Under the pieces are notes generated by a model that worked only from the letters and a program-made list of their open reading frames with translations, had not been told where the DNA came from and did not search any database. DNA of 34,224 bases from an uncultured bacterium (lineage in GTDB: Bacteria; Cyanobacteriota; Vampirovibrionia; Gastranaerophilales; Gastranaerophilaceae): NCBI GenBank assembly GCA_949293185.1, contig CASFCQ010000015.1, positions 1 through 34,224 of the forward strand, in the 5' to 3' direction. This document shows positions 1 to 34,224 of the stretch, one piece after another (position 1 is the stretch's first letter; each line of letters begins with the position of its first letter). Made by a program: the position numbers and the translations under genes.

Positions 1-58
1 TATCTCTATATTTTTAATTCCCAGTTTTAGGTGTTTTATAACACTTTTTACGCCTATT

Positions 59-76
59 TTTACAATTTGTTACAAA
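59..76 (+). promoter_or_regulatory. HLR1-type operator (exact consensus match)
   Basis: The sequence TTTACAATTTGTTACAAA fits the cyanobacterial HLR1 consensus (G/T)TTACA(T/A)(T/A)-NN-(G/T)TTACA(T/A)(T/A) at every defined position. HLR1 is the established binding site of RpaB and is also reported for the related RpaA. It lies about 260 bp before a gene for a regulator of this class, so autoregulation is the natural inference. In AT-rich DNA a chance match is possible, but the second copy at 187-204 argues against it. Confidence 0.6.
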
Positions 77-83
77 ACAATGG

Positions 84-115
84 TTTTAAAATCGTTCATA
101 AGTACGATTTTTAAA
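84..115. other. Hairpin, possible terminator of an upstream gene
   Basis: Left arm 84-95 and right arm 104-115 pair over 12 bp with one mismatch around the 8-nt loop TCATAAGT. The stem is AT-rich, and the only T run lies inside the right arm. It could end a transcript entering from the left of the window. Confidence 0.35.
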
Positions 116-151
116 GATGTTCGGGCATTTTTTATTTCTTTATTATTTTTT

Positions 152-171
152 GTCGGATTGGTAAATCCGAC
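152..171. repeat. GTCGGATT/AATCCGAC hairpin
   Basis: A perfect 8-bp inverted repeat with a 4-nt loop (GGTA). It is not directly followed by a T tract, so it is not a textbook terminator. It sits between the two HLR1-like sites and just before the TATAAT box, so it may be regulatory or a remnant of a dispersed repeat. Confidence 0.4.
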
Positions 172-186
172 CTACGTGCTTGTTTT

Positions 187-204
187 TTTATAATTTGTCA
201 CAAA
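187..204 (+). promoter_or_regulatory. Second HLR1-like site overlapping a -10 box
   Basis: TTTATAATTTGTCACAAA differs from the exact site at 59-76 at two positions, one in each half. A perfect TATAAT (189-194) lies inside it, so a bound regulator would cover the promoter. No convincing -35 box is seen 16-18 bp upstream. The predicted leader to the ATG at 338 is about 135 nt. Confidence 0.45.
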
Positions 205-337
205 ACCAAATAGTCAAACCAACCCAAAAGTCTATTTTTTTCGATAGCAAAAAAATGTTATCAGTTCAAAATCTTTACAAATTCTTGTTTCATTATTTCC
301 ACTATGCGAAAATATATACACAAAAGGGGTGTGAATT

Positions 338-1054
338 ATGCCAAAAAGATTACTTGTTGTTGATGACGATGATGAAATTAGAGAGCTGCTTGAATTTGAC
401 CTAGCGCACAGCGGATATATTGTTGATACTGCATCTGACGGTATGGATGGTTTAAACAAAGCTGTAACAAACAATTATGACATCGTACTCTTAGATGTTA
501 TGATGCCAAAAATGAACGGATTTGATGTATGCAAAAATTTAAGAAAAGCAAAACCCGATATACCCGTTCTATTGCTAACGGCAAAAGGAACGATAGGTGA
601 CAAAACACAGGGGTTCGAATGCGGGGCTGATGATTATCTCGTAAAGCCGTTTGATATACAGGAAGTTCTTTTGAGGGTAAAAGCTTTGTTAAGAAGAAAC
701 TCCGACAACGCACAAAAAGATTCATCTTTTAAACAGGAAATTTTAAAAATGGGTGATATTGAACTCTTCCCAGAATCTTTAGAAACAGCAATAAACGGAA
801 AAAAAATAAAGCTTACGCCGACTGAATTCGAGATATTATACTGCCTGATGCAGCATTTTAACGATTCTGTTTCATTAGCAGTTCTGCTTGATGAAGTCTG
901 GGGTTATGATTCTGATGAAGATGTAAGAATGGTGAGGGTACACGTAGGCGGTTTAAGACAGAAAATCGAAGAAGACACCAAAAATCCCAAATACCTTCAT
1001 ACTGTCACAAATGTAGGCTACAAGCTAACACCCATAAGTGATACGGAAGATTAA
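338..1054 (+). CDS. OmpR/PhoB-family response regulator, RpaA-like
   Basis: This is a two-component DNA-binding response regulator of 238 aa. The receiver domain (about 1-120) has the acidic pocket at D9-D12, phosphoacceptor D53, T81 and K103. The winged-helix output domain (about 138-232) contains VWGYD and VRVHVGGLRQK, and ends near VGYKL. The segments EILKMGDIELFPESLE and VWGYDSDEDVRMVRVHV resemble cyanobacterial RpaA more than RpaB as I recall them. RpaA acts in circadian output and energy-balance control in photosynthetic cyanobacteria; the role here is unknown. The start follows an AGGGG ribosome site at 326-330. The gene is nearly contiguous with the histidine kinase gene (4-nt gap), which is probably its partner. 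HLR1-like sites upstream suggest autoregulation. Confidence 0.93.
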   Translation: MPKRLLVVDDDDEIRELLEFDLAHSGYIVDTASDGMDGLNKAVTNNYDIVLLDVMMPKMNGFDVCKNLRKAKPDIPVLLLTAKGTIGDKTQGFECGADDYLVKPFDIQEVLLRVKALLRRNSDNAQKDSSFKQEILKMGDIELFPESLETAINGKKIKLTPTEFEILYCLMQHFNDSVSLAVLLDEVWGYDSDEDVRMVRVHVGGLRQKIEEDTKNPKYLHTVTNVGYKLTPISDTED

Positions 1055-1058
1055 TTAT

Positions 1059-2747
1059 ATGACAAAAATCCGTGACATAAAAAGACTTAAAATTGTAGAA
1101 CAAATTATCCTTGTTCTTCTTCTGGCTGTCATTACTCCGACAATCGTCACAACATTTATTGTAAATAATATAAACCAGCACGCAGTAAGAAACGAGCTCC
1201 AATATTCAGCATTGAGCATATCAGAATCTATTGCATCTAATATAGAAACTTTTACGCGTTCGGGTGAAGACGAGTTGGAACAGATTGTTCTCACTCTCAG
1301 GCACATTCCTGACGCAAAGTCAAAATCAGAGTATTTAAAAGAACTCTTTACCAACTCCAAGCTTATATCAAAACTGCAAATAATACACAAAAATGATAAA
1401 GATAAATATTTTAAATGGGATGAATACTCTTACTACGACAAAGAAAAACAGGAAATACAAATACTAAAAAAAATAAATAACAATGAAGCAATACTTGCCA
1501 CTGTTGATATACAAACGTTTAAAGACCAAATTTTTAATATTTACAAAAAAGACGACAGACAAATTTACATCCTGGACAAGAATAAAACGCTTTTAGCTGC
1601 TCATAATTACAACAAAAAAGACTTTGACAGGGTAACTTATGCACTACCTAAAAATTTGCTTTTAAACCAATCTCAGCTTTTTGGCAAAGTAAAAAACCAG
1701 CCTCTTGCTTATTTCAAGCTTACTGATCCGGAGCTGGTCATTATCGTTAACACAACTCATCACATTACCAAAACAACAATTAACACGGCAAGATACAAAA
1801 TTATACTGGCTTTGTGTTTGTCTGCTTTCTTTATTATATTCGTTGTCGGCATTTACACATCATACCTGTATATTAACATCAGACAGCTGTTTAAAGGAAT
1901 TATTGCCCTGTCTAAAGGTAATTACAACAGAAAAATAAGAATGCTGTCCAATATTTTTACTCCGTACGAAATTATATTTCTTGCGACCGAGTTCAACAAT
2001 ATGGCGGACGAAATTAACAACACATACAAAAAGCTTAAACACACAAACAAAGAACTTAAAAAGCTGGATGAATTTCGCTCAAATTTAATTGACACGGTAA
2101 GCCACGAGTTCCGCACGCCTCTGACCAGCATAAAAGGTTATACGTCAAGACTTTTAAGGCAGGACATAGAACTTGATGAAGAAACAATTCAAAAATCTTT
2201 AAAAATCATAAAAAATCAGTCCGAAAGGCTAAGCAGAATGGTTGAGGATTTGCTAGTTATACCTGACATAGAAGGCTCTAAATTGAATCTTATCATAGAC
2301 AACGTAAACCTTGCCGACACAATAAACGATGCTATTCTTTCTACAAAGCATAAAGCGCAAAGAGAGGTTATAGTAAACATTCCGGAAGAATTCCCCGACG
2401 TATGGGCTGATAACGACAGGCTGGAACAGGTATTTATAAACCTTATTGACAATGCATACAAATATTCTTACGAAGACACACCTATTGTTATTGATGTAAC
2501 TCAAGCCAAAAGCCAGGCAGTTGTTAAAGTATCTAACTCCTATGATTACATACCTCCGGATAAATTAAATAAGCTGTTTGGAAAATTTATCAGAATCGAC
2601 GACAAAACAACACGCACTACCCGCGGCACAGGTTTGGGGCTGTTTATTGTAAAAGGTCTTATACTTGCAATGAATGGCTCTATAGAGCTAGAGTCTTCTA
2701 AAGAAAATATTTTTAGTGTAGTTATAAAGCTTCCTATTAAAGAATAA
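1059..2747 (+). CDS. Membrane sensor histidine kinase with degenerate G1 box
   Basis: A 562-aa sensor kinase, probably the partner of the RpaA-like regulator encoded 4 nt upstream. Transmembrane helices at about 15-37 and 247-270 enclose an extracytoplasmic domain of about 210 residues. A HAMP region and a short coiled linker follow, then a HisKA domain with the H-box SHEFRTPLTSIKGY (phospho-acceptor His349). The HATPase_c domain has an N-box with NLIDNAYKYS and a clear G2 box TRGTGLGLFIVKG. The expected G1 box (DxGxG) reads N493-S-Y495-D-Y497-I-P, so the adenine-contacting Asp and both glycines are replaced. The ATG at 1059 is chosen because GGAAG lies 9 nt before it; a GTG at 1038 would overlap the regulator gene and lacks this spacing. 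The bound signal is not apparent. Confidence 0.92.
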   Translation: MTKIRDIKRLKIVEQIILVLLLAVITPTIVTTFIVNNINQHAVRNELQYSALSISESIASNIETFTRSGEDELEQIVLTLRHIPDAKSKSEYLKELFTNSKLISKLQIIHKNDKDKYFKWDEYSYYDKEKQEIQILKKINNNEAILATVDIQTFKDQIFNIYKKDDRQIYILDKNKTLLAAHNYNKKDFDRVTYALPKNLLLNQSQLFGKVKNQPLAYFKLTDPELVIIVNTTHHITKTTINTARYKIILALCLSAFFIIFVVGIYTSYLYINIRQLFKGIIALSKGNYNRKIRMLSNIFTPYEIIFLATEFNNMADEINNTYKKLKHTNKELKKLDEFRSNLIDTVSHEFRTPLTSIKGYTSRLLRQDIELDEETIQKSLKIIKNQSERLSRMVEDLLVIPDIEGSKLNLIIDNVNLADTINDAILSTKHKAQREVIVNIPEEFPDVWADNDRLEQVFINLIDNAYKYSYEDTPIVIDVTQAKSQAVVKVSNSYDYIPPDKLNKLFGKFIRIDDKTTRTTRGTGLGLFIVKGLILAMNGSIELESSKENIFSVVIKLPIKE

Positions 2748-2761
2748 TTTATTAACAAAAC

Positions 2762-2779
2762 TTTACAATATTTTTCAAA
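2762..2779 (+). promoter_or_regulatory. HLR1-like site, one mismatch
   Basis: TTTACAATATTTTTCAAA has a perfect first half-site and one mismatch in the second half relative to HLR1, with the right spacing. It lies about 70 bp before the 387-aa gene and could place that gene in the same regulon. The region is AT-rich, so this match alone is weak. Confidence 0.3.
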
Positions 2780-2845
2780 AAACGCAATTATTTACTGAGT
2801 ATATGCTTTATATAGATAAGAGAGTATAAATTCAGAGGATAAAAT

Positions 2846-4009
2846 ATGAGCGTCGGCAACAGCGTACAAGTTACAACTACAGAAACCGGCTGGGTTCTAA
2901 CAAAAACCGTCGGTGACAAAAAGACTGAAATACAGTTTACTGACGAAAATAAAAACGGCAGGCTGGACAATGCTGATAAAAGAGCAAAAGTTATTTCTTT
3001 AGCCGCCGGTGATCTTACAACAGAAGAATTTAACGCTGCTCAAAAATCTATATCTGCAGAATTGGCTAATCAAGATGGTGCATCTGTCGGCGACTGGTAC
3101 AAAAACAAAGCTACAGAAGAACAGGAAGAAGCCCGCGCAGAAGCTTTTGAAAGACAACAGCGCCAGCAAAGAATGGCTCAATATGGAACAAAAAACAAAA
3201 AGAATAATTTCTGGAACAAAGCTGCTACATTTTTAGGTGCACTGTGCGGATTCGGCGGAGGATTTTTCTCCAACGGATGGCAATATAATTCCGGCAGTTT
3301 CAATGACTGGAATCTGAGATTGTTCACAACTGGTGTTAACGGGCTTGCAACTACAAGCAGCCTCTTAAATGCAACTTACGGAAACCAGCTTAACGCAACC
3401 AACTATATGTCAGGCGGTTCAACTAATATGTTTAGTTCTGATTTTATAAATCAAATGATGAACGCACAAAATGAATATCTACAAAATCAGAAATCACAAT
3501 TTGATGAGATGATGGAAACTTACAACCAGGCTCAAAAAGAAAATCAAGTTAAAGCTGATGCCAAGGCAACCGCACAATTAGCACAACAGCTTTCAGAAGA
3601 ATACGCAAATGCTGACGAATCACAAATAGCGACAGCAAATAAAAATAAAATTAAAGAAATATATTCAAATGTAAAAGAAGACAGTGAATATACAGCTGAA
3701 GAAAAAGCAATTCTTACAAAAATAAAAGCTTACCCGCAAATACCGTATGATGCTGTTGATGACAAAGGCAGCAATGAAAACGGAAAATTCAGCACCAAAG
3801 TAGCTAAAGCTATAAACGAATTACTTGCTGATTATAACAGCAATAAAACAGATATCGCTAAAAATAATGTATTATCAGCAACAAGTCATACAAAACTGAA
3901 TGAACTCATTAAAAAAGCTCAACAGGGCGGAATAACAGAAGCTGATTTACAAGAAATAGACAAAATAATAGACGAATGGAAAAAGAATAAATCTACAGAA
4001 GAAGAATAA
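2846..4009 (+). CDS. Hypothetical protein with EF-hand-like Ca2+ loop
   Basis: 387 aa, family not recognised. Residues 33-44 read DENKNGRLDNAD, which fits a 12-residue EF-hand/dockerin-type calcium loop (acidic or amide ligands at 1, 3, 5, 9 and 12, Gly at 6). Residues about 80-110 form a Glu/Arg/Gln-rich helix. A Gly/Phe-rich hydrophobic stretch (about 126-140, including GALCGFGGGFF) and an Asn/Ser-rich segment follow. The C-terminal half is Gln/Lys/Glu-rich and probably helical. There is no classical N-terminal signal peptide. The start is preceded by AGAGG (2834-2838). The gene stands between the two-component pair and a strong terminator, so it may be read from the upstream genes or its own promoter; an HLR1-like site lies just before it. 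Surface or structural roles are possible but unproven. Confidence 0.75.
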   Translation: MSVGNSVQVTTTETGWVLTKTVGDKKTEIQFTDENKNGRLDNADKRAKVISLAAGDLTTEEFNAAQKSISAELANQDGASVGDWYKNKATEEQEEARAEAFERQQRQQRMAQYGTKNKKNNFWNKAATFLGALCGFGGGFFSNGWQYNSGSFNDWNLRLFTTGVNGLATTSSLLNATYGNQLNATNYMSGGSTNMFSSDFINQMMNAQNEYLQNQKSQFDEMMETYNQAQKENQVKADAKATAQLAQQLSEEYANADESQIATANKNKIKEIYSNVKEDSEYTAEEKAILTKIKAYPQIPYDAVDDKGSNENGKFSTKVAKAINELLADYNSNKTDIAKNNVLSATSHTKLNELIKKAQQGGITEADLQEIDKIIDEWKKNKSTEEE

Positions 4010-4011
4010 TA

Positions 4012-4042
4012 AAAAAGAGCCGGAACAAATCCGGCTCTTTTT
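4012..4042. terminator. Bidirectional rho-independent terminator
   Basis: Stem GAGCCGG (4017-4023) pairs with CCGGCTC (4031-4037) around a 7-nt loop, extended by AAAAA/TTTTT. The T tract on either strand lets it serve both the 387-aa gene (plus) and the 58-aa gene (minus, ending at 4053). Confidence 0.93.
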
Positions 4043-4052
4043 GTTAGTTAAT

Positions 4053-4229
4053 CTATTTTTTTGTCATCTGAGTTTGTTTCTGTTTTATATCTAACGCCGC
4101 ATTGTGTGCAAGCAGATAGACAGAACATGTTTTATAGTTTTTTAAATACCATGCACACTTTTCCTGTGCACAAACTATCTCTACACTCTGACCTGCGCTC
4201 ATTAAAGGGCAAATAGGAATCAATGCCAT
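4053..4229 (-). CDS. Small four-cysteine protein (58 aa)
   Basis: This open frame encodes 58 aa beginning MALIPICPLMSAG and containing CAQEKCAWYLKNYKTC. The four cysteines (C7, C20, C25, C35) have a C-x12-C-x4-C-x9-C pattern that could hold a metal ion or Fe-S cluster. An ideal ribosome site, GGAGA (4241-4237), lies 7 nt before the ATG. It follows nfnA on the same strand with a 19-nt gap and precedes a terminator, so the two are very likely co-transcribed. Small proteins with a similar CPLM...CAWY pattern occur widely in anaerobes as I recall, but I know of no assigned function. A redox or cluster-related role beside NfnA is only a suggestion. Confidence 0.8.
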   Translation of the reverse strand: MALIPICPLMSAGQSVEIVCAQEKCAWYLKNYKTCSVYLLAHNAALDIKQKQTQMTKK

Positions 4230-4248
4230 ATTTATATCTCCATATCTA

Positions 4249-5094
4249 TTATTTTAGTGCTTCTGCTTGTTTTAACAGGTTGCAGTTTTCACTGCGTTTT
4301 TTCTCGTAATCTTTATAAATTTTTGTACGATTGATAACTTCGTCAAAGTCAATTTGATGTGCGTCAAAGTCAGGGCCGTCTACACAGGCAAATTTAACTT
4401 CGCCGCCTACAGTAACACGGCATGCACCGCACATACCTGTTCCGTCAACCATAATCGGATTCATGCTGGCTTCTGTTTTTATACCCTTGTCGCGTGTTAA
4501 ATCTGCAACAGCTCTCATCATAGGCATAGGACCGACTGCTATAGCATAATCAACTTTTTCTTTTGACATAATGTCAGACATCACACCGGTAACAAAGCCT
4601 TTTGTTCCCAAAGAACCGTCATCTGTTGTAATAAACAATTCAGTGCAGGCATCTTTCATTTTATCCTGCCAGAAGATTAAATCCTTTGTTCTTGCGCCCA
4701 TAATCATATAAACTTTATTGCCTGCTTCTTTAAAAGCTTTTGCAATCAAATAGCATGGAGCTGCACCATAACCGCCGGCAAGACAAACCACTGTGCCGTA
4801 TTTTTCAATATGTGTAGGCTGTCCCAAAGGTCCGACAATATCAACCAGTTCATCGCCGACTTCCAGTGTTGCAAGCTGTTTGGTTGTATAACCGACAGCC
4901 ATAAACACAATAGTAAGAGCGCCAGTTTCTCTATTATAATCAGCAATTGTTAACGGGATTCTTTCTCCGTCTTTGGAAACCCTTAAAATTATAAACTGTC
5001 CTGCCTGTGCGTTTTTTGTAATATAAGGAGCATGAATTGTTAATTCATACTGGTTTGGACATAATTCTTTTTTGCTTAGTATTTTATAACCCAT
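4249..5094 (-). CDS. nfnA: NADH-dependent ferredoxin:NADP+ oxidoreductase, subunit A (NfnA/SudB type)
   Basis: 281 aa; the FAD- and [2Fe-2S]-carrying small subunit of the electron-bifurcating NfnAB complex, which couples NADPH, NAD+ and ferredoxin in anaerobes. The N-terminal ferredoxin-reductase-like FAD domain contains RIPLT (45-49). The NAD-binding domain begins near CLAGGYGAAPCY. The cluster motif near the C-terminus is D217-x4-C222-x2-C225-x11-C237, followed by VDGPDFD. An Asp in place of the first Cys is the known coordination in characterised NfnA and separates it from PyrK, which uses four cysteines. The NfnB partner does not follow; a 58-aa cysteine protein does. A promoter lies in the gap after atpG. 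The start has GTGGG upstream. Confidence 0.88.
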   Translation of the reverse strand: MGYKILSKKELCPNQYELTIHAPYITKNAQAGQFIILRVSKDGERIPLTIADYNRETGALTIVFMAVGYTTKQLATLEVGDELVDIVGPLGQPTHIEKYGTVVCLAGGYGAAPCYLIAKAFKEAGNKVYMIMGARTKDLIFWQDKMKDACTELFITTDDGSLGTKGFVTGVMSDIMSKEKVDYAIAVGPMPMMRAVADLTRDKGIKTEASMNPIMVDGTGMCGACRVTVGGEVKFACVDGPDFDAHQIDFDEVINRTKIYKDYEKKRSENCNLLKQAEALK

Positions 5095-5128
5095 TTTATT
5101 TTCCCACTTACTAATTTCGTCTAGTGTA

Positions 5129-5157
5129 ATTTTATATCAATTGTACGATACGGTCAA
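5129..5157 (-). promoter_or_regulatory. Promoter for nfnA
   Basis: On the minus strand TTGACC (5157-5152) is followed after exactly 17 bp by TAAAAT (5134-5129). It lies between the atpG stop codon and the nfnA start with about 30 nt of leader, so nfnA can be expressed independently of the ATP synthase operon. No terminator separates them, so read-through is also possible. Confidence 0.6.
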
Positions 5158-5160
5158 AGA

Positions 5161-6102
5161 TTATTTTTTCAAAGCGTCAGCACCTGACACAACTTCCAGT
5201 ATTTCGTTTGTAATAGCTGCCTGTCTTGCTTTGTTGTAATCAATAGAAAGTACTCTTATCATTTCTTCAGCATTATTTGTTGCTGCAGACATTGCTGTCA
5301 TTCTCGCTGCAAGTTCGCTGGCTACAGCTTCTAAAAGTGCCTGATATATGATATTTGTTATAAACATAGGCACAATTTTTTGTAAAATACTGTCCGCATT
5401 CGGTTCAAAAGCCATAAGAGGATCAATTTTACCAGCTACAGACTCTTCATCATCTCCAAGAGCTTTTTTAATATCATCAGCCGGAAGAATCTTCCAATCT
5501 TCCACTTTATATGACATCATATTTTTAAAACGTGTCGTAACAATTTCTATACTGTCTATCTCGCCTTTTACAAAGGCATCTGCCATATCTTCCGCAATAA
5601 CAAGTGCGTTTGAGGAATTTGGTTCTTGAGAGATTTTTGTATATGTTTGAGAAATTTCAAAACCGACACTTTTCGCACGTCTTTTTAAAACACTTGTGCC
5701 CTTTAAGCCGACAATAAAAAGTTTTACGCCAATACCTTTAGATTTATAATCTTCTATATTTTTTAGTACATATCTGATAACATTGGCATTATAAGCGCCA
5801 GCCAGCCCTCTGTTAGAAGTAACAACAAGAATACCAGCTGTTTTTTGCTCTCTTTTTTGCATCAAAACAGGATAGTTGTCAATTGCTCTGTCTATTTTTA
5901 GACCTGCAGAACTAAACCCCTCAACAGAAGAGAGAACTTTTACAAAAACCTCACCAAGTGCTCTTGAAAAAGGACGAGATGCTATAACTTTATTTTGCGA
6001 GCGCTTAACTTTAGCAGCTGCAACCATTTTCATTGCTTTAGTAATTTTTTGCGTATTTTTTATACTGTTTATTCTTGCTTTAATATCTAATAAATTTGGC
6101 AT
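5161..6102 (-). CDS. atpG: ATP synthase gamma subunit
   Basis: 313 aa, the central rotor stalk of F1. The N-terminus (LLDIKARINSIKNTQKITKAMKMVAAAK) and C-terminus (RMTAMSAATNNAEEMI followed by YNKARQAAITNEILEVVSGA) are the two conserved coiled-coil helices. The core carries ILVVTSNRGLAGAYNANV. Between MMSYKVEDWKILP and DPLMAFEPNAD I see no extra segment like the roughly 35-residue regulatory insert of cyanobacterial and chloroplast gamma. It is the last gene of the operon, 68 nt after atpA, and the gap carries a strong hairpin. No beta or epsilon gene follows; nfnA with its own promoter comes next. Confidence 0.97.
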   Translation of the reverse strand: MPNLLDIKARINSIKNTQKITKAMKMVAAAKVKRSQNKVIASRPFSRALGEVFVKVLSSVEGFSSAGLKIDRAIDNYPVLMQKREQKTAGILVVTSNRGLAGAYNANVIRYVLKNIEDYKSKGIGVKLFIVGLKGTSVLKRRAKSVGFEISQTYTKISQEPNSSNALVIAEDMADAFVKGEIDSIEIVTTRFKNMMSYKVEDWKILPADDIKKALGDDEESVAGKIDPLMAFEPNADSILQKIVPMFITNIIYQALLEAVASELAARMTAMSAATNNAEEMIRVLSIDYNKARQAAITNEILEVVSGADALKK

Positions 6103-6133
6103 CGTATTACCTTTATAGCTTTAATTTTGATTG

Positions 6134-6161
6134 TTCGGGGTGTCAGAAAAAACACCCCGAA
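6134..6161 (-). other. Intercistronic hairpin between atpA and atpG
   Basis: TTCGGGGTGT (6134-6143) and ACACCCCGAA (6152-6161) form a perfect 10-bp stem with an 8-nt loop. On the transcribed minus strand no T run follows, so it is not a standard terminator. Its position right after atpA suggests stabilisation of the upstream mRNA or partial attenuation, consistent with three alpha per one gamma in F1. Confidence 0.7.
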
Positions 6162-6170
6162 TTATATAAT

Positions 6171-7688
6171 TTATGAGAACAATGAAGACTTGAAGGTTTC
6201 CAGATTTTTCTTCAATTCAGCCTTATCATTGTCATCCAAAGCAGCACCGCTATTGAGTTTTTCAGCCAATGCAGACATATTTGCTTCAAAATACTCAAAC
6301 CATTCTTTTTTGAATTTTTGAATTTTGGAATTATCAATATCGTCCAATATCCCCTCGTTAGCAGCAAAAAGGATACTAACCTGTTTTGCAACGCTCAATG
6401 GTGAATATTGCGGCTGTTTTAACACTTCTGTCAGTTTCTGACCTCTTAAAAGCTGATCCTGAGTAGCTTTATCAAGGTCTGATGCAAACTGTGCAAACGC
6501 TTCCAATTCTCTAAACTGCGCAAGGTCAAGTCTTAACTTACCGCCGACCTGTTTTGTTGCTTTTGTTTGAGCGGCACCGCCTACACGTGATACAGATATA
6601 CCTGCGTTAATAGCTGGTCTTATACCTGAGTTGAACAAGCCGGTTTCTAAGAATATCTGACCGTCGGTAATTGAAATTACGTTAGTCGGAATATACGCAG
6701 AAACATCGCCTGCCTGAGTTTCGATGATAGGAAGCGCGGTAATAGAGCCTCCGCCTAATTTGTCATTCAACTTACAAGCTCTTTCCAGCAATCTTGAGTG
6801 CAGGTAGAATACGTCGCCCGGATATGCTTCTCGTCCCGGCGGACGTCTTAAAAGCAAACTCATTGCACGATATGCCTGGGCGTGTTTTGTGAGGTCATCA
6901 TACACAATCAAAACATCTCTGCCCTGTTCCATAAACTCTTCCGCAATTGCAACACCTGCAAACGGTGCAATAAACTGCAGCGGAGCGGACTCATCAGCAG
7001 TAGCGGAAACAATGATTGTATAATCCATTGCGCCGAAATCCTCAAGTTTTTTGGCAAGCTGAGCAACAGTAGATGTTTTCTGACCGATTGCAACGTAAAC
7101 ACAGATAACGTTTTGACCTTTCTGGTTAATGATTGTATCGATTGCAATCGCTGTTTTACCGGTTTGTCTGTCGCCGATAATCAACTCACGCTGACCTCTG
7201 CCGATAGGAGTAAGGGCGTCAATTGCAGTCAAACCTGTTTGCAAAGGCTGGTGTACTGATTTTCTTGATACAATACCAGGAGCTACTCTTTCAACCGGTC
7301 TTGTTTTTTCGTAATGGATTTCGCCTTTGCCATCTACAGGACGTCCTGTCGGGCTGACGATTCTGCCGATAAGACCGTCACCTACCGGAACAGATGCAAT
7401 TCTGCCGGTTGTTTTAACAGTCATACCCTCTTTTATGTGTTGATATTCACCGAGAATAACAACACCAACATTGTCTTCTTCAAGGTTCAGTGTAATACCT
7501 AGTGTACCTTTGCCGTCTTCAAATTCAACAAGCTCGTTTGACATTGCATTACGCAAACCGTACACACGGGCAATACCGTCGCCGACTTCCAGCACAGAGC
7601 CGATATTGGAAACTTCCATCTCCGAGGAATAATTTTCAATTTTGGCTTTGATTATAGAAGTAATTTCTTCCGGTCTAATTGTTGCCAT
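6171..7688 (-). CDS. atpA: ATP synthase alpha subunit
   Basis: 505 aa, the usual family length. This is the non-catalytic nucleotide-binding subunit of the F1 hexamer. The N-terminal beta-barrel carries [15 protein letters not shown]. The P-loop is GDRQTGKT at 172-179, followed by [23 protein letters not shown]. The Walker B region is [16 protein letters not shown], then [20 protein letters not shown], and the family signature [17 protein letters not shown] is present. The C-terminal helical domain ends in [14 protein letters not shown]. It follows atpH by 58 nt. A strong hairpin lies directly after it. Confidence 0.98.
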
Positions 7689-7746
7689 GTTACTTTCCTT
7701 TATAGTTTGTACTAAATTTTACACTTTTGTTAATCGTTAAACGATT

Positions 7747-8304
7747 TTATCTCAGTATCTTTTTAAACCCCTCTATTTTTGCAGCCATCGAGCCGTCAAT
7801 TGTCTTATCCTGTATTTTTAAGATAAGACCTGCTATAATATCGGGATTTATATCGAAAACAAATTTTACAGCCTTGTGCAATTTGTTTTCCAGTCTTTCT
7901 TTCAAGCTCTGTTTTAAATCTCCGTCTATTTCCACAGCGGAAACAACATCGACTTTGACTATATTTTTAGCCTCGTCCATAGATTCTTCATAACAATATT
8001 TAATTGTATCAAGAAGGTTGAGTCTGTTTTTTTCTGTCAATATAAACAACAGACTTAGTGTGGAGTCTTTAACTCTTCCCTGAAAAACAGATTTAATCAT
8101 ATCCTTTTTTTCAGCAAAAGGAATAACAGGGTGCATTAAAAAATCCTTCATCTTTGTTACCAAGTTCAGTGACTCGGAAACTGTACCCAAATCCGTAAAA
8201 ACCTCATCTAATTCGCCTCTGTCTTTTGCTACCGCAACAATAGCATCAGAGTATCTTTTAGCCAGTGGTAATAATTTATTATCTATTTTTAATTTTTGTG
8301 CCAT
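7747..8304 (-). CDS. atpH: ATP synthase delta subunit
   Basis: 185 aa, the OSCP/delta subunit joining the peripheral stalk to the top of F1. The N-terminal six-helix domain (LLPLAKRYSDAIVAVAKDRGELDEV) and the conserved C-terminal segment (FDINPDIIAGLILKIQDKTIDGSMAAKIEG) fit the family. Its place between b and alpha matches bacterial and cyanobacterial operons. The gap to the preceding b gene is 17 nt. The protein is known as AtpD in cyanobacterial naming. Confidence 0.95.
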   Translation of the reverse strand: MAQKLKIDNKLLPLAKRYSDAIVAVAKDRGELDEVFTDLGTVSESLNLVTKMKDFLMHPVIPFAEKKDMIKSVFQGRVKDSTLSLLFILTEKNRLNLLDTIKYCYEESMDEAKNIVKVDVVSAVEIDGDLKQSLKERLENKLHKAVKFVFDINPDIIAGLILKIQDKTIDGSMAAKIEGFKKILR

Positions 8305-8321
8305 TATCTATATCCGTTAAT

Positions 8322-8825
8322 CTATACATCTATCTTGTCTATACTGTTAATAAAGTCTTCTATGTACTTTCTGTGCAATTCTTTATCTTTATCCAGCGCA
8401 GTCTTTATTTGTCTTTGAGCAACTTCAATTGAAGACGAAGAAACATTTCTGAGAAGTTCGCCCTGAACCTGATTTTCTTCTGAAGCAACCTGCTTTTGTG
8501 CATTTTGCTTAATCAGAGCAACAGATTTATCCATCTCTTCTTTTGCTTTTTGCTCGATTGTTTTTACTGTATCTTCCGCTTTTTTAACAATTGCTTCTGT
8601 TTCGGCTTCCACATTACCCAGAGATTCGCTTACTGATTCAAACTCTTTTATTGCTTCCGCTTTAAGATTATCAGAATCTTCAACATTCTTTTGGATGGAA
8701 GCTCTCATATCCTCAATCTTTTGCATAACATCGAGTTTGTAAGCAATAAAAGCAAACAAAGCAATCATTATTGCAAAGTTTATAACATTTGAATGCAATA
8801 TATTCGCAAAACTGAAATCAAGCAT
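8322..8825 (-). CDS. atpF: ATP synthase subunit b
   Basis: 167 aa, a peripheral stalk subunit. One N-terminal membrane helix (about 14-30, NFAIMIALFAFIAY) is followed by a long charged coiled coil of Lys/Glu/Ala/Gln. A hydrophilic C-terminal end contacts delta. Its start overlaps the end of the b' gene by 8 nt, suggesting translational coupling for a 1:1 heterodimer. It is the second and more diverged of the two b-type genes, and its place before delta is that of cyanobacterial atpF. Confidence 0.9.
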   Translation of the reverse strand: MLDFSFANILHSNVINFAIMIALFAFIAYKLDVMQKIEDMRASIQKNVEDSDNLKAEAIKEFESVSESLGNVEAETEAIVKKAEDTVKTIEQKAKEEMDKSVALIKQNAQKQVASEENQVQGELLRNVSSSSIEVAQRQIKTALDKDKELHRKYIEDFINSIDKIDV

Positions 8826-9294
8826 TTTTCTTCATTACCTCTTCAACTTCATGTTCATTTAAAGGTTCAAAAGCAATACCTTCTCCCATAAGTTTTGTGG
8901 TAAGGCGGTTTGCTATATCAGCAACATCAAATTTCATATTAGCAGCTGTTTGTTCCTTTTGCTGAACAAGGCTCTGTTTTTCTTCACTAAAATACGTTGC
9001 AGCGCCCGTTCTGGCGTCATTCAATATTTTAGTTTTTTCTTCTTTTAAAGCATCTGTTTTTGCCGCAACTATATCACGCGATTTTTTCTGCGCGTCAGCA
9101 ATTTTTGCATTTTTGTCAGCAATAAGTCCTTCGGCTTTTTGTTTATGATTTTGCGCCTCGGTTTTATTTGCTTCAATATAATTTTTTCTCTTTTCCATTA
9201 TATCAAGCACCGGCTGGTAAAGGATTTTATTCATTATAAAAATGAATACGAGAAAACTTATTGCCGATATTAATATAGTTGCGTTAATTTCCAT
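8818..9294 (-). CDS. atpF': ATP synthase subunit b' (b-type)
   Basis: 158 aa, the second peripheral stalk subunit. The membrane helix is at about 5-25 (ATILISAISFLVFIFIMNK), followed by the motif LYQPVLDIMEKRKNYIEANK typical of b/b' proteins, then an Ala/Lys/Glu/Gln coiled coil. Two non-identical b subunits encoded side by side are typical of cyanobacteria and chloroplasts and of some other phyla (for example alphaproteobacteria and Aquificae). It overlaps the b gene by 8 nt and follows the c gene after an 86-nt gap that holds a hairpin. Cyanobacterial naming would be atpG. Confidence 0.9.
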   Translation of the reverse strand: MEINATILISAISFLVFIFIMNKILYQPVLDIMEKRKNYIEANKTEAQNHKQKAEGLIADKNAKIADAQKKSRDIVAAKTDALKEEKTKILNDARTGAATYFSEEKQSLVQQKEQTAANMKFDVADIANRLTTKLMGEGIAFEPLNEHEVEEVMKKNA

Positions 9295-9344
9295 GAAATT
9301 TTCCTATTTCTAGATGTTCATTAAAAGTTCGTCTTTTTATGAAA

Positions 9345-9370
9345 CACAGCGGGATTGCTCCCTGATTGTG
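9345..9370 (-). other. Intercistronic hairpin after atpE
   Basis: An inner stem GGGA/TCCC (9351-9354 with 9359-9362) closes a 4-nt loop that on the transcribed strand reads GCAA, a GNRA-type tetraloop. An outer stem CACA/TGTG (9345-9348 with 9367-9370) adds to it across a small internal loop. It lies in the 86-nt gap between the c and b' genes, where many atp operons carry an mRNA element matching the high copy number of subunit c. Confidence 0.5.
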
Positions 9371-9380
9371 CAAGATTTCA

Positions 9381-9626
9381 TTATCCGAGTAACTGCAATG
9401 CGATGAATAAAGCATAGATAGCACAAGCTTCTGCAAGACCTGCACCAATAATGAAGTAAATCAATGCTTTACCTGCGATTTCAGGCTGTCTTGATACAGC
9501 ATCCAAAAGACCTTTTGTTGCAATACCCAAACCAATTCCGGCACCGATTGCACCAAAACCGATTGCAATACCTGCACCTAATTTAGCCATTGATGCAACT
9601 TCAACTGCTACTTGTTCTACTGCCAT
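9381..9626 (-). CDS. atpE: ATP synthase subunit c
   Basis: 81 aa, the proteolipid forming the Fo rotor ring. Two membrane hairpin helices are joined by the polar loop R46-Q47-P48. The ion-carrying carboxylate is E66 (GAGLAEACAIY). The first helix reads GAGIGLGIATKG with no Gln at the position used by Na+-coupled rings, and E66 is followed by Ala rather than Ser/Thr. Both facts favour proton coupling. The start has a good ribosome site (AGGAG) before the ATG. The preceding a-subunit gene is 85 nt upstream. Confidence 0.97.
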   Translation of the reverse strand: MAVEQVAVEVASMAKLGAGIAIGFGAIGAGIGLGIATKGLLDAVSRQPEIAGKALIYFIIGAGLAEACAIYALFIALQLLG

Positions 9627-9711
9627 AATTTTCTCCTTTTTTATTACTAATTCTGTTATTAACTGCTATATTTTAAAATTTTACCGGCTGTACCGGAAAC
9701 CTTTTTGTTAA

Positions 9712-10401
9712 CTAATGCCCTTCTTCCTCTTGCGCTGCCATAGCTATATATGCCGTAGACAACAGCATAAAAACAAGCGCCTGAACAAATGCAACAAATA
9801 CCTCAAAAAGCATAAAAGGCAGAGGCAAGAGGTATGCACACAATCCGACAAAAGTTACTATCAACAATTCACCTGCGAGAATATTCGCAAAAAGTCGTAA
9901 TGCCAGTGAGAAGGGTCTTACAACCATCTCTAAAAGTTCAATCAGAGCCATTATAATACCAACAGCGCTAAATTCATGTAAAAAGTATTTTAGCCCTTTA
10001 GCACGTACACCCTGATAAACATAATAAATTAAGACCATTATTGCCATTGCTGCAGTCATATTAATATCATTCGTCGGAGAAGCAAGTTCACCGGTTTTTA
10101 AATGATACAAACGCCACGGCAATTGTCCGAGAAGGTTCGCCGTTAAAATAAACAAAAACAATGTAGCAAGAAGCGGTATATGTTTGCGTCCGTTTTTGCC
10201 TATCATCGACTCGGTCAAACCGACAAAAGCTCCCATTATTCCTTCAGCAACCGCCTGAAGTTTAGTAGGAATAACAGAGAGTTTTCTCGTTGCAAGAAAT
10301 GAAACAACAATCAAAATCCCCATTGTAATCCACATAGTAATAATGGTATCAAGGTTAAAACTGAACTGACCGAGATGCGCAATTAAGTGACCTTCTGACA
10401 T
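9712..10401 (-). CDS. atpB: ATP synthase subunit a
   Basis: 229 aa, the Fo stator channel protein. It is strongly hydrophobic with five or six membrane helices. The essential arginine is R169 in RPFSLALRLFANILAGE, and the family motif around LLTANLLGQLPW is present (about 85-96). It is the first gene of the operon; no atpI-like gene lies between it and rpmB. A good promoter precedes it at 10449-10477. The protein ends in a short charged tail (QEEEGH). Confidence 0.97.
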   Translation of the reverse strand: MSEGHLIAHLGQFSFNLDTIITMWITMGILIVVSFLATRKLSVIPTKLQAVAEGIMGAFVGLTESMIGKNGRKHIPLLATLFLFILTANLLGQLPWRLYHLKTGELASPTNDINMTAAMAIMVLIYYVYQGVRAKGLKYFLHEFSAVGIIMALIELLEMVVRPFSLALRLFANILAGELLIVTFVGLCAYLLPLPFMLFEVFVAFVQALVFMLLSTAYIAMAAQEEEGH

Positions 10402-10448
10402 TATCTATATCCTCTATAAATAAAAATTAACCTTTCGGCTACTTCTGT

Positions 10449-10477
10449 AATATATCACGATTGTAATTCAAATTCAA
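10449..10477 (-). promoter_or_regulatory. Promoter of the ATP synthase operon
   Basis: On the minus strand TTGAAT (10477-10472) and TATATT (10454-10449) are separated by exactly 17 bp. Transcription would begin near 10442, giving a leader of about 40 nt with GAGGA before atpB. It lies downstream of the rpmB terminator, so the operon has its own promoter. Confidence 0.55.
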
Positions 10478-10583
10478 ACAGAAAAAATTTTAAATATCAA
10501 GAATATAGGTAAACACATATAAACAGCTAAAATCTTCATCGTTATATTAAAAAATATTTATAAAATCTTGATAAACATTCAAT

Positions 10584-10612
10584 AAAAAAGTCCTGAAATA
10601 TCAGGACTTTTT
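10584..10612 (-). terminator. Terminator after rpmB
   Basis: AAAAAGTCCTGA (10585-10596) pairs with TCAGGACTTTTT (10601-10612) over 12 bp around a 4-nt loop. A T run follows on the minus strand, 25 bp beyond the rpmB stop codon. Confidence 0.9.
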
Positions 10613-10636
10613 AATACTTGTTTGATTCAAAAGCAA

Positions 10637-10828
10637 TTACACAGCTCTGTGGACTTTGCCTGCTCTGATGCAGGAAGTGCAAACATCTATTCTTTGAACA
10701 GTGCCGTTATTGTTAACTTTTACAGATTGAAGATTAACTTCCTGTCTGTGCACATGCTGTTTATTAGAAAAAGATCTTTTAGCTGCTTTAAGCTTTGTCT
10801 TTCCGCATATTGCGCATTGTTTTGCCAT
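10637..10828 (-). CDS. rpmB: 50S ribosomal protein L28
   Basis: 63 aa, the usual short L28. The N-terminus MAKQCAICGKTKLKA has a CxxC pair and a second pair, CTSC, lies near residues 50-53, so this is the zinc-binding form. Conserved features KRSFSNK, HRQEVNLQSVKV and CIRAGKVHRAV are present. AAAGGAA lies before the ATG. The gene is transcribed alone, ending at the strong hairpin at 10584-10612, and pdxJ lies upstream on the same strand about 95 bp away. Confidence 0.97.
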   Translation of the reverse strand: MAKQCAICGKTKLKAAKRSFSNKQHVHRQEVNLQSVKVNNNGTVQRIDVCTSCIRAGKVHRAV

Positions 10829-10923
10829 TTTTATATTCCTTTCAAAGATTAGTTTCTTATTTTACCCTACTGTAAACATACTCTAATATCAAGTAGCGGC
10901 GGAAAAAAACTTAACAAAGTTAA

Positions 10924-11634
10924 CTAAGATATCAAATCTTTCATATCTTTTACAGCTTTTTCCAAACCGTCAAATACAGCATGGGCAATAATATTATGAC
11001 CTATATTAAGCTCAATAAGCTGCGGGATAGATTTCATCCTGTGAACATTTTCATAAGTCAGCCCGTGACCTGCATTAACCTTAAGCCCGAGTCTTTGAGC
11101 AAGCTGAGCAGCTTCTTTAAGGTTATCAAACTCAAGTTCTTCATTTTCTCTGCCAAAAGCCTCGGAATATCTTCCCGTATGCAGTTCAATAAACTGAGCG
11201 CCTGTTTTTGCAGCAGCCTGAACCTGATTTTTATCGGGGTCAATAAACAAACTTACAACAATTCCTGCTTCAACCAGAGGTTTTACAAAATCAGCAACAA
11301 ATTCAACTCTTGACGCGACATCAAGACCGCCTTCCGTTGTAACTTCTTCTCTTTTTTCTGGTACAAGGCAGACATTTTGCGGAAGAACATCGAGCGCAAT
11401 TTTTTGCATTTCGTCAGTCAAAGCCATTTCCAGATTTAATCTCGTTTTAAGAATTTTTTTTAGTTCATAAACATCGTTATCTCTTGTATGGCGTCTATCT
11501 TCTCGCAAATGCACTGTGATACCGTCAGCCCCAGCCTTTTCACAAACAAGTGCTGCCTGAATGAGGTTTGGTTCTAACCCGCCTCTTGCATTTCTTAATG
11601 TAGCAATATGATCAATATTTACACCTAATAGCAT
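10924..11634 (-). CDS. pdxJ: Pyridoxine 5'-phosphate synthase
   Basis: 236 aa, full length. It condenses 1-deoxy-D-xylulose 5-phosphate with 3-amino-2-oxopropyl phosphate to pyridoxine 5'-phosphate in the DXP-dependent vitamin B6 pathway. The TIM-barrel signatures are clear: NIDHIATLRNARGG near the N-terminus, GADGITVHLREDRRH (catalytic His and phosphate contacts), EMALTDEM, CLVPEKREEVTTEGGLD, FIELHTGRY and LKVNAGHGLTYENV. The presence of this route fits de novo B6 synthesis in the organism. The next gene downstream is rpmB. Confidence 0.97.
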   Translation of the reverse strand: MLLGVNIDHIATLRNARGGLEPNLIQAALVCEKAGADGITVHLREDRRHTRDNDVYELKKILKTRLNLEMALTDEMQKIALDVLPQNVCLVPEKREEVTTEGGLDVASRVEFVADFVKPLVEAGIVVSLFIDPDKNQVQAAAKTGAQFIELHTGRYSEAFGRENEELEFDNLKEAAQLAQRLGLKVNAGHGLTYENVHRMKSIPQLIELNIGHNIIAHAVFDGLEKAVKDMKDLIS

Positions 11635-11729
11635 TTCTAATAATCCTCTGTTTGTTTTGACACGCTAAGTATAACGCAAAATGCGTACAAATTTAAAGCT
11701 TATATTATTAAGATTATATTAAATTTATT

Positions 11730-13622
11730 TTACCCGTCTAGTTTGTCTGCCAGCGGTGTAGTTATATAGGAATTTAGTTTTTTATCAACCGCATTGAGAT
11801 TATCCGCAAGCTTTTGCAGTTCTTTTGACCAGACAACATTGTCCTTAAGATATTTTTCTGCCTTGTCTGAACTTTTATCCAGCTGCAATCTTATCGCATC
11901 TTCCAGCATTTTGTGAGCACAATCTATCACTTTATCATAATCAATTTTCATCTTACCGTCTTTTGATACATCTACAGCACCATGCTGAATAAAATAATTA
12001 TGCTGGAGCATATTTCTTGCCCTGTGTGCATTTTCAAAATCAGGACCTTTTAAAACATAAGCGGTTAAATAAGATGTTATAACCTGTTTTTCTTTTAACG
12101 GAGAGTAGAACCCTGCTTTTGTCAATTCATCAAGCATAACAAGAGCACCGGCATCAGCTTTGTATTCTTCTATTGTATTTTTGCTTACTCCGAGAGCCTC
12201 CAGCCCGTCTTTTGGACCTAGAGAATGCACATTTTCATGCAATATTGTAAAATCCTGCAGCGCTTCTACATCAAAATATTTATGCTGTGATTTATCAAGC
12301 AGAGCATTCAGCATTTTTTCTTTATTATTCGAATATTTTGCCATTCTCATTTGTCTGTGATAAACATTTCTTTTGCCTCCGCCTGTTTGTACGGACAGCT
12401 TATCGTTGTTCGGAAGGTTTGAAGCAATGGAGATTGCACCTCTGTATGCGGCATACTGACCTGTCATATTTACAATATCTGCATCAACCATTGTTTGTTT
12501 ATTATCTTTATTATTTGATATAGATTGTTCATATTCGTCGTTAAACGGCATTTTTGAAGCCATAAAAGGAAGAAAGTTTTTTATTTTTAGAATATAATCA
12601 GTACCTTCTTTATTAACTATACCGACTCTAACCCCGAGAGAATCTTTTGAGTAAGGGGTTATACCGTATTTATCAAGCAATGCAGAAAGTTCTTTATTTT
12701 TCCTTACTGTTTGAGTCATTCTGTCATCGTAACATTCTCTGCCAATAGTAAACTCCAACGGAGTATCCTGCAATGCTGCCCATTTTTTATCAGCAAGAGC
12801 GTCCATATAGGGATTATTCATCATCAATGCATTAGCCTGCAAAAGCAAATATCTGTTAAAATCATCATTTGTCGATGTCATTGCTGCAGCCTCTAGTTCA
12901 CCGGCAGCCTGTGAAAATTCATCTTTAAAATAATCAGTGTAATCTACAGCTTTGAGCTTTTTTCCGTCTCTTAAAACAACAGAACGCTGATTCAAAATAT
13001 TTTGCACCTCTTTTTGCTCGCCGTTGTTGAGCATATCAATCAAAATTTTATGGAACTCTTTTTCTGACAAATCCTCAGGATAAAAACCTTTCCCCGGAAG
13101 CTCTTTCATATTTTTTACAAGAACAACCGGCTTTGCATCAACGGTTTTTGCTATTATACCTTTTTGGGCATCATACAATTTCTTTGTTAAAAAAGCTTTT
13201 TCATTGCTATTTGCTATTTCATTTTCAAGATATTTTTCAAAAGGAAGATTATGAATGTTATCGAGCCTTTTATACACGGAGTCAAAGATATTAGCCGCTT
13301 TCACAAGATGTTTGAGCGCCTCTTTATCACCATCTTGCAGATTTTGGTAAGCAGAAGAGTTTTCATCAATCATACGAAACTCGGTGAATGCTTCCGGAGC
13401 AAGACGCTTTTGCAGCTCTTTCATTGAATAGTTAAGCGCAAAATCTTCATTATTTTTTTTAGATGATTTAAAATTAATGTTAGAAATACCGTAATGCGGC
13501 ATCAATTTAAGATTTGTTTGATTTAAATTTTCACAGTAAGATGCGTTATGGTTATCTTTGAGTAAATTATTGTTTTGTAAACTTCTAATATTATAATTAT
13601 TGTTTATTGATGAAATTTTCAT
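11730..13622 (-). CDS. M49-like (dipeptidyl-peptidase III-type) zinc peptidase
   Basis: 630 aa from the ATG at 13622, chosen because GAGGG lies just before it; an in-frame start at 13667 lacks such a site. The zinc motif is H462-E463-N-V-H466 in FTILHENVHSLGPKDG, followed by I-E485-E486-Y-K-A489-D490, which matches the HExxH...EExxAD arrangement of M49-like hydrolases. Classical DPP III has HExxxH, so this belongs to the variant branch. The segment GGGKRNVYHRQMR also resembles this family. No signal peptide is seen; the first 50 residues are Asn-rich and end in NINFKSS, like the tail on the pgi at 20215. It is monocistronic. Substrate unknown; peptide hydrolysis is inferred. Confidence 0.75.
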   Translation of the reverse strand: MKISSINNNYNIRSLQNNNLLKDNHNASYCENLNQTNLKLMPHYGISNINFKSSKKNNEDFALNYSMKELQKRLAPEAFTEFRMIDENSSAYQNLQDGDKEALKHLVKAANIFDSVYKRLDNIHNLPFEKYLENEIANSNEKAFLTKKLYDAQKGIIAKTVDAKPVVLVKNMKELPGKGFYPEDLSEKEFHKILIDMLNNGEQKEVQNILNQRSVVLRDGKKLKAVDYTDYFKDEFSQAAGELEAAAMTSTNDDFNRYLLLQANALMMNNPYMDALADKKWAALQDTPLEFTIGRECYDDRMTQTVRKNKELSALLDKYGITPYSKDSLGVRVGIVNKEGTDYILKIKNFLPFMASKMPFNDEYEQSISNNKDNKQTMVDADIVNMTGQYAAYRGAISIASNLPNNDKLSVQTGGGKRNVYHRQMRMAKYSNNKEKMLNALLDKSQHKYFDVEALQDFTILHENVHSLGPKDGLEALGVSKNTIEEYKADAGALVMLDELTKAGFYSPLKEKQVITSYLTAYVLKGPDFENAHRARNMLQHNYFIQHGAVDVSKDGKMKIDYDKVIDCAHKMLEDAIRLQLDKSSDKAEKYLKDNVVWSKELQKLADNLNAVDKKLNSYITTPLADKLDG

Positions 13623-13986
13623 GCTTCCCTCTTCTTTTGCGGTGATATTATTATAAGACGTTAACAAAAATTATTTTGTCAGTTAAAAATATAAATCACA
13701 AAATATATACAAAACTTAAAGTATTTTGAAATAAAGCTTTAACATAAAGCTATTTAGGGACTGATATATATCTTTCCATCAAACATTATTAAAAGATAAG
13801 CATAATGTCGTTCCTGTTTCGAAATCTTACAACCGGCAAGACTCTGAAACAAGTTCAGTACAACAATTTTAGCTATTATTAGTGGAATTTGCTACATAAG
13901 TCCTGTTATTTAAATCGTGATTTTTTTCTTGATTTAGTATATAATTTTTATTAATTGAGGATAAAAGCAAAAATTTTGAGTTAACA
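13623..13986. other. Divergent intergenic region with a dispersed repeat
   Basis: About 360 bases with no supported gene, between the M49-like gene (minus) and rex (plus). They contain an AGCTTTA/TAAAGCT hairpin (13735-13741 with 13745-13751), the dispersed repeat at 13757-13816, imperfect inverted sequence at about 13807-13864, and a TATAAT box at 13940-13945 that probably serves rex. An open frame on the minus strand at 13869-14069 runs through rex and is a shadow. Confidence 0.6.
13757..13816. repeat. Dispersed intergenic repeat, copy A
   Basis: This stretch begins GGGACTGATATATATC and ends in ATAATGTCGTTCCTGT. It matches 33901-33962 closely, with an identical run of more than 20 bases ending in ATAATGTC. 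Its core is a 7-bp inverted repeat, ACATTAT (13783-13789) with ATAATGT (13802-13808), and the sequence between the arms is also conserved. The following bases (to about 13864) form a weaker inverted repeat. It is intergenic like the other copy. Confidence 0.75.
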
Positions 13987-14607
13987 ATGAGTAAAAATAT
14001 ACCGGAAAAAGTTTCTAACAGATTGACTTTATACCACAGTATTATGGTGGAGTATATAGAAGCAGGCATCGAAACAATTTCTAGCCCTCAAATTGCACAA
14101 AGGCTGGGTATTGATGATTCACAGGTGCGCAAGGATTTTAAACTGTTGAATAACGCCGGCAAATGCCGTGTAGGATATATGGTAAAAGATTTAAAGGATT
14201 CAATTGAAAAGACTCTGGGGTTTTCAAAAACCAAAGATGCTTTTATTGTCGGCTCCGGGCATTTGGGGCTTGCGCTGGCAAAATATGACAGTTTTAACAG
14301 CTACGGATTGAACATACTCGCACTGTTCGATAACGACCCCCAAAAAATTGATATTCAGGTAAATAACAAACAGATTTTCCATATATCAAAATTACCTAAT
14401 CTTGTACAAAGGCTCGGAGTTGAGATAGCTATTTTGACAGTACCCAGACAATCCGCACAACAGGTAGCAGACTTTTTAATTCAATCAAATATAAAATACA
14501 TCTGGAATTTTACTCCAGCAGTGTTAAAAGTTCCTCCTACAGTTAAGGTATGGAACGAAAACCTGATGGGCAGCTTTTTACAGTTTGCGTGCAAAGATAT
14601 AGTATAG
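13987..14607 (+). CDS. rex: Redox-sensing transcriptional repressor Rex
   Basis: 206 aa. Rex represses fermentation and respiration genes and is released from DNA by NADH. The N-terminal winged helix (about 8-75) includes ISSPQIAQRLGIDDSQVRKDF. The Rossmann domain has GSGHLG at 89-94 and FDNDP at 114-118. The C-terminal helix that swaps in the dimer is LMGSFLQFACK. A TATAAT box at 13940-13945 gives a leader of about 35 nt. The gene is convergent with tolC-like (6-nt gap). I did not find a convincing Rex operator (TTGTGAA inverted repeat) in the window's promoters, so its targets lie elsewhere or are diverged. Confidence 0.93.
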   Translation: MSKNIPEKVSNRLTLYHSIMVEYIEAGIETISSPQIAQRLGIDDSQVRKDFKLLNNAGKCRVGYMVKDLKDSIEKTLGFSKTKDAFIVGSGHLGLALAKYDSFNSYGLNILALFDNDPQKIDIQVNNKQIFHISKLPNLVQRLGVEIAILTVPRQSAQQVADFLIQSNIKYIWNFTPAVLKVPPTVKVWNENLMGSFLQFACKDIV

Positions 14608-14613
14608 ACTTAT

Positions 14614-15936
14614 TTACAAATTCTGAGGATAAAGTTCAAACTCCTCATTGTTAACCTCTCTCAAAAAGTCTATCCAATCAGTATAGTAATCAGTCAGTGC
14701 AGCAATATATCCTGTTACAATATCCAGATAAGACTGCTGCATAACGATTACGGTTGTTAGGTCTGTTCTGCCTGCGTTATAGTTCTTTTTGGAAATATCT
14801 ATAAGCTCTTGCGAATCTTTTATAAGCTTTTGTTTGTAAAACAATAAATTAGTACGAGAAGTTGCAAATCTGTCATAAGCAGAGTTTAAATCTTTAAGCG
14901 CTTTATTTTTTGCAGATTCATAGTCTATTTGAGCCTGTTCAATCCTCAGCTTTGCGTTTTTAATCTCTGGCTTGTAAGTATACAAAACAGGGATATTATT
15001 TATTCCCGCACCTGCATACGCTCCAGGTTCAAAATGTCCTGTATCGCTGTGAGATTGAGGCAGATATGAGTACCCGCCCAAAATTTCGACATCCGGTATG
15101 CGCTGACGTTCAACTATAGTTAAGTTCTTTTTAGCGATATCAATATCTTGCTTTGCTGCACGAATATCCAGCCTTTTTTCCAGTGCTCTTTGTGATATCT
15201 CATCAAAAGCCGGTATTGGTGAGTTAACGTCAGGTGTTTTTAAAGAAATAAAAACTGTTTCATCAGGAAGATTATCCTCCTGTGTATCATAAACTATCAA
15301 AGAATCTTCCTTAAGATTCAAAGTTTTATTAAAATTATTACGTGCGGTAGTCACATTGGTTTTAGCGGAATTTATTTTAGTTTCCAGCTGATTTATTGCT
15401 ATTTGTGTCTGAATTACCTCGGTTTGAGCAGCCGGATTCGTTTTATATTTTTTCTGTGCAATATTTAAAAGCTCTTCTAAAAGATTTTTTTGTTCTAAAA
15501 GATTATTGAGTATTGTTTTTGCACCGACAAGATCCGCGTAGGTTTCTCTAACGTCCATTTCCAGTGTAAATTCAGATAGCTTAACATCCAGTTCTTTTTT
15601 ATATAGTGTTGATTTTGCAAGATTTTTACGCGGAGCGCGTTTGGCAATTTCAAGAGTTTCGGAAATACCTATTTGTTGCGGTTCGCTTTTACCTGCGTTG
15701 CCAAAGTTATAAAAAATATTAACATCAGGATTTTTTAACCTGTTTGCGCTTTTTATATCATTTTTTGCCAGTTCTACGTTTATTCTTGCGGATTGCAAAT
15801 CAAGATTGTTTGACAAAGAAAGCTCGATTGCATCATCAAGATTAATTTTTTTATACCCGTCTGCATAGCATAGAGGGTTTAGTGTTATTAATACGGCAAT
15901 AACTGTGCCAAAAGCAGTATATAGTGTTTTTTTCAT
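14614..15936 (-). CDS. TolC-family outer membrane efflux protein
   Basis: 440 aa. A signal peptide (MKKTLYTAFGTVIAVLI..., cleavage probably after CYA at 24-25) leads to two related outer-membrane efflux repeats of long helices, about 30-220 and 245-430. The start of each repeat shows a typical pattern (INLDDAIELSLSNNLDLQSA and FDEISQRALEKRLDIRAAKQ). Proteins of this family form trimeric channel-tunnels for type I secretion or RND/ABC efflux. No membrane-fusion or pump gene is adjacent; instead it follows the AsmA-like gene after a 4-nt gap, so the two are co-transcribed. This pairing suggests an envelope biogenesis or export role. Its substrate cannot be read from the sequence. Confidence 0.9.
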   Translation of the reverse strand: MKKTLYTAFGTVIAVLITLNPLCYADGYKKINLDDAIELSLSNNLDLQSARINVELAKNDIKSANRLKNPDVNIFYNFGNAGKSEPQQIGISETLEIAKRAPRKNLAKSTLYKKELDVKLSEFTLEMDVRETYADLVGAKTILNNLLEQKNLLEELLNIAQKKYKTNPAAQTEVIQTQIAINQLETKINSAKTNVTTARNNFNKTLNLKEDSLIVYDTQEDNLPDETVFISLKTPDVNSPIPAFDEISQRALEKRLDIRAAKQDIDIAKKNLTIVERQRIPDVEILGGYSYLPQSHSDTGHFEPGAYAGAGINNIPVLYTYKPEIKNAKLRIEQAQIDYESAKNKALKDLNSAYDRFATSRTNLLFYKQKLIKDSQELIDISKKNYNAGRTDLTTVIVMQQSYLDIVTGYIAALTDYYTDWIDFLREVNNEEFELYPQNL

Positions 15937-15940
15937 TATT

Positions 15941-18900
15941 TTATTCCGCTGATTGTGTTTCCTGCTGTGTTGTTTGCTGTTGTGAATTGTCTTTTGATTC
16001 TTTGTACAACTTTAAAATTCCGCCGATTGCTTTTACAGCTTTGTTTTCTTTTAACTGTTGTACTTTTTCATTATTCTTTACAGCGTCTTTGATATTTTCT
16101 TTTGTTTGCTGTACCTGCTGCTGAATCTGTTCTTTATTAATATTATTTTTTACTTCTGTTTGTTGTGTAAGTTCAGCTTGTTCTTCCTTAATTACCTCCG
16201 GCGTGTTCAACCACTTAAATCCGTCAAAAGCAGAAGCGGGTTTGTTCAAGTTTCCGTTAAGTTTTACCTTAAACGATTTTGAGCCTGTTTGTTCGGGAGT
16301 CAACGGAGGAATGGACTCAAGCACAGTTTTATTTGCAGCTTCATTAAATGTATTTATGGCAGAAGCTATTTTTGTGCCAAAATTCGGAATCAAAGCAGCA
16401 AATTTTTCAACTGAAAGATTTGCAACCGGTCCGAGCGCTGTTATTACATCGTTAGAGAGCGAGCCCAGAATTTGTATATTAGAATCCATTGAAATAAGGT
16501 TAATACTTCCGTCTAAAAGCAATGACATATGCGGTCCTGACATTTTAACCTGTTGTAGTACGGAATTACCGCCTTTAAAGACAATATTACCTTTAAGAAA
16601 AGAGAATTTGCCGGTATTATAAGGAGATACCGTATTTACAAGAGAGCCGAGTTTTGTCTTAACAAAACTTTGAGCAAGGAGATTGTCAGCCTGCAGGAAC
16701 GACTCAAAACGTCCAAGACTGCCTAATTGACCGTCTTTAAGTTCAAAGTCGGCTTTTCCGTTCAGGGATTTTATTTGCTGTTCATAAGTAGCACCGCTGA
16801 GTTTTACATCAGCATTAAAATCAAGATTACTTTGCACCTGATCCTTTAGCCCTGTAAACACTGTAACTATTTCATTTGCATTAATTTTCTGTCCTTTGAG
16901 TTTGGCGGTTAGCGCTGTTGTTTTGACATTATAGCTCACATCTGCGTTAAGAGTCCCGCCATATACATTTGTTTTTAGGTCAGGAATCTTTATAACATCA
17001 TTAACCAATGTAAAATCACCTGTAACATCAGCAGCTACAAGGTTTCCGCCAATTTGTTTCATTGTAAATTTTTGAATATCAGCGCTTCCGTTAGCAATTT
17101 TTACCGGCAGCATATTAGCGTTTGAAGCTCCGGAAGAAGCACTTGAGGCTGAAGATTGCGGCATAAGAGCATTAATTTTATCCATTGCCGCAAAAAGATT
17201 GTCGACGTTAAGGTCAAGGCTTGACAGTTTCATCGATTTTATTACAAATACATTGCCCAGAGTTGTTGAAGCATCTGCAATAATATTGAGTACGGTTTTA
17301 TTGATATCAAGATTTTGAATGTTTGCACTGACTGTATTGTCGTTAAATTCCAAATCAACCCCCTGAACTTTTGTCAGTATTGAAGGCAGATTGATATCTT
17401 TTATTGAGAAAAATCCTTTATAAGACGGGGCATTAAATGTGTTGGTAATATTCAAATCTCCTCTAGTGCTAAGTGTTGCATCAGGCATAAGAGTATGAGA
17501 CAGTACAACAGGTTCTGGAACAGAGAATAAAAGTTTCATTTGCGGATAATTTGATGAAACATTTGAGATAGTTCCTGTAATACCCGCAATTTTAGCTGCA
17601 CCTTTTTTATTTTTATCAAAGTCTTTAGTCAGCGCTTTAGAAGGCAGATAAAGAGCTGCGTCCGATATATTTAAATTGTCATTTGAATAAAGCAATTCTG
17701 CATTAACAAGCCCATTTTTGCCTGTCATTTTTTTAACACTGACGGGTGAAAAGTAGTTATTAGCATCGGGATATGCCTGCGCTTTTACTTCTATTTTTTG
17801 AGGGTTTCCGGTAATTATCGCACTCAAAGGAATAGAACCTTTTGTACCTATAAAAGCTCTTGTTTCTTTGGGGAGTAGCGAGCTTATATCCCCTGCTTTT
17901 ATTGAACCGTCAGCTGTTATATTTATTTTCATATCGCTAAGATAATCTTTTATGCTGCCTGATACAGTTACTTTTGAAGAATTTAAAATAACATCGAACG
18001 GATTGATAACAGCCTGAACAGGATCAACATCGAGCTTAGCCGAAGGGATACTCAATGATAAAAGCGGCATCGGAGATTTAGTTTTGAGCAAAAATTTGTT
18101 CAAGGCAACATCGATATCAGGCTTTATTTCAGAAAGTTTGCCTTTTAATATAACATCGATATTCAGTATACCGCTGTTTAGAACAAATGACTGCTTTGCC
18201 GATGCGGGAGCAAATGCATTAAAAATAGGAGCAATGTTAATATCACCCGAAGTTAATGAAATATCAGTATCAGAAGATGAGGATACAGAGCCTTTTGCTG
18301 TTACTTTTGTTCCGTTAATCAGAGTGTGCGCATTTTTTATATTTAATGAATTGTTAGAAAAATCAATATCTGCAGTTATGTCATTTATTGTGACAGGAAT
18401 AATTTTGTGAGCAATTGAACCATCCGCAACGTTAAAAGAGCCTGATGATTCAAAAGTTTTTAAATCGGTTTTTACATTAAAATCCGATTTTATGTAACCG
18501 GTTACTTTAACTGCAGCCAGGTCATTTTGCATATTCAATGAGTTCAAAAGAGCAATTGCAAAATTTTGAATGCTGGAAAAGCTTATTTTATCAGTTTTTA
18601 AATTTATATCGAACTTTGTTTTTCTGCCTGTTTTTACATTTGCCTTTAATGAAGCTTCTTCATTCCCGCTGACAAAAATTTTGGAATCAATATCTGTCTC
18701 ATGTCCTTTGGAAAGCAAATGAAAATAACTGTCCGGCAGCTTTGAACCGTTAAGTTTTATGCTTAATTTATCTATATTCAAATACCCGTCAAGATCAACA
18801 TGTCCCTTATGCTCTTTTGCTGTAATATCTGCTTTAATATCAGCTTTAGGATCATATTTGACAAGTTCTTTTACAAAATCAATTTCAGGTAAAACAACAG

Positions 18901-19621
18901 TTTTGTCAGCCTGTGTCTGAGAAGTTTCCACTGCAGGCCAAAAGCTTGCAAATTTTACATCATAATTTAGATTAACTTTATCATTAACCAGAATCTTTCC
19001 GTCAGCTGTTATTCTGAGATGTTTGTTAACAACCGCTTTATCCAAAACAAAGTTGTTTCCCTTAAGAGTAAATGTATTTGATGATTTTTTATCTTTTAAT
19101 AAAAGGTCATAGTTTTTTATTGTCACAACCGGCAGAGATGAAGATATTTTTACGGGGAGTTCCTGAGTTGTAGTTTGCGGAGTTTGTCCGGATTGTTCAA
19201 TATTTTTATTGATATAATCGACTATGTCCAGCTGTCCGTCAGATAAAAGCGCAACATTAACGACCGGAGTATCAATTGTGATATCGCTTATTTTCAGTGT
19301 TTTTAAGATTATTGGCAGTATAGATATTTTCACCTGCGCATTATTCAGGCGTACAATTTCATTACCGTCAGGATAAGTCAAAGCTGCATCTTTTATACTT
19401 ACTCCGGCCTTTAGGGAAGGTGTTGTCACAAGCCTGATATCCTGTGCATCAAATTTTAATTTTACGCTTTGTTCAACAATATTTTGGATTACGGTTTTGT
19501 AATCATTAAGATTTATCAGTTTGGGAAGAGCAAAAACAAAGCCTAAATATAAAACAAAGACTACGCCTAAAACAACAGAAAGAAATATCTTGTGCCATTT
19601 TGAAAATTTTATAATATTCAT
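15941..19621 (-). CDS. AsmA-family envelope protein (1226 aa)
   Basis: A single N-terminal membrane anchor (about 12-33, FLSVVLGVVFVLYLGFVFALP) is followed by an AsmA N-terminal domain (LINLNDYKTVIQNIVEQSV, then LKAGVSIKDAALTYPDG and INDITADIDF). The long remainder is beta-rich with repeated LDVDNL, LNVDADV and NINIAPIF-like elements, as in the AsmA/TamB/YhdP class, thought to form a lipid-carrying groove between inner and outer membranes. The AsmA C-terminal domain is at about 930-1130 (LKGQKINANEIVTVFTG and LKDGQLGSLGRFESFLQ). A Gln/Lys-rich tail follows (about 1150-1226). It precedes the TolC-like gene by 4 nt. A transport role for lipids is inferred from the family, not shown here. Confidence 0.88.
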   Translation of the reverse strand: MNIIKFSKWHKIFLSVVLGVVFVLYLGFVFALPKLINLNDYKTVIQNIVEQSVKLKFDAQDIRLVTTPSLKAGVSIKDAALTYPDGNEIVRLNNAQVKISILPIILKTLKISDITIDTPVVNVALLSDGQLDIVDYINKNIEQSGQTPQTTTQELPVKISSSLPVVTIKNYDLLLKDKKSSNTFTLKGNNFVLDKAVVNKHLRITADGKILVNDKVNLNYDVKFASFWPAVETSQTQADKTVVLPEIDFVKELVKYDPKADIKADITAKEHKGHVDLDGYLNIDKLSIKLNGSKLPDSYFHLLSKGHETDIDSKIFVSGNEEASLKANVKTGRKTKFDINLKTDKISFSSIQNFAIALLNSLNMQNDLAAVKVTGYIKSDFNVKTDLKTFESSGSFNVADGSIAHKIIPVTINDITADIDFSNNSLNIKNAHTLINGTKVTAKGSVSSSSDTDISLTSGDINIAPIFNAFAPASAKQSFVLNSGILNIDVILKGKLSEIKPDIDVALNKFLLKTKSPMPLLSLSIPSAKLDVDPVQAVINPFDVILNSSKVTVSGSIKDYLSDMKINITADGSIKAGDISSLLPKETRAFIGTKGSIPLSAIITGNPQKIEVKAQAYPDANNYFSPVSVKKMTGKNGLVNAELLYSNDNLNISDAALYLPSKALTKDFDKNKKGAAKIAGITGTISNVSSNYPQMKLLFSVPEPVVLSHTLMPDATLSTRGDLNITNTFNAPSYKGFFSIKDINLPSILTKVQGVDLEFNDNTVSANIQNLDINKTVLNIIADASTTLGNVFVIKSMKLSSLDLNVDNLFAAMDKINALMPQSSASSASSGASNANMLPVKIANGSADIQKFTMKQIGGNLVAADVTGDFTLVNDVIKIPDLKTNVYGGTLNADVSYNVKTTALTAKLKGQKINANEIVTVFTGLKDQVQSNLDFNADVKLSGATYEQQIKSLNGKADFELKDGQLGSLGRFESFLQADNLLAQSFVKTKLGSLVNTVSPYNTGKFSFLKGNIVFKGGNSVLQQVKMSGPHMSLLLDGSINLISMDSNIQILGSLSNDVITALGPVANLSVEKFAALIPNFGTKIASAINTFNEAANKTVLESIPPLTPEQTGSKSFKVKLNGNLNKPASAFDGFKWLNTPEVIKEEQAELTQQTEVKNNINKEQIQQQVQQTKENIKDAVKNNEKVQQLKENKAVKAIGGILKLYKESKDNSQQQTTQQETQSAE

Positions 19622-19750
19622 AACCGCCCCTTATTTATAACCGTAATTTATTTTAGCAAAAATACACCATATTGGGTATTTATGATAGCAATTTTCAACA
19701 AAAATGTTATAATCTTTTATTATAAATAATTGATATAAGGAAATTTATTG

Positions 19751-20218
19751 ATGGCTGACAATTATGAATTTATTACCTGCCCTGCTTGCGGCAAAATTAT
19801 GAAAAAAGTTTATCTTGAAGACCAAAACTTTATGGTTGATATCTGTCTTGACGGCTGCGGAGGTATCTGGCTGGATAACAGAGAACTTAAAAAACTCGAT
19901 GAGAAAAAAGAAGATATTACTCCTATTGCAGAAGCTAAAAAAGGCAAAGAGTATATTAAAGTGGATACAAATGCAGAAAGAGAATGTCCAATCTGCCACA
20001 AACCAATGGTTAAAAATCACGTCAGCGCAAAACAGGAAATAACAATTGACGAATGTTATTTCTGCGGCGGAAAGTTCTTCGACCACAGCGAGCTTGAAGC
20101 AATGAGAAACCAGTACAATTCAGACGATGAAAGAATCGCCGATGTAAAACGTCTGGCAGAAAACTCAGATAAAATGCAAATTATTTTAGATACACTCCTG
20201 CACGAAGACAGTATTTAA
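19751..20218 (+). CDS. Double zinc-ribbon (zf-TFIIB-like) protein
   Basis: 155 aa from the ATG at 19751; a TTG three bases upstream is possible, as AAGGA lies 7-10 nt before both. Two zinc ribbons of the same kind are visible: C10-P-A-C13 with C-L-D-G-C-G-G-I-W-L-D-N-R-E-L, and later CPICHKPM with CYFCGGKFFDHSELE. The pattern CxxC...CxxCGG(I/K)(W/F)xDxxEL is the zf-TFIIB domain. Such proteins are common but of unknown function, perhaps nucleic acid or protein binding. The C-terminal 40 residues are helical and charged. It is convergent with pgi and overlaps its stop by 4 nt, with no terminator between. Confidence 0.82.
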   Translation: MADNYEFITCPACGKIMKKVYLEDQNFMVDICLDGCGGIWLDNRELKKLDEKKEDITPIAEAKKGKEYIKVDTNAERECPICHKPMVKNHVSAKQEITIDECYFCGGKFFDHSELEAMRNQYNSDDERIADVKRLAENSDKMQIILDTLLHEDSI

Positions 20219-21624
20219 GCGTTCAGGATTTTATTCACTTCTTTTTTATAAATGTTTACATGAGGCTGCAAAACCTCGGGCAATGTTTCCGGTTTTTCAG
20301 CCTTATTGTTTTGTGTATTATTCATAGCACGAAGCATCATGCCTGTATAAATAGTTTCAAAATGTTTTAACTCAATAAATTCTGCAATGGATTCGGGTGA
20401 AAGATCCTTCAGCTGAACAAGAGATACCGGATGACGCTGACAATATGCCTTTAGGCTGCCGTTCAATAGCGCATTATATGATTTGTATGCTTCCGAACCG
20501 TTATTTTTTATTGCATTAAATGTATAAAAAGAGGTCGTATTCCCCTCATCCAGGTCGCTTTCTGTCGAATTGTGCAAAAAAGCAGGTCCTACCAAATCAC
20601 CGCTCACTTTGTAAAGAGACTTATGGGATTCTTTCTTTAGCTGTGTATTCCATAATGTTGTACCTTCAAACCTGTCACCGAAATAATAATCATACTGATT
20701 TTGCTTGCCGGATTTAACACATTCACTATTAAAAGCTGCACGCTGCAATGCCGGATTTGATTTAAAATCAGGATTCAAAAATCTTTTTTGTGCTTTCAAT
20801 GAAGCTGCCAAAAGCCTTTCCATATCATTTTTCGGCAGCCCGCAATAAGCCAGAGCAATAAGAGTATGGTCATCAAATGCCCCGAATCTGCCTCCGCAGC
20901 CGTCATGGATTATGGCGCATTTGTACCCCTTTTCATTGGCAAGTTTGCGCAACTTACTTTTGTTTTCATCTTTATCAGTGATACATATATAGTTTGTAAA
21001 GCTGTCGCCCATAACCTTGCGTACATAATCAAAATCAGTTGAAGGTTCAAGGGTTGTACCTGATTTTGATGCAACCATTATTGCAGCAGTGTTCTTATCT
21101 CCGAGCTTTTTTACAAAAGCCTCTTCATCTTCCGGAGTTACTGCCGATAAAAATACAGCTTTATCTGATAATCCGAACAAAGAGAGCATATTCTCGATTG
21201 TATGCCTTGAACCGCCTATACCAATGATACCGAGTTTTCCGCCGCCGTTTTGTTTTAAAGTATCGGCAAGAGCATAAATTTCATCCAGCCTTTTCAATTG
21301 AGTTTTAGGAAGCTCTTCTATCCAGCTTAGCTCCTGATTGGGTTCAAACTCACGCCCTGCAAGTTCTTTTGCCTGTTCAGCAGCAAGTAGCGCATATTTT
21401 TGCTGCATTTTATCCGCTGGCAAAGTATTAAAATATTTTATTTCAATATTTTGAAGAAAATTTATATTATTCATGTAAGCAATCAAAGTCGGAATCTGCA
21501 CACAAACTGCTGCATTAATATCATTATCCTGTTCCTTTTGAAGAACAACTGGTTGTTGCGCAGACTTAAACCCTGTATATGATTTATTTTGAACTAAATT
21601 GTATGGCAAAATTTTATTAATCAT
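20215..21624 (-). CDS. pgi: Glucose-6-phosphate isomerase (first copy, N-terminally extended)
   Basis: 469 aa. It interconverts glucose 6-phosphate and fructose 6-phosphate. The sugar-phosphate loop is ASKSGTTLEPS. GCGGRFGAFDDHTLIALA, the Glu motif TQLKKESHK, the His motif FLHNSTESD and the Lys motif LQPHVNIYKK match the residues used by PGI for proton transfer and ring opening. A second, clearly diverged pgi lies at 30449. This copy has about 30 extra N-terminal residues containing YTGFKSAQQ, a motif also seen near the N-terminus of the M49-like protein. No ribosome site precedes the ATG at 21624. It follows the 190-aa secreted-protein gene by 36 nt on the same strand. Confidence 0.88.
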   Translation of the reverse strand: MINKILPYNLVQNKSYTGFKSAQQPVVLQKEQDNDINAAVCVQIPTLIAYMNNINFLQNIEIKYFNTLPADKMQQKYALLAAEQAKELAGREFEPNQELSWIEELPKTQLKRLDEIYALADTLKQNGGGKLGIIGIGGSRHTIENMLSLFGLSDKAVFLSAVTPEDEEAFVKKLGDKNTAAIMVASKSGTTLEPSTDFDYVRKVMGDSFTNYICITDKDENKSKLRKLANEKGYKCAIIHDGCGGRFGAFDDHTLIALAYCGLPKNDMERLLAASLKAQKRFLNPDFKSNPALQRAAFNSECVKSGKQNQYDYYFGDRFEGTTLWNTQLKKESHKSLYKVSGDLVGPAFLHNSTESDLDEGNTTSFYTFNAIKNNGSEAYKSYNALLNGSLKAYCQRHPVSLVQLKDLSPESIAEFIELKHFETIYTGMMLRAMNNTQNNKAEKPETLPEVLQPHVNIYKKEVNKILNA

Positions 21625-21660
21625 GTACTGTTTAAAAAACGTGAAAAAATTTTTTTGCGC

Positions 21661-22233
21661 TTAATATCTATTGGATTTGAAAACCATATAATATTTAGAT
21701 TCCCCATAATAGAGAACAACAAGATACATATCGCCTTCTATGTTTTCCGTTATTATGTACGAATTTGGCGGAGGAGCTTTTCTGGAAGAATTTCTAAATA
21801 CTTTATAAAAACCGTCACGCACAGATTTGCAGAATTTTTGCCATTTTGTATATTTTGGTGTCGGCAAATTGTCATGATAAAAATCAACCGGTACAAGTTC
21901 TTTTTTTACAATAGGGATTATAAATTTTACTTTACCTGATTCTTTAAAAAACATATACCATTTACCGTTCATTTCTCTCGGGGTAAGAATGTAATACCCT
22001 GCTGGTATTGTTTGTCCCTTAAAATAAACATCTGATGCCAGCCTGAAAAGAGGAAACGGCGACCACGCATATTTTTGATAATCCTCGTTTTGATAAGGGT
22101 CAATATCGTGAACAAGTTTAAAATCAGGCACGGACGCCTGTTGATACAATGTTGCATAATCCGTCTGGGCAAACACCGGAAGATGGATAAATACTATTAA
22201 TAATGCGGAAATTGTAATAATTATTTTCTTCAT
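21661..22233 (-). CDS. Hypothetical secreted protein
   Basis: 190 aa, family not recognised. A signal peptide (MKKIIITISALLIVFIHLPVFA, cleavage before QTDY) indicates export. The mature part is rich in Tyr, Phe and Lys, with ASDVYFKGQTIPAGYYIL and WYMFFKESGKVKFIIPIVKK, and a KSVRDGFYKVFRNSSRKAPPP linker, so it looks like a small beta-rich periplasmic or surface protein. The ATG lacks a ribosome site, and a promoter-like TTGACG (22267-22262) lies about 30 nt upstream; the message may be leaderless. It shares an intergenic region with the divergent glycosyltransferase gene. Confidence 0.7.
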   Translation of the reverse strand: MKKIIITISALLIVFIHLPVFAQTDYATLYQQASVPDFKLVHDIDPYQNEDYQKYAWSPFPLFRLASDVYFKGQTIPAGYYILTPREMNGKWYMFFKESGKVKFIIPIVKKELVPVDFYHDNLPTPKYTKWQKFCKSVRDGFYKVFRNSSRKAPPPNSYIITENIEGDMYLVVLYYGESKYYMVFKSNRY

Positions 22234-22261
22234 AAATATATGATAATTATTTTTTCAGCTT

Positions 22262-22267
22262 CGTCAA
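22262..22267 (-). promoter_or_regulatory. Candidate -35 box for the 190-aa secreted-protein gene
   Basis: On the minus strand TTGACG at 22267-22262 is followed after 16 bp by TATCAT, which ends 6 nt before the ATG at 22233. Transcription would start at or next to the start codon. The -10 is imperfect. Confidence 0.4.
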
Positions 22268-22281
22268 GGTTAATAAAAATA

Positions 22282-22311
22282 TTGACGCTGTTTAAGGATA
22301 GAAAGTACAAT
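22282..22311 (+). promoter_or_regulatory. Promoter next to the start codon of the glycosyltransferase gene
   Basis: TTGACG (22282-22287) and TACAAT (22306-22311) are separated by 18 bp. The predicted start point (about 22317-22319) coincides with the ATG at 22318, implying a leaderless message. No ribosome site is seen. Confidence 0.5.
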
Positions 22312-22317
22312 AATACA

Positions 22318-23313
22318 ATGATTAAAGTATTGATAACATTACCGAACAGCATTGCAGGAACTCTTATTATGCGTGGATTTAAACAGGGATTCAAGTCCAA
22401 CAGCTGTTTTGTTATGGCAAAAGACTTGAGAGAACTTTGCGTTGAGGATGTAAAAAGATTTAAGCCTGATATTATAATGGGTTACGACTACGGATTTTTG
22501 TTTTGCGACAATGAAGAACTAAAAAAATATATTCTTGAAAACAGCGAAAAATTCAAACTTGTCCACTACTTTGCTGACGAACCACGGGGAAAATACGCCT
22601 GTGTAAACAAACCTCACCTTTATGAAGAATTTTTAAAAATCGGTGCATACTCCTTTATGTGGGACAAAGATTTTGTAAAAGAATTGCCTGACTGTTCTTT
22701 TCTTCCGCTCGCAGTTAATGCAAAAGCATACAGATTGAATGATTTTGACGAAGCTGCTCCTGTTTATGAAATTTCTTTTGTCGGGCGTCCTCTCGGGGAC
22801 AAACGCCAGAACATCCTTGCTGCGTTAATAAAAAAATTCGGAAAAAAATTGAATATATTTTCCTACGAAAAACATTTTCTGCAGAGTCTTGACGATATGA
22901 AAAACAAACAGCTGCTCACAGACAAAGAACTGGATACTTATAAAAGCGCATACCGCGGATTTTTAACAACAGAACAGGAGCTTGCAAAAGTTTATGCAAA
23001 CAGTTTTGTTAACATCAACATAACTCTTCAGGGAGAATCAGGACTTAATTACAGAGTATTCGAAGTCCTTGCGTCCCGTGGATTTTTGATTACTGACGAT
23101 ATGGGAGATATTGAAAAAAACTTTATTGTCTCAAAAGAACTCGAAACATACAAAGATGTGTATGATCTGCTCGACAAGACAGAGTTTTATCTAAAAAATA
23201 TAAATATAGCACAAAAGATTGCAACAATAGGTTTTGCCGATGTGTACAAACGCCACAGCTATACAGCAAGAGCAAAAACTATACTTGAAAAGCTAAATCA
23301 TATAGTCAACTGA
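22318..23313 (+). CDS. CgeB-like glycosyltransferase
   Basis: 331 aa from the ATG at 22318; a longer frame from 22240 would run through the promoter and begins with an atypical sequence, so it is rejected. The N-terminal half has a Rossmann-like start (IKVLITLPNSIAG), FKPDIIMGYDYG and LVHYFADEPRGKYAC. After ISFVGRPLGDKRQNILAAL, the C-terminal half has the glycosyl-transferase group 1 pattern of CgeB/DUF3880-type proteins: YANSFVNINITLQGESGLNYRVFEVLASRGF and ITDD, with a Glu in RVFEVLASRGF that would contact the nucleotide sugar. It probably transfers a sugar to a cell-surface structure. No other glycan gene is adjacent, so acceptor and sugar are unknown. Confidence 0.75.
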   Translation: MIKVLITLPNSIAGTLIMRGFKQGFKSNSCFVMAKDLRELCVEDVKRFKPDIIMGYDYGFLFCDNEELKKYILENSEKFKLVHYFADEPRGKYACVNKPHLYEEFLKIGAYSFMWDKDFVKELPDCSFLPLAVNAKAYRLNDFDEAAPVYEISFVGRPLGDKRQNILAALIKKFGKKLNIFSYEKHFLQSLDDMKNKQLLTDKELDTYKSAYRGFLTTEQELAKVYANSFVNINITLQGESGLNYRVFEVLASRGFLITDDMGDIEKNFIVSKELETYKDVYDLLDKTEFYLKNINIAQKIATIGFADVYKRHSYTARAKTILEKLNHIVN

Positions 23314-23324
23314 CCCCGATAACT

Positions 23325-23355
23325 TATTGAACCGGTGCACAAAACAAGTTCAATA
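23325..23355 (+). other. Hairpin after the glycosyltransferase gene
   Basis: TATTGAAC (23325-23332) and GTTCAATA (23348-23355) form an 8-bp stem with a 15-nt loop, 12 bp after the stop codon. There is no T tract, so it is at best a weak or rho-assisted 3' end. Confidence 0.35.
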
Positions 23356-23391
23356 TCTCTAAGAACGATAGGGGAAACAATAAAATTGCAC

Positions 23392-23506
23392 GTCATCCTG
23401 AACAAATGTGAAGTATATTACCAGTCTAGCGATTTCACGCCCAGCCTGTCAGATTCTGAACACATATAATCATCGCACACCGCAACGATCGACGCTTCAG
23501 AATGAC
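23392..23506. repeat. Inverted-repeat intergenic element
   Basis: GTCATCCTGAA (23392-23402) and TTCAGAATGAC (23496-23506) are terminal inverted repeats agreeing at 10 of 11 positions around about 93 bp of internal sequence. The right end is 8 bp from the stop of the Ycf45-like gene, between convergent genes. The 115-bp unit has no coding capacity and resembles MITE-like or palindromic repeats seen in many bacterial genomes. Related but weaker ends occur near 13807-13864 and 33952-33983. Confidence 0.55.
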
Positions 23507-23514
23507 AATGATTG

Positions 23515-25110
23515 TTATCCTGAGGCAATATCCTTTTTGAGTTCTTTTTCACCGAGGATTTTAAGATGTCTGTCTTCCCCTTCACCAATGCTGACAGAAG
23601 AAAGGTTGTGCTGATCCACTAAATCGTGCTGGAGTTTTCTTATATGCTGGCTCTGGGGCGAAAGTTCCACAGACTCGCCGGTTTCCATAACTTTTTGGAT
23701 AGCTTCTTTTGCCTCATCCAGAGCTTCTTCTGTCTCATCGTGGAATACAATTCTATTGTCATCTTTTAACCCGAGTGCCTCTTTCAAAACCTTTTGCACC
23801 TGTGAAGTAGAATTTGAACGCACGTAATAAACAGGCAGCCTGTATTCATTGGCAATGCTCAAAATCTTGTTACCGCCTTTGGCAAAGTTTTTGTGTGCAA
23901 TGATTATATCTGCATCGTCTATATTTTTTGTAAGCTCTGCATTAAGATTAAGACGCTCTATTGACTTGTCCATAATAGAACGGCTGACTGCATAGATGTA
24001 TATTTTTTTATAACCCTTTACCTCTTTTACATATTTTTCACGCGAAAAACTAAAGTTAAGAGCATTGTTTGCCGAAGTAATTTTGTTATCAAGCTGGTTG
24101 ATTTTTTCCATAAGATTCGGCTCTTGGGGCTGTGTCATATCAACTTTTCTTATTATCGGTTTGATAGGCCAGCCTCTTAAAATGCAATCTACCGCTTCTG
24201 CTGTATCAGGATATACAGCAAGAGTGTTACGGTCTATAATTTCTATAACAATATCAAAAGTCGGCTGTTTTTCTCTTTCGAGAACCGTTTTTTGAGAAGC
24301 TCTTCTTTTAGCCTCGTCATCACCGAGCGTAACAGACTGTATCCCGCCGACAAGATCTGAAAGCACAGGGTTTTTGATTAAGTTTTCAAGAGAATTGCCG
24401 TGGGCTGTAGCAATAAGCATTACGCCTCTTTCCGCTATTGTTCTGGCTGCTTGCGCTTCGGCTTCAGTTCCGATTTCGTCCACCACAATAACTTCCGGTG
24501 TATGGTTTTCTACAGCTTCTATCATAATATCTTTTTGAAATTCAGGCTGCGTAACCTGCATACGTCTGGCATGCCCGATAGCAGGATGGGGAGTATCGCC
24601 GTCACCGGCAATTTCGTTAGATGTATCTACAACGACGACACGTTTGTGCAATTCGTCAGCCACAAGCCTTGAGATTTCTCTCAATTTTGTTGTTTTGCCT
24701 ACACCCGGTCGTCCTAAGAACAAAATACTTTTATTTTGTACGACAAAATCTTTTATGCAAGCAATTGTACCTGTAACAACTCTCCCTATTCTGCAGGTAA
24801 GACCTACAATTTTTCCCTGTCTGTTCCTGATAGCACTTATCCTGTGTAATGTACCAGGGATTCCGGAGCGGTTGTCTTTTGTAAACTCCTGCACTCTGTC
24901 AGTTATATATTTTATATCTTCATCAACAATATTATCCTCGCCGAGGTAATCTATTGTGCCGTCAGCGTGCCGTATTTCGGGCTGTCTGCCTAAATCTAAT
25001 ACCAGTTCAATTACGTCATCTAATGCTTCATGGCTCAAACATTTTGTAATCTTTGGCGGTAGAATTTCAATTAACCTATCCAGGTCACTGTGAAATTGTA
25101 CTTTATTCAT
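23515..25110 (-). CDS. AAA ATPase with R3H domain (Ycf45/SpoIIIAA-like)
   Basis: 531 aa. The N-terminal region (LPPKITKCLSHEALDDVIELVLDLGRQPEIRH) and the ATPase core match the SpoIIIAA/Ycf45 group. The Walker A is G133-RPGVGKT-T141, followed by VVVVDTSNEIAGDGDTPH and a Walker B VIVVDEIGTEAEAQAA. After a long linker, the C-terminus holds an R3H nucleic-acid-binding domain with RKLQHDLVDQH (about 486-520). This AAA+R3H form is typical of cyanobacteria and some plastid genomes (Ycf45), and its function is not settled; single-stranded nucleic-acid binding is inferred. It is monocistronic. AAGGG lies about 12 nt before the start. A TATAAT-type -10 is seen in the upstream intergenic region. Confidence 0.88.
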   Translation of the reverse strand: MNKVQFHSDLDRLIEILPPKITKCLSHEALDDVIELVLDLGRQPEIRHADGTIDYLGEDNIVDEDIKYITDRVQEFTKDNRSGIPGTLHRISAIRNRQGKIVGLTCRIGRVVTGTIACIKDFVVQNKSILFLGRPGVGKTTKLREISRLVADELHKRVVVVDTSNEIAGDGDTPHPAIGHARRMQVTQPEFQKDIMIEAVENHTPEVIVVDEIGTEAEAQAARTIAERGVMLIATAHGNSLENLIKNPVLSDLVGGIQSVTLGDDEAKRRASQKTVLEREKQPTFDIVIEIIDRNTLAVYPDTAEAVDCILRGWPIKPIIRKVDMTQPQEPNLMEKINQLDNKITSANNALNFSFSREKYVKEVKGYKKIYIYAVSRSIMDKSIERLNLNAELTKNIDDADIIIAHKNFAKGGNKILSIANEYRLPVYYVRSNSTSQVQKVLKEALGLKDDNRIVFHDETEEALDEAKEAIQKVMETGESVELSPQSQHIRKLQHDLVDQHNLSSVSIGEGEDRHLKILGEKELKKDIASG

Positions 25111-25444
25111 ATAATTTTATGCCCTTTCAATCGGCTGATACTTTGTGTGTTGATTCTCCCTTGTTTTTGATTATGAATATTACTTACATTTATATTATAA
25201 CATCTTTTTTAATCAAAGGCATTATCTAATCATACTACTTTTGTAGTAAATTTACATATCTTTATAAAAACAAACAGAATTATACAAACACTTGATACGC
25301 AGGGATTTGCTGCTTTAACATTATTTATAATATTACAAAATATTAATTAGTTTTTAAAATTTTAGCAATTTATTACAACAAACATTTTTTATTAAAACAT
25401 AAGTGTTAGTAATTTATGTGTGATTTTACAGAAAGGTAGATAAA
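25111..25444. other. Divergent AT-rich promoter region with a palindrome
   Basis: About 330 bases between the Ycf45-like gene (minus) and the 207-aa gene (plus). No gene is seen. It contains a minus-strand TATAAT near 25195, a plus-strand TATAAT at 25326-25331 without a good -35, and a perfect TACTAC-TTTT-GTAGTA palindrome at 25233-25248 that could be a repressor site. The rest is very AT-rich. Confidence 0.6.
25233..25248. promoter_or_regulatory. TACTAC-N4-GTAGTA palindrome
   Basis: A perfect 6-bp inverted repeat around TTTT. Its size and symmetry suit a dimeric repressor operator, but no cognate regulator is identifiable here. Confidence 0.35.
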
Positions 25445-26068
25445 ATGGTCGCCGGTATTAATTCGTTAGGTGTAAACAAACAACAGAACAATGCTTTTTT
25501 GAAGGGAAATAAAAGCAGTGAAAAAGCATTAAACAACTTAAAATACCTCACTGCATCAGGGGTTATTATCGGAGGGGGAATTGCTGCTGGTAAAGCAGTT
25601 TTGAACAATCCAAACAACAGCTTTGTCACATCAATGGATAAAAATATGACTAAAGGGGCTGAATTCCTTGCTAACGGCGGTTTAAAAGATGTTTATCAAA
25701 AAACCAAAAATTATGCCGGCGAAACATTTTCCCGCATAGAAAGCAAACTCCCCAATAACAACACTATGAATAAAATCGGTGACTATTTAAGCAAAGCAAA
25801 AAATATATTCAATAAAGGTTTAAACCAAGCAAAGAAATTTGCTGCACCTCTTTGGAACAAGATTAAAGGTCCTGTAACAGGTTTATTGAATACTGTAAAA
25901 AACAAATCTGCAAACTTATTAACAAAATTTGCAAAACTGCCCGGACAATACAAAGTTGCCGGAGTAATCGGAGCTTTAGTTCTCACTTCCGTATTAGCAC
26001 TTTTAGGCGAAAATGCTTATCAAAACGGAAAAATTGATCAAAAATATGAAGATGCATTAAAAATGTAA
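25445..26068 (+). CDS. Hypothetical membrane-associated protein
   Basis: 207 aa, family not recognised. After an Asn/Gln-rich N-terminus (MVAGINSLGVNKQQNNAFLKGNKSS) come a Gly/Ala hydrophobic segment at about 39-57 (LTASGVIIGGGIAAGKAV), a long Lys/Asn-rich amphipathic region (about 65-165), and a second hydrophobic helix at about 172-192 (VAGVIGALVLTSVLALLG). There is no conventional signal peptide. AAAGG precedes the ATG, and a terminator closes the gene, so it is monocistronic. The amphipathic middle could lie on a membrane. The AFLKGNKSS segment faintly recalls the FKS tails of two other proteins in this window. No function is proposed. Confidence 0.72.
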   Translation: MVAGINSLGVNKQQNNAFLKGNKSSEKALNNLKYLTASGVIIGGGIAAGKAVLNNPNNSFVTSMDKNMTKGAEFLANGGLKDVYQKTKNYAGETFSRIESKLPNNNTMNKIGDYLSKAKNIFNKGLNQAKKFAAPLWNKIKGPVTGLLNTVKNKSANLLTKFAKLPGQYKVAGVIGALVLTSVLALLGENAYQNGKIDQKYEDALKM

Positions 26069-26084
26069 ATAATTATCAGAATAC

Positions 26085-26115
26085 AAAAAGCGGGTATATA
26101 AAATACCCGCTTTTT
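26085..26115 (+). terminator. Terminator after the 207-aa gene
   Basis: GCGGGTAT (26090-26097) pairs with ATACCCGC (26103-26110) around ATAAA, extended by five A:T pairs, with a run of Ts at 26111-26115. It follows the stop codon by about 16 nt. Confidence 0.92.
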
Positions 26116-26135
26116 CATATAAATATATCATAGAG

Positions 26136-26162
26136 AATGAATCAGATGCCCCATGATTCATT
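26136..26162. other. Perfect 9-bp hairpin before the porin gene
   Basis: AATGAATCA (26136-26144) and TGATTCATT (26154-26162) pair perfectly around GATGCCCCA. No T run follows. It lies 20 bp past the terminator and about 95 bp before the porin start, so it is more likely an operator or RNA element than a terminator. Confidence 0.4.
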
Positions 26163-26256
26163 AGTGTCTGCAAATAAAAATTTATAAATTATATAAAATA
26201 TGTGTTTTTTAAGTTATTATATAGTTTTATAGCTATAGTCTGTTAATTTTGATGAA

Positions 26257-27582
26257 ATGAAGTATTTTTTTTCTATATTGATTTTTATATGTTCAACATT
26301 TTTTTTAGCACTTCCGGCTGGTGCTTTTCAGGATGTCATTGTACTGGAAACTGACTCCGCCCCTTCTTTCACGGAAACAATGCTTGATGCAACAGAATCA
26401 GACGACAATCCTGTTATTAACATAGACGAAAAAGAAATCTATAAAGGAAAACCCAAGAATTCCACAACAGAAGCTGAAAACAAACAATTGCGAAGCGGTA
26501 TAGCTGATTACAATCCAGAAACTGCAAGCGCTTATCCCGGCATGTTTTTATTGAATATACTCAAAAATACAGCAAAAGATGTATACGAGCTGGAAATAGA
26601 ACGAACAGACATTCCCTCTCAGTTATTAAAGGATAAATTAACATTCAATATAAATAAAGGTCCGATAGAAAGTCTGCACTACTGGTCAGCTTTTCAGACG
26701 GATTTTTCAACAAATATACAAGAATCTGACGACACGGATTCAACATTTAACGTAAGTTTGATAAACCTTATACTGGACGGAAAATTTAAAGGCGGAAAAG
26801 AAAATTTCAGGATAATGTTAGATCCAACCCACAGAAGTTCCCATCCTGATTTTATGCAGACATTTTTTCAGGATTTTTATGTGGAATCAAAAAGGATTCC
26901 GCATCACAAAATACTTATCGGTAATTCACGCCCCGGTGTAGGGATAGAAGGTGCTCAATCACCATACACACTTGCTTTTATAAATCGCTCTCAAATTTCA
27001 AGAAACTACGCAAATATTCGTAAATTCGGCGTGAGGCTGCGAGGGGATTATTCGCTTATAGATTATGATTTAGGGGCGTACAGCTCATCTACAAACTTCA
27101 CCTCGTTTTTTCCGGGGCACGAAGTAGATGCCTGGGTAAACTTAAAACCGCTTGCTAAAACAGACGGCAAATACGGAAAACTTGTGACGGGTGCAGGCAT
27201 CCAATCAGGGGAGAAACACGGCACAAGCTACTATTTGACCGGAGCATATGCAGGTTATTCCTACAAAAAATTCTGGACAAAATTTGAATACGCAAGAGCC
27301 AACGGCTCAAATGGAAGCACCGGTTTGACACAGGCAAACTCTCAGGGGCTTTTTGTTACTGCAGGATACTTTTTAACAAAGAAGCTTGAACTTTTAGCAA
27401 GATATGACCACTTTGATCCGGACAGAGAAATCAGCAGCAATAACAGAAAAGAAATTTCTTTCGGTACAAACTACTACCTCAAAGGACAGGCACTAAAACT
27501 AATCTTTAACTATGTATTTTGTAAAAACGATGCTGCCGATGACTCTCACAGATTAATGATGGGTACACAGATTGTATTGTAA
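26257..27582 (+). CDS. Outer-membrane porin, OprP/OprO (phosphate-selective) type
   Basis: 441 aa. A signal peptide (MKYFFSILIFICSTFFLALPAGA) is followed by an acidic, Asp/Glu/Thr-rich linker (about 24-80) and a beta-barrel. The barrel has alternating patterns and Tyr/Gly-rich strands, with features of the Porin_O_P family: FGVRLRGDYSLIDYDLGAY, VTAGYFLTKKLELLARYDHFDPD, EISFGTNYYLKGQALKLIFNY, and a terminal strand ending IVL. Family members pass anions or other small solutes. Selectivity cannot be read here. No ribosome site precedes the ATG; TATAGT at 26234-26239 is a possible -10 with a very short leader. It is monocistronic. Confidence 0.75.
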   Translation: MKYFFSILIFICSTFFLALPAGAFQDVIVLETDSAPSFTETMLDATESDDNPVINIDEKEIYKGKPKNSTTEAENKQLRSGIADYNPETASAYPGMFLLNILKNTAKDVYELEIERTDIPSQLLKDKLTFNINKGPIESLHYWSAFQTDFSTNIQESDDTDSTFNVSLINLILDGKFKGGKENFRIMLDPTHRSSHPDFMQTFFQDFYVESKRIPHHKILIGNSRPGVGIEGAQSPYTLAFINRSQISRNYANIRKFGVRLRGDYSLIDYDLGAYSSSTNFTSFFPGHEVDAWVNLKPLAKTDGKYGKLVTGAGIQSGEKHGTSYYLTGAYAGYSYKKFWTKFEYARANGSNGSTGLTQANSQGLFVTAGYFLTKKLELLARYDHFDPDREISSNNRKEISFGTNYYLKGQALKLIFNYVFCKNDAADDSHRLMMGTQIVL

Positions 27583-27647
27583 ATGTTTTATCTTTTCGCA
27601 ATGTGGCGCATTTGAATTAATATGTTAGCAAATGCGGCAGGATTTAA

Positions 27648-28232
27648 CTACCAGTTAGGATGATAGTACAGCTCAATAGTTTCATTATCTTTGAGTTTTG
27701 CATGCCCGCCTTTGATAAAGTTAGTCAAAGAACCTGTCGGAGGCAAAAAAGTCAACGCCCATTTTAAAGGAAAAACCCACAAGCTTCTGTCCTGTCCGTA
27801 GACCTCGAATGTATCCGTAACTTTTGACGAATCTATGTTGTCGAACTGAAAATCACCGAATATAATACTTGCCGGTATTCCGTTCATTCCACTCATTATT
27901 ATAGTTTCAACAGTGGCATAAACAGTATCATTTTTTTTGAGAATTTTATGTCCGTGTTCATACACATCGTGACAGGCTAAAAAAACAATTTTCTCCCCTT
28001 CTTTTAAATCCCGCTCGGATTTAATACTGACCATAACCCTAAGCTCTATAGGAATTCTTTTTAAATCTTCATAGTTATATTTATAAGCGTTATACGGATT
28101 TTTTAAATTTTTATCTTTTAATGTTGTATCAACGAGTTCATCCCGTATGACTTCCTGAGCTGAACAAATTGAGGTTGAAAAAAGCATTAATGCCGTTAGT
28201 ATTATCGTTAAAATGTTATTGTACTTAGTCAT
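27648..28232 (-). CDS. Hypothetical exported protein, coupled to the pseudo-M48 gene
   Basis: 194 aa, family not recognised. A signal peptide (MTKYNNILTIILTALMLFSTSICSA, then QEV) indicates export. The mature protein has LKRIPIELRVMVSIKSERDL, KEGEKIVFLACHDVYEHGHKIL and DTVYATVETIIMSGMNGIP, suggesting a beta-rich fold, and ends with LTFLPPTGSLTNFIKGGHAKL and ETIELYYHPNW. Its ATG overlaps the stop codon of the gene before it by 8 nt (28225-28232), a strong sign of translational coupling and joint function with the degenerate M48 protein. Confidence 0.7.
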   Translation of the reverse strand: MTKYNNILTIILTALMLFSTSICSAQEVIRDELVDTTLKDKNLKNPYNAYKYNYEDLKRIPIELRVMVSIKSERDLKEGEKIVFLACHDVYEHGHKILKKNDTVYATVETIIMSGMNGIPASIIFGDFQFDNIDSSKVTDTFEVYGQDRSLWVFPLKWALTFLPPTGSLTNFIKGGHAKLKDNETIELYYHPNW

Positions 28233-28944
28233 ATTTTAAATTTTCTTTTGATTGTGTTTTTATTTTCTCCATAAGCAGTCTTCTGTTTTCTTGGGAAGAG
28301 AGCAGAAAGTTCTGATAATGTTCATTTTCCAGATATGTATTGTTCTTCAAATAGTATGGATATTTTGTATAAATATATTCATAGATAATTGCCAGCCGCC
28401 TTGATGCAAGATTTTTAGTGGAAATCATATCGAATCTTTTTTGAGGGCTGCTTTTTTGGATAAATGTAATCAGCCCGAGCGGATTATAACCGGCATTGAC
28501 CATAAAATCTACTGCTCTTTTGTCAGCAACTATTTCAAACTTTTTAGGAGCGGCTTTAATCTGCAAAGCCGTCAAATATCCTCTGAAAAAGCCATGATAT
28601 GACTTCATGGCAGTTAATATGCCTCTGGCCAAATACGCAGCAAGTTCATCATCATTTTGGATAAACTGATAATAACCGTCATACAAAACAACTTCCCTGC
28701 TCATAACGGATGGGTCAATAGTCAAGAGCGATTCTTTTTCTTTTTCATTGTATACAAAAACAATCCTTTGTTCTATTTTATTGGCATTTAAAAGTTTAGA
28801 GCCAATATCGTTAACACGTGACTGTATAGTTTGTTGTCTTATTATTTTCGGTTCATTATTTTCAGTTAGTGTGTCCGCATATACGCTGCAAAAAAATATT
28901 TGCGCATACAGCAGCAAAATAACCGTAACCAGTTTTTTCATCAT
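28225..28944 (-). CDS. Exported M48-like protein lacking the zinc-binding motif
   Basis: 239 aa from the ATG at 28944, supported by GAGG 8 nt upstream; the alternative ATG at 28941 is also possible. A signal sequence runs to about residue 23. The region 99-160 lines up with the M48 peptidase core, which normally reads ELAAVLAHEIGH...E(x)EAD...AGYDP. Here it is ELAAYLARGILT, so HExxH is R107-G108-x-x-T111, while E137-x-x-A-D141 and AGYNP are kept. It is thus probably a catalytically dead relative (pseudopeptidase) used for binding or regulation. The downstream gene starts inside its stop codon region. The 5' leader may be structured (28973-29021). Confidence 0.7.
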   Translation of the reverse strand: MMKKLVTVILLLYAQIFFCSVYADTLTENNEPKIIRQQTIQSRVNDIGSKLLNANKIEQRIVFVYNEKEKESLLTIDPSVMSREVVLYDGYYQFIQNDDELAAYLARGILTAMKSYHGFFRGYLTALQIKAAPKKFEIVADKRAVDFMVNAGYNPLGLITFIQKSSPQKRFDMISTKNLASRRLAIIYEYIYTKYPYYLKNNTYLENEHYQNFLLSSQENRRLLMEKIKTQSKENLKYD

Positions 28945-28972
28945 TATTCCAGCCTCATTATTTAACACTGTT

Positions 28973-29021
28973 CCCCAAGTGTATTCATCGACTAAATACA
29001 GCTAGCTAAAAACCCTTGGGG
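28973..29021 (-). other. Possible structured leader of the pseudo-M48 operon
   Basis: CCCCAAG (28973-28979) pairs with CTTGGGG (29015-29021) around a 35-nt loop that itself contains GTATT/AATAC (28981-28985 with 28995-28999). On the minus strand it lies about 30 nt before the ribosome site, with a CATAAT-like -10 just upstream. It could be an mRNA control element. No known riboswitch class is recognised. Confidence 0.3.
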
Positions 29022-29084
29022 TATAAGATTATGATAGCATAAGTTTTCTAAAACTTTATAAGCCTTATATTTTTTTAATATGTA

Positions 29085-30101
29085 CTAAAACATGTTGAAC
29101 ATGCCGCCGTATAATTTTTTGTAGAAAGTCACTGCAATGTATGCAACTATTATCCCGACGAGCAGAAGGGTAACCGGCTGAAGCCACGCTATAAAAGTAC
29201 TTAAAAAGTTCTGCAGCTGATTTTCATAGTCCTTAGCTATATCGTTAAAAGCATGTCCCAAACGACCGGTTTTTTCGCCTGTTGCAATCTGAGACAGCGC
29301 AAACGGACTGAAAAGTTGAGCGGATATAAATGCAGTAGTGACATCGCCTCCATCTTTTAAAATATTATTGGCTCTTATCATTGCCAGTGTTGACTGTTTT
29401 GTTTTAAACAGAGAAGAAGCAAGTTCTACTGACTCCATTATAGGAATCCCGGCATTATAGGATGCACCGAGTACATAGAAAAAATTTATAAAATATATAT
29501 TATTAATAAATGAAGCCAGGGGCGTTTTTTCTACTATATAATCCATAAGAGCGGCAAACATTTTCTTATTAGTTACAATGTAATAAACACCTGCAAATAT
29601 AAGCGCGTATACAATCACAATTTTTACAACTGTTCCCGCAAACAACACCAGTTTGCTAGTCGGACATATACCGGCAGTGTACATAACATCAAAAATTTTA
29701 AAGAAAAAAGACTGACAGAATATAAACACCCCGATACAAGCCAGAAGCATAATAACAGGATAAGTAAGTGCGCCGATTAAAGAACTTTTTAGTTTTTCCG
29801 TTCTTTTTATATCTTCTCTTATTCTCTCAACGACATCCTCCACCTGTCCGCTTTTGTCCCCCGCACAAAAAAGCATTGCATATTGCTTGCCGACAATATC
29901 CTGATATTTCATCATAAGTTCCGTTACGGGCATGCCATCGTCTATACCGCTTTTAAAAATACGGGCAAGCTGTTTTATGTTCATATTTACAGAAGAAGAT
30001 TCTATTGTCTTAAATATTTCCGTATAAGAAAAACCGGCGCTGTAGAGGCTTTCAATTGAGTTAAAAAACTGTTTTTTTTCTGATAAATTTAATTCTTTCA
30101 T
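29085..30101 (-). CDS. GspF/PilC-family inner-membrane protein (T2SSF)
   Basis: 338 aa from the ATG at 30101. Two tandem T2SSF domains are visible: the first (about 5-130) starts LSEKKQFFNSIESLYSAGFSYTEIF, and the second (about 205-330) starts FINNIYFINFFYVLGASYNAGIPIMES. Three membrane segments lie at about 110-137, 152-178 and 308-331. GAGDKSG-like motifs (CAGDKSGQVEDVV and ATGEKTGRLGHAF) are typical of this family, the inner-membrane platform of type II secretion and type IV pili. No ATPase, pilin or secretin gene is nearby, so it is an orphan here. A TATAAT box (30116-30111) sits directly before the start and the message looks leaderless. Confidence 0.88.
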   Translation of the reverse strand: MKELNLSEKKQFFNSIESLYSAGFSYTEIFKTIESSSVNMNIKQLARIFKSGIDDGMPVTELMMKYQDIVGKQYAMLFCAGDKSGQVEDVVERIREDIKRTEKLKSSLIGALTYPVIMLLACIGVFIFCQSFFFKIFDVMYTAGICPTSKLVLFAGTVVKIVIVYALIFAGVYYIVTNKKMFAALMDYIVEKTPLASFINNIYFINFFYVLGASYNAGIPIMESVELASSLFKTKQSTLAMIRANNILKDGGDVTTAFISAQLFSPFALSQIATGEKTGRLGHAFNDIAKDYENQLQNFLSTFIAWLQPVTLLLVGIIVAYIAVTFYKKLYGGMFNMF

Positions 30102-30110
30102 AATAAATTT

Positions 30111-30116
30111 ATTATA
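30111..30116 (-). promoter_or_regulatory. TATAAT box adjacent to the start of the GspF-like gene
   Basis: A perfect TATAAT on the minus strand ends 9 nt before the ATG at 30101, and no ribosome site is seen. The -35 is weak. Transcription would begin within a few bases of the ATG. Confidence 0.45.
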
Positions 30117-30202
30117 CAAAATTTTTTATTAAATTCATACTTTTTTAATTCTGTAGTATGATAAAAGAGTCTACAAATGACAGGATGAAAAGGGGGACTA
30201 TT

Positions 30203-30409
30203 ATGATGTATCAGGTTTATACCAAAAAAGGCGGTTCTGAACTAACCAAAACACAGGTAGGAGAGTTTTCCGATCTGGAAGAAGCTCTTGATTTTGCAGA
30301 AAAAGCTATTGAAGGTAAACCGGATTTAAAATATATAGTAGAAGCCACCTCAGGACACTTTAACAGCTACGGAGAATTGCTTGTTGAAGTTATTGCTGAA
30401 AGTGATTAA
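30203..30409 (+). CDS. Small hypothetical protein (68 aa)
   Basis: 68 aa from the ATG at 30203, six bases after AGGGGG (30191-30196); the next ATG (30206) would give 67 aa. The sequence begins MMYQVYTKKGGSEL and carries a helical, acidic middle (FSDLEEALDFAEKAIEG) and a beta-like end (LLVEVIAESD). No membrane segment or metal motif is seen. It lies 39 nt before the second pgi on the same strand and is likely co-transcribed with it. Its role is unknown; it may be a small alpha/beta regulatory or accessory protein. Confidence 0.78.
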   Translation: MMYQVYTKKGGSELTKTQVGEFSDLEEALDFAEKAIEGKPDLKYIVEATSGHFNSYGELLVEVIAESD

Positions 30410-30448
30410 TTTTATAAAACGGACAAATAAAATAAAGGAGAAAACAAA

Positions 30449-31747
30449 GTGATTACAAAAAATCCTGATATTACAACAAATTTTAGCGGTGTTGATTTTT
30501 CAAAATACACATCTAAAGTATCCAAATTCGTGAACGAATTTTCTAAAAGAGCTAACCAAAAAGGTCAATTCCTTAACTGGGTTAACCTTCCACAGGAACA
30601 AATCAAAAGAGCGGATGAAATTTATGAACTCGCTTCTAAACTAAAAGCCCAAACAGGTGTTAAAAAATTGAGCGTAATGGGTATAGGCGGTTCAAAACAC
30701 ACGGTTGAACATATGTTATCCATCAACGGATTGAATATAAAAGGCGATGTTGTAGAATTTTATTCCGATGTTGATTCAGCCAGCCTTGAAAGATTCCTGT
30801 ACAAATTAAATGACAATATTTTAGAATCAGCATTTATGATTGCATCTAAATCCGGTTCTACTTTCGAAACTAAAGACGGATTCTTAAGAGTTCTCGCAAT
30901 GCTGGAAGATGCTTATAAGGCAAAAGGTCAGTCTTTAGAAGAAGCTAAAAAATCAGCAAACAAACACTTTATCGCAGTAACAGATGCTAACGCAGAAAAA
31001 AGCGAGCTTAGAAGAACATCTAACGAAAACAGCTGGCTTGGCGACTTATTTATCCACGATGATGTAGGCGGAAGATTCTCTGCGTTTGATGACCATGCTC
31101 TTTTTGCTCTTGCCTGGGCAGGTATGAAAAAAGAAGATATGATAGAAATGCTCAATGCTGCTCAAGAAATGTCAACTATCGCTTTGAGTACGGATTTTGA
31201 CAACAACGATGCATTAAAAGAAGGTATCTTCTGGGCTGACGCAAAGCTTAACGGCATTGAAGCGTCTGTTCACCAGTATATGGGTTCTATTTTTGAAAAC
31301 ACTGTTTACTGGCACGCTCAAATGCAAAACGAATCAGTTAAAGACACACTAAAACAGGTTGCAAAAGTTCCTGACGCTATGCACCACAGTGCAGAAGCTC
31401 ACTTTAACCCTGCTAACAAGCTTGTTTTTGCTTTGACTGTTCCTGTAGACAACGGTGTATGCAGAGAAAACGCAGAAGCTTATATTGGAGCATTGACAAA
31501 ATCTTACGAAGTTACAGGCGCAACTTTTGTTGAAAGAATCGCAACAAAAGGTATGGGCTTAACCCCCAAAGCTGCCGGTGCAATGACGATGTTAAGAGCT
31601 TATGCAACAGTTTATCAGGAAATCGTTGAAAAAATTATGACAAACACAGCATTTCCGGAAGTATTAGACAGCGTATTGCAGCCTCATGTTGAGTTCTACA
31701 AAAAGAATCTCAAAGGAGGAGTTGTAGTTCCTGGAAGAATTTCTTAA
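30449..31747 (+). CDS. pgi: Glucose-6-phosphate isomerase (second copy)
   Basis: 432 aa from a GTG start at 30449 with AAAGGAG 8 nt upstream. The glycolytic isomerase motifs are clear: GIGGSKHTVEHML, SKSGSTFE (phosphate loop), VGGRFSAFDDHALFALAW, the Glu motif MQNESVKD, MHHSAEAHFN with the ring-opening His, and LQPHVEFYKKNL with the catalytic Lys. It shows no extra tail, unlike the other pgi at 20215. Both carry the key residues, so both may be active. The codon use is that of a well-expressed gene, and the region ends in a strong terminator. Confidence 0.93.
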   Translation: MITKNPDITTNFSGVDFSKYTSKVSKFVNEFSKRANQKGQFLNWVNLPQEQIKRADEIYELASKLKAQTGVKKLSVMGIGGSKHTVEHMLSINGLNIKGDVVEFYSDVDSASLERFLYKLNDNILESAFMIASKSGSTFETKDGFLRVLAMLEDAYKAKGQSLEEAKKSANKHFIAVTDANAEKSELRRTSNENSWLGDLFIHDDVGGRFSAFDDHALFALAWAGMKKEDMIEMLNAAQEMSTIALSTDFDNNDALKEGIFWADAKLNGIEASVHQYMGSIFENTVYWHAQMQNESVKDTLKQVAKVPDAMHHSAEAHFNPANKLVFALTVPVDNGVCRENAEAYIGALTKSYEVTGATFVERIATKGMGLTPKAAGAMTMLRAYATVYQEIVEKIMTNTAFPEVLDSVLQPHVEFYKKNLKGGVVVPGRIS

Positions 31748-31766
31748 ATAAAAATTTAAATCTTAA

Positions 31767-31800
31767 CAAAACAGCAGTTTAATTAAAAACTGCTGTTTTG
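31767..31800 (+). terminator. Terminator after pgi
   Basis: CAAAACAGCAGTTT (31767-31780) and AAACTGCTGTTTTG (31787-31800) form a perfect 14-bp stem with a 6-nt loop, followed by TTTTA. It starts 19 nt after the stop codon. Confidence 0.92.
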
Positions 31801-31806
31801 TTTTAT

Positions 31807-31845
31807 AAAAAAGGCGGACAAAAGTTTTTCAGAGTCCGCCTTTTT
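31807..31845 (-). terminator. Terminator after rpsA-like
   Basis: GGCGGAC (31813-31819) pairs with GTCCGCC (31834-31840), extended by A/T pairs, and on the minus strand is followed by a run of Ts. It serves the S1 gene and sits back to back with the pgi terminator. Confidence 0.9.
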
Positions 31846-31866
31846 AGTTTATTCAGCGCTTAAGAT

Positions 31867-32919
31867 TTATTCATTAATATCTTTTACACTCAAAGCAATT
31901 CTGTGTTCTTGCGGAGTGAATTTTTTGATAAGAACTTTAACTTCTTCTCCGTTTTTATAAACATCGAACGGATTTGCTTCGGAGTCTTTCATTTCTGCTA
32001 CCGGCAGCAATGCTTCAACGCCCGGGAAAATATTGATGAAAGCACCGAAAGAAGTAACTTTGTTTACTGTACCTGTAATGATTTCACCTTCTTTAAACTT
32101 GTCTTCGATTTCTTCCCAAGGGTTGTCACCGATTCTTTTCAAGCTTAAGCTGATTCTTTTAAGATCTTCATCGATTTTTAATACTTTAACTTCGATTTTT
32201 TGACCGAGTGTTAATACATCGGAAGGATGTTTGATTCTCTGCCAAGAAATTTCTGATATAGGAAGCAAGCCGTCAACACCGTTGATATCGATAAATGCAC
32301 CGAAATCAGCGATTCTTACTACTTCACCTTCTACAATCTGATCAACTTCAAGGTTAGAAATAACTTCATCAACAAGCTGTTCTCTTTGTTCAGCAAGAGC
32401 CTGTCTTTGAGAGAGGATGAGTTTGTTTCTTTTTGCATCAGCTTCAAGAACTTTTGCTTCGATTTCCTGATTCATCAAACCATCAAACGGCATGCCTGTT
32501 CTTAATTGAGAAGCTGGGATAAAGCCTCTTAAATCCTGTACTTCAACGATTACACCGCCTTTAACGAGAGAAACGACTTTAGCCATAACAGTTTCTCCGG
32601 AAATTTTAGCATTTTGAAGAATCTGCCAAGCCTGAGCGCAAGCAACTCTTTTAAGAGAAAGAAGCATACCGCTTTTTTCATCTTCATCTTCTTTTAAAAT
32701 ATAGAACTCTTTGCAGTCACCTATTTTGAGTTCATCAACCATAGAAGTAGGGATTTCTCTTACAGGAAGAAATCCTTCTGATTTTGCACCTATGTCAACA
32801 AGGTAACCGTCATTTTCTTTTTTTACAATTTGACCTCTTACAACGTCAGCAACGCTGAGTTTTGAGGTGAATGATTCCTCTAATAATTTTTCAAATTCAT
32901 CTAATTGAGCTGTTGTCAT
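31867..32919 (-). CDS. rpsA: 30S ribosomal protein S1 (four S1 domains)
   Basis: 350 aa with four S1 RNA-binding domains at about 23-90, 107-172, 193-262 and 276-347. Domains 3 and 4 are the most canonical (VEGEVVRIADFGAFIDINGVDG and ITGTVNKVTSFGAFINIF). Proteobacterial S1 has six domains, while many Gram-positive and cyanobacterial S1 proteins have three or four, so this is a short form. It helps mRNA binding to the 30S subunit. It follows ispH on the same strand after a 22-nt gap; ispH-S1 adjacency or fusion is well known in Clostridia. AAAGGAAA precedes the ATG and a terminator follows. Confidence 0.9.
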   Translation of the reverse strand: MTTAQLDEFEKLLEESFTSKLSVADVVRGQIVKKENDGYLVDIGAKSEGFLPVREIPTSMVDELKIGDCKEFYILKEDEDEKSGMLLSLKRVACAQAWQILQNAKISGETVMAKVVSLVKGGVIVEVQDLRGFIPASQLRTGMPFDGLMNQEIEAKVLEADAKRNKLILSQRQALAEQREQLVDEVISNLEVDQIVEGEVVRIADFGAFIDINGVDGLLPISEISWQRIKHPSDVLTLGQKIEVKVLKIDEDLKRISLSLKRIGDNPWEEIEDKFKEGEIITGTVNKVTSFGAFINIFPGVEALLPVAEMKDSEANPFDVYKNGEEVKVLIKKFTPQEHRIALSVKDINE

Positions 32920-32941
32920 TTTTTATTTTCCTTTCTGTATA

Positions 32942-33838
32942 TTAATATTGATTCAATTTTTCAATAACATTTTCGATAATAGCATCGGGAGTGGATGCGC
33001 CCGCTGTTACACCGATATTTTGAGCTTTTTTAATTAACTCTTCATAATTTTTGAGTTCATCACCTGTTTCAATATGGATAGTAGGTGTGATACCCGTTAA
33101 AATTTCGGCAAGATGTGTCGTATTGGCACTTTTTTTGCTGCCAACAACAACCATCAAATCCGATTCCTTCGCAAGATTTCTGGCTTCTGACTGTCTTAGA
33201 GAAGTTGAAGCGCAAATTGTGTTGAAAACCTTGAGTTCTTTAGCCAGCGGAACAAGATAATCAACAACGGCTTTGAGGTTTTCTATACGCTGGGTTGTCT
33301 GCACAACAACACCTATTTTTTTATGGTCTTTAAGTTCTTTTTCAAAAGGAACAAGCGACTGAACATCAGGCGCAACAATAATTTTATCGCCGTGGGTCTG
33401 GGCGTTGGCTTTGATAGCGCACACTTCAGGGTGTTCAGGCTTGCCAACTATAACCAGCATAAAACCTTCCTGCACTAGTTGTATAGCCTTTTGCTGGACT
33501 TTTTTAACGTCAGGACAGGTCAAATCAACAGTTTCGTAACCTTTTTGTTTTATGTCTTCAAAAACATCAGGAGATGCACCGTGGCTTCTTACAACACAAA
33601 TGCCTGTTTTATCCTCCGGCAATTCGTCAACAGTATGTATGCCGAGCTGAGAAAGTTCATTGATAACATGCGAATTGTGAATCAATTCGCCAAGAACAAA
33701 AATCTCTTTATCATTATTTTCGGCTTTAAGCTTTTTAGTAGTTAAAACGGCTCTTTTTACGCCGTAGCAAAAACCTGCATGTTTTGCGAGTTTTATGTTT
33801 TTTTTCAAACGTTGATACGTCCAATCTTTAAGACTCAC
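32942..33838 (-). CDS. ispH: 4-Hydroxy-3-methylbut-2-enyl diphosphate reductase
   Basis: 298 aa. This last enzyme of the MEP isoprenoid pathway reduces HMBPP to IPP and DMAPP with a [4Fe-4S] cluster. The three cluster cysteines are C24 (AGFCYGVKRAV), C108 (DLTCPDV) and C209 (NTICASTSLRQSEA); the proton-donating Glu is E138 in KPEHPEV. SHGASPDV and GVTAGASTPDAIIE also match. A GTG start at 33838 gives about ten extra residues over the common family start; no clear ribosome site is seen, so a TTG at the LKKNIKLAKHAG position is an alternative. It leads directly into rpsA. Confidence 0.95.
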   Translation of the reverse strand: MSLKDWTYQRLKKNIKLAKHAGFCYGVKRAVLTTKKLKAENNDKEIFVLGELIHNSHVINELSQLGIHTVDELPEDKTGICVVRSHGASPDVFEDIKQKGYETVDLTCPDVKKVQQKAIQLVQEGFMLVIVGKPEHPEVCAIKANAQTHGDKIIVAPDVQSLVPFEKELKDHKKIGVVVQTTQRIENLKAVVDYLVPLAKELKVFNTICASTSLRQSEARNLAKESDLMVVVGSKKSANTTHLAEILTGITPTIHIETGDELKNYEELIKKAQNIGVTAGASTPDAIIENVIEKLNQY

Positions 33839-33900
33839 CGCAAAAACGGTGGTAAATTGTTTATATCATGAACATTTTTTTTATACAAGGCACACTATTC

Positions 33901-33962
33901 GGGACTTATATATATGTTTTCCACCAAATATTATTAAAAGATAAGCATAATGTCATTTCTGT
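33901..33962. repeat. Dispersed intergenic repeat, copy B
   Basis: Begins GGGACTTATATATATG and includes the same long run to ATAATGTC as copy A at 13757. Differences in the core arm weaken the ACATTAT/ATAATGT hairpin by one pair. Same orientation relative to a minus-strand gene start as copy A. Confidence 0.75.
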
Positions 33963-34015
33963 ATATGTTACGTAATTCGGTGACAAAAATTGTTACATTT
34001 TAACTCTTAACATAC

Positions 34016-34057
34016 ACGGCTTACAAAGTAAGCCGTAGGGGGTTCGGGGCGAAGCCC
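34016..34057. other. Hairpin cluster
   Basis: ACGGCTTAC (34016-34024) and GTAAGCCGT (34028-34036) pair perfectly over 9 bp with a 3-nt loop. A GGGC-GAA-GCCC hairpin (34047-34057) follows. No T tract follows either. It may be part of a repeated intergenic element. Confidence 0.45.
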
Positions 34058-34072
34058 TGATGGAATACGGTT

Positions 34073-34166
34073 AGAGATTTTTAAATGAAGGAATGAAAAT
34101 TTACCGGACCGATATTGTCATTTTGTGAGTGGACGGAAATTTTCGTTTCTGAATTTTAAAATCTCT
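34073..34166. repeat. Large imperfect inverted repeat
   Basis: Arms of about 33 bp at 34073-34106 and 34134-34166 agree at most positions (both read AGAGATTTT... and ...GAAAATTT...CCG in their own direction) around a 27-bp centre. This fits a small non-coding mobile-type element or a strong cruciform. Confidence 0.5.
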
Positions 34167-34224
34167 TTTGATAGCGCCAGTTTTCTTTTCTTTGGTTCGT
34201 TTCTTTTCTTTTGCCCGCGCAATA

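Follow-up and report, generated by a model that had tools for sequence, protein, structure and literature searches.

The window analysed here is the whole stretch of 34,224 nucleotides and constitutes contig C15 of a 2.20-Mb genome (G000) assembled in 95 contigs. Its left end carries an OmpR-family response regulator gene with a sensor histidine kinase gene directly downstream, and the region upstream of the regulator contains promoter-like, operator-like and repeated elements. These features are:

1 to 181, no strand assigned: recently duplicated segment repeated at 96-97% identity where contigs C1, C18 and C33 end
4 to 77, minus strand: whole dispersed promoter module of ~75 bp, with 16 model matches in the own genome
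17 to 22, minus strand: minus-10 element GGGAAT, spacer 14, with GGGAA invariant in 19 of 19 aligned copies
37 to 42, minus strand: minus-35 element GTTATA of sigma-B/SigF type, 16 bp from HLR1 and kept across module copies
59 to 76, minus strand: predicted HLR1 (RpaB-type) operator, based on its perfect consensus, enrichment and fixed phasing to the minus-35 element; it reads TTTGTAACAAATTGTAAA toward the leftward gene
147 to 178, no strand assigned: dispersed GTAG-type REP-like palindrome, GTCGGATTGGTAAATCCGAC plus CTACG, with copies in the own genome and in G010, G014, G021 and G022
187 to 204, plus strand: second HLR1-like site with two mismatches, probably not functional
274 to 313, plus strand: conserved proximal promoter of the response regulator (TTTACAAATTCTTGTTTC ... 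TATGCGAAAATA), found in 22 of 22 congeners
338 to 1054, plus strand: OmpR-family response regulator, a third paralogue
1062 to 2747, plus strand: sensor histidine kinase (Pfam HisKA and HATPase_c)

An earlier note on this DNA described the sites at 59-76 and 187-204 as HLR1 motifs, the first matching at all defined positions and the second with two changes over a TATAAT box, and both descriptions are accurate. The sequence TTTACAATTTGTTACAAA at 59-76 agrees with the published consensus KTTACAWW-N2-KTTACAWW (PMC11633204; PMC13421787) at every defined position, and its half-sites form direct repeats with a 10-bp pitch. The sequence TTTATAATTTGTCACAAA at 187-204 departs from the consensus at 191 and 199 and is overlapped by TATAAT at 189-194. 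Sites with two mismatches are frequent: noncoding DNA of the own genome holds ~120 at spacer 2, where the other spacers predict roughly 80, and about two-thirds of them are thus due to chance. No counterpart of 187-204 was found in congeners. The overlapping TATAAT was rejected as the promoter of the response regulator, since it has no recognisable -35 element (166-171 reads AATCCG) and was not found in congeners.

HLR1 as a genome-wide motif in a non-photosynthetic lineage

HLR1 is far commoner in this genome than in a shuffled background. The noncoding DNA in 1.47 of the 2.20 Mb, with coding regions defined by a simple ORF rule, contains 20 perfect sites, whereas 100 dinucleotide shuffles average 0.08 and never exceed 1. 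With duplicates removed, 16 of ~17 perfect sites are noncoding. The excess is specific to the 2-bp spacer: every other half-site spacer from 0 to 12 gives 0-5 noncoding perfect matches in the same 1.47 Mb, where runs of N inflate the counts for all DNA by ~9 per spacer with no visible effect on the noncoding counts. A scan of spacers 0-8 bp over 1.19 Mb finds 0-5 perfect pairs at each of the other spacers but 16 at spacer 2, of which 15 are noncoding. These spacer and shuffle controls led to the rejection of HLR1 as a chance AT-rich match. The box recognized by WalR or B. subtilis PhoP, which has an 11-bp pitch, was also rejected, as noncoding matches peak at a 10-bp pitch and spacer 3 shows a minor excess only.

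The enrichment extends well beyond one genome. Among 194 phylum genomes, all 88 sampled from the window's family contain more HLR1 than reversed control matches (1898 vs 251 in total), and families taken by inference to be true cyanobacteria are also enriched (f11, for example, has 312 vs 32). Spacer-2-specific, noncoding and family-wide enrichment indicates that HLR1 is a working code here and not a lone coincidence. Thus, HLR1, a box that serves to regulate light genes in photosynthetic cyanobacteria, is a real genome-wide regulatory motif in a non-photosynthetic Gastranaerophilales relative of theirs. The apparently non-photosynthetic lineage proposed earlier for this DNA is the right placement, its RpaB being 82-88% identical to RpaBs from Candidatus Gastranaerophilales metagenome-assembled genomes.

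A leftward promoter module with a phased HLR1

The perfect HLR1 forms part of a promoter module on the minus strand, which in the window reads HLR1, 16 bp, GTTATA, 14 bp, GGGAAT. GTTATA-N14-GGGAAT falls within the definition of sigma-B/SigF-type promoters used here, a GTTTAA-like and a GGGWAT-like hexamer separated by 13-17 bp; the B. subtilis SigB consensus is GTTTAA-N15(+/-2)-GGGTAT (PMC9847131). In congeners, the more distant copies span only about window 4-77, most alignments beginning at 4-7 and stopping at 74-77. On the minus strand they read TTTGTAACAAATTGTAAA, 16-17 bp, GTTATA or GTTTAA, 13-14 bp, GGGAAT or GGGTAT, followed by ATATAGAGG. Within the own genome, the sigma-B-type hexamer pair peaks at spacer 13, with 6 noncoding matches compared with 0-1 at other spacings. 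The module therefore shares its hexamers and a near-identical spacer, here 13-14, with B. subtilis sigma-B promoters; it differs in its fixed upstream HLR1 and in its cognate factor, which would be a cyanobacterial SigF-like protein.

Module copies face downstream genes in a single orientation. Open frames lie to their left, which indicates that the module is directed away from the response regulator. Transcription would begin near window 10 and run leftward past the contig end. The site at 59-76, previously taken for an operator in front of the regulator, belongs instead to this leftward module.

The distance between HLR1 and the minus-35 element was determined in a set of 94 distinct sequences with a SigF-type hexamer pair, HLR1 with at most two mismatches being sought in the preceding 100 bp. 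HLR1 is present in 41 of these, at 15-17 bp in 32, 26-27 bp in 7, 37 bp in 1 and 54 bp in 1; the set was gathered partly with a model built from the module, which makes the 16-17 bp peak partly circular, while the 26-27 and 37 bp classes are not imposed by the model. The 15-17, 26-27 and 37 bp classes are whole helical turns apart, and an activator that contacts RNA polymerase from its site on the DNA would require steps of ~10 bp. Given the usual distance from minus-10 to transcript start, the HLR1 at 59-76 would span about -51 to -68. In cyanobacteria, HLR1 at -45 to -66 is activating (PMC13421787). Some SigF-type promoters carry a degenerate HLR1 or none, which counts against a model that couples RpaB to SigF promoters.

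The segment that carries the module has been duplicated recently. Its copies at the ends of C1, C18 and C33 all run off on the same side, and a near-identical multi-copy segment accounts for the break in the assembly at the window start and the absence of the leftward gene. A search with the leader motif did not find this gene on the own-genome contigs examined; synteny points to a phase-variable surface-adhesin gene as its probable identity. The REP-like palindrome at 147-178 is present in many copies in several congeners, and a lone Y1 transposase gene, located on C48, may be its partner.

Such a setting also invites a reading of the module as a MITE- or REP-like repeat, either mobile or recombinational, whose HLR1-like sequence is incidental. 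Dispersed copies do lie at contig ends, the 96-97% identical segment continues to 181, the REP-like palindrome adjoins and the genome carries one Y1 transposase. However, no terminal inverted repeats of the module were found, its conserved elements are promoter-like, precede different genes and are phased by helical turns, the promoter of a small RNA (described below) is conserved vertically across genera, and HLR1 enrichment extends far outside the module. A mobile repeat is thus distinctly unlikely. Recent segmental duplication of a promoter together with its gene fits both this explanation and an RpaB operator.

Another explanation, put forward in the earlier note, is an autoregulated circuit, in which 59-76 and 187-204 are the operators through which the response regulator at 338 controls its own gene. 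Both sites lie upstream of that regulator, and the rpaA gene of S. elongatus has an upstream HLR1 to which RpaB binds (PMC13421787). The regulator's promoter also has a TTTACAA half-site, overlapped by a two-mismatch HLR1 at 264-281. However, 264-281 lacks conservation in its upstream half, 59-76 is ~230 bp away from the likely regulator start, and the recognition helix of the regulator differs from that of RpaB. TTtACAAaTT.TTGT and TATGaGAAAATA precede the regulator in 22 of 22 congeners (window 274-313), only the half-site being constant, and none of these 22 has a full HLR1 in this conserved promoter. Alignment of relatives reveals no conservation of 59-76 or 187-204: G012 is the only other congener with a perfect HLR1 upstream of the regulator orthologue, and there, too, the leftward module lies alongside; 187-204 was not found. 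A conserved promoter that lacks a full HLR1, together with a perfect site in G012 only, makes autoregulation through 59-76 highly unlikely.

RpaB and a SigF-like factor as candidate readers

The own genome encodes three OmpR-type regulators, on C21, on C44 and in the window, and thus more than one candidate reader of HLR1. The C21 protein is an RpaB equivalog, scoring 371 bits with an NCBIfam cutoff of 330. Its recognition helix, DTRVVDVHISRLR, is identical in the RpaBs of Synechocystis, Nostoc, Prochlorococcus and Obscuribacterales, and the C21 protein is 71-75% identical over the DNA-binding region to the cyanobacterial RpaBs compared. The C44 protein, which scores 259 bits to PDB 9dvt, is the orthologue of RpaA. 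The window regulator was rejected as RpaB, its 213 bits lying below the equivalog cutoff of 330, and as the RpaA orthologue, since it scores 210 bits to 9dvt, its best PDB match, compared with 259 for the C44 protein. Its recognition helix, DVRMVRVHVGGLR, differs from that of RpaB. The earlier note was correct in calling the nearby regulator RpaA-like, although the actual RpaA orthologue is encoded on C44; its tying of the HLR1 sites to this regulator is not supported, the likely reader being the true RpaB on C21.

Reading of the HLR1-like box by one of the other two OmpR-family regulators, encoded on C44 and in the window, deserves consideration. Similar direct repeats are bound by related regulators, RpaA and RpaB compete for shared sites in S. 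elongatus (PMC13421787), and the C44 protein is a good RpaA orthologue. The RpaB recognition helix, however, is kept only in the C21 protein, to which the other two regulators are ~32% identical, and a reader other than RpaB is considered unlikely.

A SigF-like factor is encoded on C45 and is present in 23 of 23 congeners, including those with few modules. The C45 protein scores below the curated cutoffs of its closest models (188 vs 261 for PRK07408; 178 vs 234 for SigBFG). This factor would read the GTTATA-N14-GGGAAT promoter. Cyanobacterial SigF controls pili and is a regulator of pilA1; here, a module-type promoter precedes one pilin-like gene. In contrast, the core promoter of Synechocystis SigF is TAGGC/GGTAA, not GTTTAA/GGGTAT, which counts against the SigF step, as do the scores below the cutoffs and the occurrence of the factor in congeners with few modules.

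Taken with the anatomy, orientation and phasing of the module, the presence of RpaB suggests that 59-76 is probably an RpaB-type operator within a leftward SigF-type promoter, and that RpaB activates surface genes via HLR1. RpaB would bind HLR1 at 59-76 and would activate, rather than repress, from the position used in cyanobacterial activation.

Genes behind the modules and their evolutionary context

Several types of genes lie behind HLR1 modules. Copies in G000 and G009 precede leader ORFs with poly-G/poly-C tracts, followed by surface proteins of ~700-1300 aa; other targets in these two genomes include a pilin-like gene, small peptides and further ORFs. Upstream sequence is available for seven adhesin ORFs of the own genome; all seven have an HLR1 there, oriented the same way and with no more than two mismatches, and in five of them it has one at most. 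One adhesin and one small ORF match no family in Pfam. Poly-G/poly-C tracts are also seen in leader ORFs before large adhesin-like proteins at L202 7353-11747 and in L145, L146, L147 and L149; such tracts suggest phase variation by slippage.

Behind one module copy lies a predicted short transcript with the sequence UCUCUCUCUCUAAUUCCUCUCUCUAAU and then an intrinsic terminator. This CU-rich small RNA of ~95-105 nt, with a perfect HLR1 and a SigF-type promoter upstream, lies at L042 ~6316-6419 (G000:C19:11315-11418, plus strand). A model of the RNA detects it in 29 of 117 family genomes, which represent 11 genera, and once in each. Twelve loci were inspected, 7 of which come from outside the genus. 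Each has an HLR1-like box with 0-4 mismatches at 42-46 bp (in one case 54) before the start of the model; the DNA between box and start has diverged, while the box is kept. Neither the window nor the small RNA loci match Rfam at gathering thresholds. The same HLR1 and SigF-type promoter would drive other adhesins and a conserved RNA. The arrangement is reminiscent of the RpaB-PsrR1 feed-forward loop of Synechocystis, in which a trans-type small RNA also has an HLR1-associated promoter, but the RNA described here is CU-rich, ~95-105 nt long and has no Rfam match.

The closest known system is the RpaB-HLR1 regulon of Synechocystis 6803 and S. elongatus 7942. The two share the 18-bp motif with its spacer, an orthologous RpaB with an identical recognition helix, and the activating position (here about -51 to -68). 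They differ in that the Gastranaerophilales lineage lacks photosynthesis targets, and in that HLR1 here accompanies a GTTTAA/GGGWAT promoter, with adhesins, a pilin-like gene and a small RNA downstream. A further likeness involves ftsH: cyanobacterial ftsH2 and ftsH3 are RpaB targets (PMC13421787), and a perfect HLR1 with an adjoining TATAAT is found upstream of an FtsH-like gene at L174 19937-19954 (G000:C13).

The presence of RpaB and RpaA in this lineage is already known. A 2013 study recorded RpaA, RpaB and NblS in Melainabacteria and remarked that they "may have another function" (PMC3787301), and work from 2013-2014 suggested that these homologues are older than light use (PMC3787301; PMC4040986). 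The open-access literature searched yielded no account of HLR1 sites, SigF-type promoters or the CU-rich small RNA in the group, subscription papers being mostly outside the search. The claim that the circuit predates photosynthesis is not supported: a sister order of the same class has no HLR1 enrichment (3 motif vs 11 control matches, as raw counts in 11 genomes), which weakens the ancestral claim. Tentatively, RpaB might read the cyanobacterial HLR1 code, phased to SigF-type promoters, in the control of adhesins and a conserved RNA, a role that could possibly be pre-photosynthetic and later adopted for light. The HLR1 map and its coupled SigF-type promoter provide concrete, testable targets, namely the adhesins, the pilin-like gene, the small RNA and ftsH, and make the role of a master light regulator without photosynthesis accessible to direct experiment.

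Two other HLR1-like sequences occur in the window. Tandem half-sites at 2752-2779, comprising two overlapping one-mismatch matches, lie between the histidine kinase gene and the ORF at 2846-4009, which matches no Pfam family. A one-mismatch HLR1 is located at 25251-25268, in the divergent intergenic region between the ORFs at 23515-25110 (minus strand) and 25445-26068 (plus strand).

Follow-up and report, generated by a model that had tools for sequence, protein, structure and literature searches.

A short phenylalanine-centred motif enriched in unfolded N-terminal tails of unrelated proteins from a gut Gastranaerophilaceae genome, a candidate docking or sorting signal

Tailed and tailless enzymes at the locus

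The window (the whole 34,224-nucleotide stretch of DNA analyzed) encodes an M49 peptidase-like protein and a glucose-6-phosphate isomerase (PGI)-like protein that each start with a tail containing Phe-Lys-Ser (Table 1). The M49 identity of the first is supported by a match to dipeptidyl-peptidase III in the PDB (5zum, E 6.5e-18); its ORF extends to position 13667 if an upstream TTG, instead of the ATG, is taken as the start. The sequence-only reading placed NINFKSS near residue 50, and INFKS is indeed found there, directly ahead of the domain. A tailless M49 paralogue is 53% identical to the tailed protein, residues 60-628 of which align to residues 3-575 of the paralogue. Among 23 genomes, the tailed (accessory) M49 type is present in 8 and the core type in 22, and the tailed (accessory) and core PGI types are represented in 17 and all 23, respectively.

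The tailed PGI itself yielded no Pfam match, despite its homology to the PF00342 protein at 30449-31747. Its YTGFKSA had been described as lying near residue 20, just before the conserved domain; the position holds, but about 35 residues separate FKS from the first ordered residue of the AlphaFold2 model, in which pLDDT is below 50 at model residues 1-56 (the model lacks Met1). The core PGI, described as tailless, has no comparable tail but does contain NFSG close to its start, which may be the same motif or a piece of that protein's own N-terminus. A weaker version, AFLKGNKSS, attributed to a 207-aa protein (25445-26068) was not substantiated, this protein being devoid of the motif as defined below.

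Table 1. Coordinates of the tailed proteins and motifs in the window, and of the export gene set and adjoining carriers at locus L078 of the same genome
Feature	Position	Strand	Basis or remark
M49 / dipeptidyl-peptidase III-like protein with N-terminal tail	11730..13622	-	630 aa from ATG; ORF call and PDB match
Tail of M49-like protein, residues 1-48 (MKISSIN..., Asn-rich)	13479..13622	-	ORF reading
Motif INFKS of M49-like protein, residues 49-53 from ATG	13464..13478	-	ORF reading
PGI-like protein with N-terminal tail	20215..21624	-	469 aa; homologue of PF00342 protein at 30449-31747
FKS of TGFKSA, tailed PGI, residues 19-21	21562..21570	-	FK[SA] conserved in 8 of the 13 distinct orthologue N-termini examined
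Disordered tail of tailed PGI, to about residue 57	21454..21624	-	AlphaFold2 pLDDT
NFSG, residues 11-14 of core PGI paralogue (30449-31747)	30479..30490	+	F-[ST]-G in the matching position in most core copies read from other genera
Export gene set: YscJ/FliF, 337-aa protein in FliG place, FliH, FHIPEP, ATPase	L078 7696-14911
Carrier adjoining the L078 gene set	L078 6389-7552		PAFKG
Carrier adjoining the L078 gene set	L078 17700-18068		INFKA

Definition and N-terminal enrichment of the motif

The analysis covered 1.23 Mb of the genome to which the window belongs, with 1045 ORFs (56% of the genome), the starts of which were assigned by a simple script. The originally proposed pattern, [ITN]xFK[SG], occurs near the N-terminus in 21 of these ORFs, against 19 matches among 2610 internal windows (p 1.2e-3); over 300 shuffles, the mean was 7.8 and the maximum 16. 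A refined motif, [IVP][SN]F[KRGSATQ][GSA], counted within the first 75 residues, was detected in 44 of the 1045 N-termini, in 11 of 2610 internal 75-residue windows (p 2.3e-15) and in three of 1045 C-termini; the mean for 300 shuffles was 6.6 and the maximum 14. Thus, both patterns are enriched at N-termini, the opposite of the outcome that the sequence-only reading had named as speaking against it. The carriers amount to about four per hundred proteins, and the 44 identified represent 41 unrelated families.

The wider form of the motif was chosen after the data had been seen, and the held-out test covers the FK form only. This form was fixed on the first 384 ORFs and then tested on the 661 others, where it was found 20 versus 9 times (p 1.2e-6); reversed and scrambled motifs were not enriched. 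Enrichment was lost when F was replaced by L, I, V, Y or M (45 versus 114). Thirty copies of the motif are encoded by 28 distinct codon strings, and therefore, the motif is one of protein sequence.

The consensus is broader than that of the sequence-only reading, namely, [IVP][SN]F-x-[GSA], with K most frequent at x, and the PGI named in that reading is an off-consensus example (TGFKS). In the same-genus set, the Lys position is also enriched in residues beyond those of the chosen class (12 versus 13, p 0.004), so that the consensus at this position is unsettled. Placement at the N-terminus is not absolute either, given that three of the 11 internal matches lie where domains meet in multi-domain carriers. 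A stricter pattern for the shortest form, M[KN][IV][S/T]FxG, produced 139 matches versus 49 for the backward control in 192 genomes of the order, but was not relied upon because it also captures ordinary beta-strand starts, such as MKITFLG.

Distribution among related lineages

The pattern [SN]FK[GSA] was found 14 versus 3 times (p 6.3e-7) among 319 ORFs from other species of the genus, a set free of the overlapping stretches (L091 and L189) of at least one genome that cause two carriers to be counted twice in the same-genus set of 471 ORFs. The motif recurs weakly in other genera and is not enriched in samples from a second family of the class (f2; 2 versus 4) or from the wider phylum. Whole-genome counting with DNA-level patterns gave too much noise for lineages to be compared. 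The titles and abstract beginnings listed for Gastranaerophilales or Melainabacteria in one open-access collection, and passages of PMC3787301 and PMC5877343, describe no such motif.

Architecture and conservation of the tails

The distance between the N-terminus and the motif start is 3 to 70 residues. In a set of 56 carriers, defined by a slightly wider form of the motif than the count of 44 and used for the start element, hydrophobicity, composition, spacing and clustering, the motif starts past residue 10 in 42 proteins, and in several carriers it is found at residue 3-5. The start M-x-I-x-x-[IVL] is present in 14 of the 56 carriers versus 39 of the 989 other proteins (p 1.5e-7); longer tails often open with this element, and hence consist of two short conserved elements with a divergent linker between them. 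Compared with length-matched non-carriers, the tails are acid-poor (D+E 4.5% versus 10.3%) and polar (NSTPQ 36% versus 26%). A simple window count argues against a Sec signal peptide: a 12-residue hydrophobic window within the first 35 aa is present in 8 of the 56 carriers versus 23% of the 989 others.

The motif is retained in all six orthologue pairs with at least 45% identity, with motif identity of 0.8-1.0, compared with linker identity of 0.30-0.42 in the four of these pairs that were measurable. In a five-member family with 24-73% identity, S, F and G of the motif are invariant and K is variable; in the model of this family, residues 1-5 have pLDDT below 50 and the first strand starts from residue 7. 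In both models, those of the PGI and of the five-member family, the motif is predicted to lie outside the folded domain. A fold search with the 181-residue model gave no match at E 0.001 or better.

Nature of the carrier proteins

Pfam matches were obtained for 10 of 40 carriers versus 16 of 20 controls, one control (L084:8146-8487) being a borderline carrier (PSFKQ) that is also among the 40 and was retained as drawn. Most carriers are orphan or diverged proteins; phmmer searches against the PDB returned nothing for three of the four carriers tried, and no rod or hook family match was found among carriers scanned one by one. The carriers do not cluster in the genome (three adjacent pairs versus 2.0 expected).

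A probable docking or sorting signal and the alternatives

The motif has two attributes expected of an N-terminal short linear sorting or docking motif: it is enriched on unrelated proteins and, in the two models and six orthologue pairs, is unfolded and conserved beyond its surroundings. The suggestion of a common short N-terminal motif on different folds, peculiar to the lineage, is borne out by the enrichment, between-species conservation and disorder in two models; from these features, together with position and composition, we infer a role as a targeting, assembly or modification signal, most likely targeting, along with a receptor and a destination. The tails probably carry a lineage-specific docking or sorting signal recognized by one shared putative receptor. 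About 70 proteins in the genome (extrapolated from 44 in 56%, minus about four expected by chance) would start with a tail that is unfolded and contains [I/V/P]-[S/N]-F-[K, or mostly small]-[G/S/A]; a single receptor would bind the motif within the tail and carry or tether the otherwise unrelated carriers to one place or machine. Against this reading, only part of the tailed PGI orthologues retain FK[SA], the carriers are scattered over the genome, and some of them, such as one with HTH/sigma-like matches, have no evident reason for relocation. The motif looks like a previously unreported address label. If so, it would provide a sequence rule for compiling the proteins, most of them of unknown function, that share a destination in this widespread uncultured gut lineage.

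This explanation has two main forms. Tentatively, an intracellular scaffold, or an adaptor such as one serving a protease or unfoldase, could recognize the motif and bring these enzymes together inside the cell. The presence of cytosolic-type enzymes among the carriers (PGI, DPP III, aminotransferase, CheR, AAA and RNase T) is consistent with this possibility, as are the motif copies at junctions within multi-domain carriers, places that a docking motif could tolerate. The one scaffold family tested, encapsulin (PF04454), is absent from all 17 genomes, including the present one.

Somewhat less probably, the tail serves in type III (flagellar-type) export: its two elements would engage a second, flagellin-less gate, through which the carriers would be secreted. 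The genome encodes two full-length FHIPEP proteins (868 and 726 bits), a third, partial one and two FliP, and thus possesses a type III export gate; two carriers flank the gene set at L078. All 10 further genera tested within the family have a single FliP and rod-like PF00460 matches, with no flagellin match; among candidate destinations, an export gate of flagellar type that persists where flagellin is missing is the most intriguing. The acid-poor, N/S-rich unfolded tails and the N-terminal hydrophobic element resemble early flagellar subunits, among which FlgD, in the parts of PMC8983047 drawn upon here, has the gate recognition motif FLTLL and the N-terminal signal SIAV, with at least 19 residues required between the two for export. 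However, this signal rule fails in the carriers on both counts: the F+4 residue is hydrophobic in only 14 of 56 (25%), below the 30% background and contrary to the FxxxPhi rule, and in 27 of 56, F comes no later than residue 24. Furthermore, family f2 has the gate (FliP in 3 of 3) yet lacks motif enrichment, and motif density is higher in the genus that has flagellin as well. An extended version, which we consider doubtful, is a bacterial counterpart of transit peptides, whereby a two-part N-terminal code peculiar to the lineage would send a large number of accessory proteins (duplicated metabolic enzymes and kinase-like, nuclease, peptidoglycan-hydrolase and orphan proteins) to this second export machine, retained in these gut relatives of cyanobacteria. 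If the flagellin-less gate is the destination, the partial flagellar gene sets of gut Melainabacteria, interpreted as genome reduction in passages of PMC3787301, could be a working secretion system with predictable substrates.

A cleaved leader, in which a processing protease would recognize or cut the motif and remove the tail, is improbable. The last motif position is small (G, S or A) by definition, with G alone 6.9-fold above background, and the length ahead of the motif varies, as this scheme would allow; but a motif at residue 3-5 leaves next to nothing for removal, and no protease was found. Even less likely is a structural or vestigial role, in which the motif caps or docks on the next domain or marks old gene fusions: the three domain junctions would fit, whereas the occurrence in 41 unrelated families, the low confidence of the motif in two models and the first strand beginning after it argue otherwise. 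Chance, the AT-rich, Asn/Lys/Phe-rich proteome composition or wrong start codons might be suspected for a motif first noticed by eye and counted with a simple gene caller, but are highly improbable, being contradicted by the shuffles, internal windows, C-termini, scrambled motifs and held-out data.

Comparison with known systems

Encapsulin cargo peptides and other cargo-loading motifs are short motifs on an unfolded end that gather cargo; the carriers described here are far more numerous, and the encapsulin cargo reading was rejected given the absence of the shell family from the 17 genomes. Flagellar rod and hook proteins contain a GFK[SA]-like N-terminal stretch, which, like the carrier motif, holds F-K-[S/A], but is located inside the rod/hook domain, with Phe usually following Gly.

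The early flagellar subunit signal, as described for FlgD in parts of PMC8983047, similarly combines a far-N-terminal hydrophobic element, a polar linker and a Phe-based motif, whereas the carriers follow neither the FxxxPhi rule nor the minimum spacing, and are enzymes and orphans rather than subunits. Cyanelle (glaucophyte) transit peptides, according to PMC2222254 and PMC4510345, are likewise portable polar N-terminal tails in which a Phe is important, carried by many unrelated proteins of a cyanobacteria-related lineage. Their Phe lies mostly within the first 10 residues and marks import into an organelle, which proceeds through an Omp85-type pore, and by the Phe position, a glaucophyte-type transit peptide was rejected; the Phe described here is mostly further in, has a fixed context and occurs in a bacterium.

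Enrichment of an N-terminal linear motif

The sequence-only reading had placed a Phe-Lys-Ser motif near the start of both the M49-like (dipeptidyl-peptidase III-like) protein and one glucose-6-phosphate isomerase (pgi) of the window, and both motifs are indeed found there; the M49 identity of the former is backed by a solved dipeptidyl-peptidase III structure. ORFs of at least 100 codons were called on 1.23 Mb of the genome from which the window comes (n=1045), with all gene starts assigned by a simple script. The pattern [VILPNS][SNT]FK[GSA], fixed after its appearance in the first 384 ORFs, was tested on the remaining 661, where residues 2-80 gave 20 occurrences and positions beyond residue 100 gave 9 (3.83 versus 0.59 per 10,000 residues, p 1.2e-6). 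Neither the backward nor the scrambled motif was enriched in the ORFs of this genome. A sharper form, [IVP][SN]F[KRGSATQ][GSA], picked later than this test, was detected in 44 of 1045 N-termini. Matches were scarcer in internal windows (11 of 2610) and at C-termini (3 of 1045), and 300 shuffles of each N-terminus yielded a mean of 6.6 and a maximum of 14. The pattern originally proposed was also N-terminally enriched, more weakly than the sharper form (21/1045 versus 19/2610 internal windows).

The Phe could not be replaced by other hydrophobic residues (45 N-terminal versus 114 internal occurrences). Other residues at the Lys position were not enriched in the same genome (12 versus 28) and were enriched in the same-genus set (12 versus 13, p 0.004). 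The 44 carriers represent 41 families. Among 30 motif copies, 28 different codon strings were found, showing selection on the protein and not a repeated DNA element.

In other species of the genus (319 ORFs), [SN]FK[GSA] occurred 14 times N-terminally and 3 times internally. All of these relatives' samples, that of the genus included, were small: in other genera of the family, the wide form gave 7 versus 8 (p 0.037; by protein, 7/326 versus 8/913, p 0.07), and no enrichment was detected in another family of the class, f2 (2 versus 4), or in the wider phylum (1 versus 3). Of the lineage-specific signal proposed from the sequence, the N-terminal linear motif of the lineage is real, and a docking or sorting signal is its most likely role. 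Judging from literature searches on Gastranaerophilales and Melainabacteria, the motif is apparently undescribed.

Anatomy and conservation of the tails

A slightly wider form of the motif has 56 carriers, in which it begins at a distance of 3 to 70 residues from the N-terminus. The preceding tail contains less than half of the usual Asp and Glu (4.5% versus 10.3%) and is rich in Asn, Ser, Thr, Pro and Gln (36% versus 26%); an M-x-I-x-x-[I/V/L] start is present in 14 of these 56 proteins, compared with 39 of 989 others (p 1.5e-7). In the M49-like ORF, listed with a TTG start, an internal ATG is the likelier start and gives a tail that begins MKISSIN, like those of other carriers.

Six orthologue pairs could be aligned with at least 45% identity, and all of them keep the motif (0.8-1.0 identity); the linker, long enough to be measured in four, is at 0.30-0.42 and the first eight residues are at 0.38-1.0. 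Relatives can have Ser, Gly, Tyr, Thr, Arg or His in place of the motif Lys. In a five-member small family, the motif Ser, Phe and Gly are among just 19 invariant columns, and in the model derived from it residues 1-5 have pLDDT below 50, with the first strand starting from residue 7; in the Pgi model, approximately the first 57 residues are disordered. Being conserved yet unfolded in the models, the motif has the look of a linear motif.

Carriers and their tailless counterparts

At an E-value cutoff of 0.01, a Pfam match was obtained for 10 of 40 carriers, compared with 16 of 20 length-matched non-carriers (p 7.5e-5). Recognisable carriers include LysM-lysozyme-amidase, PRTase-CE, protein kinase-like, RNase T, CheR-type methyltransferase and AAA proteins; a scan of 49 carriers added aminotransferase, PLD-like and HTH/sigma-like matches, leaving the matching member unstated.

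The M49-like protein and pgi each have a tailed accessory type alongside a core type lacking such a tail. With types assigned by identity and alignment start, N-termini read in a minority and whole-genome family counts taken from tallies, 8 of the genus's 23 genomes have the tailed M49-like type and 22 the tailless one; for pgi, 17 of 23 have the tailed type and every one has the core type. FK[SA] is kept in 8 of the 13 distinct pgi N-termini read and absent from the other 5. Within the phylum sample, the tailed pgi type was seen in this genus only. The genome of origin has three divergent PGI-type matches, two of which fall within the window.

Of the 11 internal matches, three are located where domains meet in multi-domain carriers. 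The motif may travel together with its domain, which would suit a docking motif and fit poorly with an export signal confined to N-termini.

Coordinates of the features discussed (G000, genome of origin; L, analysed DNA stretches; C, contigs)
Location	Feature	Remark
window:11730-13667	M49-like ORF	ATG at 13622
window:20215-21624	divergent PGI-type match	
window:30449-31747	divergent PGI-type match	
G000:C21:4376-4942	divergent PGI-type match	
L063:7685-9010	internal motif	between segments homologous to two separate adjacent genes at L069:18090 and 18893
L077:12334-13356	internal motif	domain junction
L077:7523-10024	internal motif	domain junction
L078:6389-7552	carrier-like protein (PAFKG)	immediately upstream of FliF-like gene
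L078:7696-14911 (C33)	YscJ/FliF, 337-aa protein in FliG place, FliH, FHIPEP, ATPase (FliI)	grouped genes
L030:1170-4574 (C1)	FlgG-like, FlgC-like, lytic-transglycosylase-like, FliE-like	grouped genes; assigned by eye from sequence
G000:C1:63075	PF00460 match	family scan; tied to L030 rod-like set
G000:C50:6737-7795	third, partial PF00771 match	profile 301-654; open frame ~490 aa

Export apparatus and comparison with flagellar signals

Two FlhA-type export gates, both full-length, are encoded in the same genome, as are two FliP proteins. The L078 and L030 gene sets form a second, flagellar-type export set alongside the flagellar one. The partial PF00771 match recurs in many relatives across the order, beside full-length FlhA proteins. 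For the carrier-like protein next to the FliF-like gene, the sole family match was a weak one to DUF5674, and no PDB match was found; its GGGIHCMC stretch is like that of arginine-deiminase-fold enzymes. In the family's ten other genera and in the three f2 genomes tested, one FliP and rod-like matches are retained and no flagellin match is seen, indicating that a flagellin-less export apparatus is kept.

That the tails are type III (flagellar-type) export signals is nevertheless unlikely: f2 possesses the gate without the motif, the defining FxxxPhi pattern occurs in 14 of the 56 carriers against a background of 30%, and about half of the carriers depart from the spacing of the flagellar early-subunit signal. 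We therefore do not class the tails as type III signals, and keep that reading as a rival. Compared with the two-part signal of the flagellar early subunits, as outlined in PMC8983047, the likeness lies in the tails themselves, and the difference in the FxxxPhi and spacing rules.
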